From NCBI RefSeq assembly GCF_002797595.1, contig NZ_PGFE01000004.1, positions 248,001 to 312,000 on the forward strand: 64,000 nucleotides of DNA, in the 5' to 3' direction. Position 1 is the first letter of the stretch. Each line of letters starts with the position of its first letter. This document shows positions 1 through 64,000 of the stretch, piece after piece. The stretch is from Sediminihabitans luteus. Lineage in GTDB: Bacteria > Actinomycetota > Actinomycetes > Actinomycetales > Cellulomonadaceae. Under the pieces are notes generated by a model. That model was given only the letters and a program-made list of their open reading frames with translations. It searched no databases and was not told the origin of the DNA. A program made the translations under genes and the position numbers.

Positions 1-2
1 AG

Positions 3-944
3 ATCGAGCCGCTCGTCGCCGAGGGGCGTCGCGGTGCGAAGACCGCGCTGTGGGCCATGGAGCACGCGACGCTCATGCTCGCCGCGTGCCAGCTCGGCAT
101 CACGGTCTGCTCGACCGGGCTCGGGGTGATCGCCGAGCCGGCGCTCGCGCACCTCATCGAGGAACCGCTGCACGCGCTCGGCGTGAGCGACGCCTGGATC
201 CACCCAATCGCGTTCACCGTCGCCCTGGCCGTGGTCGTGTACCTGCACGTCGTGCTCGGCGAGATGGTCCCCAAGAACATGGCCGTCGCCGGCCCCGAGC
301 GTGCGGTGCTGTGGTTCGGGCCGCCCCTCGTGCTCGTCGCCCGCGCGGTCGCGCCGATCATCCGGGCGCTCAACTGGGTCGCCAACCACGCGGTGCGCTG
401 GACCGGCGTCGAGCCCAAGGACGAGGTCGCCTCGACCTTCACGGCCGAGGAGGTGCAGTCGATCGTCGAGCACTCGCAGGCCGAGGGCGTGCTGCGCGAC
501 GAGCAGGGCCTGCTCTCGGGCGCGATCGAGTTCTCCGAGCGCACCGCGGGTCAGGTCATGGTCCCGGTCGAGGACCTCGTGGTCGTGGTCGAGGGCTGCA
601 CGCCGGCCGAGATCGAGCGCATGGTCGCGCGCACTGGGTACTCCAGGTTCCCCGTGGCCGAGGCCTCGGGAGACCTCGTGGGCTACCTGCACGTCAAGGA
701 CGTGCTCTACGCCGACGGCGACGCGCGCGACGTGCCCGTGCCCTCGTGGCGCGTGCGCGCGCTCGCGACGACGAGCCCGGACGCCGAGGTCGAGGACGCG
801 CTGCGTGCCATGCAGCGCTCGGGCGCGCACCTCGCCCGCGTCGACGTCCCCGGGCCGTCCGGGGCGCAGGGCGTCGTGTTCCTCGAGGACATCCTCGAGG
901 AGCTCGTGGGCGAGGTCCGGGACGCGATGCAGCGTCGCCGCTGA
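3..944 (+). CDS. CNNM/CBS-domain hemolysin-family membrane protein (5' truncated)
   Basis: The reading frame is open from base 3 and has no start in the window, so the N-terminus lies upstream; 313 residues are visible. The first ~115 residues are the end of a CNNM (DUF21) membrane domain: hydrophobic segments around residues 20-45 and 60-80, the family signature GEMVPKNMA, then another hydrophobic stretch. A pair of CBS domains fills the rest, typically binding adenine nucleotides. The CorC/HlyC C-terminal domain seen in longer relatives is absent, since the protein ends soon after the second CBS domain. Relatives are implicated in Mg2+/Co2+ efflux or resistance; substrate here is unknown. 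A strong inverted repeat follows the stop. Confidence 0.88.
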   Translation: MEPLVAEGRRGAKTALWAMEHATLMLAACQLGITVCSTGLGVIAEPALAHLIEEPLHALGVSDAWIHPIAFTVALAVVVYLHVVLGEMVPKNMAVAGPERAVLWFGPPLVLVARAVAPIIRALNWVANHAVRWTGVEPKDEVASTFTAEEVQSIVEHSQAEGVLRDEQGLLSGAIEFSERTAGQVMVPVEDLVVVVEGCTPAEIERMVARTGYSRFPVAEASGDLVGYLHVKDVLYADGDARDVPVPSWRVRALATTSPDAEVEDALRAMQRSGAHLARVDVPGPSGAQGVVFLEDILEELVGEVRDAMQRRR

Positions 945-949
945 GCGTG

Positions 950-1017
950 CGACCGCGAGCGTCACGTCCGGGCCCCTTCGCGTCCCGCGGAGAGGGCCCG
1001 GACGTGACGCTCGGTCG
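950..1017. terminator. Long inverted repeat after the CNNM gene
   Basis: Bases 957-975 are perfectly complementary to 994-1012 (19 bp) with an 18-nt loop. The stem extends to 950/1017 if two bases on the left side are bulged. It starts 6 nt after the stop codon at 944. No T-run follows, which is common for actinobacterial terminators. It could also be a mobile palindromic repeat. The remaining spacer to 1178 shows no gene. Confidence 0.55.
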
Positions 1018-1178
1018 TGCTGGCCGCGCGGACGGCCGGGCGATCTGGGAGGGGACTTGGCATCGCGTGACGCATTCGTTATCGTTCCCCCACGACACGC
1101 AGTACCCGGCAGGTGCCAGACCTCGGTATCGGCAGTACGACCGTGTTCCGCCGATGATCCGACGAAGGGCCGAGGAGC

Positions 1179-2003
1179 GTGACGAGGACCGTGGTCGACG
1201 CGCCCGCCCTGCAGACCCGTCGCGCGTTGCGTGAGGCCGAGGCGCCCGCGTCCCGACCGCGTCGCCGGCCCCGTCCCGAGCACAAGGCGCCGATCCCGAC
1301 GAGCCAGCGATGGGCGCCCCGGGCCGCCGTGCTGTCGAGTCTCGCGCTCGCGACCATCGCGATGCCGATCACGAGCGGCCTCCCCGGCGCCGACGGCGAC
1401 CGCTCCCCGTTCGCGGACGGCCCGAGCGGTCCCTCGACCCTCGACGTGGTCGCCGCCGCGAGCAGCGGTGGCGGCACGTCCCAGTACGTCGCGGCGGCTC
1501 CGCGGAGCGCTCGCTCGCTCGCCGCCGAGGCCTCGCGATCGCTCGACCGGTCCCCGCTGCCCGGCTGCGACGCCGGCGTCCGACCTGCCGGGACCAACGG
1601 CCAGCTCGACCCCCACGCACTGTGCGACCTGTGGCAGGACGGCGAGAGCCTGCGCCCCGACGCCGCGGTGTCCCTCGCCGCGATGAACGAGGCGTACCAC
1701 GCGCGGTTCGGCCGCGACCTGTGCCTCGTCGCGAGCTACCGCACTCTTTCCGAGCAGGTCACGCTCTCCTACACGCGCGCAGGCTTTGCCGCGCGACCCG
1801 GCACCTCGATGCACGGGTGGGGCCTCGCGATCGACCTGTGCACCAAGGAGACGTCCTCGTCGACCACCTACGGGTGGATCACCCAGAACGCCGGGACGTA
1901 CGGGTGGGAGAACCCGGCGTGGGCGCAGCGCGGCGGATCGGGCGCCTACGAGCCCTGGCACTTCGAGTTCGCAGCCGGCGTGCGGGAGATCAGCGGCGCC
2001 TGA
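1179..2003 (+). CDS. D-alanyl-D-alanine carboxypeptidase family protein (VanY-like, M15B)
   Basis: Predicted zinc peptidase acting on peptidoglycan stem peptides outside the membrane. The 274-residue protein has a basic N-terminus and one hydrophobic segment (about residues 48-66), consistent with a signal anchor. A proline/serine-rich linker leads to the catalytic domain in the last ~130 residues. There the M15 signature SMHGWGLAID supplies zinc ligands His212 and Asp219, and EPWHFEF supplies His261. GTG at 1179 was chosen because GAAGGG at 1164-1169 is well placed as a ribosome site; GAGGAG at 1172 is too close. Convergent with the CYTH gene. Activity on D-Ala-D-Ala is inferred from the family. 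Confidence 0.85.
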   Translation: MTRTVVDAPALQTRRALREAEAPASRPRRRPRPEHKAPIPTSQRWAPRAAVLSSLALATIAMPITSGLPGADGDRSPFADGPSGPSTLDVVAAASSGGGTSQYVAAAPRSARSLAAEASRSLDRSPLPGCDAGVRPAGTNGQLDPHALCDLWQDGESLRPDAAVSLAAMNEAYHARFGRDLCLVASYRTLSEQVTLSYTRAGFAARPGTSMHGWGLAIDLCTKETSSSTTYGWITQNAGTYGWENPAWAQRGGSGAYEPWHFEFAAGVREISGA

Positions 2004-2060
2004 GCGCGTCGCGTCCACGGCCGTCGTCCGCCCCGCACCCGTCGTCCGCGCCGTCTGCCC

Positions 2061-2082
2061 CGCGCCCGTCGCGACGGGCGCG
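2061..2082. terminator. Hairpin between convergent genes
   Basis: Bases 2061-2070 pair perfectly with 2073-2082 (10 bp). It lies between the converging VanY-like and CYTH genes, so it probably ends transcription from both sides. Confidence 0.5.
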
Positions 2083-2125
2083 AGGCGCCTGATCGTTTGT
2101 CGAACTGCTCAGTCGGTCGAACTGC

Positions 2126-2755
2126 TCAGTCGGTCGATCGCCGGTCGTTGCCGAAGTCGCCCAGGAACCGCGGACCACGCTCCGCGAGCTCGTCGGCGAA
2201 TGTCCCGCGCCACAGCGAGTACGGAGTGCGGGCGAGCGCGTCGTTCGAGAAGCGTGGGTCGTCGGTGACCTCGCTCGTGCAGAACGTCGGGATCTCGAGG
2301 TCGGTCACCGGGCCCGCACGCTCGCACTCGGCGACCACGAGCGGGTGGTTCGCACCCCCGAAGACGTCGACGACCCAGCCGTCCGCCCCGACCCACAGCG
2401 CGTAGCGGTTCTTGACGATCCGCTGCCCGCCCCGGCGCACCATCTCGACGCCCGTCGCGACGTCGAGCTCGCGCTCGGCCTCGTACCGTGTGCCGCCCGC
2501 CGCCGGTCCCTTGGCTGTCAGGGCGCAGAAGTCGAACTCGTGCGCATCGAGGACGTCGAGCGGATCGGTCGAGGGGCCGAGCTCGGCGAGCGCCGACCCG
2601 GCCTGGACCCGGATGCGCAGCGCGTACCCGTCGGCGGCGAGGAAGTAGCTCTGGACGATCAGCGCGGGCGCGGGCTCGTCGAGCAGGCTCGTGGGCAGGT
2701 CGGCGACGACGAAGCGCCGCTCGAACTCGAAGTCCCCGTAGCCGCCGTCGCTCAT
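2126..2755 (-). CDS. CYTH domain-containing protein
   Basis: The 209-residue protein begins with an ExExR-type strand (FEFERRF, residues 9-15), the hallmark of the CYTH fold shared by class IV adenylate cyclases and triphosphate tunnel metalloenzymes, which bind a triphosphate and divalent metal in a beta tunnel. The later alternation of charged residues (KGPAAGGTRYEAERE and VKNRYAL) fits the tunnel strands. The substrate (inorganic triphosphate, thiamine triphosphate or a nucleotide) cannot be told. ATG at 2755 is preferred because TATGCT on the same strand ends 6 nt upstream, giving a leaderless mRNA. The open frame extends upstream only because it reads back through the tRNA gene. The stop lies in a 17-bp tandem duplication. 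Confidence 0.8.
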   Translation of the reverse strand: MSDGGYGDFEFERRFVVADLPTSLLDEPAPALIVQSYFLAADGYALRIRVQAGSALAELGPSTDPLDVLDAHEFDFCALTAKGPAAGGTRYEAERELDVATGVEMVRRGGQRIVKNRYALWVGADGWVVDVFGGANHPLVVAECERAGPVTDLEIPTFCTSEVTDDPRFSNDALARTPYSLWRGTFADELAERGPRFLGDFGNDRRSTD

Positions 2756-2761
2756 CCTCGG

Positions 2762-2767
2762 AGCATA
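2762..2767 (-). promoter_or_regulatory. -10 box of leaderless CYTH gene
   Basis: TATGCT on the minus strand, 6 nt before the ATG at 2755. At this distance transcription should begin at or next to the start codon. Confidence 0.5.
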
Positions 2768-2880
2768 GCGAAGGGTGGGTCCGGGGAGATTCCGGACCTG
2801 CGAGATGCGGGACCGGTGCGATCCAGGTCCTTCGAGACACACGTCCGGCCAGGTGCCGGACGGGCGACGCGCCGGCACGG

Positions 2881-2913
2881 CGAAGGGCCCCGCACGTGGT
2901 GCGGGGCCCTTCG
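2881..2913 (-). terminator. Terminator of tRNA-Arg
   Basis: Perfect 15-bp stem, 2881-2895 with 2899-2913, and a 3-nt loop. It lies about 60 nt downstream of the tRNA gene on the minus strand. Confidence 0.65.
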
Positions 2914-2940
2914 GTGATGCGTGGTCGTGCCGTGTCGCAC

Positions 2941-2984
2941 GCGGTGCCCTCGACAGCGGTGCCCTCGACACGCGGTGCCCTCGA
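2941..2984. repeat. Three copies of the tRNA-Arg 3' end
   Basis: The 13-mer GCGGTGCCCTCGA occurs at 2941-2953, 2956-2968 and 2972-2984. The third copy runs into the tRNA: GCCCTCG at 2977-2983 is the complement of its 3' acceptor strand. The other two are extra copies just downstream of the tRNA. This may be a tandem duplication or a trace of integration events at the tRNA 3' end. Confidence 0.7.
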
Positions 2985-3048
2985 TAGGATTCGAACCTAC
3001 GACCTTCCGCTCCGGAGGCGGACGCTCTATCCACTGAGCTACGAGGGC
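2976..3048 (-). tRNA. tRNA-Arg (anticodon CCG)
   Basis: Read on the minus strand, the seven-base acceptor GCCCTCG pairs with CGAGGGC. The D arm contains GCTCAGTGGATAGAGC, the anticodon stem TCCGC/GCGGA encloses loop CTCCGGA with anticodon CCG, and the T arm has GGTTCGAATCC. The discriminator is A. A complete CCA is not encoded (the next bases are CCG), so it must be added after transcription. The anticodon reads CGG, a common arginine codon in this GC-rich sequence. argS lies about 1 kb away on the other strand. Confidence 0.96.
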
Positions 3049-3093
3049 GTGCACGGGCCTTGCGGTCCGGCGCATGCAGAGACTACCAGCCCG

Positions 3094-3744
3094 TCAGGGG
3101 TTCTCCGGCAGCGAGCCGATCCGCTCGGCCAGGTACGACGCGGTCGCCCGGACGGCGGCCTCCTCGTCGCCGATCACGACCGCCTCGACGAGGTCGGTGT
3201 GCGAGGGCTCGGGCCCCGACCCGGCCCAGGTGGCACCCGCGACCTCCTGCACGCTCGCGTACAGGGCGGCCAGCAGCGGGTTGCGCGCCGCGGTGATCAC
3301 GGCCTCGTGGATGGCGCGGTCGACCGACGCGACGGCCTCGAGGTCGCCGTCGCGCAGGTGCGTCTCGCGGCGGGCGGCGAGGGTTCGCAGCGCGCCCGCC
3401 TCGCTCTCCGTGCGACGGCGTGCCGCGAGCCGCGCGGACTCGACCTCGAGCGCCCGGCGCACCTCGAGGGCGTCGCGCCGGGTCGCGTCGTGGGCGCGTC
3501 CGTGCACCACGACAGTGAGCTCGTCGATCGCGCGGACGTACGTGCCCGAGCCCTGCCGTCGCTCGAGCAGGCCGACGTGGGCGAGCGACTGCACGGCCTC
3601 GCGCACGGTGTTGCGCCCCACCGCGAGGTCGGCGCACAGCTCGGGCTCCGTCGGGATCCGGGTGCCCACGGGCCACTCGCCAGAGGTGATGCGCGCGCGC
3701 AGGCGCTCGACGGTCGCGTCGATGAGCGAAGGACGGCGTTCCAT
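3094..3744 (-). CDS. GntR-family (FadR/FCD) transcriptional regulator
   Basis: Predicted dimeric DNA-binding repressor or activator. Residues ~5-70 form the GntR winged helix, with the typical TEPELCADLAVGRNTVREAV helix-turn-helix and the wing RQGSGTYV. Residues ~85-205 are an all-helical FCD ligand-binding domain with conserved Asp/His positions (DRAIHEAVITAARNPLL) that often bind a metal plus a small organic acid. ATG at 3744 gives a 216-residue protein of normal size; a longer frame upstream adds a low-complexity proline/serine tail and was rejected. Transcribed divergently from argS across a repeat-rich spacer. Its ligand and targets cannot be read from the sequence, and no obvious metabolic operon adjoins it. 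Confidence 0.87.
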   Translation of the reverse strand: MERRPSLIDATVERLRARITSGEWPVGTRIPTEPELCADLAVGRNTVREAVQSLAHVGLLERRQGSGTYVRAIDELTVVVHGRAHDATRRDALEVRRALEVESARLAARRRTESEAGALRTLAARRETHLRDGDLEAVASVDRAIHEAVITAARNPLLAALYASVQEVAGATWAGSGPEPSHTDLVEAVVIGDEEAAVRATASYLAERIGSLPENP

Positions 3745-3884
3745 GGGCGGGGCGCTCCCGAGGGTCGGCGGTCGGACGGAGCCGGGACGGGGACGCTCCC
3801 AGGAGGTGGGCGCGCTCCCGGCGGCAGGGGCAGCACGAGTCAACACCCACACGTGCCCCGGGGAGAAGACCCTGGCGGCAACTG

Positions 3885-3964
3885 ACCCTGGCGTCGACTG
3901 ACCTCGGCGTCGATCGACCTTGGCGTCGACGGACCTTGGCGTCGATCGACCCGGGGCGTCGACA
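3885..3964. repeat. 16-bp tandem repeat, five copies
   Basis: Units start at 3885, 3901, 3917, 3933 and 3949. The consensus is close to ACCTTGGCGTCGATCG, and each unit holds GCGTCGA. A looser sixth copy follows. The array sits between the divergent GntR gene and argS and does not look coding. Confidence 0.8.
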
Positions 3965-4076
3965 GATCCGGCGGCGTCGACCGGGGTCGGCAGCCTCGAC
4001 GCGGGCCGGAGCGCAGCCGGTCCGGCGGGCGGCGGACGGCGGACGGCGGGCCGCGGGGCGCCGTCCGCCCGGCCGG

Positions 4077-4082
4077 TAGGAT
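4077..4082 (+). promoter_or_regulatory. -10 box of argS (leaderless)
   Basis: TAGGAT ends 6 nt before the GTG start at 4089, and no ribosome site is present. This implies a leaderless argS transcript. Confidence 0.55.
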
Positions 4083-4088
4083 TCTCGG

Positions 4089-5783
4089 GTGACCCCCGAC
4101 GAGCTCTCCCGCGCGCTCAGCGCCGCCCTGGCCGCCGCCGTCGCCGACGGCACCCTCGCCCTGCCCGCCGACGCGGTGCCCGACTCCGTCCACGTCGAGC
4201 GACCCCGTCAGCGCGAGCACGGCGACTGGGCCACGAACGTCGCGCTGCAGCTCGCCAAGAAGGCCGGCACGACGCCGCGCGCGCTCGCGGAGGACCTCGC
4301 GGCCCGCCTGTCCGCCACGCCGGGGGTCAAGGCCGTCGACGTCGCCGGGCCCGGGTTCCTCAACATCACGCTCGACGCCGGTGCGGCGGGCGAGCTCGCG
4401 CGCACGATCCTGGCGGCGGGCGAGGCGTACGGGCGCAACGAGTCCGAGGCCGGCACGCGCATCAACCTCGAGTTCGTCTCGGCGAACCCGACCGGTCCGA
4501 TCCACATCGGCGGCGTGCGCTGGGCCGCCGTCGGCGACTCGCTCGCCCGGGTGCTCGAGGCCTCGGGCGCCGAGGTGACGCGCGAGTACTACTTCAACGA
4601 CCACGGCGCGCAGATCGACCGGTTCGCGCGCTCGCTGCTCGCGCGCGCCCTGGGCGAGCCCGCCCCCGAGGACGGCTACGGCGGGCAGTACATCAGCGAG
4701 ATCGCCGACGCCGTGATCGCCGACGCGCTCGCCGCCGGCGAGCCCGACCCGCGCACGCTGCCCGCGGCCGAGGCGCAGGAGGCCTTCCGGGCCCGGGGCG
4801 TCGACCGCATGTTCGGCGAGATCAAGCAGTCGCTGCACGAGTTCGGCGTCGACTTCGACGTCTACTTCCACGAGGACCACCTGCACGAGTCGGGCGCGGT
4901 CGACCGCGCCGTGCAGCGCCTGCGCGACGCCGGGCACGTGTTCGAGGCCGACGGCGCGACGTGGCTGCGCACGACGACCTTCGGCGACGACAAGGACCGC
5001 GTCGTCATCAAGTCGGACGGCGAGGCCGCGTACATCGCGGGCGACATCGCCTACTACCTCGACAAGCGTGAGCGCGGCTTCGACGACGTCATCATCATGC
5101 TCGGCGCCGACCATCACGGGTACGTCGCGCGCATGATGGCGGTCTGCGCGGCCTTCGGCGACGAACCGCGCAAGAACCTCCAGATCCTCATCGGCCAGCT
5201 CGTGAACCTCGTCAAGGACGGCGAGGCGGTGCGCATGTCCAAGCGCGCCGGGACCGTCGTCACGCTCGAGGACCTCGTCGACGCGGTCGGCGTGGACGCC
5301 GCGCGCTACTCGCTCGCGCGGTCCTCGGTCGACTCCAGCATCGACCTCGACCTCGGGCTGCTCGCGCGGGCCACCAACGAGAACCCGGTCTACTACGTGC
5401 AGTACGCGCACTCGCGGACCGTCAACGTGGCGCTCAACGCCGCCTCGCACGGCGTCTCGCGCCACCGCGAGGACGGCTCCGACGCGTTCGACCCGTCGCT
5501 GCTCGAGCACCCGACCGAGGCCGCGCTCATCGGCCGCCTCACCGAGTTCCCGCGCATCGTGGGCCAGGCGGCCGAGCTGCGCGAGCCCCACCGCGTCGCG
5601 CGCTACCTCGAGGCGCTCGCGGGCGACTACCACTCCTGGTACCACGACTGCCGTGTGACCCCCAAGGGCGACGAGGAGGTCACGGACCTACACCGCACCC
5701 GCCTGTGGCTCAGCGACGCCTCGCGCCAGGTGCTCGCGAACGGTCTCGGCCTGCTCGGCGTCAGCGCGCCGGAGCGGATGTGA
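4089..5783 (+). CDS. argS: Arginyl-tRNA synthetase
   Basis: Cytoplasmic class I aminoacyl-tRNA synthetase that charges tRNA-Arg with arginine using ATP. The 564-residue length is normal. An N-terminal Arg-tRNA synthetase additional domain is followed by the Rossmann catalytic core with the HIGH-type motif HIGG at residues 139-142. The KMSKS-type motif RMSKR is at 382-386, and the C-terminal helical anticodon-binding (DALR) domain ends in [10 protein letters not shown] leaderless promoter precedes the GTG start. The stop TGA overlaps the GTG of lysA by 4 nt, so the two are translationally coupled, a known actinobacterial arrangement. Confidence 0.97.
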
Positions 5784-7186
5784 GCGCCGCGCACGCCGCG
5801 TCGACCGGCCCCGCCCCGGTCGAGCGCGCGCTGAGCCACGTGTGGCCCTCGGGCGCCGAGCTCGCGGACGACGGGTCGCTGACCCTCGCCGGGATCGACG
5901 TGCGCGAGCTCGCCGAGCAGCAGGGCACCCCCGCGTTCGTGCTCGACGAGGCCGACTTCCGGGCCCGCGCGCGCCGGTATGCCGACGCGTTCACCGAGGC
6001 CTTCGGCGCGGTGGGTGCCGAGGTCGACGTCTTCTACGCCGGCAAGGCGTTCCTCTCGGTCGCGGTCGCGCGCTGGGCGTGCGAGGAGGGGCTGAACGTC
6101 GACACCTGCACGGGCGGCGAGCTCGCGGTCGCGCTGCGGGCCGAGGTGCCCGGCGCCCGCCTGGGCCTGCACGGCAACAACAAGTCGGACGACGAGATCC
6201 GGCGCGCGATCGACGCGCGCGTGGGTCGCGTCGTCGTCGACTCGCTCGCCGAGATCGAGCGGGTCGCGGCGCTCGCGGCGGCGGCGGGCCGCACGGCCGA
6301 GGACCGCGTCCCGGTCATGGTCCGGGTCACGACCGGCATCCACGCGGGCGGGCACGAGTTCATCTCGACCGCGCACGAGGACCAGAAGTTCGGCATCTCG
6401 CTCGCGGGGGGCCAGGCGCTCGCCGCGCTCGACGCGGTGCTCGCGCACCCCGAGCTCGAGCTGCTGGGCGCGCACAGCCACATCGGGTCGCAGATCCAGG
6501 ACGCCGCGGCGTTCGAGGCCGCGGCCCGCGCGATGCTCGGGCTGCGCGCCGAGCACGCCCGCACCTCGGGGTACCTCGCGCCCGAGCTCGACCTCGGCGG
6601 CGGCTACGGCATCGCGTACACCGCGGACGAGACGCCCATCGACGTGCCCGCGGTCGCCCGAGCCCTCGCCCGGACGGTCGCGGACGCGTGCGCCGAGCTC
6701 GGCACGCCCGTGCCGCGGATCTCGATCGAGCCCGGTCGTTCGATCGTCGGGCCGGCCGCGGTCACGCTGTACCGCGTGGGCGTCGTCAAGCCCGTCACGG
6801 TGGGCGACGGCGCCGACGGCACGTTCGTGCGCACCTACGTCTCGGTCGACGGGGGCATGAGCGACAACATCCGGCCCGTCCTCTACGGCGCGCGGTACAC
6901 GGTGCGGCTCGCGAACCGTCGCGGCGCCGACGACGTGCTGCGCGCCCGCGTGGTGGGCAAGCACTGCGAGAGCGGCGACGTCGTGCTCGACGACGTCGAG
7001 CTCCCCGCGGACGTCGCGCCGGGCGACCTCCTCGCGGTCGCGGCGACGGGCGCCTACGGGCGCTCGATGGCGAGCAACTACAACCACGTGCTCCGGCCGC
7101 CGGTCGTCGCGGTGCGCGACGGCGCCGCGCGCGTGATCGTCCGCCGCGAGACCGAGGACGACCTGCTCGCGCTCGACCTCGGGTGA
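5780..7186 (+). CDS. lysA: Diaminopimelate decarboxylase
   Basis: PLP-dependent decarboxylation of meso-diaminopimelate to L-lysine, the last step of lysine synthesis. The protein has the alanine-racemase-like TIM barrel with PLP lysine Lys89 in FYAGKAF, the glycine-rich phosphate-binding stretch DLGGGYGI, and a C-terminal beta domain with the active-site Cys396 motif HCESGD, the cysteine coming from the dimer partner. The GTG start at 5780 overlaps the argS stop and has GGAG at 5771-5774; this gives 468 residues, the usual size. A longer in-frame start inside argS is unlikely. A hairpin (7192-7218) lies before hom, so hom may have its own promoter. Confidence 0.96.
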
Positions 7187-7191
7187 CCGCG

Positions 7192-7218
7192 CGCCGGGCG
7201 TCGTGACGGCGCCCGGCG
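7192..7218 (+). terminator. Hairpin between lysA and hom
   Basis: A 9-bp stem, 7192-7200 with 7210-7218, and a 9-nt loop, starting 5 nt after the lysA stop. It is modest and may only attenuate read-through. Confidence 0.35.
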
Positions 7219-7271
7219 TCGCGGGGCTGCCCGCACCGTGGGCACGCCCGCACCGCGTCGTCCGCCCGCAC

Positions 7272-7277
7272 TATCCT
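7272..7277 (+). promoter_or_regulatory. Possible -10 box of the hom-thrCB operon
   Basis: TATCCT about 70 nt before hom, in otherwise GC-only sequence. The -35 region is weak. No leader peptide rich in Thr or Met codons was found in the short leader. Confidence 0.35.
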
Positions 7278-7347
7278 GTGACCGCGGCCGCCCGGACCGG
7301 GCCGGCCGTGGCCGCCGACCGACCCACCCGCTGAGAGCAGGCCCCTC

Positions 7348-8685
7348 GTGTCCACCCCCGCCGTCCCCTCCCGCCCGCCGTCGACCGGTGCCCTGCGCGT
7401 TGCCCTGCTCGGGTGCGGCGTCGTCGGCACGCAGGTCGCCCGGGTGCTGACCCTGCACGCCGACGCGATCGCCGCGCGCGTCGGGGCCCCCGTCGAGCTC
7501 GTCGGCATCGCGGTGCGCGACGCGGGCGCGCCGCGCGACCCAGCGATCGACCGCGCGCTCCTGACGCAGGACGCGGAGGCGCTCGTCGACGCTGCCGACA
7601 TCGTGGTCGAGGTCATGGGCGGCACCGAGCCGGCCCGCTCGCTGCTGCTGCGGGCGATCGAGGGCGGCGCGGCCGTCGTGACCGCGAACAAGGCGCTGCT
7701 CGCGACCGACGGGCCGACGCTCTACTCGGCCGCGGACGCCGCGGGGGTCGACATCTACTTCGAGGCCGCGGTCGCCGGGGCGATCCCGATCGTCCGGCCC
7801 GTGCGCGAGTCGCTCGCGGGCGACCACGTGCGCAAGGTGCTCGGCATCGTCAACGGCACCACGAACTACGTGCTGGACCAGATGGCCACGACGGGCCTGG
7901 GTCTCGACGAGGCCGTCGCGCAGGCGCAGGAGCTCGGCTACGCCGAGGCCGACCCGACCGCGGACGTCGAGGGGCACGACGCGGCCGCCAAGGCCGCGAT
8001 CCTCGCGAGCCTCGCGTTCCACACCCGCGTCTCGCTCGACGACGTCGCGTGCGAGGGCATCACGGGCATCACAGCCGACGACGTCGCGTGGGCCGCCCAG
8101 ACCGGCCACGCCGTCAAGCTGCTCGCGATCGCCGAGCGCACCGCCGAGGGCGTCTCGGCACGCGTGCACCCCGCCCTCGTGCCGCTCGACCACCCGCTCG
8201 CCGGCGTGCGCGGCGCGTTCAACGCGGTGTTCGTCGAGTCCGAGCTCGCGGGCGACCTGATGTTCTACGGCCAGGGCGCCGGGGGAGCGCCGACCGCGTC
8301 AGCCGTCATGGGCGACGTCGTCTCGGCCGCACGGCACCGCGTGCTCGGCGGCAAGGGCCCGCAGGAGTCGACCTACGCCGACCTGCCCGTCCTGCCGCCG
8401 TCGGCCGCGCTCACCCGGTACCAGGTGCGCCTCGTGGTCGCCGACCGCCCGGGCGTGCTCGCCCAGGTCGCGCACCTGCTCGCCGACCACCAGGTCTCGA
8501 TCGAGGCCGTGCGCCAGGCCCCCGCGACGCCCGCCGGCGACGGCAGCGGCCCGGCCGGCGTCGCCCACCTCGTCATCACGACCCACAGCGCGACCGAGGC
8601 GGCGCTCGCAGCGACCGTCGAGGCGGTCGCCGCGCTCGAACCCGTCCACGAGATCACCTCCGTCCTGAGAGTCGAGGGAGCCTGA
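7348..8685 (+). CDS. hom: Homoserine dehydrogenase
   Basis: NAD(P)H-dependent reduction of aspartate semialdehyde to homoserine, the branch point to threonine and methionine. The 445-residue protein has the N-terminal Rossmann motif [14 protein letters not shown], the substrate-domain signature [12 protein letters not shown], and the conserved NKALLATDG and [13 protein letters not shown] stretches. A C-terminal ACT domain (~350-445, beginning [14 protein letters not shown]) normally mediates threonine feedback inhibition. GTG at 7348 is the only sensible start. The stop overlaps the ATG of thrC (TGATG). It is first in the hom-thrC-thrB operon and shares aspartate-derived precursors with lysA just upstream. 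Confidence 0.97.
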
Positions 8686-9755
8686 TGGCCCACCAGTGGC
8701 GCGGCATCATCGCCGAGTACGCCGACCGTCTGCCCGCCCACCTGAGCGAGAAGATCGTGACCCTCGGCGAGGGCGGCACGCCCCTCGTCGAGGCCCCCGC
8801 GCTCTCCGAGCGCACGGGCGCGCAGGTGTTCGTCAAGGTCGAGGGCATGAACCCGACCGCGTCGTTCAAGGACCGCGGCATGACCGCCGCGATCTCGGCG
8901 GCCGCGGCCAAGGGCGCCAAGGCCGTCGTCTGCGCGTCGACCGGCAACACGTCGGCCTCGGCCGCGGCGTACGCGACGCGCGCGGGCATGGTCTGCGCGG
9001 TGCTCGTGCCGGAGGGCAAGATCGCGATGGGCAAGCTCAGCCAGGCGATCGCGCACGGCGCACGCCTGCTGCAGGTCGAGGGCAACTTCGACGACTGCCT
9101 CGTCGCGGCGCGCAAGCTCGCCGAGGCGTACCCCGTCGAGCTCGTCAACTCCGTCAACCCGGACCGCATCGAGGGCCAGAAGACCGCGGCGTTCGAGATC
9201 GTCGACGCGCTCGGCGACGCCCCGGACATCCACGTCCTTCCCGTCGGGAACGCGGGCAACATCACCGCGTACTGGAAGGGCTTCACCGAGTACGCGGCCG
9301 ACGGCACGGCGTCGCGCACGCCGGCCATGTGGGGCTTCCAGGCCGCGGGCGCCGCACCCATCGTGCTCGGCCACCCCGTGACCGAGCCCGAGACGATCGC
9401 GACGGCGATCCGCATCGGGAACCCGGCCTCGTGGGCGCAGGCCGAGGCGGCGCGCGACGAGTCGGGCGGCGTCATCGAGGCCGTGACCGACGAGCAGATC
9501 CTCGCGGCGCACCGCCTGCTGTCGGCCGAGGTCGGCGTGTTCGTCGAACCCGGCTCGGCGGCGAGCGTCGCCGGGCTGCTCTCGCGCGCCGAGCGCGGGC
9601 TGGTCCCCGCGGGTGCCCGCATCACCGTCACGGTCACGGGCCACGGGCTCAAGGACCCGCAGTGGGCGCTGCGTACGGCGGACGGCGGCGAGGTGACGCC
9701 GACCACGGTCGGCGCCGACGTCGTGTCGATCGCCGACGCGCTCGACCTGGCCTGA
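8685..9755 (+). CDS. thrC: Threonine synthase
   Basis: PLP enzyme converting O-phosphohomoserine to threonine and phosphate. The 356-residue protein has the fold-type II PLP lysine Lys62 in ASFKDRGM, the phosphate-binding loop around [14 protein letters not shown], and the conserved LPVGNAGNI segment that holds the PLP phosphate. It is the short actinobacterial/plant-like form without the long N-terminal extension of the E. coli enzyme. ATG at 8685 overlaps the hom stop by one base, with GAGGGAG at 8674-8680 as ribosome site. The product of the next gene, thrB, supplies its substrate. Confidence 0.97.
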
Positions 9756-9766
9756 CGGCGGCGGCC

Positions 9767-10741
9767 ATGCGGCTCGGTGCTGACCACGTGCGGGTGCGGG
9801 TGCCCGCGACGAGCGCCAACCTCGGTCCGGGGTTCGACGCGCTCGGCCTCGCCCTCGCGCTCCACGACGACGTCGAGGTGCGGGCCGTGGCGAGCGACGA
9901 CGTCGTCGTCACGGTCGAGGGCGAGGGTGCGGGCGAGGTGCCCGACGACGCCACGCACCTCGTCGTGCGTGCGCTGGTCGCCGGGATCGAGCGTGCGGGC
10001 GCACCGCTGACGGGGTTCCGGGTGCACTGCACCAACCGGATCCCGCACGGACGCGGGCTCGGGTCGTCGGCCGCCGCCGTGGTCGCGGGGATCGCCGCCG
10101 CGCGCGGGCTCGTCGCCGACCCGTCGGTGCTCGACGACGCCGCGACCCTGCGCCTCGCGACCGAGTTCGAGGGCCACCCCGACAACGCCGCGCCTGCCGT
10201 GCTCGGCGGCGCCACCATCGCGTGGGACGGCGGTCCGACGCCGGAGCGCGTCCAGGGAGGCGTGCGCGCGGTCGGGCTCCCGCTGCACCCGGGCGTCGAG
10301 GCGACCGTGCTCGTGCCCACCGCGCGCCTCGCGACGAGCCGGGCGCGCGGCGTCCTGCCGGCGCAGGTGCCGCACGCCGACGCGGCCCGGACCGCGGGCC
10401 GGGCCGCCCTGCTCGTCGAGGCGCTCACGCGGCGGCCCGACCTCCTGCTCGACGCGACGCAGGACGCGCTGCACCAGGAGTACCGCAGCGACGTCATGCC
10501 CGGAAGCTGGGACCTGCTCGTCGAGCTCCGCGACGCCGGCCTCGCCGCGACGGTCTCGGGCGCGGGCCCGACGGTGCTCGTCCTGTCCGAGTCGTCGCAG
10601 CGTGAGCGTGTCGACGCGGTGCTCGCCTCGCTCGTCGGGGGAGCAGCCGAGTGGCAGGTGGCGCGGCCCGCGATCGACACGACCGGGGTGCGCGTGCGCC
10701 GGGTCCGCGGCGGGTCGGACGAGGTCGCCGTGCGCGGATGA
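9767..10741 (+). CDS. thrB: Homoserine kinase
   Basis: GHMP-family kinase that phosphorylates homoserine with ATP to give the substrate of ThrC. The N-terminal PATSANLGPGFDALGLAL motif and the ATP-binding loop GRGLGSSAAAVVAG (Gly97-Ser101 at its core) are diagnostic, and the C-terminal SGAGPTVLVL is the third GHMP motif. ATG at 9767 lies 11 nt after the thrC stop. The length, 324 residues, is typical. It is the last gene of the threonine operon; the rho leader begins directly after it. Confidence 0.96.
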   Translation: MRLGADHVRVRVPATSANLGPGFDALGLALALHDDVEVRAVASDDVVVTVEGEGAGEVPDDATHLVVRALVAGIERAGAPLTGFRVHCTNRIPHGRGLGSSAAAVVAGIAAARGLVADPSVLDDAATLRLATEFEGHPDNAAPAVLGGATIAWDGGPTPERVQGGVRAVGLPLHPGVEATVLVPTARLATSRARGVLPAQVPHADAARTAGRAALLVEALTRRPDLLLDATQDALHQEYRSDVMPGSWDLLVELRDAGLAATVSGAGPTVLVLSESSQRERVDAVLASLVGGAAEWQVARPAIDTTGVRVRRVRGGSDEVAVRG

Positions 10742-10994
10742 TACGCTGGACTGAGTCTTCGGCCATCGATCGGCCGACCAGCACCCGTTCCTCGGTGCTC
10801 GTGGCCACGTCGGACACCTCCACACCCGGTGCCCGACGTCGTGAGCCAGAAGACCATCCAGCCCGCGTCGTCCAGACGTCGTCGTACCGTCGACGCGCGG
10901 CTCCACTGCGTCCCGGCCGTCCTGCGCCGGGCGTCGACCACCCGCAGCCGACGACCGCACACGGTCGGGCGCGTACGAGGGGGAAGGGTCCTTC

Positions 10995-13070
10995 GTGACA
11001 GACACCAACGACACCGCCGCAGCCGGGACGAGCGCGGGCGGCAACGCCCGAGCGCTGTCCGCGATGCGCCTGCCCGAGCTGCAGGCGCTCGCCTCCCAGC
11101 TCGGTGTCAAGGGCACGTCCAAGATGCGCAAGAGCGACCTCGTCGACGCGATCGGCGCGGGTGCCGGCGGCTCTCGGACCGAGCGCCCGGCGAAGGCCCG
11201 TGCCAAGGCCGAGGCCCCCGCGGTCTCCGCGGACGCGACCGCCGCCGGCCAGGCATCGGTCGGCGACCCGGCCGGCGAGCCCGCCCAGAAGCGTCCCCCG
11301 CGCCGCGCCGTGCGCGCCGAGGCCGCCTCGGCGGTCGCCGCCGCGCTCAGCGAGACCTCGACCGGCACGGTCGACGCCCGCGTGAGCGACGCCGACCGCG
11401 CCGCCCGTGCGGCCGCCGCGGTCGAGACGATCGACCCCGGCGCACGCGGCAGCCGCCGCGCGGGCCGTGCGGCGGGCGCCGCCCGCACGGACCAGGCCGG
11501 CGACGCGTCGTCCGCCCGGGGCGAGGGCAAGAACGGTCAGTCGTCCGAGCAGGGCGGCAAGCAGGGCGGCCAGCGCAACGAGAACGGCCAGCGCAACGAG
11601 AACGGCCAGCGCAACGACAACGGCCAGCGCAACGACAACGGCCAGCGCAACGACAACGGCCAGCACGGCGAGAACGGCCAGCGCAACCGTCAGAACGACG
11701 GCAACCGCAACGGTCAGCGCAACGACCGGCGTGACAACGACCGGCGCGACAACGACGACCTCGAGGGCGGCTCGCGCCGTCGCCGCGGCCGTGACCGCGG
11801 TCGGGACCGCAACAAGCGCGGGCGCACGGGCCGGATCGGCCCCAACGACCTCGCGAGCCTCGACGACGTCGAGATCGCCGAGGACGACGTGCTGCTGCCC
11901 GTCGCGGGCATCCTCGACGTGCTCGACCAGTACGCGTTCGTGCGCACGAGCGGCTACCTGCCCGGCGCGAACGACGTCTACGTCTCGCTCGGCCAGGTCA
12001 AGAAGGCCGGCCTGCGTCGCGGCGACGCGATCACGGGTGCTGTGCGCCAGCCGCGCGAGGGCGAGAACCAGGGCAACCAGAACAGCGCCCGGTCCAAGTT
12101 CAACGCGCTCGTGCGCCTCGACACGGTCAACGGCCTGCCGCCGGCCGAGGCGAAGGACCGCCCGGACTTCACCAAGCTCACGCCGCTGTACCCGCAGGAG
12201 CGACTGCGCCTCGAGAACACCGAGGCGACGCGCCTGACGCCGCGCGTGATCGACATCGTCGCCCCGATCGGCAAGGGCCAGCGCGGTCTCATCGTCGCGC
12301 CGCCCAAGGCCGGCAAGACGATCATCATGCAGCAGATCGCGAACGCGATCACGACCAACAACCCTGAGGTCCACCTCATGGTCGTGCTGGTCGACGAGCG
12401 GCCCGAAGAGGTCACCGACATGGAGCGCACGGTGCGCGGCGAGATCATCGCCTCGACCTTCGACCGCCCCGCGTCGGACCACACGATCGTCGCGGAGCTC
12501 GCGATCGAGCGCGCCAAGCGCCTGGTCGAGCTGGGCCAGGACGTCGTGGTGCTGCTCGACTCGCTCACGCGTCTGTCGCGCGCCTACAACCTCGCGGCCC
12601 CCGCCTCGGGGCGCATCCTCTCGGGTGGTGTCGACGCCTCGGCGCTGTACCCGCCCAAGCGGTTCTTCGGCGCGGCGCGCAACATCGAGAACGGCGGCTC
12701 GCTCACGATCCTCGCCTCGGCGCTGGTCGAGACCGGCTCCAAGATGGACGAGGTCATCTTCGAGGAGTTCAAGGGCACCGGGAACATGGAGCTGCGGCTC
12801 TCGCGCAACCTCGCGGACAAGCGCATCTTCCCGGCGGTCGACGTCAACGCCTCGGGCACGCGCCGCGAGGAGGTGCTGCTCAGCCGTGACGAGCTCGGCA
12901 TCGTCTACAAGCTGCGCCGCGTCATGGGCGCGCTCGACCAGCAGCAGGCGATCGAGCTGCTGCTCGGCAAGCTCAAGGAGACCAAGTCGAACGTCGAGTT
13001 CCTGCTCCAGGTGCAGAAGACGACGCCGGCGAACTTCGCGGACGGCGACCAGCCGGGCCGCACGGTCTGA
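10995..13070 (+). CDS. rho: Transcription termination factor Rho
   Basis: Hexameric RNA-dependent ATPase that terminates transcription. The 691-residue protein is far longer than the ~420-residue E. coli form, as usual in Actinobacteria. A SAP-like Rho N-terminal segment (residues ~22-55) is followed by a long Arg/Asn/Gly-rich disordered insert (~60-280), the RNA-binding cold-shock-like domain (~290-360), and the RecA-type ATPase with Walker A PPKAGKTI (Lys441) and Walker [11 protein letters not shown]. Residues ~193-230 are near-identical [12 protein letters not shown] hexapeptides. GTG at 10995 has GGAAGGG at 10982-10988. The 253-nt leader may allow self-regulation, as known for other rho genes. 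A hairpin follows the gene. Confidence 0.97.
11568..11693 (+). repeat. 18-bp in-frame tandem repeat in rho
   Basis: Units of 18 bp (consensus GGCCAGCGCAACGACAAC) run from 11568 through 11657 as five near-perfect copies. Two degenerate copies follow at 11658 and 11676. They encode Gly-Gln-Arg-Asn-(Glu/Asp)-Asn in the disordered insert of Rho and could change in number by slippage without shifting the frame. Confidence 0.85.
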
Positions 13071-13074
13071 CCCG

Positions 13075-13096
13075 CCCGACCCTCGGTGGGGTCGGG
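13075..13096 (+). terminator. Terminator after rho
   Basis: An 8-bp stem, 13075-13082 with 13089-13096, and a 6-nt loop. It is followed by ATGATTT, a weak T-rich tail. Confidence 0.5.
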
Positions 13097-13124
13097 ATGA
13101 TTTCCGGCCCCGCCGTGGTTCTGG

Positions 13125-13130
13125 CACAAT
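13125..13130 (+). promoter_or_regulatory. Possible -10 box of rpmE
   Basis: CACAAT, with TTTCCG at 13101-13106 as a possible -35 (18-nt spacer). Transcription would start near 13137, leaving a ~67-nt leader with a good ribosome site. Confidence 0.4.
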
Positions 13131-13203
13131 GAATGGTTGGTCTGCGGTTCACGGTGGCGGTTCTCGTCACCGACCCGGAGGCACCCCACCCAAGGAGAAT
13201 CCT

Positions 13204-13422
13204 GTGAAGTCTGACATCCACCCCGAGTACGTCGTGACCGAGGTGACCTGCACCTGCGGCAACACCTTCGTCACGCGCAGCACCGAGACCTCGGGCAAGA
13301 TCAACGCGGACGTCTGCTCCGCCTGCCACCCGTTCTACACGGGCAAGCAGAAGATCCTGGACACCGGTGGCCGCGTGGCCCGCTTCCAGGCTCGCTACGG
13401 CAAGAAGGCCGAGAGCAAGTAG
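13204..13422 (+). CDS. rpmE: 50S ribosomal protein L31
   Basis: Small protein of the large ribosomal subunit at the central protuberance. The 72 residues contain Cys16, Cys18, Cys38 and Cys41 (CTCGN and CSACHPF), so this is the zinc-binding C+ form; zinc-free paralogues lack them. AAGGAG at 13192-13197 fixes the GTG start at 13204. It sits alone between the hairpin after rho and its own terminator, the usual actinobacterial place between rho and prfA. C+ L31 is often released under zinc limitation, but no Zur site is evident here. Confidence 0.96.
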
Positions 13423-13430
13423 CGACCCCG

Positions 13431-13499
13431 CAGCGCCGGTGGTCCGGGCGCGTCGACAACCTCTCCAGGGGCAGTCGGCGCGCAGGACCACCGGCGCTG
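13431..13499 (+). terminator. Terminator after rpmE
   Basis: A perfect 15-bp stem, 13431-13445 with 13485-13499, around a 39-nt loop. It is followed by TCGTCTTT. Confidence 0.55.
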
Positions 13500-13542
13500 T
13501 CGTCTTTCCACCCCCTGCCGCTCCCTGCCTGAGGACCCCCCC

Positions 13543-14628
13543 GTGACCGAGTCGTTCGACGCCGTCCTTCCGCTGCTCGACGAGCACGCCGAGATCGAGC
13601 GTCAGCTCGCGGACCCGTCGGTGCACGCCGACGCGTCGCGCGCGCGTCGGCTGGGCCGGCGGTACGCCGAGCTCAACCAGGTCGTCGCGGCATACCGGGC
13701 GTGGCGGTCGGCGGTCGACGACGCGGACGCCGCGGCCGAGCTCGCGGCCGAGGACGCGGCGTTCGCCGACGAGCTCCCCGGCCTGCGGGCCGCGGCCGCG
13801 GAGACGTCCGAACGGCTGCGCCGGGTGCTGATCCCGCGCGACCCGGACGACGGGCGCGACGTGATCCTCGAGGTCAAGGCGGGCGAGGGCGGCGAGGAGT
13901 CTGCCCTGTTCGCGGGCGACCTGCTGCGCATGTACCTGCGGTACGCGGAGCGCCGGGGCTGGAAGACCGAGCTCATCGAGGCGACCGAGTCGGACCTCGG
14001 CGGCTACAAGGACGTGCAGGTCGCGATCAAGGCGCGCGGCACGACCGCGCCCGAGGACGGCGTGTGGGCGAGCCTCAAGTACGAGGGTGGCGTGCACCGG
14101 GTCCAGCGTGTGCCCGTCACGGAGTCGCAGGGGCGCATCCACACGTCGGCCGCGGGCGTGCTGGTGTTCCCCGAGGTCGAGGACGCGGGCGAGGTCGAGA
14201 TCGACACCAACGACCTGCGCATCGACGTGTACCGCTCGTCGGGTCCGGGCGGCCAGTCCGTGAACACGACCGACTCGGCCGTGCGGATCACGCACGTGCC
14301 GACCGGCATCGTCGTGTCGATGCAGAACGAGAAGTCCCAGCTGCAGAACCGCGAGCAGGCGATGCGCGTGCTCCGCGCGCGCCTCCTGGCCGCGCAGCAG
14401 GAGGCCGCGGCGGCCGAGTCCGCCGAGCTGCGCCGCTCGCAGGTGCGCACGGTCGACCGTTCGGAGCGCATCCGCACGTACAACTTCCCGGAGAACCGGA
14501 TCGCGGACCACCGCACGGGGTACAAGGCGTACAACCTCGACCACGTGCTCGACGGCGACCTCGAGCCCGTCGTCCGCTCGGCGATCGAGGCCGACGAGGC
14601 CGCGCGGCTCGCCGCCGCGGGCCAGTGA
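13543..14628 (+). CDS. prfA: Peptide chain release factor 1
   Basis: Recognises UAA and UAG in the ribosomal A site and triggers release of the finished protein. The 361-residue protein shows the stop-codon-reading region with [14 protein letters not shown] (PVT in place of PxT) and the catalytic GGQ at residues 236-238 in [16 protein letters not shown], whose Gln is methylated by PrmC. GTG at 13543 gives full length. The stop TGA overlaps the GTG of prmC, tying the factor to its own modifying enzyme. Confidence 0.97.
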
Positions 14629-15566
14629 CCCCCGCCGGTCCGGAGGCCGGGCTGCCCGCGGACGTCGCGGGCGCCGTCCGGTCGCTCGTGGCCCGTCTCG
14701 CCGCGGCGGGCGTGCCCACGCCCCGCGTCGACGCCGAGCTGCTCGTCGCGCACGCCGTGGGCGTGGACCGCGGCGCGGTGCAGCACGCGGCGCTGCTCGG
14801 GCGCACGGTCGACGAGCTCGCCGGGCCGGGGGAGGGGGACGCCGCGCGCGACCGGATCGCGACCCTCGCCGCGCGCCGCGCCGCGCGCGAGCCGCTCCAG
14901 CACCTGACCGGCCGGGCGCCGTTCCGCCATCTCGAGCTCGCGGTCGGCCCCGGCGTGTTCGTGCCGCGGCCCGAGACCGAGGAGGTCGCGCGGCACGCGA
15001 TCGAGGAGACGGCCGCGGTCGTCGCCCGCGAGGGCGCTGCGGTCGTCGTCGACCTGTGCACGGGGTCGGGCGCGATCGCCCTCGCCGTCGCGACCGAGGT
15101 CCCGGGCGCCGTCGTGCACGCCGTCGAGCTGGACCGTGCGGCCCACGCCTGGGCGGCGCGCAACGTCGCGGACGTCGCGCGCGACGCGGGCGCCCCCGTG
15201 CACCTGATCCGTGGCGACGCGCGGACCGCGCTCGGCGAGCTCGACGGCGGCTGCGACGTCGTCGTGTCGAACCCGCCCTACGTGCCGCCGGACGCGGTGC
15301 CGCGCGACCCCGAGGTCGCCGAGCACGACCCGGCGGTCGCGCTCTACGGGCTCGGGGCGGACGGGCTCGAGGTTCCGCGGGGCGTCGCCCGGGCGGCCGC
15401 GCGTCTGCTGCGCCCCGGAGGGCTGTTCGTCATGGAGCACGCCGAGGTGCAGGCCGAGGCCGCACGCGCCATGGTCGAGGCCGCGGGGTTCGCCGACGTG
15501 CGCACCGTGCAGGACCTCACCGGCCGGGACCGCGCGACCCTGGCACGCAGGATCCTGCGGCCGTGA
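14625..15566 (+). CDS. prmC: Release factor glutamine methyltransferase
   Basis: SAM-dependent N5-methylation of the Gln in the GGQ motif of RF1 and RF2. The 313-residue protein has the helical N-terminal substrate domain with the family stretch [16 protein letters not shown], then a Rossmann SAM domain with [15 protein letters not shown] and the glutamine-binding NPPY at residues 216-219. GTG at 14625 overlaps the prfA stop by 4 nt, so synthesis of the two is coupled. tsaC follows after 13 nt. Confidence 0.96.
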
Positions 15567-15579
15567 AAGACTGGACCCC

Positions 15580-16245
15580 GTGAGTTCTGCCCTGCACAAC
15601 GTCCAGGACCCGGCGAGCTGGGGTCCGTCGATCGACGAGGCCGTCAACGCGGTCTCCCGCGGCGCCCTCGTGGTGCTGCCCACCGACACGGTCTACGGGA
15701 TCGGCGCGAACGCGTTCGACGCCCCGGCGGTCGCCGCGCTGCTCGCGGCCAAGGGTCGGGGCCGGCAGATGCCGCCGCCCGTGCTCGTGGCCGACCTGCG
15801 CACGCTCGACGGCCTCGCGACCGACGTGCCCGACGACGCGCGCGCCCTCGCCGAGCGGTTCTGGCCCGGCGGCCTGACCATCATCTGCACCGCCCAGCCG
15901 TCCCTCGCCTGGGACCTCGGCGACACGCACGGCACGGTCGCGCTGCGCATGCCCGACCACCCCGCGGCCCTCGCGCTGCTGCGCCGCACGGGCCCGCTCG
16001 CGGTCTCGAGCGCCAACCGCACGGGGAACCCGGCGGCCCTCGACGCGGCCGACGCGTGCGAGCAGCTCGGCGAGTCCGTCGCGGTCTACCTCGACGGCGG
16101 CACCGCCCCCGGCGGCGTCGCCTCGACGATCGTCGACGCGACCGGCGGACGCCTGCGCGTCGTGCGCCAGGGAGCGATCACGCTCGACCAGCTCCGCGAG
16201 GTCGCGCCCGTCGAGGGCGCGGAACCCGGGGACGCCGCCCGTTGA
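15580..16245 (+). CDS. tsaC: L-threonylcarbamoyladenylate synthase (Sua5/YciO/YrdC family)
   Basis: Makes threonylcarbamoyl-AMP from threonine, bicarbonate and ATP, the first step of the t6A37 modification of tRNAs that read ANN codons. The 221-residue protein is one YrdC domain: VVLPTDTVYGIGANAF at the N-terminus, KGRGRQMPPPVLV as the nucleotide-binding strip, and AVSSANRTGNPA near the C-terminus. The Sua5 C-terminal domain is absent, so it is TsaC-like. The GTG start at 15580 lies 8 nt after AAGACT, a possible leaderless promoter. The TGA stop overlaps the TTG start of the next gene. Confidence 0.93.
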   Translation: MSSALHNVQDPASWGPSIDEAVNAVSRGALVVLPTDTVYGIGANAFDAPAVAALLAAKGRGRQMPPPVLVADLRTLDGLATDVPDDARALAERFWPGGLTIICTAQPSLAWDLGDTHGTVALRMPDHPAALALLRRTGPLAVSSANRTGNPAALDAADACEQLGESVAVYLDGGTAPGGVASTIVDATGGRLRVVRQGAITLDQLREVAPVEGAEPGDAAR

Positions 16246-17387
16246 GGGTCTACGTCCTGATCATGGTCATCGCGGCCACGGTCACGTTCCTGCTCACCCC
16301 GTTCGCGCGGTGGGTCGCGATCAGGACCAACGCGATCTCCGCCGTCCGCGCGCGCGACGTGCACACCGTGCCGACCCCGCGGCTCGGCGGGATCGCGATC
16401 ACCCTGGGCTTCGCGGTCGCGGTCGCGTTCGGCAGCCGGATGCCGTTCCTCGAGGGCGTGTTCGCCCGCGACGACCAGGCCTGGGCGGTGGTCGGCGCCG
16501 CGGCGCTCGTGTGCCTGCTCGGCTGGGCGGACGACGTGTGGGACCTCGACTGGATGACCAAGCTCGCGGGCCAGTGCCTCGCGGCCGGGTTCCTCGCCTT
16601 CGCGGGCGTGCAGCTCATCACGCTGCCGATCTTCGGGCGCACCATCACCTCGGGGCCGACGTCGCTGTTCCTCACCGTCTTCGTCGTGGTGCTCGCCATG
16701 AACGCGGTCAACTTCGTCGACGGGCTCGACGGCCTCGCCGCCGGGGTCATCGCGATCGGCGGCTCGGCGTTCTTCCTCTACACCTACCTGCTGACCAGGT
16801 TCACGAGCGCCGCGGACTTCTCGAGCCTCGCGACGCTGCTCATGGCCGCGCTCGTCGGCGTGTGCCTCGGGTTCCTGCCGCACAACTTCAACCCCGCCCG
16901 GATCTTCATGGGGGACTCCGGCTCGATGGTGCTCGGCCTCGTGATCGCCGCGGCCGGCATCATCGTCACGGGCCGCATCGACCCCGACACGATCAACCGC
17001 ACGCAGTCCGTGCCCGCGTTCGTGCCGATCCTGCTCCCGCTCGCGGTGCTCATGCTGCCGCTGCTCGACTTCGGGCTCGCCGTGGTGCGCCGGCTGTCGC
17101 AGGGCAAGAGCCCGTTCCACCCCGACCGCATGCACCTGCACCACCGCATGCTCCAGCTCGGGCACTCCAAGCGCCGCGCGGTCGTCATCCTGTACGTGTG
17201 GACGGCCGTGTTCGCCTACAGCACGCTCGCGCTGTTCTTCTGGCCGTGGCGGCAGGTGCTCGCCGGGACCGTGATCGCCGCGGCGGTCGCGATCCTCGTG
17301 ACGCTCGGCCCGCTGCGCACGCGCGGCCGGTTCCTCGACGACGAGCCGGCGACCGCGGCCCCCGCACTGCACGACGAGCGACCCTGA
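16242..17387 (+). CDS. wecA: Polyprenyl-phosphate GlcNAc-1-phosphate transferase (WecA/TagO/MraY family)
   Basis: Integral membrane enzyme that moves a sugar-1-phosphate from a UDP-sugar to polyprenyl phosphate, starting a wall polymer or linkage unit. About eleven hydrophobic segments are visible across 381 residues. Family motifs are intact: WADDVWDLDW (the DD pair), NFVDGLDGLAAG, FMGDSGSM and the cytoplasmic HLHHRM loop. The soluble HLHH loop marks WecA/TagO rather than MraY. The start is taken as TTG at 16242, overlapping the tsaC stop in the style of neighbouring genes; ATG at 16263 is the alternative. The sugar specificity is inferred. Its stop lies in a short imperfect tandem repeat. 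Confidence 0.9.
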   Translation: MRVYVLIMVIAATVTFLLTPFARWVAIRTNAISAVRARDVHTVPTPRLGGIAITLGFAVAVAFGSRMPFLEGVFARDDQAWAVVGAAALVCLLGWADDVWDLDWMTKLAGQCLAAGFLAFAGVQLITLPIFGRTITSGPTSLFLTVFVVVLAMNAVNFVDGLDGLAAGVIAIGGSAFFLYTYLLTRFTSAADFSSLATLLMAALVGVCLGFLPHNFNPARIFMGDSGSMVLGLVIAAAGIIVTGRIDPDTINRTQSVPAFVPILLPLAVLMLPLLDFGLAVVRRLSQGKSPFHPDRMHLHHRMLQLGHSKRRAVVILYVWTAVFAYSTLALFFWPWRQVLAGTVIAAAVAILVTLGPLRTRGRFLDDEPATAAPALHDERP

Positions 17388-17421
17388 AGGACGCGACCCT
17401 GAACGACGAGCGACCCAGAAC
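17373..17421 (+). repeat. Imperfect 15-17-bp tandem repeat at the wecA stop
   Basis: Three copies of GACGAGCGACCCTGAAG-like units start at 17373, 17390 and 17405; the middle copy lacks 2 bp. The wecA stop TGA (17385-17387) is in the first copy, so later copies reproduce the stop context. Confidence 0.6.
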
Positions 17422-17476
17422 GACCATGCACGACGATCGAGCACGCCCCGCCGTCCGACCCTCGAAGGAACCCACG

Positions 17477-17941
17477 ATGAGCAGCACCGACGCACCCACG
17501 CCCGGCACCGGACCCGAGCCGCGCAAGCCCGCCGGCGCGGGGCGCGACGTCTTCCGCACCGCCCTGCGCGACGTCGCGATCCTGCTCGCCGGGCTCGCGG
17601 TGCTCGGGGTCGGCATCGGCGCGCTGGTCGCGGGCGTCGCCGGCGTGTGGGGCGCCCTGCTCGGCGTCGCGCTCGCGGCGATCTTCTCGCTCACGACGGT
17701 CTGGACGATGTACCGCACCGCGGAGTCGAGCCCGACGACCATGGCGGCGGCCGTGATGGGCGGGTGGCTCGCGAAGATGGTCGTGCTGGTCGTCGCCCTC
17801 GCGGTGCTGCGCGGCATGGACTTCTACGACGTGCCCGTCTTCGCGACCGTGCTGCTGGTCGGCGCGGTGGGCTCGGCGCTCGTCGACTACCGCGCGGTGA
17901 CGCGTGCACGCATCCCGTACGTGGACCCCGACGCCTCCTGA
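17477..17941 (+). CDS. AtpI-like small membrane protein
   Basis: A 154-residue protein with a polar N-terminus of ~30 residues and four hydrophobic segments (about 33-54, 57-75, 89-110, 117-135). It ends in a short charged tail. Size, topology and position directly before atpB match the AtpI/UncI-like proteins that precede ATP synthase operons and are thought to help c-ring assembly or Mg2+ supply. The sequence is only loosely conserved, so the assignment rests largely on context. ATG at 17477 has GAAGGA at 17464-17469. Confidence 0.72.
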   Translation: MSSTDAPTPGTGPEPRKPAGAGRDVFRTALRDVAILLAGLAVLGVGIGALVAGVAGVWGALLGVALAAIFSLTTVWTMYRTAESSPTTMAAAVMGGWLAKMVVLVVALAVLRGMDFYDVPVFATVLLVGAVGSALVDYRAVTRARIPYVDPDAS

Positions 17942-18083
17942 AACGCTGCTCGGGGCACCAGCGCACGGCGTGTCGTCGGCGTGTCGCACCGCCCGGCTCC
18001 CGCAGGATGCTGCGGCTGGGTGGGATCCGTCACCTGGGCGGTCCCGAGCAGTACGAGCGTGCAGGACTGCTCCCGGGATGCGT

Positions 18084-18089
18084 TAGGCT
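18084..18089 (+). promoter_or_regulatory. -10 box of the atp operon
   Basis: TAGGCT in the 236-nt gap between the AtpI-like gene and atpB. The predicted transcript starts near 18096, leaving about 82 nt before the CTG start of atpB. Confidence 0.45.
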
Positions 18090-18177
18090 ACTCACGAATC
18101 CATGACGGCCAGGTCCGACGGCGTGCCCACGACATCATGTCGAACAGCGCGGGACCCAAGACCACTGGGAGTCCACC

Positions 18178-19931
<1,754 letters not shown>

Positions 19932-19932
<1 letters not shown>

Positions 19933-20744
19933 TGCGAGGGACGAGCGGGGCATCCCTGTCCCAGGCGCGGGAACGGTTCGAGCCGGTCCTGCGGGCCGCG
20001 GGCACCGAGTCGCTCGAGCTCGGCGAGCAGCTGTTCGCCGTCGCGCGTGCGCTCGACGGCTCCGCGACGCTCCGCCGGTCCCTCGCCGACCCCTCCCGTT
20101 CGGGTGCGGACAAGGCCTCCCTGGTGACCGGGATCCTCTCCGGCGGCTTCGACGGCCGGGTCGTCGACCTGGTCTCGGGCGTCGTGCGCGACCGCTGGGC
20201 CGCCGAGAGCGACCTCGCGGACGCGGTCGAGCACCTGGCGCTCGACGCCGTGCTCGCCTCGGCCGAGGCGCGCGGAGCGCTCGAGACCGTCGAGGACGAG
20301 CTCTTCCGCTTCACGCGGGCGCTCAGCGGTGCGCGCGAGGCGCGGGCCGTGCTCTCGGACCCGACCACGGACCCGGCGCGGCGCACCACGCTCGTCGAGA
20401 CCCTGCTCGCCGAGGCGGACCCGGCGACGCTCGTGCTCGCCCGGCGCGCGACGTCCGACCTTCGTGGTCGCCGTTACGTCGCGACGCTGCTGTGGTTCGG
20501 CGAGGTCGCGGCAGACCGGCGCAAGCGACTCGTCGCGAGCGTCGTCTCGGGCAGCGTCATGAGCCAGGAGCAGATGGACCGCCTCGCGGCGGCCCTCGAG
20601 CGCTCCTACGGGCGCGCGGTCCAGCTCAACGTGACCGTCGACCCGGCCGTGATCGGCGGGCTGCGCGTGCAGGTCGGCGCGGACGTCATCGACTCGACCG
20701 TCCTCGGACGGCTCGCCGACGCACGTCGTCGTCTGGCCGGCTGA
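19932..20744 (+). CDS. atpH: ATP synthase F1 subunit delta
   Basis: Joins the peripheral stalk to the top of the alpha3beta3 head. The 270-residue protein is longer than the ~177 residues of E. coli delta, as in many Actinobacteria, with an extra N-terminal helical part. The conserved C-terminal region (VNVTVDPAVIGGLRVQVGADVIDSTV-like strand pair) identifies the OSCP/delta family. ATG at 19932 overlaps the atpF stop (TGATG), with AAGGAG just upstream. A 90-nt gap to atpA shows no clear gene. Confidence 0.94.
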
Positions 20745-20834
20745 CCATGCAGGGCACCAGCACCGCGCGGGCCACGGTCCGCGCACGACAGAGTACTTTC
20801 GACCGCGTGATGCGGCCACGACAGGAGAAGAGCA

Positions 20835-22463
20835 ATGGCTGAGCTGACGATCCGGCCGGAGGAGATCCGGGCCGCTCTGGACAGCTTCGTGAAGTCCTAC
20901 GAGCCCGAGGGCACGGTCGCCGAGGAGGTGGGCCGTGTCGCCATGGCCGCCGACGGCATCGCGCAGGTCGAGGGCCTCCCGGGCGCGATGGCGAACGAGC
21001 TGCTGCGGTTCGAGGACGGGACCCTGGGTCTCGCGCTGAACCTCGACGTGCGCCAGATCGGTGTCGTCGTCCTCGGCGAGTTCACCGGCATCGAGGAGGG
21101 CCAGGAGGTCCGTCGCACGGGCGAGGTCCTCTCGGTCCCCGTCGGTGACGGCTACCTCGGCCGCGTCGTCGACCCGCTCGGCAACCCGATCGACGGCCTC
21201 GGCGAGCTCGAGACCGAGGGCCGCCGCGCCCTCGAGCTCCAGGCGCCGGGCGTCATGGACCGCAAGTCGGTCGACGAGCCGCTCCAGACGGGCCTCAAGG
21301 CGATCGACGCCATGATCCCGATCGGTCGCGGTCAGCGTCAGCTCATCATCGGCGACCGCCAGACCGGCAAGACCGCGATCGCGATCGACACGATCATCAA
21401 CCAGAAGGCGAACTGGGAGTCGGGCGACCCCAGCAAGCAGGTGCGCTGCATCTACGTCGCGATCGGTCAGAAGGGCTCGACCATCGCGTCGGTGCGCGGC
21501 GCCCTCGAGGAGGCCGGCGCGCTCGAGTACACGACGATCGTCGCCGCTCCCGCCTCGGACCCCGCGGGCTTCAAGTACCTCGCCCCGTACACCGGCTCGG
21601 CCATCGGCCAGCACTGGATGTACGGCGGCAAGCACGTCCTCATCGTGTTCGACGACCTGTCGAAGCAGGCCGAGGCGTACCGTGCCGTGTCGCTGCTGCT
21701 GCGTCGTCCGCCGGGGCGCGAGGCCTACCCGGGTGACGTCTTCTACCTGCACTCCCGTCTGCTCGAGCGTTGTGCGAAGCTCTCGGACGAGCTCGGCGGC
21801 GGTTCGATGACGGGTCTGCCGGTCATCGAGACCAAGGCCAACGACGTCTCGGCGTACATCCCGACGAACGTCATCTCGATCACCGACGGCCAGATCTTCC
21901 TGCAGTCGGACCTCTTCAACGCCGACCAGCGTCCCGCGGTCGACGTCGGCATCTCGGTGTCGCGCGTCGGTGGTGCGGCACAGGTCAAGGCCATGAAGCA
22001 GGTCTCCGGCACGCTCAAGCTCGAGCTCGCGCAGTTCCGTTCGCTCGAGGCGTTCGCGATGTTCGCGTCCGACCTCGACGCGGCCTCGCGCGGCCAGCTG
22101 CAGCGTGGTGCGGTGCTCATGGAACTGCTCAAGCAGGGCCAGTACACGCCGTACGCGGTCGAGGACCAGGTCGTCTCGATCTGGGCCGGCACCAAGGGCA
22201 AGCTCGACGACGTCCCGGTCGAGGACGTGCGTCGCTTCGAGTCCGAGCTGCTCGACCACCTGCGCCGCCACTCCGACGTCCTCGGCACGATCGCCTCGAC
22301 GGGCAAGCTCGTCAGCGAGACCGAGCAGGCTCTGAGCGACGCGGTCGACGAGTTCCGCAACGGCTTCCTGAAGGCGGACGGCTCGCCGCTCGTCGGCGGG
22401 GAGTCCGAGCAGGACGAGGTCGAGGTCGAGCAGGAGCAGATCGTTCGTCAGAAGAAGGCCTGA
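20835..22463 (+). CDS. atpA: ATP synthase F1 subunit alpha
   Basis: Non-catalytic nucleotide-binding subunit of the head. Walker A is GDRQTGKT with Lys179, and the regulatory core [15 protein letters not shown] and the conserved [11 protein letters not shown] are intact. The length of 542 exceeds the ~510 of E. coli. The excess is a C-terminal acidic extension after [11 protein letters not shown], rich in Glu/Gln/Val and ending in basic RQKKA. Mycobacterial alpha subunits also have a C-terminal extension that restrains ATP hydrolysis; whether this one acts alike is inference. AGGAGAAG at 20822-20829 sets the ATG at 20835. Confidence 0.97.
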
Positions 22464-22465
22464 CG

Positions 22466-23359
22466 ATGGCGGGATCCCAGCGCGTCTACAAGCAGCGGAT
22501 CAAGTCGACGCAGTCCCTCAAGAAGATGTTCCGCGCGCAGGAGCTCATCGCTGCGTCGCGCATCGGCAAGGCGCGCGCGCGCACGGCGGCAGCATCGCCG
22601 TACGCGCGGGCGCTGACCCGGGCCGTCTCCGCGGTCGCGTCGCACACGAACGTCACGCACCCGCTGACCTCCCCCCAGGAGTCGACGCGGGCCGCGGTCC
22701 TCGTGATCGCGTCCGACCGCGGCATGGCCGGCGCCTACTCGGCGTCGATCCTGCGCGAGGCCGAGCGTCTGATCGCGCGGCTCACGGGCGAGGGCAAGCA
22801 GGTCTCCCTGTACGCCTCCGGCCGGCGGGCGATCACGTACTTCCGGTTCCGCGGTCGTGAGCTCGCGGGCTCGTGGGCCGAGGGCTCGGACTCCCCGGAG
22901 TCGAGCACTGCGGCGGACATCTCGAGCACGCTGCTCGAGGCGTTCCTCGCGCCCGACTCCGAGGGTGGCGTCGGCGAGCTGCACGTCGTGCACACGCAGT
23001 TCGTGAACATGGTGACCCAGCGTCCGCGCGTGGTCCGCATGCTCCCGCTCGAGGTCGTCGAGGGCGTCTCGGTGCCGGGGGAGGACGACGTGCTCCCGCT
23101 GTACGACTTCGAGCCGTCGCCCGAGGCCGTGCTCGACGCGCTGCTGCCGCGGTACGTCCGCAGCCGCATCTTCAGCTGCCTGCTCGAGTCCGCGGCGTCG
23201 GAGCTCGCTGCCCGCCAGCGGGCGATGCACACCGCGGTCGACAACGCCGAGGACCTGATCCGGACGTACACGCGTCTGGCCAACCAGGCCCGCCAGGCGG
23301 ACATCACGCAGGAGATCTCCGAGATCGTCTCGGGCGCCGACGCGCTCGCGTCGGCGTGA
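22466..23359 (+). CDS. atpG: ATP synthase F1 subunit gamma
   Basis: Central rotor shaft. The 297-residue protein has the two terminal helices that form the coiled coil inside the head: N-terminal [19 protein letters not shown] and C-terminal [20 protein letters not shown] followed by [15 protein letters not shown], with the globular domain between ([18 protein letters not shown]). Clearly assigned by sequence and place. ATG at 22466 is 2 nt after the atpA stop, indicating coupling. Confidence 0.97.
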
Positions 23360-23396
23360 GGCCCGTGCGCGACATGACCATCCAGACCAGCACTGA

Positions 23397-24920
<1,524 letters not shown>

Positions 24921-24932
24921 GACCCGCGTGCT

Positions 24933-24960
24933 GCTGCGCCCCGCCCCGGCGGGGCGCAGC
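24933..24960 (+). terminator. Hairpin between atpD and atpC
   Basis: A perfect 13-bp GC stem, 24933-24945 with 24948-24960, and a minimal loop, 13 nt after the atpD stop inside the operon. It may act as a partial terminator or a 3' stabiliser that lowers atpC expression relative to atpD. Confidence 0.5.
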
Positions 24961-25011
24961 ACCCGGGGTCCCGGTGACCCGTACGGCCGACCCGCTTCCA
25001 AGGAGTTCCCA

Positions 25012-25290
25012 GTGGCACATCTGAACGTGGACGTCGTCGCGACGGACCGCAAGGTCTGGTCGGGCGAGGCTCGCATGGTGAGCGCCCCCGCCGCCGACGG
25101 CGAGATCGGCATCCTCGCAGGGCACTCGCCGCTCCTGGCGGTGCTGCGTCAGGGTGCGCTGCGCATCACCCCGACCGACGGCGAGGCGCTCAGCGCGACC
25201 GTCTCCGGTGGGTTCATCTCGGTCGACGACAACCAGGTGACCATCGTCGCGGACGACGTCGAGGTCGCCACGGCGACCGCCGGACGCTGA
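25012..25290 (+). CDS. atpC: ATP synthase F1 subunit epsilon (short form)
   Basis: Rotor subunit at the foot of gamma. The 92 residues cover the N-terminal beta-sandwich (LNVDVVATDRKVWSGEARMV, GEIGILAGHSPLLAVL, GGFISVDDNQVTIVAD) and then stop. The C-terminal two-helix arm found in the 120-140-residue forms, which can block ATP hydrolysis, is missing. The ORF ends naturally, with no sign of a frameshift. AAGGAG at 25000-25005 with a 6-nt spacer sets the GTG at 25012. Last gene of the atp operon; the DUF2550 gene follows after 13 nt. Confidence 0.95.
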   Translation: MAHLNVDVVATDRKVWSGEARMVSAPAADGEIGILAGHSPLLAVLRQGALRITPTDGEALSATVSGGFISVDDNQVTIVADDVEVATATAGR

Positions 25291-25303
25291 GCGAGGCCCT
25301 CGC

Positions 25304-25720
25304 GTGACGCCCGTCGCCTGGACCGCGGTCGTGCTGGTCGCGGTCGTGCTGGTGGCCGTGGTGCTGGGTGCCGTGCGCCTGCGCGGGCTCAACCGGCGGC
25401 TCGGCTCGTTCGAGTGCGGCCTGCGTGCGGGCGGTTCGCGCACGGGCTGGGTCGCGGGCGTCGCGGTGTACGGCGCGGGGCGCATCGACTGGTGGCGCTA
25501 CTGGTCCGTGTCGGTGCGTCCGGCCCGGGTCTGGCGTCGCGAGGAGGTCCTCGTCAAGGGCCGCGTCCCGCTCGACTCGGTCGGGCAGCAGGACCAGTAC
25601 CTCGTGCAGTGCACCTGTGCGGGGGAGGAGCTCGAGCTCGTCATGTCGACCGAGGCGTACGCCGGGCTCACCGCCTGGCTCGAGGCCGCACCGCCGAGCG
25701 TGCGCGGCCTCGTGGTCTGA
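25304..25720 (+). CDS. DUF2550 domain-containing membrane protein
   Basis: A 138-residue protein with one N-terminal hydrophobic segment (about 4-24) and a compact polar domain containing GSFECGLR and the tryptophan-rich RIDWWRYWSVSVRPARVWRR. This is the actinobacterial DUF2550 family, usually found right after atpC. The function is unknown; the topology suggests a membrane-anchored cytoplasmic or surface domain. It probably shares the atp transcript, being only 13 nt behind atpC. The stop begins a 16-bp tandem duplication. Confidence 0.85.
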   Translation: MTPVAWTAVVLVAVVLVAVVLGAVRLRGLNRRLGSFECGLRAGGSRTGWVAGVAVYGAGRIDWWRYWSVSVRPARVWRREEVLVKGRVPLDSVGQQDQYLVQCTCAGEELELVMSTEAYAGLTAWLEAAPPSVRGLVV

Positions 25721-25750
25721 CCCGCCCGTCGTCCGACCCGCCCGTCGTCC
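25719..25750 (+). repeat. 16-bp direct duplication at a stop codon
   Basis: GACCCGCCCGTCGTCC occurs twice, at 25719-25734 and 25735-25750. It begins inside the DUF2550 stop codon (25718-25720). Confidence 0.75.
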
Positions 25751-25822
25751 GGCCGGGCCGTCCGCCGTGCCAGCCACGCGTCGTCCGAAGGTCGGCGCGA
25801 ACCATCGTCGAGGGGACGTCCC

Positions 25823-26518
25823 GTGAGGCTCGTCGTGGCGGAGTGCTCCGCCCACTACACCGGCCGGCTCTCGGCCCACCTGCCGCTCGCGCGGCGGCTG
25901 ATCGTCGTCAAGGCCGACGGCAGCGTGCTGCTGCACTCGGACGGCGGCTCGTACAAGCCGCTCAACTGGATGAGCCCGCCGTGCGCCATGGCGACGACGG
26001 CGCCCGACGACGTCGCGCGCGAGCGTGGCGTGACGGCGGTGTGGACCGTGCAGCACGCCAAGAGCGACGACCGTCTCGAGATCGAGCTGCACGAGGTCTT
26101 CCACGACAGCGCGCACGAGCTCGGGGTCGACCCGGGCCTGATCAAGGACGGCGTCGAGGCGCACCTGCAGGAGATGCTCGCGGCGCAGATCACGCTGCTC
26201 GGCGACGGGCACACCCTCGTGCGGCGCGAGTACATGACCGCGATCGGCCCGGTCGACATCCTCGCCAAGGACCCGACCGGGGCGTCGGTCGCGATCGAGA
26301 TCAAGCGGCGCGGCGACATCGACGGCGTCGAGCAGCTCACGCGGTACCTCGACCTCATGAACCGTGACCCCTTGCTGGCGCCCGTGCGCGGGATCTTCGC
26401 GGCGCAGGAGATCAAGCCGCAGGCGCGCGTGCTGGCCACGGACCGCGGCATCGAGTGCCTCATCCTCGACTACGACGCCATGAAGGGCGTCGACGACGTC
26501 GACTCGCGTCTCTTCTGA
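25823..26518 (+). CDS. nucS: Endonuclease NucS (EndoMS)
   Basis: Mismatch-specific endonuclease of Actinobacteria and archaea, which replaces MutS/MutL repair by cutting both strands at G:T, G:G and T:T mismatches. The 231-residue protein has an N-terminal DNA-binding/dimer domain and a C-terminal RecB-like nuclease domain with Asp145 (GPVDIL) and Glu159-Ile-Lys161 (AIEIKRRG) as the D-ExK catalytic set. The C-terminus SRLF resembles the sliding-clamp-binding tail of characterised NucS proteins. GTG at 25823 with GAGGGGA upstream. Its location after atpC-DUF2550 is the conserved one. Confidence 0.95.
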
Positions 26519-26559
26519 GGTTCGTCCCGGCTTTTGTGCAGGGCCCGGAGGAAGTGCGC

Positions 26560-26565
26560 CACAAT
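26560..26565 (+). promoter_or_regulatory. -10 box of nagA (leaderless)
   Basis: CACAAT ends 6 nt before the nagA ATG at 26572. GGAG between them is too close to the start to act as a ribosome site. Confidence 0.5.
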
Positions 26566-26571
26566 GGAGGC

Positions 26572-27855
26572 ATGACCTCCACGCCCGCCCCGGTTCCCTC
26601 GTCCGCGACGTCGCCCACGGGTGCGACGTCCCCGTTCGCGCTCCGCGGTCGCGTCGTGACGCCCGACTCCGTGATCGACGACGGCGTCGTGGTCGTGGAC
26701 GGCAGCGAGATCACGTGGGTGGGCCCGGCCGCGGACGCCGACCGGTCGGGTCACGCGGACGTCGTGGCCGCCGCGGTCGTGCCGGACGAGGGGACGGTCC
26801 TGCTGCCCGGGCTCGTGGACGTGCACTGCCACGGCGGTGGCGGCGCGAGCTTTCCGGACGCCACGACCTCCGACGAGGCGCGCGTCGCGGCGCGCGAGCA
26901 CCTGCGCCACGGCACGACGTCGCTCGTCGGCTCGCTCGTGACGGCCGATCCCGCGACGCTGCTCGCGCGGGCCGCGGTGCTCGGCGAGCTCGTCGACGCG
27001 GGCGACCTCGCCGGGATCCACCTCGAGGGTCCGTTCCTGTCGGAGGTCCGTTGCGGTGCGCAGAACCCTGCCGACATGCTCGCGGGCGACCCGGAGCTCG
27101 TGCGGGCGATCGACCGTGCCGCGGGTGGTCACCTGAGCACCATGACGATCGCGCCCGAGGTGCCGGGGATCGTGGGGGACGACTCCGTGATCGACGCGCT
27201 CGCCGGCGTCGGCGCGGTCCCGTCGGTCGGGCACACGGACGCCTCGACCGAGCAGACCGAGGCCGCGATCGTCCAGGTGCTCGCGGCGCTCGTCGCCTCG
27301 GGCGCGGCCGCGCGCGGCGTGCGTCCCACGGCGACGCACCTGTTCAACGGCATGCGGCCGCTGCACCACCGCGAGCCCGGACCGATCGCCGCGTGCCTCG
27401 CGGCCGCCGCGCGCGGCGAGCTCGCGGTCGAGCTCGTCTCGGACGGCACGCACCTCGCGCACGGCACCGCACGCAGCGTGTTCGACATGGTCGGCGCCGA
27501 GAACGTCGTGCTCGTGACCGACGCGATGGCCGCTGCCGGGATGGCCGACGGCTCGTACGAGCTGGGCCCGATGTCGGTCACGGTCGCGGACGGCGTCGCC
27601 CGCCTGACCGAGGGCGGCGCGATCGCCGGGGGCACCTACCACCTGCTCGACGTGGTGCGCGAGACCGTGCAGGCCGGCGTGGCTCTCGTCGACGCTGTAC
27701 GCTCCGCCTCGCTCACGCCCGCCGGGGTGCTCGGGCGCACCGACGTGGGGGCGCTCGAGGCCGGGCGCCGCGCCGACGTCGTGGTCGTGGACGCCGATCT
27801 GCGCCCGTTGTCGGTGGTGCGCGCAGGCGTCGAGGTGCTCGCGACCGAGGCATGA
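26572..27855 (+). CDS. nagA: N-acetylglucosamine-6-phosphate deacetylase
   Basis: Amidohydrolase that converts GlcNAc-6-phosphate to glucosamine-6-phosphate and acetate, used for chitin-derived sugars and wall recycling. The 427-residue protein shows the metal site DVHCHGGGG, the metal-binding glutamate context HLEGPFL, the histidines in GHTDAS and THLFNGM, and the catalytic aspartate in LVTDAMAAAG. The N-terminal ~20 residues are a Ser/Thr/Pro extension not needed for the fold. Apparently leaderless. No nagB or PTS gene is nearby; the downstream gene is a beta-glucosidase. Confidence 0.94.
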   Translation: MTSTPAPVPSSATSPTGATSPFALRGRVVTPDSVIDDGVVVVDGSEITWVGPAADADRSGHADVVAAAVVPDEGTVLLPGLVDVHCHGGGGASFPDATTSDEARVAAREHLRHGTTSLVGSLVTADPATLLARAAVLGELVDAGDLAGIHLEGPFLSEVRCGAQNPADMLAGDPELVRAIDRAAGGHLSTMTIAPEVPGIVGDDSVIDALAGVGAVPSVGHTDASTEQTEAAIVQVLAALVASGAAARGVRPTATHLFNGMRPLHHREPGPIAACLAAAARGELAVELVSDGTHLAHGTARSVFDMVGAENVVLVTDAMAAAGMADGSYELGPMSVTVADGVARLTEGGAIAGGTYHLLDVVRETVQAGVALVDAVRSASLTPAGVLGRTDVGALEAGRRADVVVVDADLRPLSVVRAGVEVLATEA

Positions 27856-27873
27856 CCGTGCCGGATCGCTCCT

Positions 27874-27963
27874 GACGACGGTCTTCGGGACGACCGCCTT
27901 CGTGACGACGGCCTTCGGGATGATGGCCTTCGTGACGACGGTCTTCCCGAGGACGCGTTTCCT
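27874..27963. repeat. 15-bp tandem repeat, six copies
   Basis: Units start every 15 bp from 27874 to 27949 with consensus GACGACGGTCTTCGG; the last copies diverge. It lies in the 230-nt gap between nagA and the beta-glucosidase gene. Being a multiple of three it stays open in several frames but has no start or ribosome site of its own. Confidence 0.8.
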
Positions 27964-28023
27964 GGGGACCGGCCGACGGACGCGGGCGTCGCGGCGGCAG
28001 GTCGCGCGGCGCCCGGTCTCCGG

Positions 28024-28029
28024 TAGGCT
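28024..28029 (+). promoter_or_regulatory. -10 box of the beta-glucosidase gene
   Basis: TAGGCT, 14 nt before the CelR-like operator and 56 nt before the gene. Confidence 0.45.
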
Positions 28030-28043
28030 GTCGAATCGATACG

Positions 28044-28057
28044 TGAGAGCGCTTCCA
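28044..28057. promoter_or_regulatory. CelR/CebR-type (LacI family) operator
   Basis: TGAGAGCGCTTCCA matches 12 of 14 positions of the CelR site TGGGAGCGCTCCCA described for cellulase genes of actinomycetes. The core GAGCGCTC is intact except for one base. It sits at about +9 to +22 of the transcript, where a bound repressor would block the polymerase until cellobiose releases it. Confidence 0.75.
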
Positions 28058-28085
28058 CTGCTTTCCCCTCGACACAAGGAGCACC

Positions 28086-29624
28086 GTGAGCAACGACGCC
28101 GCCCCGCCCGCCCTGACGCCCGCCGAGAGCACGCACCCTGGGAGCGCGCCCGCGGAGGTCGGGTCGGCGACACAGCCCGCCGGCGCCGCGCTGCGCCGCT
28201 TCCCCGACGGCTTCGTCTGGGGGTCGGCGACCGCCGCGTACCAGATCGAGGGTGCCGCGGCCGAGGGCGGCCGCACGCCCTCGATCTGGGACACGTACTC
28301 CCACACACCCGGTCGCACGCTCAACGGCGACACGGGCGACGTCGCGGACGACCACTACCACCGGTGGCCCGAGGACGTGCAGCACGTCACGGACCTCGGT
28401 CTCGACGCGTACCGCTTCTCGATCTCCTGGTCGCGCGTCCAGCCCGGGGGCAGCGGGCCGTTCAACGATGAGGGCATCGCGTTCTACTCGACGCTCGTCG
28501 ACGCGCTCGTCGAGGCGGGCGTCAGGCCCGTGGTGACGCTCTACCACTGGGACCTGCCGCAGGAGCTCGAGGACGAGGGCGGGTGGGCCGTGCGCTCGAC
28601 CGCCTACGCGTTCGCGGAGTACGCGCGCCGCATGGCGCGCGAGCTGGGCGATCGCGTCGACGTGTGGACGACCCTCAACGAGCCCTGGTGCTCGGCCTAC
28701 CTGGGCTACGCGTCCGGCGTGCACGCGCCGGGCCGCACCGAGCCGGCCGCGGCCCTCGCGGCGGTGCACCACCTCAACCTCGCGCACGGTCTCGCATGCC
28801 TCGCGATCCGCGACGAGCTCGGCGCGGACGCGAAGACCTCCGTGACGCTCAACCTGCACGTCGCGCGGCCGGCCGACCCGTCGTCCGCCGCCGACCTCGA
28901 CGCGGTGCGCAAGGTCGACGCGCTTGCGAACCGTGCGTTCCTCGGCCCGCTCCTGGAGGGCGCGTACCCGGACGACCTGCTCGCCGACACCGCGCACGTG
29001 AGCGACTGGTCGTTCGTGCAGGAGGGCGACCTCGCGATCACGCGCCAGCCGATCGACGTGCTCGGGGTCAACTACTACTCGACCGCCACGGTGCGGCACT
29101 TCGACGGCGACGGCGAGCGGCAGCAGAACGACGGCCACGGCGCGTCGGCGGCGACGCCGTGGGTCGGGGTGACCGACGTCGAGTTCGTCGAGCAGCCGGG
29201 GCCGTCGACGGCGATGGGCTGGAACATCGACCCCACGGGGATGACCGAGCTCCTGTGCTCGATCGCGGAGTCGTACCCCGAGCAGCCGCTCATGGTGACC
29301 GAGAACGGCGCGGCGTTCGACGACGTGGTCTCGCCGGACGGTCGCGTGCACGACGACCGCCGCGTCGCCTACCTGCACGACCACGTGGACGCGGTCGGGA
29401 TCGCGATCGACCGCGGTGCCGACGTCCGCGGGTACTTCGCGTGGTCGCTCCTGGACAACTTCGAGTGGGGCTACGGCTACGACCGGCGCTTCGGCATCAT
29501 CCGGGTCGACTACGCGACCCAGGAGCGCACCTGGAAGGACTCGGCGCACTGGTACCGGGAGCTCGCCACGACGGGGACGCTGCCCGCCCCGACGCGACAC
29601 GCCCGTGAGGGCGACACGCCGTGA
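28086..29624 (+). CDS. GH1 beta-glucosidase
   Basis: Retaining glycosidase that splits cellobiose and other beta-glucosides. The 512-residue protein has the N-terminal [19 protein letters not shown] signature, the acid/base Glu199 in TLNEPW, the nucleophile Glu406 in VTENG, and the substrate-binding [15 protein letters not shown] near the C-terminus. A ~35-residue disordered N-terminal extension precedes the fold. No signal peptide, so it acts in the cytoplasm on imported sugars. GTG at 28086 with AAGGAG at 28076-28081. The operator upstream suggests cellobiose control. A strong terminator follows. Confidence 0.94.
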
Positions 29625-29656
29625 GTTCCGCGTGACGTGACCGACAGGATCGGCTC

Positions 29657-29692
29657 CGACGGGGCCCCGGGCGAAGGCCCGGGGCCCCGTCG
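29657..29692 (+). terminator. Terminator after the beta-glucosidase gene
   Basis: A perfect 16-bp GC-rich stem, 29657-29672 with 29677-29692, closed by the tetraloop GAAG. Confidence 0.8.
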
Positions 29693-29932
29693 CGCGTCCG
29701 GGCGAGGGCGCGGACGTCGCGTGCGTGGCACCGTCCGCAGGCTGTGGACGGCCCTTCTCCCCACCCTGTGGACGGGGTGCCGGGAAGCGCTCGAATCCGC
29801 GCGCGACACGCGTACGGACCGGTGGACGCAGCGGTGCGCGAAGGGCGTGTCAGAGGGTCGGAGGATGATGGTGAGCACGGTCCGGAGGGCTCCTCGCGCG
29901 GGTTCGCCGGACGCGGGCGGGTGAAGTCGCGA

Positions 29933-29978
29933 CACGACATGTAGTGCTGTGGCGGACCGTCGAGCACTAGGTATAGTG
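29933..29978 (+). promoter_or_regulatory. Two NrdR-like boxes and the nrd promoter
   Basis: CACGACATGTAGTG (29933-29946) and CACTAGGTATAGTG (29965-29978) share the CAC..TAGTG pattern of NrdR boxes. They are 32 bp apart, about three helical turns, as is usual for NrdR pairs. The second box covers TATAGT (29972-29977), the likely -10 element, so NrdR binding would block the promoter when dNTPs are ample. nrdR itself is not in the window. Confidence 0.7.
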
Positions 29979-30110
29979 GTTTTCACGCCGGGGGAGAGAT
30001 CGTCTCCGGTGAATCACACGATCGTAGTTCCATCCGTGTCCTTCGAGGTCAGAGGCCTGAGCCTCCCTCTCCCAGGACCGGTTCGACCCCCACGAGACGA
30101 GGAGACTCAC

Positions 30111-30353
30111 ATGAGCGTCACGGTCTACAGCAAGCCGGCCTGCGTCCAGTGCGACGCGACGTACCGAGCCCTCGACAAGAAGGGCGTCGAGTACTCGGTC
30201 GTCGACATCAGCCAGGACGCGGAGGCGCTCGAGCTCGTCCGCGGCCTCGGCTACATGCAGGCTCCCGTCGTCATCGCCGGCGACACGCACTGGTCGGGGT
30301 TCCGTCCGGACCAGATCAGCGCCCTCGCGGCGAAGGCCGACGTCGTCGCCTGA
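30111..30353 (+). CDS. nrdH: Glutaredoxin-like protein NrdH
   Basis: Small redoxin that reduces the active-site disulfide of NrdE, taking electrons from thioredoxin reductase. The 80 residues hold the redox motif Cys11-Val-Gln-Cys14 and the substrate-contact stretch GYMQAPVVI then HWSGFRPDQI, which mark NrdH rather than glutaredoxin. ATG at 30111 has GAGGAG upstream. First gene of nrdHIEF; a hairpin stands between it and nrdI. Confidence 0.97.
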   Translation: MSVTVYSKPACVQCDATYRALDKKGVEYSVVDISQDAEALELVRGLGYMQAPVVIAGDTHWSGFRPDQISALAAKADVVA

Positions 30354-30388
30354 CGGGACACCCGTCGTCCGCCCCTTCCGGGGGCATC

Positions 30389-30416
30389 GCGTCGGCCGCC
30401 CGCCCGCGGCCGACGC
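30389..30416 (+). other. Hairpin between nrdH and nrdI
   Basis: A perfect 11-bp stem, 30389-30399 with 30406-30416, and a 6-nt loop, within the 119-nt gap. It may tune the amounts of NrdH relative to the rest of the operon by stabilising the 3' end or partial termination. Confidence 0.5.
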
Positions 30417-30472
30417 AGCAGTCCAGCAGAACCCGAGCAGCCAGCGCCGCGGCGCAGTGAGCGAGGTGCGAC

Positions 30473-30900
30473 GTGGGAGACCTCGTCTACTTCTCGAGCG
30501 TCTCGGACAACACGCACCGGTTCGTCCAGCGACTCCACCTCGGTGACCTGGGCATCGGGGTGCACCGGATCCCGCTGCGCCCCGCGGACGGGTTCCTCAC
30601 CGTCGAGGAGCCCTACGTGCTGGTGGTCCCGACCTACGGGGGCGGGAACGAGGGCGGGGCCGTGCCCCGCCAGGTCGTGAAGTTCTTGAACGATCCACAC
30701 AACCGGTCGTTGATCCGTGGCGTCATCGCCGCGGGCAACACCAACTTCGGCGAGGCGTACTGCATCGCGGGGGACATCATCTCCGCCAAGTGCGCCGTGC
30801 CCTACCTCTACGCATTCGAACTACTGGGAACAGCCGAGGACGTCACGCGCGTCCGCGACGGATTGGGACGATTTTGGCAACGACAGTCACGGATCCCGGC

Positions 30901-30904
<4 letters not shown>
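30473..30904 (+). CDS. nrdI: Flavodoxin-like protein NrdI
   Basis: FMN protein that delivers an oxidant to the dimanganese site of NrdF to form its tyrosyl radical. The 143-residue protein starts with the FMN-phosphate loop [12 protein letters not shown] and has the family stretches [10 protein letters not shown] and [20 protein letters not shown] at 30473 with GAGG nearby. The stop overlaps the nrdE ATG (ATGA), so translation is coupled. Confidence 0.96.
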
Positions 30905-34126
<3,222 letters not shown>

Positions 34127-34141
34127 GTCCTACGCGTGCGC

Positions 34142-34169
34142 ACGGCCCCGAGGTGGACCTCGGGGCCGT
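34142..34169. terminator. Terminator after nrdF
   Basis: A perfect 13-bp stem, 34142-34154 with 34157-34169. It lies between the convergent nrdF and phosphoribosyltransferase genes, so it may serve both. Confidence 0.7.
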
Positions 34170-34184
34170 TCGCATGCCCGGAGC

Positions 34185-34679
34185 TCAGTCAGCCGGGCGC
34201 TCGCGCGCCCCGGCCACGGGAGGCTCGGCGGACCACGGGAACGTGATCCACAGGTCCGTGTCCTTCCACGAGTAGTCCGGGCGGACGACGGAGCGGGGCT
34301 TGGCGTAGAGCACCGCGGATCGCGCCTCGGCGGCCTGGCCCTCGAGCATCTCCATGACGAGGGCGAGCGTGCGGCCCGAGTCGGCGACGTCGTCGACCAC
34401 CAGCACCTTCAGCCCCGGCAGCTCGGAGGTGTCCATGAGCGGCGGGAGCACGCGCGGGTCGGGCAGCGTCATGCCGATGTCGGTGTAGAACTCGACGTTG
34501 AGGGTGCCCACGCCCTTGGTCCCCAGCGCGTACGCGACCGCGCCGCCGGGCAGCAGCCCGCCGCGCGCGACCGCGATCACGACGTCGGGGTCGAACCCGC
34601 TCGCGACCACCTGCTCGGCGAGCTCGCGCACCGCCACGCCGAACGTCTCCCAGGTCAGGACCTCGCGCTCCTCGCTCAT
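34185..34679 (-). CDS. Phosphoribosyltransferase
   Basis: A type I PRTase of 164 residues with the PRPP-binding motif VLVVDDVADSGRTL and the loop AVARGGLLPGG. It resembles xanthine/hypoxanthine-guanine phosphoribosyltransferases that attach purine bases to PRPP; the base used cannot be settled from sequence. ATG at 34679. Upstream, TAGGGT on the minus strand (34691-34686) ends 6 nt before the ATG, suggesting a leaderless mRNA. It sits beside nrdF, which also concerns nucleotides, but on the opposite strand. Confidence 0.85.
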   Translation of the reverse strand: MSEEREVLTWETFGVAVRELAEQVVASGFDPDVVIAVARGGLLPGGAVAYALGTKGVGTLNVEFYTDIGMTLPDPRVLPPLMDTSELPGLKVLVVDDVADSGRTLALVMEMLEGQAAEARSAVLYAKPRSVVRPDYSWKDTDLWITFPWSAEPPVAGARERPAD

Positions 34680-34685
34680 GCGTCG

Positions 34686-34691
34686 ACCCTA
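34686..34691 (-). promoter_or_regulatory. -10 box of the phosphoribosyltransferase gene (leaderless)
   Basis: TAGGGT on the minus strand, 6 nt before the ATG at 34679. Confidence 0.45.
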
Positions 34692-34734
34692 CGTGCGTCC
34701 GCCGGGAGCGTCCTGGGAACGGCCGCAGACGACG

Positions 34735-34766
34735 ACGGGGCCCGGCCCCGAAGGACCGGACCCCGT
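34735..34766 (-). terminator. Terminator of the FKBP gene
   Basis: On the minus strand, 34766-34753 pairs with 34748-34735 over 14 bp with two G:U pairs. It starts 13 nt after the stop of the FKBP gene. Confidence 0.55.
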
Positions 34767-34779
34767 GCGGGTGCGTGCG

Positions 34780-35742
34780 TCAGTTGACCGCGAGGATGTC
34801 CACGACGAACACGAGGGTCGAGTTGGCCGGGATGCTCCCGCTCGCGGTCTCGCCGTAGCCCAGGTCGGACGGGATGACCAGCAGCACCTGGCTGCCGACG
34901 GTCTGGCCCGCGAGGCCCTGCGTCCAGCCCTTGATGACGCCCGTCAGCGAGAAGCTCGCGGGTGCACCGCGGTCCCACGACGAGTCGAACTGCGTGCCGT
35001 CGGTGAGCCACCCGGTGTAGTGGGCGGTGATCGTGTCGGTCTCCTTGACGACCGCACCGTCACCCTTGATGAGGGTCTGCGCGACGAGCTCGGTCGGCTC
35101 CTCGTAGTCCTTCGGGATCTCGATGCTCGGCTTGCCGGTGTCGTCGAGCGTCACGGTCGGCAGGCCCGCCGGCGGGGTCACGGCCTCGCCCGTGGCGCGG
35201 TCGGGGACGTCGATCGCGTCGGTCACCTCGAGCGCGAGCACGCTCGTGGTCGCCTCGCCGGTGCTCGGGTCCTGCGCCGGGATGGCGATGACGGCGCGCA
35301 CGCCGACCTTCTGGCCCTCGAGCACCTGGTTGAGGGCGGGGATGATGCCCTGGTCGCCGAGGATGATCGTGTCGGGGTCGCCCTCGTACGTCGAGCCGGC
35401 CTTGGTCGCGTCGGCGCCCGTGTAGCTGACGTAGTCCATGGAGATGCTCTGGCCGTCCTCGAGGTCGGCGCCCGTGCCGGGCGTCACGACGGTCGCGGTC
35501 GGCACGGAAACCGTGAGGCCCTTGTCGAACGTGACGGTCGGCTCGGAGCCGGCATCGCCCTCGACCTTGACGGCCTCGACGGCGGCGACGTCCTCGGCCG
35601 TGGGGGTCGGGGTGTCGGACGCCGCGTCGGTCGAGGTCGCGCTCGGCGCGTCGGTCGAGTCGGAGTCGTCGGCGCATCCGGTCAGCACGAGGGCTGCTCC
35701 GAGCGCGAGCGCGGTCATCCCGCGGGCGGTGCGGTGCTTCAC
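34780..35742 (-). CDS. FKBP-type peptidyl-prolyl isomerase, lipoprotein
   Basis: Surface lipoprotein predicted to speed proline isomerisation in exported proteins. A signal peptide ends in lipobox LTGC with Cys23 as the lipid site, followed by a Ser/Thr/Asp-rich linker. Residues ~85-205 look like a degenerate FKBP domain (DYVSYTGAD, IIPALNQVLEGQKVGVRAVI). Residues ~230-320 are a standard one with AHYTGWLTDGTQFDSSWDRG, VIKGWTQGLAGQTVGSQVLL and DLGYGE. GTG at 35742 has AAGGA upstream on the minus strand; 320 residues. Transcribed away from the 99-residue gene across a 13-bp tandem array. Confidence 0.93.
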   Translation of the reverse strand: MKHRTARGMTALALGAALVLTGCADDSDSTDAPSATSTDAASDTPTPTAEDVAAVEAVKVEGDAGSEPTVTFDKGLTVSVPTATVVTPGTGADLEDGQSISMDYVSYTGADATKAGSTYEGDPDTIILGDQGIIPALNQVLEGQKVGVRAVIAIPAQDPSTGEATTSVLALEVTDAIDVPDRATGEAVTPPAGLPTVTLDDTGKPSIEIPKDYEEPTELVAQTLIKGDGAVVKETDTITAHYTGWLTDGTQFDSSWDRGAPASFSLTGVIKGWTQGLAGQTVGSQVLLVIPSDLGYGETASGSIPANSTLVFVVDILAVN

Positions 35743-35903
35743 TGGGGAGTCCTTCGGTCGGTGAGGCGCGGGACGCGGTGAGCGCCCGACGCCGGACCGG
35801 CACACTCTAGCGGTCGACCCTGTGCGTCGGCTGTCGGCTCTCGGCTGCGCCAGTTGCCCCGTCGCCCCGTCGTCGGCCTGGCGGCCCGTCACGCCGTTCG
35901 CCT

Positions 35904-35968
35904 GACCGATCGCAGCGACCGATCGCAGTGACCGATCGCAGTGACCGATTGCCGTGACCCGTCGCCGT
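35904..35968. repeat. 13-bp tandem repeat, five copies
   Basis: Units start at 35904, 35917, 35930, 35943 and 35956, with consensus GACCGATCGCAGT. The first three differ by at most one base. The 13-bp unit is not a multiple of three, which argues against coding. It lies in the divergent spacer of the FKBP gene and the 99-residue gene. Confidence 0.8.
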
Positions 35969-35981
35969 GACCGGTCTCGTG

Positions 35982-35987
35982 GACAAT
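35982..35987 (+). promoter_or_regulatory. -10 box of the 99-residue gene (leaderless)
   Basis: GACAAT ends 6 nt before the ATG at 35994, directly after the 13-bp repeats. Confidence 0.4.
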
Positions 35988-35993
35988 GAGGGC

Positions 35994-36293
35994 ATGCCGT
36001 CGTCACGCCGATCCAGCCGCCGCCCCTGGGGAGCGGAGCACGTCCCCCTCGACGTCGAGCGCGCGACCGGTGGTCGGCGCACCGAGTCGGCCGACGACGG
36101 CGAGTGGACCGTGCAGAAGATCCGCAGCTCGTCCAAGACGTACACGTGCCCGGGGTGCAGCCAGGACGTCGTGCCCGGCACCGCGCACGTCGTCGCGTGG
36201 TCGAACGACTCGATGTTCGGGCGCGACGCGGGGCTCGCCGACCGCCGGCACTGGCACTCGGCCTGCTGGCAGGCCCGGGCGCGACGCCGCTGA
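35994..36293 (+). CDS. Small conserved protein with a zinc-ribbon-like motif
   Basis: A 99-residue protein of unknown role, of a type seen in many actinobacterial genomes. A basic N-terminus is followed by GEWTVQKIR and a likely metal-binding set: Cys52 and Cys55 (YTCPGCSQDV), His65 (PGTAHVVAW), His86, His88 and Cys91 (RRHWHSACWQ). It then ends in a short basic tail. The arrangement resembles a zinc ribbon with histidines and might bind nucleic acid. The ATG at 35994 is supported by the -10 box 6 nt before it. No operon partner is seen. Confidence 0.7.
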   Translation: MPSSRRSSRRPWGAEHVPLDVERATGGRRTESADDGEWTVQKIRSSSKTYTCPGCSQDVVPGTAHVVAWSNDSMFGRDAGLADRRHWHSACWQARARRR

Positions 36294-36417
36294 CCCGGCC
36301 CGCCGTCCGACGGCCGCCCGACGACCGGCCTCGCGTCTGACGGCCGAGCGGGTCACGGCCGGACGCGGCAGTCCGGACCGGACGGCGCGACAGCGACCGC
36401 GCAGCACGCACCACCGA

Positions 36418-36423
36418 TAGGCT
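36418..36423 (+). promoter_or_regulatory. -10 box of the 300-residue hydrolase gene (leaderless)
   Basis: TAGGCT ends 7 nt before the ATG at 36431, with no ribosome site. Confidence 0.45.
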
Positions 36424-36430
36424 CGGCACG

Positions 36431-37333
36431 ATGAGCGACACGACACCTGCCGACGCGACACCTGCCGACGCGAGCCCTGCCGACGCCGACCACGCGCCGA
36501 GCCCGACGACCACGCCCCAGGACGCCGCACCCGGCACCCCGATCCGCTCGCTGACCGTCCTCCCGGCCCGCCGGGAGGAGGTCGAGCTGCACACCGCCGA
36601 CGGCCTCACGCTCGTCGGGGAGCTCGCGCTGCCCGCGGACCGCGACCCGGTCGCGACGCTCGTGACCCTGCACCCGTTGCCCACGCACGGCGGGTACATG
36701 GACTCGCACGTGCTGCGCAAGGCCGCGTGGCGGCTCCCGGCGCTCTCGGACCTCGCGGTGCTGCGGTTCAACACGCGCGGGACGAGCTCGCCACGCGGCA
36801 CGAGCGACGGAGCGTTCGACGGGGGAGCGGGCGAGCGGTTCGACGTCGCCGCGGCGATCGAGTTCGCCGAGTTCCACGACCTGCCGCGCCGCTGGCTCGT
36901 CGGGTGGTCGTTCGGCACCGAGCTCGCGCTCATGCACGGCGCCGACCCGTCGGTCGAGGGTGCGATCCTGCTCGCACCGCCGCTGCACCGCGCGACCGAC
37001 GAGGACCTCGACCGGTGGGCCGCGTTCGGCAAGCCCCTCGTGGTGCTCGTGCCCGAGCTCGACGACTACCTGCGGCCCGACGAGGCGCGCGAGCGGTTCG
37101 CGCGGGTGCCGCAGGCGGAGGTCATCGGCGTCGAGGGTGCCAAGCACCTGTGGGTCGGGGAGCCGTCGGTGCGCCGCGTGCTCGACGAGATCGTCGCGCA
37201 CGTGGACCCGAGCCGGCCCACGCCGCTGCCGACGACCTGGGACGGGACGGGCGCGACGTCGTCCGACACCGACACCGAGCGCACCGACCAGGAGACGTAC
37301 GCCGCGTCGCGTGCGGACGGCACGGCCGACTGA
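36431..37333 (+). CDS. Alpha/beta hydrolase (dienelactone hydrolase-like)
   Basis: A 300-residue predicted serine hydrolase. After a disordered N-terminus (~40 residues with the repeat TPADA/SPADA) comes the fold: HPLPTHGGYMDSHVLRKAAW near the oxyanion hole, FNTRGTSSPRGTSDG, the nucleophile elbow GWSFG, and a late acid/His pair around PELDDYLRPDE and GAKHLWVGE. The substrate is unknown. Apparently leaderless. It is followed after 73 nt by another alpha/beta hydrolase from a different subfamily, so the pair is not a recent duplication. Confidence 0.8.
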   Translation: MSDTTPADATPADASPADADHAPSPTTTPQDAAPGTPIRSLTVLPARREEVELHTADGLTLVGELALPADRDPVATLVTLHPLPTHGGYMDSHVLRKAAWRLPALSDLAVLRFNTRGTSSPRGTSDGAFDGGAGERFDVAAAIEFAEFHDLPRRWLVGWSFGTELALMHGADPSVEGAILLAPPLHRATDEDLDRWAAFGKPLVVLVPELDDYLRPDEARERFARVPQAEVIGVEGAKHLWVGEPSVRRVLDEIVAHVDPSRPTPLPTTWDGTGATSSDTDTERTDQETYAASRADGTAD

Positions 37334-37406
37334 CCGCCCCGTGCGTTCGACGCGGCGCGCCGACCCTGCAAGGATCGAGTTCCAGCGACGAGAGGACGGG
37401 ACGACG

Positions 37407-38225
37407 ATGACCACCGGACAGGTTCCAGCAGGTTCGACGACGCAGGCGCTCGAGGTCGTGAACCTCCGGGACGGGCACGGTCTGCCGCTGGTCCTGCTGC
37501 ACGCGTTCCCGCTCGACCACCGCATGTGGGCGTCCGCCGTCGACGCGATGCCCGGCGACTTCACGGTGCTCGCGCCCGACCTGCACGGCATGGGTCGTGC
37601 CCCTGACGGCCCGCGCACCCCGGGCCTCGAGGCGTCGGCCGACGCGGTCGTCTCCGCCGTGCGTGCGGCCGGCTACGATCGCGCGGTCGTCGCGGGCCTC
37701 TCGATGGGCGGGTACGTCGCGATGGCGATCGCCGAGCGGCACCCCGGGTTCGTCGCGGGCCTCGGCCTGCTCGACACCAAGTCGACCGCGGACGCGCCCG
37801 AGGCGAGGCTGAACCGGCTGCGCGTCGCGCACCAGGTCGAGGCCGAGCGTGACACGACGGCCGTGCTCGGCATGGTCGCCACGCTCGTGGGCGACACGAC
37901 GCGCGCCGAGCAGCCGCGCATCGTCCCGCTCGTGGAGTCCTGGATCCGGGCGCAGCGCGCGGACGGCGTCGCGTGGTCCCAGCGGGCGATGGCAGCCCGC
38001 CCGGACCGCACCCACGTCATCCACGACGTCGCCGGGCCCGTGCTCGTGCTCGTGGGCGACGAGGACGTCATGTCGCCCGTGAGCGCGGCCGAGCACATGG
38101 TCGTCGCGCGGCGCGACGCCGAGCTCGTGATCGTGCCGGGTGCCGGGCACCTCAGCGCGGTCGAGCGGCCCGCTCAGGTCGCCGAGGCGCTCGCCGACCT
38201 CGTCGCACGCGCCTCGGCGCACTGA
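37407..38225 (+). CDS. Alpha/beta hydrolase
   Basis: A 272-residue alpha/beta-hydrolase-fold protein with LVLLHAFPLDHRMW (oxyanion strand), the nucleophile elbow GLSMGGYVAMAIAE, an acid in LVGDEDVMSP and the catalytic His in GAGHLSAVERP. It resembles the 3-oxoadipate enol-lactonase/haloperoxidase-like group, whose members act on many esters and lactones. No catabolic genes are nearby, so the substrate cannot be stated. ATG at 37407. Its stop is only 3 nt from the stop of the opposite gene at 38229. Confidence 0.84.
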   Translation: MTTGQVPAGSTTQALEVVNLRDGHGLPLVLLHAFPLDHRMWASAVDAMPGDFTVLAPDLHGMGRAPDGPRTPGLEASADAVVSAVRAAGYDRAVVAGLSMGGYVAMAIAERHPGFVAGLGLLDTKSTADAPEARLNRLRVAHQVEAERDTTAVLGMVATLVGDTTRAEQPRIVPLVESWIRAQRADGVAWSQRAMAARPDRTHVIHDVAGPVLVLVGDEDVMSPVSAAEHMVVARRDAELVIVPGAGHLSAVERPAQVAEALADLVARASAH

Positions 38226-38228
38226 CCC

Positions 38229-38669
38229 TCAGCCCGCGTCGAGGACCTTCTCGAGCGCGTCGGCCATCGAGATCGACTCGCCGTCGCGGCCCCCGGCCCC
38301 CAACACGAGCGGGGGGTCGGACGCCGCGGGGCGGGCACCGCGCAACCACGTGAGCGGCCCGGTGGGGACGCTCAGGACGTAGAACCGGCCGTCGGTATCG
38401 ATCCCGACGGTGCGGTTGGCCCGCAGGTACCACCCCCGCAGCCCCGTGCGGAACGTCGCGTCCCCGTGGTAGCCGCGGGCCCGCAGCGGCACGGGCTCGA
38501 CGCCCTGCGCGCGGGCGCGCACCAGGAACTCCTCGATCGCCCGGGCCGCCTCGGCCGAGTCGCGCTGCCGCCGCCGCTCGAGCCCGGCGGCACGCGCCTC
38601 GGCGGCCGCCGTGCGCTCAGCGCGCCAGGCGGCGACGTCGGCCGGGTCGGACCCGGGGCGCTCGTCCAC
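38229..38669 (-). CDS. Hypothetical protein downstream of the DivIVA-like gene
   Basis: A 146-residue protein not recognised by family. The first half is an Ala/Glu/Arg-rich helix (about residues 10-60). The second is a compact domain with RGYHGDATFRTGLRGWYLRANRTVGIDTDGRFYVLS, which looks like a small beta-rich fold, then a Gly/Pro segment and ADALEKVLDAG at the end. GTG at 38669 is chosen; a CTG at 38681 that overlaps the preceding gene's stop is possible. It is co-directional with the DivIVA-like gene and probably in its operon, so a link to polar growth is conceivable but untested. Confidence 0.65.
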   Translation of the reverse strand: MDERPGSDPADVAAWRAERTAAAEARAAGLERRRQRDSAEAARAIEEFLVRARAQGVEPVPLRARGYHGDATFRTGLRGWYLRANRTVGIDTDGRFYVLSVPTGPLTWLRGARPAASDPPLVLGAGGRDGESISMADALEKVLDAG

Positions 38670-38677
38670 GACGTCCG

Positions 38678-40156
38678 TCAGGCGGTGGGCGTGCGGCGGG
38701 AGGCCGAAGCCTCCTCGCGCGCCGGCTCGGCGGCGGGCGTCTCGGCGTCGTCCGTGTCGTCCGCATCGTCGACGATCTCGCCGTCGACCACGGGGAACTC
38801 GGCGGTCAGGAGCGTCGCGGTCGCGGCGGCGCGGGCACGCTGCGCCGGGGTGCCGGACCCGCCGGCCTTGGCCGGAGCGAGCGCAGGCTTGGCCGAGCGC
38901 TTGGCGCCCTGCTTCTCCGCCTCGGCTGGCTCCCCGCCCTTCTCGTCGCCGAGCAGCGATCGCAGCTCGCCGAGGTACGTGTTGATCGAGTCGTGCTGGC
39001 GCGTGAGGTCCTCGAGCTGACGCTGGGCGCTCGCGCGCTGGGCCTCGGCCTCGACGTTCGCGTCGGCGACCGTCTGCTCCGCGAACTCGCGCGCCTCGCT
39101 GATGATCGCGTCGGCGTTCTTGCGGGCCGCGGCGAGCTGGTCGCGCACGTAGGCGTCGGACTCGCCACGGACCTTCTCGGCCTGCTCGAGCGCGAGCGCG
39201 ACCCGCTTCTCGGCGTCCGCGGCGTGCTCCTCGGCGGTCGCGACGAGACGGTCGGTCTCGGCCTTCGCGGTCGCGTGACGCTCGGCGTTCTCGCGCTCGG
39301 CCTCCTCGCGGCGGCGGGCGACCTCGAGCTGGGCGTCGGCGAGCGCGGTCCGCGCCTGGTCGCGCAGGTCCTCCATCTCGGAGGTCACCGCGTTCGCGGC
39401 GTCCTCGGCGGCCTTGCGGGCCTCGGCGACCTGACGGTCGACCTCGCGGCGCGTGCGGTCGAGGAGGTCGGCCGACTCGGTCTCGGCGTTCTCGCGGAGC
39501 TCGGCGACCTCGGCCGTCACGCGGGCGCGCAGCTCGGTGGCCTCGCGCTCGGTCGCGACGCGCAGCTCGGTCGTCTCGCGCTCCGTGACGGCACGCAGCG
39601 TGCCGAGGTCGCGCTCGAGGCTGGCCCGGCGCTCGTTCTCCTCGGCCGTGAGCGCACTCTGGATGCGTGCCGCCTCGCGCTCGGCGCTGCCGACGAACTC
39701 CTCGGCGCGACGCTGCGCGGCCAGGAGGGTCGACTCCGACTCGGCGGCGGTCGTCGCGCGGATCTCCTCGGCCTCGCGGCGGGCCGACGCGAGCAGCTCG
39801 GCGACCTCGCTCTCGGCGCGCGAGCGCACCTGGCCGGCCGAGAGCTTCGAGCGCGCCATGATGTCGGCCGCCTGCGAGTTCGCCTGCGTGAGGATGTCGG
39901 CGGACTGCTCCTCGGCCGAGCGCAGGAGCTGCTCGATGCGCGAGCCCAGGCCCGAGTACGACGGCTTGTCGGACTCCTTGGCCTTGCGCTGAGCGTCTGC
40001 GAGCTCGGACGTGAGCTGCATCTGCCGCTGGTCGAGGGTCTCGACCTGGCGGCGCGCCTCGTCGAGGGCGTGCTCGAGCCGTGCGATCTGGTTGTCCACC
40101 TGGATGCGGTCGTAGCCGCGCATCGTGATGGGGAACAGTGAGCGCTCGTCGGACAC
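38678..40156 (-). CDS. DivIVA/FilP-like coiled-coil cytoskeletal protein
   Basis: A 492-residue protein, nearly all coiled coil. The N-terminal ~35 residues (FPITMRGYDRIQVDNQIARL) match the DivIVA-type membrane- and pole-targeting motif. Residues ~60-430 are a long, Ala/Glu/Arg-rich coil with many REAE/RATE heptads. The tail is a Lys/Ala segment followed by an acidic stretch (VVDGEIVDDADDTDD). It probably helps to organise polar or septal wall growth as a scaffold. GTG at 40156 is fixed by TGGAGG on the minus strand (40170-40165). A -10-like TAGGGT lies at 40244-40239. Confidence 0.82.
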   Translation of the reverse strand: MSDERSLFPITMRGYDRIQVDNQIARLEHALDEARRQVETLDQRQMQLTSELADAQRKAKESDKPSYSGLGSRIEQLLRSAEEQSADILTQANSQAADIMARSKLSAGQVRSRAESEVAELLASARREAEEIRATTAAESESTLLAAQRRAEEFVGSAEREAARIQSALTAEENERRASLERDLGTLRAVTERETTELRVATEREATELRARVTAEVAELRENAETESADLLDRTRREVDRQVAEARKAAEDAANAVTSEMEDLRDQARTALADAQLEVARRREEAERENAERHATAKAETDRLVATAEEHAADAEKRVALALEQAEKVRGESDAYVRDQLAAARKNADAIISEAREFAEQTVADANVEAEAQRASAQRQLEDLTRQHDSINTYLGELRSLLGDEKGGEPAEAEKQGAKRSAKPALAPAKAGGSGTPAQRARAAATATLLTAEFPVVDGEIVDDADDTDDAETPAAEPAREEASASRRTPTA

Positions 40157-40464
40157 CGGGTCGACCTCCAGGGTTGCGGGACGGCACGTGGGGGACGCCC
40201 CGCGCGCGGCGCCCCGATCAGGGGCGTTGTCGCGACCCACCCTAGTGCCCGGACGCGGACTTGCGTAGCCTCGATGGGGTTGCCCGAAGCACTCGCGCCG
40301 AGGCTGCGACCTGCGAGGATGTTTGTGAGCGACCCTTCCGTTCGACCCCCGCCGAGGCCGGCCGGGGTCTGCCGGAAGGCGTTCGTCGAGGTCGCGACGG
40401 GTCCGGCGTCGTGGGCCCTCGCCGTCCCCACTATCCTGGGGAGTCCGCCACGAAGGGAAACTCG
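40157..40464. other. Divergent spacer
   Basis: No gene is seen. It holds a minus-strand -10 box TAGGGT (40244-40239) for the DivIVA-like gene and a plus-strand TATCCT (40432-40437) for the gene at 40465. Confidence 0.5.
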
Positions 40465-41805
40465 GTGCTGCAACGAATCCTCGGAGTCGTCCTGATCGTG
40501 CTCGGCCTCGCGGCCGCGGCGCTCGGGACCGCGACGGCCACGATCTGGAGAGAGAGCGACACGGTCACCGCGACCGCGACCGCCGACGCGTCCACGACCA
40601 TGCTCGTCACCGACCCCGGCGTGCTCGACCTCGTCGCGGGCGACGTCACGATCCGTGCGACCGCCCCCGGGGGCCAGCCCGTGACCCTCGCGATCGGCCG
40701 TGACGTCGACGTGGCCGGGTGGGTGGGCGAGTCTCCCGCGACCCGGGTGACGGGGCTGCAGGACTGGGAGACGCTCGCGACCACGACGGAGGCGCCGTCG
40801 ACGGCCGCGCCGACGCCGTCCGGATCGGCCGCGGCGACGGAGGGCGTGGACGGGACCCCGACGCCGGAGGCGACGACCTCGCCCGCCGCGACGGCGACCG
40901 GCGCTGCGACAGATGCTGCGACCGACACTCCGACCGACGCCGCGACGGAGGGTGCCGCCGCGGAGGGCGCCGGGTCCGCACTCGCCGGTCCGGACCCGGC
41001 GGGCAGTGACATGTGGCTCGTCGAGGCCTCCGGCGAGGGCAGCGCGAGTCTGCGCTGGACCGACCAGGACGGGCGATGGAGCCTGATCGCGGCAGGCGTC
41101 GGCGAGGACGTGACCCCGCCGACGCTCGAGCTCACGTGGCCGCGTGAGACGAGCGCGCCGTGGTTCGTCCCGGGCGTCGTGGCCGGGATCGTCCTCGTCG
41201 TCCTCGGCGTCGCGCTCCTGCTGCTGGGACGCGCCCGGCGACGTCCTGCCCGCCCCGCGTCGTCCGCGAGGCCGTCCGCCCCGGGCGCCCCCGGCCCTGA
41301 CGTGGCGGGCCCGGTCGTCCTGACGCGACGTGAGCTGCGTGAGCAGGCCGAGCGCGAGCAGGCCGAGCGTGACCGGGCCCGCAGCGAGGCCTCGTCCCGG
41401 CGCACGAGCGCCGGGACCGAGCCCGAAGGACGCCGCCGGGGACGGCGTGGCCGCGCGGCCGACGCAGCGTCCCCAGAGGTGGCTTCCTCCGACGCGGTGC
41501 CGTCTGGATCAGCGTCCGCCGACGTCGCGGACGGGGCCGACGTCTCGGCGGCGCGCACGCGGTCCGCGAGGCGGACGGGTGCGACCGGCACCGGGACGGC
41601 CGGCCCGCGGGCCACGGACGCTGCGGCCGACGCTGGTGCCTCGGCCGACGGGGCGAACGCACCGGGCCGTGCGGCCGGTGCGGCACCCGACGCGGGAGAC
41701 GCTGCGCCCGACGCTCCCCGGGGCCCTGCCGCCCCGGCCGACGAGTGGCGCCGGGCGTGGGGCTACACCGCGCCGAACGACGACAACGACGGAGGTACCC
41801 GATGA
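40465..41805 (+). CDS. Hypothetical envelope protein with two membrane segments
   Basis: A 446-residue protein of unknown function. A first membrane segment (about residues 3-24) leads to an extracellular region. That has a small beta-rich part (~30-105), a Thr/Ala/Pro-rich linker with repeated AATDAATDTP-like runs (~110-170), and another short beta-rich part ending TPPTLELTWPRE. A second segment (~228-250) leads to a cytoplasmic Ala/Arg/Glu-rich tail of ~190 residues that looks disordered. GTG at 40465 with GAAGGGA upstream. The stop overlaps the ATG of the following lipoprotein gene, so both may act together at the envelope. Confidence 0.72.
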   Translation: MLQRILGVVLIVLGLAAAALGTATATIWRESDTVTATATADASTTMLVTDPGVLDLVAGDVTIRATAPGGQPVTLAIGRDVDVAGWVGESPATRVTGLQDWETLATTTEAPSTAAPTPSGSAAATEGVDGTPTPEATTSPAATATGAATDAATDTPTDAATEGAAAEGAGSALAGPDPAGSDMWLVEASGEGSASLRWTDQDGRWSLIAAGVGEDVTPPTLELTWPRETSAPWFVPGVVAGIVLVVLGVALLLLGRARRRPARPASSARPSAPGAPGPDVAGPVVLTRRELREQAEREQAERDRARSEASSRRTSAGTEPEGRRRGRRGRAADAASPEVASSDAVPSGSASADVADGADVSAARTRSARRTGATGTGTAGPRATDAAADAGASADGANAPGRAAGAAPDAGDAAPDAPRGPAAPADEWRRAWGYTAPNDDNDGGTR

Positions 41806-42809
41806 CCACGCGAGCGACGGCACGCCGCGGAGCCGCCGCCGCGGCCGCGACCCTGACCCTCGGGCTGCTGCTCGGTGGCTGCGCCGCCGATCTCCCGACG
41901 CCCGACCCCGACGCGGTCCCCGCGGTCCCCGGACCCGACCTCACGGTCGAGCAGACCGTGGCCGTGAGCACGGAGGTCGGTGCGGTGCTCGACGCCGCCG
42001 ACGAGGCCATGGACAGCAGGGGACTCGACGAGCGCGTGACCGGGCCCGCCCTCACGATGCGCTCCGCGCAGCTCAAGGCGGCGGTGCGGGCGAAGAACGA
42101 CGAGCTGCTCACGGTGCTCCCGGACGAGATGCAGCAGAACGTCGTCTCGACGACGGTCACGTGGCCCCGCACGAGCCTCGGGGTCACCGTCGAGGCGGGC
42201 GACGGCGAGCTGCCGCGGCTGCTGGCCTACGAGCAGGCCTCGGCCCGCTCGCCCTACAAGCTGTGGTCCTGGGTCCGACTGTTCCCCGGGGTCGAGCTGC
42301 CGCCGTTCGCCGAGCCGAGCGTCGGGAGCGCGGCCGTACCGCTCGACTCGGACGAGCTGCTGCTCTCCCCGCAGGACGCGTTCTCGCAGTACGTCGACGT
42401 GCTCAACCTCGGCAAGGACTCCGAGTTCGCGAAGAGCTGGGCGGACGACCGGTTCCGGCAGGACCGTGCCGAGCAGAAGGCGAAGGCCACCAAGGCCCTC
42501 GACGACGTCGAGGGCACGTGGACGGAGAAGTTCTCGCCCGTGGACGACGACATCCGGGCGATCGCCACGACTGACGGCGGCGCGCTCGTCATCGGCGCGA
42601 TGACCGGTCAGGAGACGTGGAAGGCTCCCGAGGGCGCGAAGATCACGCCGCAGACCGACACGGAGAAGGCGCTGCTCGCGAAGGACCCGACCAACTCGCT
42701 CAAGTTGTCCGGCCTGGCGACCGTCGCGATCTACGTCCCGCCGGCGGGTGCGGACGCGAAGCCGACCGTCCTGGGCGCGCAGCTCGTGCTCACGAAGGTC
42801 ACGAACTGA
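41802..42809 (+). CDS. Hypothetical lipoprotein
   Basis: A 335-residue exported lipoprotein: signal peptide with lipobox LGGC and lipid-bearing Cys27, then a mature domain without a recognised family. Visible features are the acidic Pro/Asp-rich linker after the cysteine, the helix around LKAAVRAKNDELLTVLPDE, PYKLWSWVRLFPGVELPPF, and a C-terminal half resembling a two-domain periplasmic fold. ATG at 41802 overlaps the previous stop (ATGA) and has GGAGG at 41791-41795. Its coupling to the membrane protein upstream suggests a shared envelope function. Confidence 0.75.
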   Translation: MTTRATARRGAAAAAATLTLGLLLGGCAADLPTPDPDAVPAVPGPDLTVEQTVAVSTEVGAVLDAADEAMDSRGLDERVTGPALTMRSAQLKAAVRAKNDELLTVLPDEMQQNVVSTTVTWPRTSLGVTVEAGDGELPRLLAYEQASARSPYKLWSWVRLFPGVELPPFAEPSVGSAAVPLDSDELLLSPQDAFSQYVDVLNLGKDSEFAKSWADDRFRQDRAEQKAKATKALDDVEGTWTEKFSPVDDDIRAIATTDGGALVIGAMTGQETWKAPEGAKITPQTDTEKALLAKDPTNSLKLSGLATVAIYVPPAGADAKPTVLGAQLVLTKVTN

Positions 42810-42829
42810 GCGAGGGGCGGGCACCCGCC

Positions 42830-42835
42830 TAGGAT
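42830..42835 (+). promoter_or_regulatory. -10 box of the thioredoxin-like gene (leaderless)
   Basis: TAGGAT ends 6 nt before the ATG at 42842. Confidence 0.5.
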
Positions 42836-42841
42836 GCTCGC

Positions 42842-43786
42842 ATGAGCGAAGCCAACTCCCAGTCCTCGTTCGACGTGCGCGGCGCGGTCGACCTCGCCGC
42901 GCTGAACCGCCCCAAGTCCCCGCCCCCGGGCGAGCCCGGCGGCGCGCCGTCGGCGGGCGGGTACGTCGTCGACGTCACCGACGAGACGTTCGCCCAGGTG
43001 GTCCAGGACTCGACCACCTACCCGGTGATCGTCCTGCTGTGGATCCCGACGGACCAGGCCAACGCGCAGGTCGGTGCCGACCTCGGTGCGCTCGCCGACG
43101 AGTACGCGGGCAGGTTCCTGCTCGCGCGCGTCGACGCTGAGGCGTACCCGCAGGTCGTCGCGGCGTTCCAGGTCCAGGGCGTGCCCACGGTCGTCGCGGT
43201 GCTCGGCGGTCAGCCGGTCCCGCTGTTCCAGGGCGGGGCGCCCGTCGAGCAGATGCGCGACGTGATCGACCAGGTTCTCGCCGCCGCCGAGGCCAACGGC
43301 GTCACGGGGCGCGCCCCGCTCGCGGGCGAGGCGGCCGCGACCGCGGAGGTCGCCGAACCCGTCGAGGAGCCGCTGCCGCCCCTGCACCAGGAGGCGTACG
43401 ACGCGATCGAGCGCGGCGACCTCGACGCGGCCGAGGCCGCCTACGTCACCGCGACCAGGCAGGACCCCAAGGACGACATGGCGCGGGCCGGTCTCGCGCA
43501 GGTCCACCTCATGCAGCGCACCGCGGGTGCGGACCTCGCGGCGGTGCGCACGGCCGCCGCCGACGCGCCGTCCGACGTCGACGCCCAGCTCGCGGTCGCC
43601 GACATGGACCTGCTGGGCGGCAAGGTCGAGGACGCCTTCGGGCGGCTGCTCGACCTGCTGCCGGGCGCGGACGCCGACACCAAGGAGAGCGTGCGGGTAC
43701 GCCTGCTCGAGTACTTCGAGGTCGTGGGCACGACGGACCCGCGCGTCGGCAAGGCGCGCCAGCGCCTCGCCGTGTCGCTCTACTGA
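42842..43786 (+). CDS. YbbN/CnoX-like thioredoxin-fold protein with TPR region
   Basis: A 314-residue cytoplasmic protein. The thioredoxin fold (~40-150) ends in VQGVPTVVAVLGGQPVPLFQG with the cis-proline, but the CxxC redox motif is replaced by IPTD after LLW, so it cannot act as a dithiol reductase. A Glu/Ala linker leads to a C-terminal TPR-like helical region (HQEAYDAIERGDLDAAEAAY, then VDAQLAVADMDLLGGKVEDA). This matches YbbN/CnoX-type chaperones that hold proteins for folding machines. Apparently leaderless. It ends just before the convergent glgB. Confidence 0.86.
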   Translation: MSEANSQSSFDVRGAVDLAALNRPKSPPPGEPGGAPSAGGYVVDVTDETFAQVVQDSTTYPVIVLLWIPTDQANAQVGADLGALADEYAGRFLLARVDAEAYPQVVAAFQVQGVPTVVAVLGGQPVPLFQGGAPVEQMRDVIDQVLAAAEANGVTGRAPLAGEAAATAEVAEPVEEPLPPLHQEAYDAIERGDLDAAEAAYVTATRQDPKDDMARAGLAQVHLMQRTAGADLAAVRTAAADAPSDVDAQLAVADMDLLGGKVEDAFGRLLDLLPGADADTKESVRVRLLEYFEVVGTTDPRVGKARQRLAVSLY

Positions 43787-43827
43787 CTGGTCGCCCTACC
43801 GAGTGAGCGCTCCACCGAGGCGTCGCT

Positions 43828-46089
<2,262 letters not shown>

Positions 46090-46239
46090 GCGCTCACCTT
46101 TCCACGTCACCGGTCGCCTCGCAGTGACGATCGTGTGTCGGGGCGGTCACGGGTTCGTCTCGACGCCCCGAAACGGCCCTCGCTGTCAGCCGCGGGTGCG
46201 ATGATCGCCCTCGCAAGGCTCCGAGAGTCAGGAGAGCAC

Positions 46240-48924
46240 GTGATCACGACAACGACGTCGACCGAGGTCAGCACCGTGCCGCCGAGGACGCGACCGCTCC
46301 ACGACGGGTGGACGGTCCGCGCGACGGGCGGGCGGGTGCACGAGTCGGTGGCGGGGGTGACGGTCCCCGCGACCGTCCCCGGGACAGTCCACACCGACCT
46401 GCACGCGGCCGGGCTGATCCCCGACCCGTACCTCGACGACAACGAGCGGCTGCTCGCCTGGATCGGCAGCTGCGACTGGGAGTACCGGACGACGTTCGAC
46501 TGGTCGGCGTGCGGGCACGACCACCACGACCTCGTGCTCGAGGGCCTCGACACCGTCGCGACGGTCCTGCTCAACGGCGCGGTCGTCGCCCGCACCGCGA
46601 ACCAGCACCGCTCGTACCGGGTGCCCGTCGCGGGTCGGCTCGTCGACGGCACCAACGAGCTCGTCGTCCGGTTCGCGTCGCCCGTGCGGTACGCGGACGC
46701 GCAGTCGCTCGCGCTCGGCTACCGCCCGCAGGTCAACCACCACCCGTTCAACGCGATGCGCAAGTCCGCGTGCAACTTCGGGTGGGACTGGGGCATCGAC
46801 GCCGCGACGGTCGGCATCTGGCGCCCGGTGTCGTTGCACTCGTGGTCGACCGCGCGCATCGCCGGGGTGCGTCCGCTCGCGTCGGTCACGCTGTCGGACG
46901 ACGCAGCCGGGCCGGGCTCGCCCGCGACGAGCGCTCCGGGCCGGGTCGAGGTGCACGTCGAGGTCGAGCGTGCGGAACCCGCGAGCACCGTCGGCACCGC
47001 CGCGGAGCCGCTCGTGGTGGACGTCTCCCTGGTCGGCCCTGCGGGTTCCGGGCCAGGGTCGCGGACGGCGTCCGCGACCCTGGCCCCGGACGAGTCCTCC
47101 GTGGTCGTCGTGGTCGACGTCCCCGACGCGGCGCTCTGGTGGCCGCGCGGGTACGGGGACCAGCCGTTGAGCGACGTCACGGTCGGGCTGCGCGCGGCGG
47201 CGACGTCGTCCGACACCGGGACCGACTCCCATGCCGGGACCGACGCGGCGACGGGCGCGTCGCTCGCGACCTGGGCCGGGCGCGTCGGGTTCCGGCAGGT
47301 CGCGCTCGAGATCGAGCCCGACGAGCACGGCACGTCGTTCCGGTTCGTGGTCAACGGCCGGCCGGTCTTCGTCAAGGGCGCCAACTGGATCCCGGACGAC
47401 GTCTTCCCGCACCGCGTGACCCGCGAGCGGTACGCCGCGCGCATCGCGCAGGCTGAGCAGGCCGGGATCAACCTGCTGCGCGTGTGGGGCGGCGGCATCT
47501 ACGAGGACGACGACTTCTACGACCTGTGCGACGAGCGCGGCCTCATGACGTGGCAGGACTTCCTGTTCGCGTGCGCCGCGTACGCCGAGGAGGAGCCGCT
47601 GGCCTCCGAGGTCGAGGCAGAGGCCCGCGAGCACGTCGCCCGACTGGCCGCGCACCCGTGCCTCGTGCTGTGGAACGGCAACAACGAGAACCTGTGGGGC
47701 CACCAGGACTGGGGCTGGGAGGCGCGCCTCGACGGCCGCACCTGGGGCCTCGGGTACTACACCGAGCTGCTGCCCGGCATCGTCGCCGAGCTCGACCCGG
47801 ACCGCCCGTACACGCCCGGGTCGCCGTGGTCCGGCACGTTCGACCGGCACCCGAACGACCCCGACCACGGGTCGGTGCACCTGTGGGAGCAGTGGAACCG
47901 CCGGGACTGGCCCACCTACCGCGAGGTCGTGCCCCGGTTCTGCGCCGAGTTCGGGTGGCAGGCGCCGCCCGCGTGGACCACGCTCACGCGCGCCGTGAGC
48001 GACGACCCGCTCACGCCCGAGTCGCCCGGCATGCAGGTGCACCAGAAGGCGGCGCAGGGCAACGACAAGCTCACCGACGGGCTCGTGCCGCACCTGCGGC
48101 TGCCGCAGGACATGCCGGGCTGGCACTGGGCGATGCAGCTCAACCAGGCGGTCGCCGTCCAGGCCGCGGTCGAGCACCTGCGCTCGTGGTCGCCGCGCTG
48201 CGCCGGGTCGATCATGTGGCAGCTCAACGACTGCTGGCCGGTGGTCTCGTGGTCCGCGGTCGACGGCGACGGCCGTGCCAAGCCGCTGCTGCACGCGCTC
48301 GCGCACGCGCACGCCGACCGCCTCGTGACGTTCCAGCCGCGGTCCCGCGACGGCGGGCCCGTCGTCCCCGGGGGACCGACGAGGCTCGAGGTCGTGGTCG
48401 TGAACGACACGTCCGCGCCGTGGTCGGGTGACCTCGTGCTGCGCCGTCTCGGGTTCGACGGCTCCGAGCTCGCCAGCGCGCGCGTGCTCGTCGCCGTCGA
48501 GGACCGCGGGGTTGTGAGCGTCCCCGTGCCCCACGACGTCGCCGCGGTCGGGGACCCCGGCGCCGAGCTCCTCGTGGCCGAGCTCGACGGCGTGCGCGGG
48601 CTCTGGTTCGTCGCCGAGCCCCGCGACTCGGCGCTCGCGGCCGCCGACCTCGACGTCGAGGTGACTCCTGACACCTCCGCGTCCGGTCCGTCGTCCGGTG
48701 CCGACGTCACGCTCGCGGTCACGGTGACCGCCCGGAACCTGGTGCGCGACGTGAGCCTGCTCGTGGACCGCGCGCACCCGGACGCGACGGTCGACGACAT
48801 GCTCGTGACGCTCCTGCCGGGCGAGTCGGTCACGTTCCGCGTGACGGCGCCCGGCGACGTCGACCCCGCGGCGTTCACGGACCCGCTGGTGCTGCGCTCG
48901 ACCAACGACCTGTGCGGGCCGTGA
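46240..48924 (+). CDS. GH2 beta-mannosidase
   Basis: Retaining exo-glycosidase releasing mannose from beta-mannosides. The 894-residue protein has the N-terminal jelly roll (PATVPGTVHTDLHAAGLI and CDWEYRTTF), the immunoglobulin-like linker domain with a long Ser/Thr/Gly-rich insert, and the TIM barrel with FVKGANWIPDDVFP, the acid/base Glu483 in WNGNNENLWG and the nucleophile Glu570 in CAEFGWQ. Late WQLNDCWPVVSWS is typical of mannosidases rather than galactosidases. No signal peptide, so cytoplasmic. GTG at 46240 with AGGAGAG at 46230-46236. No CelR-like site was found upstream. It interrupts the mak-glgB order. Confidence 0.92.
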   Translation: MITTTTSTEVSTVPPRTRPLHDGWTVRATGGRVHESVAGVTVPATVPGTVHTDLHAAGLIPDPYLDDNERLLAWIGSCDWEYRTTFDWSACGHDHHDLVLEGLDTVATVLLNGAVVARTANQHRSYRVPVAGRLVDGTNELVVRFASPVRYADAQSLALGYRPQVNHHPFNAMRKSACNFGWDWGIDAATVGIWRPVSLHSWSTARIAGVRPLASVTLSDDAAGPGSPATSAPGRVEVHVEVERAEPASTVGTAAEPLVVDVSLVGPAGSGPGSRTASATLAPDESSVVVVVDVPDAALWWPRGYGDQPLSDVTVGLRAAATSSDTGTDSHAGTDAATGASLATWAGRVGFRQVALEIEPDEHGTSFRFVVNGRPVFVKGANWIPDDVFPHRVTRERYAARIAQAEQAGINLLRVWGGGIYEDDDFYDLCDERGLMTWQDFLFACAAYAEEEPLASEVEAEAREHVARLAAHPCLVLWNGNNENLWGHQDWGWEARLDGRTWGLGYYTELLPGIVAELDPDRPYTPGSPWSGTFDRHPNDPDHGSVHLWEQWNRRDWPTYREVVPRFCAEFGWQAPPAWTTLTRAVSDDPLTPESPGMQVHQKAAQGNDKLTDGLVPHLRLPQDMPGWHWAMQLNQAVAVQAAVEHLRSWSPRCAGSIMWQLNDCWPVVSWSAVDGDGRAKPLLHALAHAHADRLVTFQPRSRDGGPVVPGGPTRLEVVVVNDTSAPWSGDLVLRRLGFDGSELASARVLVAVEDRGVVSVPVPHDVAAVGDPGAELLVAELDGVRGLWFVAEPRDSALAAADLDVEVTPDTSASGPSSGADVTLAVTVTARNLVRDVSLLVDRAHPDATVDDMLVTLLPGESVTFRVTAPGDVDPAAFTDPLVLRSTNDLCGP

Positions 48925-48997
48925 CCAGGGGCGAGCAGGGGTGACCACGGGTCGACACGGCTGACGAGCCGCGGCCTGCGCGGCGTCGGCCGCGGCG

Positions 48998-50410
48998 TCA
49001 GGTCCGGCCGCTGAGGATCCGGTCGACCGCGTCGAGCGGGATCCACGTCCAGTCGGGGCGGTTGCGGGACTCGTACACGACCTCGTAGAGCGCCTTGTCG
49101 AGCGCGAGGATGCGCACGATGGTCTGCGCGGCCTCGGCCTCGGCGTCCGAGGCCCCGGTCGCGACGCGGTACGCCTCGAGGAACGCGTCGCGGGCGCGCA
49201 CGTCCCAGGTGGGATCGCCCGGGCGGCCGACCGCGGCCGCGTAGTCGAACGAGCGCACCATCCCGGCGACGTCGCGGAGCGCGAGGTCGGCGCGCGTGCG
49301 CTCGGCGACGGGGCGCAGCGGTTCGCCCTCGAAGTCGAGCACCTTCCAGCCGTGGTCGCGCGAGTGCAGGACCTGGCCCAGGTGCAGGTCGCCGTGCACG
49401 TGCTGCATCCGGATCGGGGCGTCGATGCGGGCGAGACGCCCCTCGGCCGCGTCGAGGAACCCGACGATCTCGGCCGCGCGCCGCGAGAGCACGGGCGCCT
49501 TCGCGACGGCCTCGGCGGCGCGGCGGCGCAGGTCGTCGACGAGCCACCCGGCGTCGAGCAGCGGGCCGGGCTCGAACGCGCCCGCGAGCGCCGCGTGCAT
49601 GTCGGCCACGACACGGCCGAGGTCGGCGGAGAGCTCGGTGAACGACTGGTCCTGGCGCGCGTAGGAGCACGCGAGGTCGAACCCGTCGCGGCCGCCCGCG
49701 ACGAACTCGGTGAGCACGGCGAGGTGGGCCGTGCGGTCGGGGCCGAGCCCGGTCACCGAGTCGTGCTCGGCCGGCACGTCGGACTCCGCCCAGGTCGCGG
49801 TGAGCCAGGCGAGGGGGCGCGGGACGCCCCGCCAGCCGTGGGCAGCGAGCGCCCGGGGGATCGTGACGTCGGGGTTGGGGCCGATCGCGACGGCGCGCAC
49901 GACCTTGAGCATCGTGCCGCCGGCCACGGCGGGCAGGAGTACCGAGCTGTTGGACTGCTCGACGGTCAGGGCCCGCCCGCCGGTGAGGTCGGGGTCGGGC
50001 TCGGGGCCGCCTGCGCCGTCCTCCCACTGGGACGCTGCGAGGACGGCGGTCCAGAGCGCGGGGTGCGTCGCGCCGTCGTGCACCGTGACGGGGCCGTCGG
50101 GGGTCTCGAGGTGTCCGACGACGCGGGGGTCGTCCGCGGCGTCGGGCGCGGTCCCTGCGGGGGCGAGGATGAGCGGGACCTGGACGACGAGCTCGACGCC
50201 GTCGCCGACGAGCCGCAGCAGGTGCAGCTCGATGCGCAGCGGGGCGGGGGCGGGCAGCGCGAACGAGATCCAGGGCACGTGCGCGACGTCGACGCCCTTG
50301 ACGGGGTACCAGCGACGTGCGCGCATCCACGGGTCGAGGAGCGCGAGCAGGTCGTCGTCGGGCGGCGGCACGCGCTGCGCCTCGCCGAGCACACGGGGGG
50401 TCTCGTCCAC
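48998..50410 (-). CDS. mak: Maltokinase
   Basis: ATP-dependent phosphorylation of maltose to maltose-1-phosphate, the donor used by GlgE. The 470-residue protein has the N-terminal cap (WMRARRWYPVKG) and an aminoglycoside-phosphotransferase-like kinase lobe. It has the catalytic HGDLHLGQVL and the metal-binding VLDFEGEPLRP, the two standard motifs. The GTG start at 50410 has GAGG 8 nt upstream. treS is 46 nt upstream on the same strand, so glgE-treS-mak form an operon. It ends close to the convergent beta-mannosidase. Confidence 0.95.
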   Translation of the reverse strand: MDETPRVLGEAQRVPPPDDDLLALLDPWMRARRWYPVKGVDVAHVPWISFALPAPAPLRIELHLLRLVGDGVELVVQVPLILAPAGTAPDAADDPRVVGHLETPDGPVTVHDGATHPALWTAVLAASQWEDGAGGPEPDPDLTGGRALTVEQSNSSVLLPAVAGGTMLKVVRAVAIGPNPDVTIPRALAAHGWRGVPRPLAWLTATWAESDVPAEHDSVTGLGPDRTAHLAVLTEFVAGGRDGFDLACSYARQDQSFTELSADLGRVVADMHAALAGAFEPGPLLDAGWLVDDLRRRAAEAVAKAPVLSRRAAEIVGFLDAAEGRLARIDAPIRMQHVHGDLHLGQVLHSRDHGWKVLDFEGEPLRPVAERTRADLALRDVAGMVRSFDYAAAVGRPGDPTWDVRARDAFLEAYRVATGASDAEAEAAQTIVRILALDKALYEVVYESRNRPDWTWIPLDAVDRILSGRT

Positions 50411-50456
50411 GGATCGCCTCGTCGTTCGTCGGTGGTGGCTCGTGCGGTCCTCCCGG

Positions 50457-54214
<3,758 letters not shown>

Positions 54215-54221
54215 GTGCCCC

Positions 54222-54227
54222 AACCTA
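54222..54227 (-). promoter_or_regulatory. -10 box of the glgE operon (leaderless)
   Basis: TAGGTT on the minus strand, 7 nt before the GTG at 54214. Confidence 0.5.
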
Positions 54228-54346
54228 ACGAGCCGGGGCCGGTCCACGCACCAGGTGGGCCCCGCCGCGCGTCGGCGACCGCAGAGTTCACACGACCGTT
54301 GCACGACGAGCACGCGCTCAGGGGTGTGCTCCCAGGTCGATCTGCG

Positions 54347-54352
54347 TAAGGT
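54347..54352 (+). promoter_or_regulatory. -10 box of glgP (leaderless)
   Basis: TAAGGT ends 6 nt before the GTG at 54359. Confidence 0.5.
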
Positions 54353-54358
54353 CGATCC

Positions 54359-56956
54359 GTGAGAGCCATCCGACGATTCACCGTCCGCACCCTGCTGCCC
54401 GCCGCGCTCGCGCCCCTCGACGAGCTCGCGCACAACCTGCGCTGGTCGTGGCACACCCCGACCGCCGACCTCTTCTCGGGCGTCGACCCGGCGCTGTGGG
54501 ACGAGGTCCACCGCGACCCCGTCGCGATGCTCGGCGCGCTCGGGCCCGAGCGCCTCGCGGCGCTCGCGGGCGACGGCGCGTTCGTCGACCGCGTGCGCGC
54601 GGCGTCGGCCGACCTGCGCGAGTACCGCGAGGGTGAGCGCTGGTACCAGTGGCGCTCGCGCGAGATCGAGGCCGCGGGCGGCGAGGCGCTGCCCGCGTCG
54701 ATCGCCTACTTCTCGCCCGAGTTCGGCATCACGGCCGTGCTGCCCCAGTACTCGGGGGGCCTCGGGATCCTCGCGGGCGACCACCTGAAGTCCGCGAGCG
54801 ACCTGGGCGTGCCGATCGTCGGCGTCGGCCTGCTCTACGGCGCCGGGTACTTCAAGCAGTCGCTCACCCGGGACGGCTGGCAGGCGGAGACCTACCCCGT
54901 GCTCGACCCGGACGGCCTGCCGCTCACGGTGCTGCGCGAGGACGACGGCACGCCCGCGCGCATCACGATCGACCTGCCCGCGGGGCGCGTGCTGCACGCG
55001 CACGTGCGCGTCGCGACGGTCGGCCGCGTGCCGCTGCTGCTGCTCGACGCGGACGTGCCGGAGAACGACGACGCCGCGCGCAAGGTCACCGACCGCCTCT
55101 ACGGCGGCGGCGGCGAGCACCGGCTCCAGCAGGAGCTCCTGCTCGGCGTCGGCGGCGTGCGCGCGCTGCGCACCTGGTCGCGCCTGACCGGTGCGCCCGC
55201 GCCCGAGGTCTACCACACCAACGAGGGCCACGCGGGGTTCCTCGGCGTCGAGCGGATCACCGAGCTCGTGGGCGAGGGGCTCGCGTTCGACGAGGCGCTC
55301 GAGGTGGTGCGCGCCGCGACGGTGTTCACGACGCACACGCCCGTGCCCGCGGGCATCGACCGGTTCGGGCGCGACCTCGTCGCGCAGTACTTCGGGGGCG
55401 ACAACGAGGCCGCGGGCGTGCCCGTGGACCGGGTGCTCGCGCTCGGTGCCGAGAGCTACGACGGCGGCGACCCGGGCGTGTTCAACATGGCGCTCATGGG
55501 TCTGCGGCTCGGCGGGCGCTCCAACGGCGTCTCGCTGCTGCACGGCGAGGTCTCGCGCGGCATGTTCAACGGGCTGTGGCCGGGATTCGACCCGGCCGAG
55601 GTGCCGATCACGTCGGTCACGAACGGCGTGCACTCGCCCACGTGGGTCGCGCCCGAGATCCTCGACCTGCAGCGCGAGCGCCTCGGGATCGACCCGGTCG
55701 GCACCCCGACCGCGGGCTTCGACGCGTGGCTCGGCGACGGCGTCGGCGACGAGGAGCTGTGGGCGCTGCGTCGCACGCTGCGCACCCGGCTCGTCGAGGA
55801 GGCCCGCGCCCGGCTGCGGCGCTCGTGGCGCGACCGCGGGGCGAGCCCGGCCGAGCTCGGCTGGGTCGACGAGGCCCTCTCGCCCGACGTCCTGACGATC
55901 GGCTTCGCGCGCCGCGTGCCCACGTACAAGCGCCTCACGCTCATGCTCCGCGACCCCGAGCGCCTGCGCGCGCTGCTGACCGACCCGCAGCGTCCCGTGC
56001 AGCTCGTCGTCGCGGGCAAGTCGCACCCGGCCGACGACCAGGGCAAGCGCCTGATCCAGCAGCTCGTGCGGTTCACCGACGAGCACGACGTGCGGCACCG
56101 CATCGTGTTCCTGCCCAACTACGACATCGCGATGGCGCAGGACCTCTACCCGGGCTGCGACGTGTGGCTCAACAACCCGCTGCGCCCGCTCGAGGCGTCG
56201 GGCACGTCGGGCATGAAGTCCGCGCTCAACGGCGGCCTGAACCTGTCGATCCTCGACGGGTGGTGGGACGAGTGGTTCGACGGCGACAACGGCTGGGCGA
56301 TCCCGACCGCGGACGGCGTCGACGACCCCGACCGGCGCGACGACCTCGAGGCCGCGGCGCTGTACGACCTCGTCGAGCAGCAGGTCGCCGCGCGCTTCTA
56401 CGACCGCGACGAGCGGGGCGTACCGCCGCGCTGGCTCGCGATGGTGCGGCACACGTTCGCGTCGCTCGGGCCCAAGGTCCAGGCCACGCGCATGGTCGCC
56501 GAGTACGTCGAGCGGCTGTACGCACCCGCCGCGACGGCCGGGCGCGCGCTCGACGCCGCGGGGCACGAGCCCGCCCGCGAGCTCGCCGCCTGGAAGGCGC
56601 GCGTGCGCGCCAGCTGGTCGGGCGTGCGCGTCGACCACGTCGAGTCGGCCGGGATCGGCGAGGTGCCGCAGGTCGGCGACACGCTCACGGTGCGCGCCGA
56701 CGTGACCCTCGGCGACCTCGACCCGTCGGACGTCGAGGTGCAGGTCGTGCACGGCGCCGTGGGCGAGAACGACGTGATCTCGAGCTACGCGACCGCGCCG
56801 ATCGCGCTCGCCGAGTCGTACGAGGCCGGGCGGCACGCGTTCGTCGGCACCGTCACGCTCGACGCGTCCGGCCCGTTCGGGTACACGGTGCGCGTCGTGC
56901 CCACCCACGCGGGTCTCGTGAGCCCCGCCGAGATGGGGCTCACGGCCAACGCCTGA
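54359..56956 (+). CDS. glgP: Alpha-glucan phosphorylase
   Basis: PLP-dependent GT35 enzyme that releases glucose-1-phosphate from glycogen or maltodextrin. The 865-residue protein is of the bacterial/archaeal type with an N-terminal DUF3417 region (LLPAALAPLDELAHNLRWSWH), the barrel motif SIAYFSPEFGI, the glucan and phosphate regions (TVFTTHTPVPAG, FARRVPTYKR), and the PLP lysine Lys620 in GTSGMKSALNG. A ~120-residue C-terminal domain follows, beginning RASWSGVRVDHVE. GTG at 54359 with the leaderless-type -10 box. Divergent from glgE, its biosynthetic opposite. Confidence 0.95.
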   Translation: MRAIRRFTVRTLLPAALAPLDELAHNLRWSWHTPTADLFSGVDPALWDEVHRDPVAMLGALGPERLAALAGDGAFVDRVRAASADLREYREGERWYQWRSREIEAAGGEALPASIAYFSPEFGITAVLPQYSGGLGILAGDHLKSASDLGVPIVGVGLLYGAGYFKQSLTRDGWQAETYPVLDPDGLPLTVLREDDGTPARITIDLPAGRVLHAHVRVATVGRVPLLLLDADVPENDDAARKVTDRLYGGGGEHRLQQELLLGVGGVRALRTWSRLTGAPAPEVYHTNEGHAGFLGVERITELVGEGLAFDEALEVVRAATVFTTHTPVPAGIDRFGRDLVAQYFGGDNEAAGVPVDRVLALGAESYDGGDPGVFNMALMGLRLGGRSNGVSLLHGEVSRGMFNGLWPGFDPAEVPITSVTNGVHSPTWVAPEILDLQRERLGIDPVGTPTAGFDAWLGDGVGDEELWALRRTLRTRLVEEARARLRRSWRDRGASPAELGWVDEALSPDVLTIGFARRVPTYKRLTLMLRDPERLRALLTDPQRPVQLVVAGKSHPADDQGKRLIQQLVRFTDEHDVRHRIVFLPNYDIAMAQDLYPGCDVWLNNPLRPLEASGTSGMKSALNGGLNLSILDGWWDEWFDGDNGWAIPTADGVDDPDRRDDLEAAALYDLVEQQVAARFYDRDERGVPPRWLAMVRHTFASLGPKVQATRMVAEYVERLYAPAATAGRALDAAGHEPARELAAWKARVRASWSGVRVDHVESAGIGEVPQVGDTLTVRADVTLGDLDPSDVEVQVVHGAVGENDVISSYATAPIALAESYEAGRHAFVGTVTLDASGPFGYTVRVVPTHAGLVSPAEMGLTANA

Positions 56957-56970
56957 CGGCGCCACGCGTC

Positions 56971-57038
56971 GTCGGGCACCACCCGCCGTCGGGCACCCTT
57001 CGACGTCGGGCATCACCCGCCGTCCGGCCCGCTGCCGA
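56971..57038. repeat. 17-bp tandem repeat after glgP
   Basis: Units of 17 bp start at 56971, 56988, 57005 and 57022. Each begins GTCGGGCA or GTCCGGCC; the first and third differ by one base. It lies 14 nt after the glgP stop. Confidence 0.65.
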
Positions 57039-57054
57039 GGCAAACCCTTCCGCC

Positions 57055-57119
57055 GAGGTAGAACCGAGCGCGCGAGATAGAACCTCCCACGTTCTATCTC
57101 GCGCGCTCGGTTCTATCTC
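57055..57119. repeat. Left palindrome of the nuclease unit
   Basis: A perfect 25-bp inverted repeat (57059-57083 with 57091-57115), near-perfect to 30 bp, with the 7-nt loop CTCCCAC. It contains four 10-mers: GAGGTAGAAC (57055) and GAGATAGAAC (57074), then GTTCTATCTC (57091, 57110), the direct pair in each arm spaced 19 bp. The same element recurs at 58191-58255. It may serve as a terminator for glgP or as a protein or nuclease target. Confidence 0.9.
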
Positions 57120-57174
57120 GCGGGCCGTCGTCCACAGATGGGACCCGGACCGCACCGTGGCGGGCGTGTCCCGG

Positions 57175-57180
57175 CAGGCT
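57175..57180 (+). promoter_or_regulatory. Possible -10 box of the nuclease-like gene (leaderless)
   Basis: CAGGCT ends 6 nt before the ATG at 57187. It differs from the TAGGCT box used elsewhere in the window by one base. Confidence 0.35.
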
Positions 57181-57186
57181 GGCCGC

Positions 57187-58197
57187 ATGACCTCAGGCGT
57201 CCCCGGCAGCGACCGACCACCCGTCGTCGACCGACCACCCGTCGTCGACCGACCTCCCGGCGCCGGGCTGCCCCGGCCCGTGCGGTACGACGACGTCGGC
57301 CGGGCGCAGATCGAGCGTCGCGTGCGCGAGGGCACGCTGCGGCGGGTGCGTCGTGGCGTGTACCTGCCGCCCGCGACCGGCGACTCCGTCGCGACCCGGC
57401 GCACGGACGAGCACCGGGCGCAGGTCGTGGCGCTGACCGCGCGGCTCGGGACCGACCACTGGATCAGCCACGAGAGCGCGGCCGTGGTCTGGGGGTGCTG
57501 GACGTACCGGCTCGGCGGCCGGGTCCACGTGACGCAGCTCGGCAACCCGAGCGTGCGCGCCGCCGACACCTCGGTGCGCCGGCACTGGACGAGCCTCCCG
57601 CCCCGCGACCGCTCGCGCGTCGACGGGGTGCCGGTCACGAGCCTCGAACGGACCGTCGTCGACTGCGCGCGCGTGCTGCCGATGCCCGGCGCGCTCGTGG
57701 TGGCCGACTCGGCGCTGCGGCTCGGCGCGCGGCCCGCGCTGCTCGCGACGCTCGTCGACGAGGCCGTCGGACGTCGCGGGGTACGTCAGGCGCGGCGCGT
57801 CGTCGAGCTCGCGGACGGTACGTCGGAGTCCCCGGGCGAGACGTTGGTCCGGTGGGTGGCGCTCGACGCGGGCCTCCCGCCGCTCGTGGGACAGGTCGCG
57901 GTGCACACCTGGCAGGGTGCCTTCCGGCTCGACGCCGGGTGGCCCGACGTCCGCGTCGGGATCGAGTTCGACGGCAAGGTCAAGTACGGCGGGGGCCTCT
58001 ACGGGGACCCGCAGGAGCGGCTGCTCGCCGAGAAGGCCCGTCACGACGCGATCGTCGAGGCCGGCTGGACGCTGCTGCGTGTGACCTGGGCGGACCTCGC
58101 CGACCCCGAGTCGCTCGCGTCCAGGCTCCGCTCGGCCCGCTCGCGGGCGTTCGGTCGTCCGCGGCGGCCGACGGGCGGTGCGGCCGCCGCGAGATAG
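57187..58197 (+). CDS. Predicted nuclease: AbiEi-like N-terminus with DUF559/Vsr-like domain
   Basis: A 336-residue protein. Residues ~1-30 are a Pro/Asp-rich stretch from an imperfect 18-bp DNA repeat. Residues ~40-62 (IERRVREGTLRRVRRGVYLPP) resemble the winged helix of AbiEi-type antitoxins and related regulators. Residues ~210-310 have the layout of DUF559/Vsr-like endonucleases: SESPGETLVRW, Asp249, IEFDGKVKYG with Glu260, Asp262 and Lys264, then ERLLAEKARHDAIVEAGW and LLRVTWADL. Catalysis is not shown. The DNA target and role are unknown. The stop TAG (58195-58197) lies inside the first 10-mer of the right palindrome, and the gene is bracketed by the palindrome pair. Confidence 0.75.
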   Translation: MTSGVPGSDRPPVVDRPPVVDRPPGAGLPRPVRYDDVGRAQIERRVREGTLRRVRRGVYLPPATGDSVATRRTDEHRAQVVALTARLGTDHWISHESAAVVWGCWTYRLGGRVHVTQLGNPSVRAADTSVRRHWTSLPPRDRSRVDGVPVTSLERTVVDCARVLPMPGALVVADSALRLGARPALLATLVDEAVGRRGVRQARRVVELADGTSESPGETLVRWVALDAGLPPLVGQVAVHTWQGAFRLDAGWPDVRVGIEFDGKVKYGGGLYGDPQERLLAEKARHDAIVEAGWTLLRVTWADLADPESLASRLRSARSRAFGRPRRPTGGAAAAR

Positions 58198-58257
58198 AAC
58201 CGAGCGCGCGAGATAGAACCTCCCACGTTCTATCTCGCGCGCACAGTTCTACCTCGC
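58189..58257. repeat. Right palindrome of the nuclease unit
   Basis: A second copy of the element at 57055-57119, with the same 7-nt loop (58220-58226) and a ~33-bp stem with three mismatches. 10-mers GAGATAGAAC at 58191 and 58210, GTTCTATCTC at 58227 and GTTCTACCTC at 58246, again 19 bp apart. It holds the stop codon of the nuclease-like gene and lies between it and the convergent flavoprotein gene. Confidence 0.9.
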
Positions 58258-58334
58258 GGAGGGCCATCGCAGCGGGCCCCCACGGCGGGCTCTCGCGGCG
58301 GGCCCTACGGCGGCCCGGGCGAGGGCGGACGGCG

Positions 58335-60074
58335 TCAGCGCAGCTCGCGCGCCAGGGCCCGTCCCGCCGTCCGACCCGTGAAGAGGCACCCGCCGAGGAA
58401 GGTCCCCTCGAGGGCCCGGTGGCCGTGCACGCCGCCGCCGCCGAACCCGGCCGCCTCGCCCACGGCCCACAGGCCGGGCAGCACCTCGCCCGCGGCGTCG
58501 AGCGCGCGGCCGGCGGCGTCGGTGTGCAGACCGCCGAGGGTCTTGCGCGTGAGCACGGACAGACGCACCGCGAGCAGCGGGCCGTCCTGCGGGTCGGTCA
58601 GCGCGCGGGGCGGAGCGACGCGCATGACCCGGTCGACCGAGAACCTGCGCGCTGCGGCCACGGCCGTGACCTGCGGGTCCTTGCCGAGCCCCGAGAGCAC
58701 CTGCGCGTCGCGTGCGGCCACGAGCGCCGCGAGCGCGTCGGCGTCGACGTGCCCGCGAGCGCCCGGCGTGGCCTCGGTCAGCGCGTTCATGCCGGCCGCG
58801 AGCCCCGCGACGTCGTCGGCGAACACGAACTCGGGCGACTGCTCGGCGAACCGGGCGACCGGGCCCACGGCGCCGGGGCGCACGCGGTCCAGGAGCAGGC
58901 GCACGTCGCGCCCCGTGAGGTCGGGGTTCTGCTCCGAGCCGGACAGCGCGAACTCGGTCTCCATGATGCGCCGGTTGAGCACGAACCAGGAGTGGTCGTC
59001 GCCGCGCGCGGTCACGTGCTCGAGCGCGCCGAGCGCGTCGAAGCCCGGGAAGAGGGGAGCGGGCAGGCGGCCGCCGTCCGCGTCGACCCACAGCGACGAC
59101 GGCCCGGGCAGGATCCGGATCCCGTGCGCGGTCCACACGGGCGAGTGGTTCGCGATGCCCTCGGGGTAGTGCCACATGCGGTCCTCGTGCACGAGCGCGG
59201 CACCCGCCGCGGCCGCGTGGCCGATCATGAGGCCGTCGGTCGAGTCGGGCACGCCGGAGAGCATGCGCGCGGGCAGCGTCCCGGCGCTCGCGGGCCAGCG
59301 CTCGCGCACGAGCTCGTGGTTCGCGCCGATGCCGCCGGACGCGATCACGACCGCGCCCGCGCTGATCTCGACCTCGCCGACGACCTCGCGCGACGACGGC
59401 TCGCCACGCCCCGCGCGCGAGGGGGCGAGGCGTTCGGCGCGCACGCCCGTGACGCGTCCGTCGGTCGTCACGAGCGACGTCACGCGGTGCCGGAACCGCA
59501 GGTCGAGCAGCCCGTCGCGGTGCGCGTCGAGCGCGGCGCGCACGAACGGCTCGAGGATCCCGGGGCCCGTGCCCCAGGTGACGTGGAACCGCGGCACGGA
59601 GTTCCCGTGGCCGCCCGCGGGGTAGCCGCCGCGCTCGGCCCACTGCACGAGCGGGAACCAGCGCACGCCGAGCCCGTGCAGCCACGAGCGCATCTCGCCG
59701 CCCGCGAAGTCCACGAACCCGCGCGCCCACGCGTAGCCGTGCCGGTCGGGGCCGCGCCCCTCGGCGGCGCCCTCGGCGAACCGGGCGGAGCCGAGCCAGT
59801 CGGCGAACGCGAGGTCGACCGAGTCGTGCACGCCGAGCCGCCGCTGCTCGGGCGAGTCGACGAGGAACAGCCCGCCGAACGACCAGAACGCCTGCCCGCC
59901 GAGGCTCGCGGGCGGCTCCTGGTCGAGCAGCACGACGCGGCGGCCGGCGGCGGTGAGCTGGGCGGCGGTCACGAGGCCCGAGAGTCCCGCGCCCACGACG
60001 ACGACGTCGGTGGCGACGTGCCGGGGGTGCGCGGGGTCGCCGGGGCGGGTGACGGAGTCGGCGGTGACTGTCAT
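58335..60074 (-). CDS. FAD-dependent dehydrogenase of the fumarate reductase/ketosteroid dehydrogenase type
   Basis: A 579-residue flavoprotein. The N-terminal FAD motif is VVVVGAGLSGLVTA, followed by LLDQEPPASLGGQAFWS. Later come the FAD-contacting stretch VIASGGIGANHELVRERW and the C-terminal LGGLHTDAAGRALDA with GLWAVGEAAGFGGGGVHG, both common to FAD-binding dehydrogenases that oxidise steroid-like rings or succinate. The substrate is not evident. It has no signal peptide. ATG at 60074 lies 22 nt downstream of the end of glgX, so they may be co-transcribed without being functionally related. Confidence 0.87.
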   Translation of the reverse strand: MTVTADSVTRPGDPAHPRHVATDVVVVGAGLSGLVTAAQLTAAGRRVVLLDQEPPASLGGQAFWSFGGLFLVDSPEQRRLGVHDSVDLAFADWLGSARFAEGAAEGRGPDRHGYAWARGFVDFAGGEMRSWLHGLGVRWFPLVQWAERGGYPAGGHGNSVPRFHVTWGTGPGILEPFVRAALDAHRDGLLDLRFRHRVTSLVTTDGRVTGVRAERLAPSRAGRGEPSSREVVGEVEISAGAVVIASGGIGANHELVRERWPASAGTLPARMLSGVPDSTDGLMIGHAAAAGAALVHEDRMWHYPEGIANHSPVWTAHGIRILPGPSSLWVDADGGRLPAPLFPGFDALGALEHVTARGDDHSWFVLNRRIMETEFALSGSEQNPDLTGRDVRLLLDRVRPGAVGPVARFAEQSPEFVFADDVAGLAAGMNALTEATPGARGHVDADALAALVAARDAQVLSGLGKDPQVTAVAAARRFSVDRVMRVAPPRALTDPQDGPLLAVRLSVLTRKTLGGLHTDAAGRALDAAGEVLPGLWAVGEAAGFGGGGVHGHRALEGTFLGGCLFTGRTAGRALARELR

Positions 60075-60095
60075 GCGCAGAGAGTACGCCGCGTC

Positions 60096-62357
60096 TCAGG
60101 CCGAGATGTACACGTGCACGCTGAGCGGTTCGAGCAGCGCGCGCGCACCGGGCGCGAGGTGCGCGTCGTCGGCCGTGCCGCGCTCGTCCGGGTGCTCCCA
60201 CACCGAGTCCCACGCGAGGTCCCACGTCCCGGGGCGGGGGCCGGGGACGTCGTCCGGCACGGGGACGGCGGGGAGCGTGACCTCGACCTCGTCGAGCGAC
60301 CCGTTGAGCACGAGCAGGACGTCGTGCGCGCCGTCCGCGGGGCCGGTGCGCAGCATCTGCAGCACTCGGCGGTCGGGCGCGACCCAGCCCCCGTGGTCGA
60401 GCGGGGCGCCGGTCGCGTCGAACCACGCGAGGTCGGGCACGGCCGTGCGCAGCGCGTGCCGGGGTCGGCCGAGGTAGAACGCGTCGGCGCGCAGGGCGCG
60501 GTGCTCGCGCCGCAGCGCGAGCAGGTGGCGCGTGGTCGCGAGGAAGTCCTGCCGCCACGGCGACAGGTCCCACGAGACCCACGAGGTCGGGGTGTCCTGG
60601 CAGTAGGCGTTGTTGTTGCCGCGCTGGGTGCGGCCCATCTCGTCGCCCGCGGTCAGCATCGGGGTGCCCGCCGCGAGCACGAGCGTGGCGAGCAGGTTGC
60701 GCATCGAGCGACGGCGCAGGGGGACGATCTCGATGCCGGGCGCGAGCGCGGCGTCGCCCGTCTCGACGCGGCCCTCGAGGCCGTGGTTCCACGAGCGGTT
60801 GTCGCCCGAGCCGTCGCGGCCGTCCTCGCCGTTGGCCTCGTTGTGCTTGTGGTCGTAGGCGACGAGGTCGGCGAGCGTGAAGCCGTCGTGCGCGGTGACG
60901 AGGTTGACCGACGCGACGGGACCGCGCACGAGCGGCGGGTCGCTGTGCCCGAACAGGTCGGCGGAGCCGGCCAGGCGGGTCGCGAGCTCGCGCACCCCGT
61001 GCCCGGCACGCCCGTGCGACGCCTCGCGCGCGTCCGCGAGCCAGAACTGTCGTGCGGCGTCGCGGAACCGGTCGTTCCACTCGGCCATCGGCGCGGGGAA
61101 GTTCCCGGTCTGCCAGCCCCCGGGGCCCACGTCCCAGGGCTCGGCGATCAGCTTGAGCCCGTTGAGCACCGGGTCGGTCTGCAGCGCGACGAGGAACGGG
61201 TGGTCGGGGTCGAACCCGTGGTGGCCGCGCCCCAGCGTCACCGCGAGGTCGAACCGGAACCCGTCCACACCGACCTCCTGCGCCCAGTACCGCAGGGAGT
61301 CGAGCGTCATCTGCACCACGCGGGGGCGACGGTGGTCGAGCGTGTTGCCCGTGCCGGTCACGTCCGCGAACCGGACCGGCGTGCCGTCGTCGTGCAGGTA
61401 GTAGCCCCGCGCGTCGAGCCCGCGCCACGACAGCTGCGGCCCGTCGTCCCCGGCCTCGCAGGTGTGGTTGTGCACGACGTCGAGGATCACCTCGATCCCG
61501 GCCTCGTGGAGCAGGTGCACCATGCCGCGGACCTCCTCGAGGACGGCGCCCGGCCCGGCGTCGCGCGCCGCCGCCGTCGCGTACCCGGGGTGGGGGGTGA
61601 AGAACCCGAGCGTCGAGTAGCCCCAGTAGTTGGTCAGGCCCTTGACCGCGAGGTGGGGCTCGTCGACGAACGCGTGCACGGGCAGCAGCTCGAGCGTCGT
61701 GACGCCGAGCGAGCGCAGGTGCTCGATCGTGGCGGGGTGCGCGAGGCCCGCGTAGGTGCCGCGCAGCTCCTCGGGCAGCGCGTCGAGGCCGATCGTCAGG
61801 CCGCGCACGTGCGCCTCGTAGACCACGGTCTGCGACCACGGCACGTGCGGGCGGGGCGCCTGGTCGCCCGTGCGCGGGGCGACGACGACCGAGAGCGGCA
61901 CGTGCCCGAGCGAGTCGCGCGGGTCCAGCTCCCCGAAGGGGTCCCCGACCACGCGGCCGTCGTCGTCGACCTCGGCGACGTACCCGTAGCCCACGGGCGA
62001 GTGGTCGAACGCGCCCACGATCCCGCGCGCGTACGGGTCGACGAGGAGCTTGGCGGGGTTGTGCCGCAGGCCCTCGGCGGGCACCCACGGCCCGTCGACG
62101 CGGAACCCGTAGCGCTGGCCCTCGGTCACGCCGGGCACGTGCGCGTGCCACACGCCGTACGTCGGCCCGTCGAGCGGGACGCGGCGCTCGCCGTCGTCGT
62201 CCACCAGGCACAGGTCGACCGCGGTGGCCCGTGCCGCGAGGACCGCGACGTCGACGCCGTCGCCCGCGAGGTGCACCCCGAGCGGGGGCACGTGGCCGTG
62301 GCGGTCGGTCGGGCGGACGGTCGGGCGGTGCGGGAGGGATCCGGTGGTGTCGCTCAC
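60096..62357 (-). CDS. glgX: Glycogen debranching enzyme
   Basis: Isoamylase-type GH13_11 enzyme that cuts alpha-1,6 branches left after phosphorylase has trimmed outer chains. The 753-residue protein has an N-terminal CBM48-like domain, the barrel motifs LDVVHNHTCEAG, the nucleophile Asp in VDGFRFDLAVTLG, Glu in LIAEPWDVGPGGWQ and Asp in VTAHDGFTLADL, then a C-terminal beta domain. GTG at 62357. CACAAT on the minus strand ends 6 nt before it, giving a leaderless mRNA. With glgP it forms the breakdown arm. Confidence 0.95.
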   Translation of the reverse strand: MSDTTGSLPHRPTVRPTDRHGHVPPLGVHLAGDGVDVAVLAARATAVDLCLVDDDGERRVPLDGPTYGVWHAHVPGVTEGQRYGFRVDGPWVPAEGLRHNPAKLLVDPYARGIVGAFDHSPVGYGYVAEVDDDGRVVGDPFGELDPRDSLGHVPLSVVVAPRTGDQAPRPHVPWSQTVVYEAHVRGLTIGLDALPEELRGTYAGLAHPATIEHLRSLGVTTLELLPVHAFVDEPHLAVKGLTNYWGYSTLGFFTPHPGYATAAARDAGPGAVLEEVRGMVHLLHEAGIEVILDVVHNHTCEAGDDGPQLSWRGLDARGYYLHDDGTPVRFADVTGTGNTLDHRRPRVVQMTLDSLRYWAQEVGVDGFRFDLAVTLGRGHHGFDPDHPFLVALQTDPVLNGLKLIAEPWDVGPGGWQTGNFPAPMAEWNDRFRDAARQFWLADAREASHGRAGHGVRELATRLAGSADLFGHSDPPLVRGPVASVNLVTAHDGFTLADLVAYDHKHNEANGEDGRDGSGDNRSWNHGLEGRVETGDAALAPGIEIVPLRRRSMRNLLATLVLAAGTPMLTAGDEMGRTQRGNNNAYCQDTPTSWVSWDLSPWRQDFLATTRHLLALRREHRALRADAFYLGRPRHALRTAVPDLAWFDATGAPLDHGGWVAPDRRVLQMLRTGPADGAHDVLLVLNGSLDEVEVTLPAVPVPDDVPGPRPGTWDLAWDSVWEHPDERGTADDAHLAPGARALLEPLSVHVYISA

Positions 62358-62363
62358 CCGTCC

Positions 62364-62369
62364 ATTGTG
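62364..62369 (-). promoter_or_regulatory. -10 box of glgX (leaderless)
   Basis: CACAAT on the minus strand ends 6 nt before the GTG at 62357. Confidence 0.5.
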
Positions 62370-62414
62370 CGTCCGACGCGTGGGCGTGGGGGGATCCGCG
62401 CGGACGCCCGGCGG

Positions 62415-62420
62415 TAGGCT
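62415..62420 (+). promoter_or_regulatory. -10 box of the fixAB operon
   Basis: TAGGCT, with the likely transcript start near 62427 and GGAGGAG at 62441-62447 as ribosome site for fixA. Confidence 0.45.
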
Positions 62421-62455
62421 GCGAGTCGAACCAGCCCCGAGGAGGAGTCACCTTC

Positions 62456-63265
62456 ATGCGGATCGTCGTCGCCGTCAAGTACGTCCCGGACATCCAGTCC
62501 GACCGAGCCTTCGTGGACGGGCGCGTCGAGCGCACGTCGGACGACGGCACGCTCAACGAGCTCGACGAGCACGCGCTCGAGGCGGCGCTGCGCATCGTCG
62601 AGGCGCTGCCCGAGGACGAGCGCGCCGCGAGCGAGGTCGTCGCGCTCACGGTCGCGGGCGAGGACGCGGACTCCGCGCTGCGCAAGGCGTTCCAGCTCGG
62701 CGTCGACCGTGGCGTGCGTGTGAGCGACGACGCGATCGCGGGGTCGGACTACTTCGGCACGGCGCGCGTGCTCGCGGCCGCGGTGCGCGCGCTCGGTGCC
62801 GACGCCCCGGTCGACCTCGTGATCACGGGCATGGCGGCGCTCGACGGGCTCGGCTCGGTCGTGCCGGTCCTGCTCGCGGCCGAGCTCGACCTGCCGCAGC
62901 TCGCGATCGCGGGCGACCTGCAGGTCGACGCCGCGGCGCGCACCGCGACCGTGACGCGCGAGCTCGGTCACGTGACCGAGGTGCTCGAGGCGCCGCTGCC
63001 CGCGGTCGTGTCGGTCACGGACCACGCGAACGACCCGCGGTTCCCGAACTTCAAGCTCATCATGGCCGCGCGGTCGAAGAAGGTCGAGGCGTGGTCGCTC
63101 GCCGACCTCGACGTCGACCCGGCCACGGTCGGCGACGCCGGGGCCCGCACGCGCGTCGTCAGCGCGGCCCCGCGCCCCGAGAAGCCCGAGGTCGAGCTCG
63201 TCGTCGACAAGGGCGAGGGCGGCAAGGCCCTGGCCGAGTACCTGATCCGCAACGAGCTGGTCTGA
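62456..63265 (+). CDS. fixA: Electron transfer flavoprotein subunit beta
   Basis: Soluble partner subunit that, with ETF alpha, carries electrons from acyl-CoA and other dehydrogenases to the respiratory chain. The 269-residue protein begins MRIVVAVKYVPD, has the conserved LNELDEHALEAALRI and the AMP-binding stretch DLVITGMAALDGLGSVVPVLLA, and ends as a standard ETF beta. The GGAGGAG site sets ATG 62456. The fixB start is 11 nt behind its stop. It is divergent from glgX. Confidence 0.94.
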   Translation: MRIVVAVKYVPDIQSDRAFVDGRVERTSDDGTLNELDEHALEAALRIVEALPEDERAASEVVALTVAGEDADSALRKAFQLGVDRGVRVSDDAIAGSDYFGTARVLAAAVRALGADAPVDLVITGMAALDGLGSVVPVLLAAELDLPQLAIAGDLQVDAAARTATVTRELGHVTEVLEAPLPAVVSVTDHANDPRFPNFKLIMAARSKKVEAWSLADLDVDPATVGDAGARTRVVSAAPRPEKPEVELVVDKGEGGKALAEYLIRNELV

Positions 63266-63276
63266 GAGGCAGTCCC

Positions 63277-64000
63277 GTGACCCGAAACGTTCTCGTCCTC
63301 CTCGACACGCCGGCGAGCGAGCTGCGCTCGCCCGCGCTCGAGATCCTGACCATCGCGCGCACGCTCGGCACCGTCGAGGCGGTCGCGCTCGAGGAGCCCA
63401 GCGCCGCGACGCTCGACCAGCTCGCGGCGCACGGCGTCGCGCGCGTGCACCGCGTCGACCTGCCCGCCGACCTGTCGGACGACGCGCGCCACCTGACCCC
63501 GGTCGTGGCCGAGGCCTTCGCCGCGGTCGCGCGCGCGGCCGGTGCCCAGGTGCTGCTGCTCACGTCGTCGTTCCCGAACAAGGAGGTCGCGGCCCGGGCC
63601 GCGCACACCCTCGGCGCGGGGCTCGTGATCGACGCCGCGGCGCTGCGCACGGCCGACGACGGCGCGCTCGTCGCGGGCAAGCGCGTGTTCGCGGGCGCCT
63701 GGGACACCGAGTGCGCCGTGAGCACCGACGTCGCCGTGGTGACGGTGCGTGCGAACGCCGTCGTCCCGACGCCGGCCGACGCCTCGGCCGTGCCCGAGGT
63801 CGTGGCCCACGACGTCGCGCCGAGCGCGTCCGCCACGGCGGCGCGCGTCGTCTCGCGCACCACGCACGAGACCGACGGCGACGGCCGACCCGAGCTCGCG
63901 GAGGCCGCGATCGTGGTCGCGGGCGGTCGCGGTACCGACGGCGACTTCACCCCGGTGCTCGACCTCGCGGACGCGCTGGGCGCGGCCGTGGGTGCGAGCC
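63277..64000 (+). CDS. fixB: Electron transfer flavoprotein subunit alpha (3' truncated)
   Basis: FAD-binding subunit of the electron transfer flavoprotein. The frame is open from GTG 63277 to the window end (241 codons). The N-terminal domain is visible (RNVLVLLDTPASELRSPAL, then VLLLTSSFPNKEVAARAAHTLGAGLVIDA), and the start of the FAD domain appears with EAAIVVAGGRGTDGDFTPVL; the rest lies beyond. Directly downstream of fixA in one operon. Confidence 0.93.
   Translation, partial: MTRNVLVLLDTPASELRSPALEILTIARTLGTVEAVALEEPSAATLDQLAAHGVARVHRVDLPADLSDDARHLTPVVAEAFAAVARAAGAQVLLLTSSFPNKEVAARAAHTLGAGLVIDAAALRTADDGALVAGKRVFAGAWDTECAVSTDVAVVTVRANAVVPTPADASAVPEVVAHDVAPSASATAARVVSRTTHETDGDGRPELAEAAIVVAGGRGTDGDFTPVLDLADALGAAVGAS

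Follow-up and report, generated by a model that had tools for sequence, protein, structure and literature searches.

A candidate counterpart of REP/RAYT repeat systems around an AbiEi-type nuclease gene in Actinobacteria

The nuclease gene of Sediminihabitans luteus and its two palindromes

The window, i.e., the whole stretch of 64,000 nucleotides of Sediminihabitans luteus DNA that was analysed, contains a gene for a predicted nuclease with an AbiEi-like N-terminus which lies between two palindromes. The features of this locus are the following (window positions; direct and inverted words are marked > and <):

54359..56956, + strand: carbohydrate phosphorylase gene (called glgP), adjoining the nuclease gene in other genera too
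57055..57119, no strand: 5′ palindrome, words at 57055 (>), 57074 (>), 57091 (<) and 57110 (<), loop CTCCCAC
57187..58197, + strand: AbiEi-nuclease gene, 336 aa, ATG to TAG, start codon picked by eye
57271..57816, + strand: AbiEi-like DNA-binding half, residues 29-210, from structure matches and PADLOC
57829..58155, + strand: nuclease domain, residues 215-323, from structure matches and an alignment of 60 sequences
58191..58255, no strand: 3′ palindrome, words at 58191 (>), 58210 (>), 58227 (<) and 58246 (<), loop CTCCCAC
58335..60074, - strand: FAD-binding dehydrogenase-like gene, adjoining the nuclease gene in other genera too

The earlier note had described two near-identical palindromes of about 65 bp, located about 1.1 kb apart around the gene and built from two direct and two inverted copies of GAG(A/G)TAGAAC at 19-bp spacing with a common loop CTCCCAC. 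This arrangement was found exactly in both. Each palindrome has a length of 65 bp and contains the word GAGRTAGAAC four times without a mismatch, and as 70-bp copies including their edges the two show 94% identity and a distance of 1136 bp from start to start. The loop CTCCCAC is confined to this pair among 21 aligned elements of the S. luteus genome. The 5′ palindrome is located 3′ of glgP and 5′ of the nuclease gene, and the first word of the 3′ palindrome includes the TAG stop codon of the nuclease gene (58195-58197). A lone exact copy of the 10-mer at 60471-60480, within an open reading frame, is probably due to chance.

The calculated RNA folding energies of the two palindromes are -64.9 and -53.0 kcal/mol (z -12.6 and -11.0). 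One match to a terminator-like consensus was found at the locus, at 57064, and Rfam gave nothing at gathering score within 56900-58400. No toxin gene lies beside the nuclease gene, as its neighbors encode the carbohydrate phosphorylase and the FAD-binding protein.

The AlphaFold2 model of the protein, based on the alignment of 60 sequences, has a mean pLDDT of 90.7 and a pTM of 0.88. In this predicted model, residues 29-210 resemble the AbiEi antitoxin 6y8q (Z 10.6, rmsd 5.5, 164 aligned) and 1zel (Z 8.4). Residues 215-323 resemble the catalytic domain of I-Bth0305I (3r3p; Z 9.9, rmsd 2.7, 97 aligned) and Vsr (1vsr; Z 7.1, rmsd 2.9, 103 aligned). Both domain assignments of the earlier note are borne out in this way. 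The AbiEi-like N-terminus is recognized by PADLOC (best E 1.5e-13) and scores 22.4 bits with Pfam AbiEi_4, under the cut-off of 25, and the Vsr-like nuclease domain is recognized by structure, with Pfam giving a weak MTES_1575 match (E 0.12). The PADLOC AbiEi models match all 60 aligned members, in which weak Pfam matches at E ≤ 0.01 were obtained for AbiEi_4 (19), MTES_1575 (20), AbiEi_1 (9) and DUF559 (8). Neither the focal protein nor any of the 60 members matches Y1_Tnp of Pfam, and a sequence search for solved relatives returned weak matches to ribosomal protein S20, with E 0.03 or more. Among the best 50 of 455 matching viral predicted structures, DUF559, Vsr and other endonuclease-like proteins prevail, most of them covering about 100-190 columns.

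Eight columns are invariant in the 60 sequences, E218, D249, E260 and R285 among them, and K266 is nearly invariant (at least 90% of the sequences). We take these five residues to be the catalytic ones, following the PD-(D/E)xK motif. Their conservation fits a working site of the PD-(D/E)xK type. A phage or plasmid element was considered and rejected, since the phage collection contained no match and the plasmid collection one weak match, in a record of 11.85 Mb.

Matched flanks and gene-specific words in the protein family

The protein was located in 113 of 115 homologous loci, of which 109 were usable, the rest being dropped for short flanks or broken reading. A flank match was defined as a repeat common to the 5′ and 3′ flanks at a score S of at least 18. 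It was present in 83 of the 109 family loci compared with two of 217 control genes, which came from twenty genomes and twenty regions of 18 kb. None of the 42 controls whose intergenic gaps measured 60 bp or more on each side showed a match. The matched loci belong to 19 of 23 genera, including other families of the order, and 26 of the 109 loci stayed below the threshold. In addition, hairpins scoring at least 14 on both sides were found in 34 of the 109 family loci and in one of the 217 controls. In 24 of the 83 matched loci the stop codon lies inside the repeat word shared with the 5′ flank, as in S. luteus. The association of gene and palindromes is established statistically, and the link which the earlier note had drawn from one locus recurs across the family. 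Genes without GAGRTAGAAC, which it had regarded as speaking against the link, do exist, but mostly have another palindrome of their own.

One of the two control matches concerns an enolase gene between palindromes of another set, which read GAAGTCGAAYTCGGCCCC (L363:4213-4282 and 5696-5769 in genome G001); no family gene was found among the nearest genes listed. The distant relatives L067 and L053, from other families of the order, have flanking repeats of a quite different kind (GTGATCATGCA).

The words themselves differ between the genes. The 25 pairs of paralogs from the same genome have zero to three flank 8-mers in common. Two distant S. luteus paralogs also have matched flanks of their own (S=28 each, with slightly longer flanks). 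Across genomes, the proportion of pairs with at least three common 8-mers increases with protein identity: it is three of 276 at 20-30% identity, 86 of 1033 at 40-50% and 26 of 62 at 60-70%, and in the three bins above 70% it reaches 13/13, 14/15 and 3/3. Part of the word sharing among close homologs is plain common descent of the flanks.

The glgP gene, the FAD gene or both lie beside the family gene in 24 of 113 loci from six genera, with the family gene in both orientations. Even at this conserved locus different words are used, like CGAGGTCGAC (L040), CGAGTTCGATGC (L042), CGAGCAAGCG (L282) and CGAGTACGAGG (L290), and of the 210 pairs formed by its 21 usable loci, 51 share at least three 8-mers. 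As judged from these sequences, the word belongs to the gene and differs from gene to gene, also between orthologs at one locus.

Dispersed palindromes in S. luteus and related genomes

A genome-wide search for the 10-mer, as suggested in the earlier note, showed that it is dispersed, with 62 copies of GAGRTAGAAC in the S. luteus genome and six of the reversed control pattern. Using elements with at least one exact word each, 21 palindromic elements could be aligned, of which 19 are located away from the gene. A DNA-uptake-like word was rejected as an explanation, as exact copies outside the palindromes number seven, compared with six for the reversed control. The genome encodes four family members at E ≤ 1e-8, of which the focal gene is the only one with GAGRTAGAAC palindromes known at its locus: two further members that were fetched have no such word within their loci, and for the fourth (C1:476731) the nearest listed word is about 45 kb away. 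The earlier note would have counted many palindromes that lack a link to the gene family and behave as plain terminators against its reading; this applies in part only, as copies do occur often away from the gene.

In the 21 elements, 91.4% of the cells of the two arms are paired, compared with 87.7% in shuffles and 34-49% in slid controls. Cells changed on both arm sides number 28 compared with 14.2 in shuffles, a value reached in none of 500 shuffles. Conservation is high up to the edges CGAG...CTCG, with the adjoining C in 21 of 21 elements and the adjoining G in 95%, and drops beyond them, except for a C at -4 and a G at +4. Based on this drop, the unit has a length of about 67 bp. Neighboring elements, with less than 7 kb between them, resemble each other more closely than expected (five pairs, p 0.0012). 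Furthermore, the element at L076:3424 is the reverse complement of that at L078:2967 in 65 of 65 bases, with the two located on different contigs in unrelated flanks, which suggests that the palindrome alone was copied.

Three words were followed through 200 genomes of the host's taxonomic family: GAGRTAGAAC (word 1), pairs of CGAGTACGAG (word 2) and pairs of TGAGAYCGGTC (word 3). Counts per genome are pattern matches, of which one palindrome may give up to three. The paired pattern of word 1 occurs in 28 of the 200 genomes and in six of 25 genera, and its reversed control had no match. Word 2 is limited to three genomes (12 matches in G019, three in G059 and one in G084). Word 3 was found in 14 genomes, 12 of them from one genus with one to 31 matches and two elsewhere with one match each. 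Among the matches listed in a scan of named genomes, 66 of 80 stretches belong to Oerskovia, Cellulosimicrobium, Promicromonospora and Isoptericola and 14 to other bacteria, including two from Clostridium tepidiprofundi and two from Pontibacter species. Between genera GAGRTAGAAC is retained, with varying spacers and a unit length varying from 16 to 20 bp.

A further dispersed hairpin was observed in Promicromonospora, at L171:6378 (which reads CCGTTGAGTGC), L193:7311 and L220:1073, with GTTGAGTGC near the start.

The genomic context was analyzed for 87 distinct intergenic palindrome clusters from the S. luteus genome, Oerskovia flava and named contigs, after exclusion of 11 duplicates and of the 14 records from other bacteria. 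By rough heuristic gene calls, with the focal genes set by hand, 42 of the 87 clusters lie between convergent genes compared with 105 of 409 intergenic gaps, and eight of 87 between divergent genes compared with 78 of 409.

This placement after genes and between convergent genes is that of terminators, and the hairpins are very stable and include the terminator-like match at 57064. Plain intrinsic or bidirectional terminators which form a sequence family by chance, with the gene unlinked, would nevertheless leave unexplained the gene-specific matched words (83/109 vs. 2/217), the retention of a word across several genera while the spacers differ, and the tie of the word to protein identity. 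This explanation, already disfavored by these results, is very improbable, whereas terminator activity as a side effect of the palindromes is quite possible.

The placement also bears on autoregulation, in which the AbiEi half would act on the promoter of its own gene by binding the repeats there, like type IV toxin-antitoxin systems do, with the downstream and dispersed copies being by-products or a regulon. AbiEi of Streptococcus agalactiae and Rv2827c of Mycobacterium tuberculosis are described to bind inverted repeats in their promoters (PMC7319586), AbiEi models match all 60 aligned members, and the focal gene and many homologs are preceded by a palindrome. A regulator would have no need of an invariant nuclease site, though. 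Words are also present at or just after the stop codon, which is embedded in the common repeat word in 24 of 83 loci, and at many other sites, which are more often convergent than divergent gaps (42 and eight of the 87, with the rough gene calls). Moreover, the focal gene adjoins the phosphorylase and FAD-binding genes and no toxin partner. Autoregulation as the main role is considered unlikely.

The gene and the words were also compared genome by genome. Genomes with at least two word-1 matches were called word-1-rich, and a core gene was called flanked if three or more words were found around it, allowing one mismatch. A core gene flanked by word 1 is present in 14 of 24 word-1-rich genomes compared with five of 56 genomes with fewer than two matches, for which the core genes were fetched in part only (Fisher 6.9e-6). 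Among the core genes examined in the other ten word-1-rich genomes (G055, G110, G146, G128, G102, G082, G051, G103, G117 and G083), none was flanked by word 1. Similarly, G059 has palindromes of word 2, yet the gene fetched from it has another word in its flanks. Such word-rich genomes may hold remnants after gene loss, or may reflect assembly gaps or cross-recognition.

In G092, with 50 word-1 matches, the sole protein match above 300 bits has a tandem array of the word upstream with a 16-bp period (L305:1108-1261) and one inverted word copy downstream. The same genome contains two identical perfect palindromes of 54 bp on different contigs (C2:277845-277898 and C6:152670-152723), which end in the word.

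At one Promicromonospora site, which was aligned for six species, the palindrome is present in three, once in a decayed and once in an enlarged form, and absent in three. Neither a clean insertion nor a target-site duplication of the kind left by MITEs and DDE transposons could be made out there, because the intergenic DNA has been replaced and the flanks are too diverged. In related genomes, genes also come and go directly beside conserved palindromes: an MFS transporter gene is present at L215:6325-7793 and absent at L219:4345-4354, and a helix-turn-helix regulator with its neighbor is found at L091:1570-2900 in comparison to L131. The palindromes may be hot spots of gene gain and loss.

Such gain and loss, together with the ten word-rich genomes without a word-flanked gene among the core genes examined, also fits a nuclease gene that is a passenger, either a homing-type selfish gene which enters palindromes maintained otherwise or a cassette for which recombination between palindromes provides the exchange. 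In the predicted model the nuclease half is nearest to the catalytic domain of a homing endonuclease, and both orientations of the gene at the same locus are predicted by recombination between flanking inverted repeats. On the other hand, the gene is kept at one conserved locus in six genera, with no match in the phage collection and the single weak one in the 11.85-Mb plasmid record. Words which differ between the paralogs of one genome are unexpected for entry into a common repeat. A passenger role is considered unlikely.

Proposed mechanism and comparison with known systems

Of the mechanisms considered, the likeliest is that the gene and the palindromes form one cognate system in which the nuclease drives the upkeep of the palindromes, in a REPIN/RAYT-like manner with an unrelated enzyme. 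We regard this as probable, on the basis of the bracketed gene, the dispersed copies, the gene-specific words, the predicted fold and the conserved active site. Points which speak against it are the ten word-1-rich genomes without a word-flanked gene among the core genes examined, the five of 56 word-poor genomes which have one, the differing word in G059, the 26 of 109 loci below the threshold, and the Promicromonospora site, where replaced intergenic DNA and no clean insertion was seen. The protein would be a vertically inherited chromosomal nuclease whose AbiEi-type winged-helix half recognizes the short word and whose PD-(D/E)xK half (EDxHD/Vsr-like) cuts at or near the palindromes that carry it. 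Repair or copying at these cuts would spread the palindromes, maintain the complementarity of their arms and convert neighboring copies. In this way a population of palindromes of about 67 bp would persist, mainly at the 3′ ends of genes and possibly to some benefit of the host, and the word would drift jointly with the protein.

It is likely that the N-terminal half binds the word, because AbiEi-type proteins recognize multiple inverted repeats with specificity (PMC7319586). Cutting and copying are inferred from three observations, namely that the nuclease site is conserved, that the palindromes are dispersed and that some copies comprise the palindrome alone. Operator and terminator roles may coexist with this cognate system.

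More generally, the data favor, with some reserve, a second and independently evolved class of genes with a private palindrome population, in which an AbiEi-guided PD-(D/E)xK nuclease would replace the HUH transposase. This class would be widespread in the actinobacterial family of the host and reach other families of the order, many genomes having several systems in which each word evolves with its protein. If this is true, the REPIN/RAYT lifestyle, in which a domesticated enzyme maintains a population of tiny palindromes in the chromosome, arose more than once and from unrelated enzymes. The protein family also offers a large natural set of pairs of protein and target word, including orthologs at one locus with different words, which could be used to work out the evolution of DNA recognition by AbiEi-type winged-helix domains. 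Furthermore, a possible function is suggested for nucleases which are classified mostly under DUF names, and genes labeled as AbiEi antitoxin may be part of something else.

In the open PMC literature, no nuclease with cognate palindromes was found among the matches listed, and nothing was found which joins DUF559 with AbiEi or with actinobacterial repeats. The matches for DUF559 and palindromes are unrelated by title and the start of the abstract, and those for REP/RAYT, nucleases and Actinobacteria concern sponge Thaumarchaeota.

The names EDxHD, PD-(D/E)xK and REPIN are used here as is customary for these families. DUF559 and MTES_1575 (REase_MTES_1575), matched by eight and 20 of the 60 members, respectively (focal MTES_1575 match: E 0.12), are family names which carry no link to palindromes. 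The protein resembles I-Bth0305I (EDxHD) and Vsr in the acidic residues of the active site and in the predicted fold of residues 215-323. It differs from both in being encoded by a free-standing gene between intact neighbors, in its fused AbiEi half and in the dispersed palindromes. The system appears related to homing endonucleases through its nuclease domain.

With the AbiEi antitoxins, including those of AbiE systems and Rv2827c, the protein shares the predicted fold of residues 29-210, and characterized AbiEi members bind inverted repeats. S. agalactiae AbiEi and M. tuberculosis Rv2827c are reported to bind two and four 23-bp inverted repeats, respectively, in the promoter of each, with neither protein binding the repeats of the other (PMC7319586). 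Unlike the AbiE type IV toxin-antitoxin systems, the system described here has a fused nuclease, no toxin gene adjacent to the focal gene, and palindromes on both sides of the gene and genome-wide.

As far as genome architecture is concerned, the resemblance to REP/RAYT elements, which the earlier note had pointed out from the layout of the locus, is supported by the recurrent link between palindrome and gene, the words specific to each gene and the dispersed copies. Taking the REP/RAYT features from PMC2817692, PMC3733652 and PMC8049555, both kinds of system have a gene between two copies of its own palindrome (here the focal gene and the 83 of 109 matched family loci), extragenic palindromes dispersed downstream of genes and between convergent ones, arms whose complementarity is maintained, and a vertically inherited gene in few copies. 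In both, repeats also occur in genomes without the gene, here as judged by the core genes examined, as described for REPINs in Escherichia coli genomes without RAYT (PMC8049555).

RAYT (TnpA-REP) is an IS200/IS605-like HUH transposase, whereas the protein described here combines an AbiEi domain with a PD-(D/E)xK-like nuclease in place of HUH/Y1. In contrast to REP, the word is present in each focal palindrome as two direct and two inverted copies, varies from gene to gene and lacks a fixed GTAG or CGTC tag at one end of the repeat: the focal word has either GTAG or GATAG, and the words of many relatives contain no GTAG. RAYT as a hidden driver was rejected, as Y1_Tnp was found in none of 18 genomes and the same search was positive in five of 14 control genomes. 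With no RAYT-type transposase found in these 18 genomes, the system would work like REP/RAYT and yet is not RAYT. It is a member of neither RAYT/REP nor AbiE as defined here, and looks like an unrecognized counterpart of the REP/RAYT repeat systems which is built on an unrelated enzyme.
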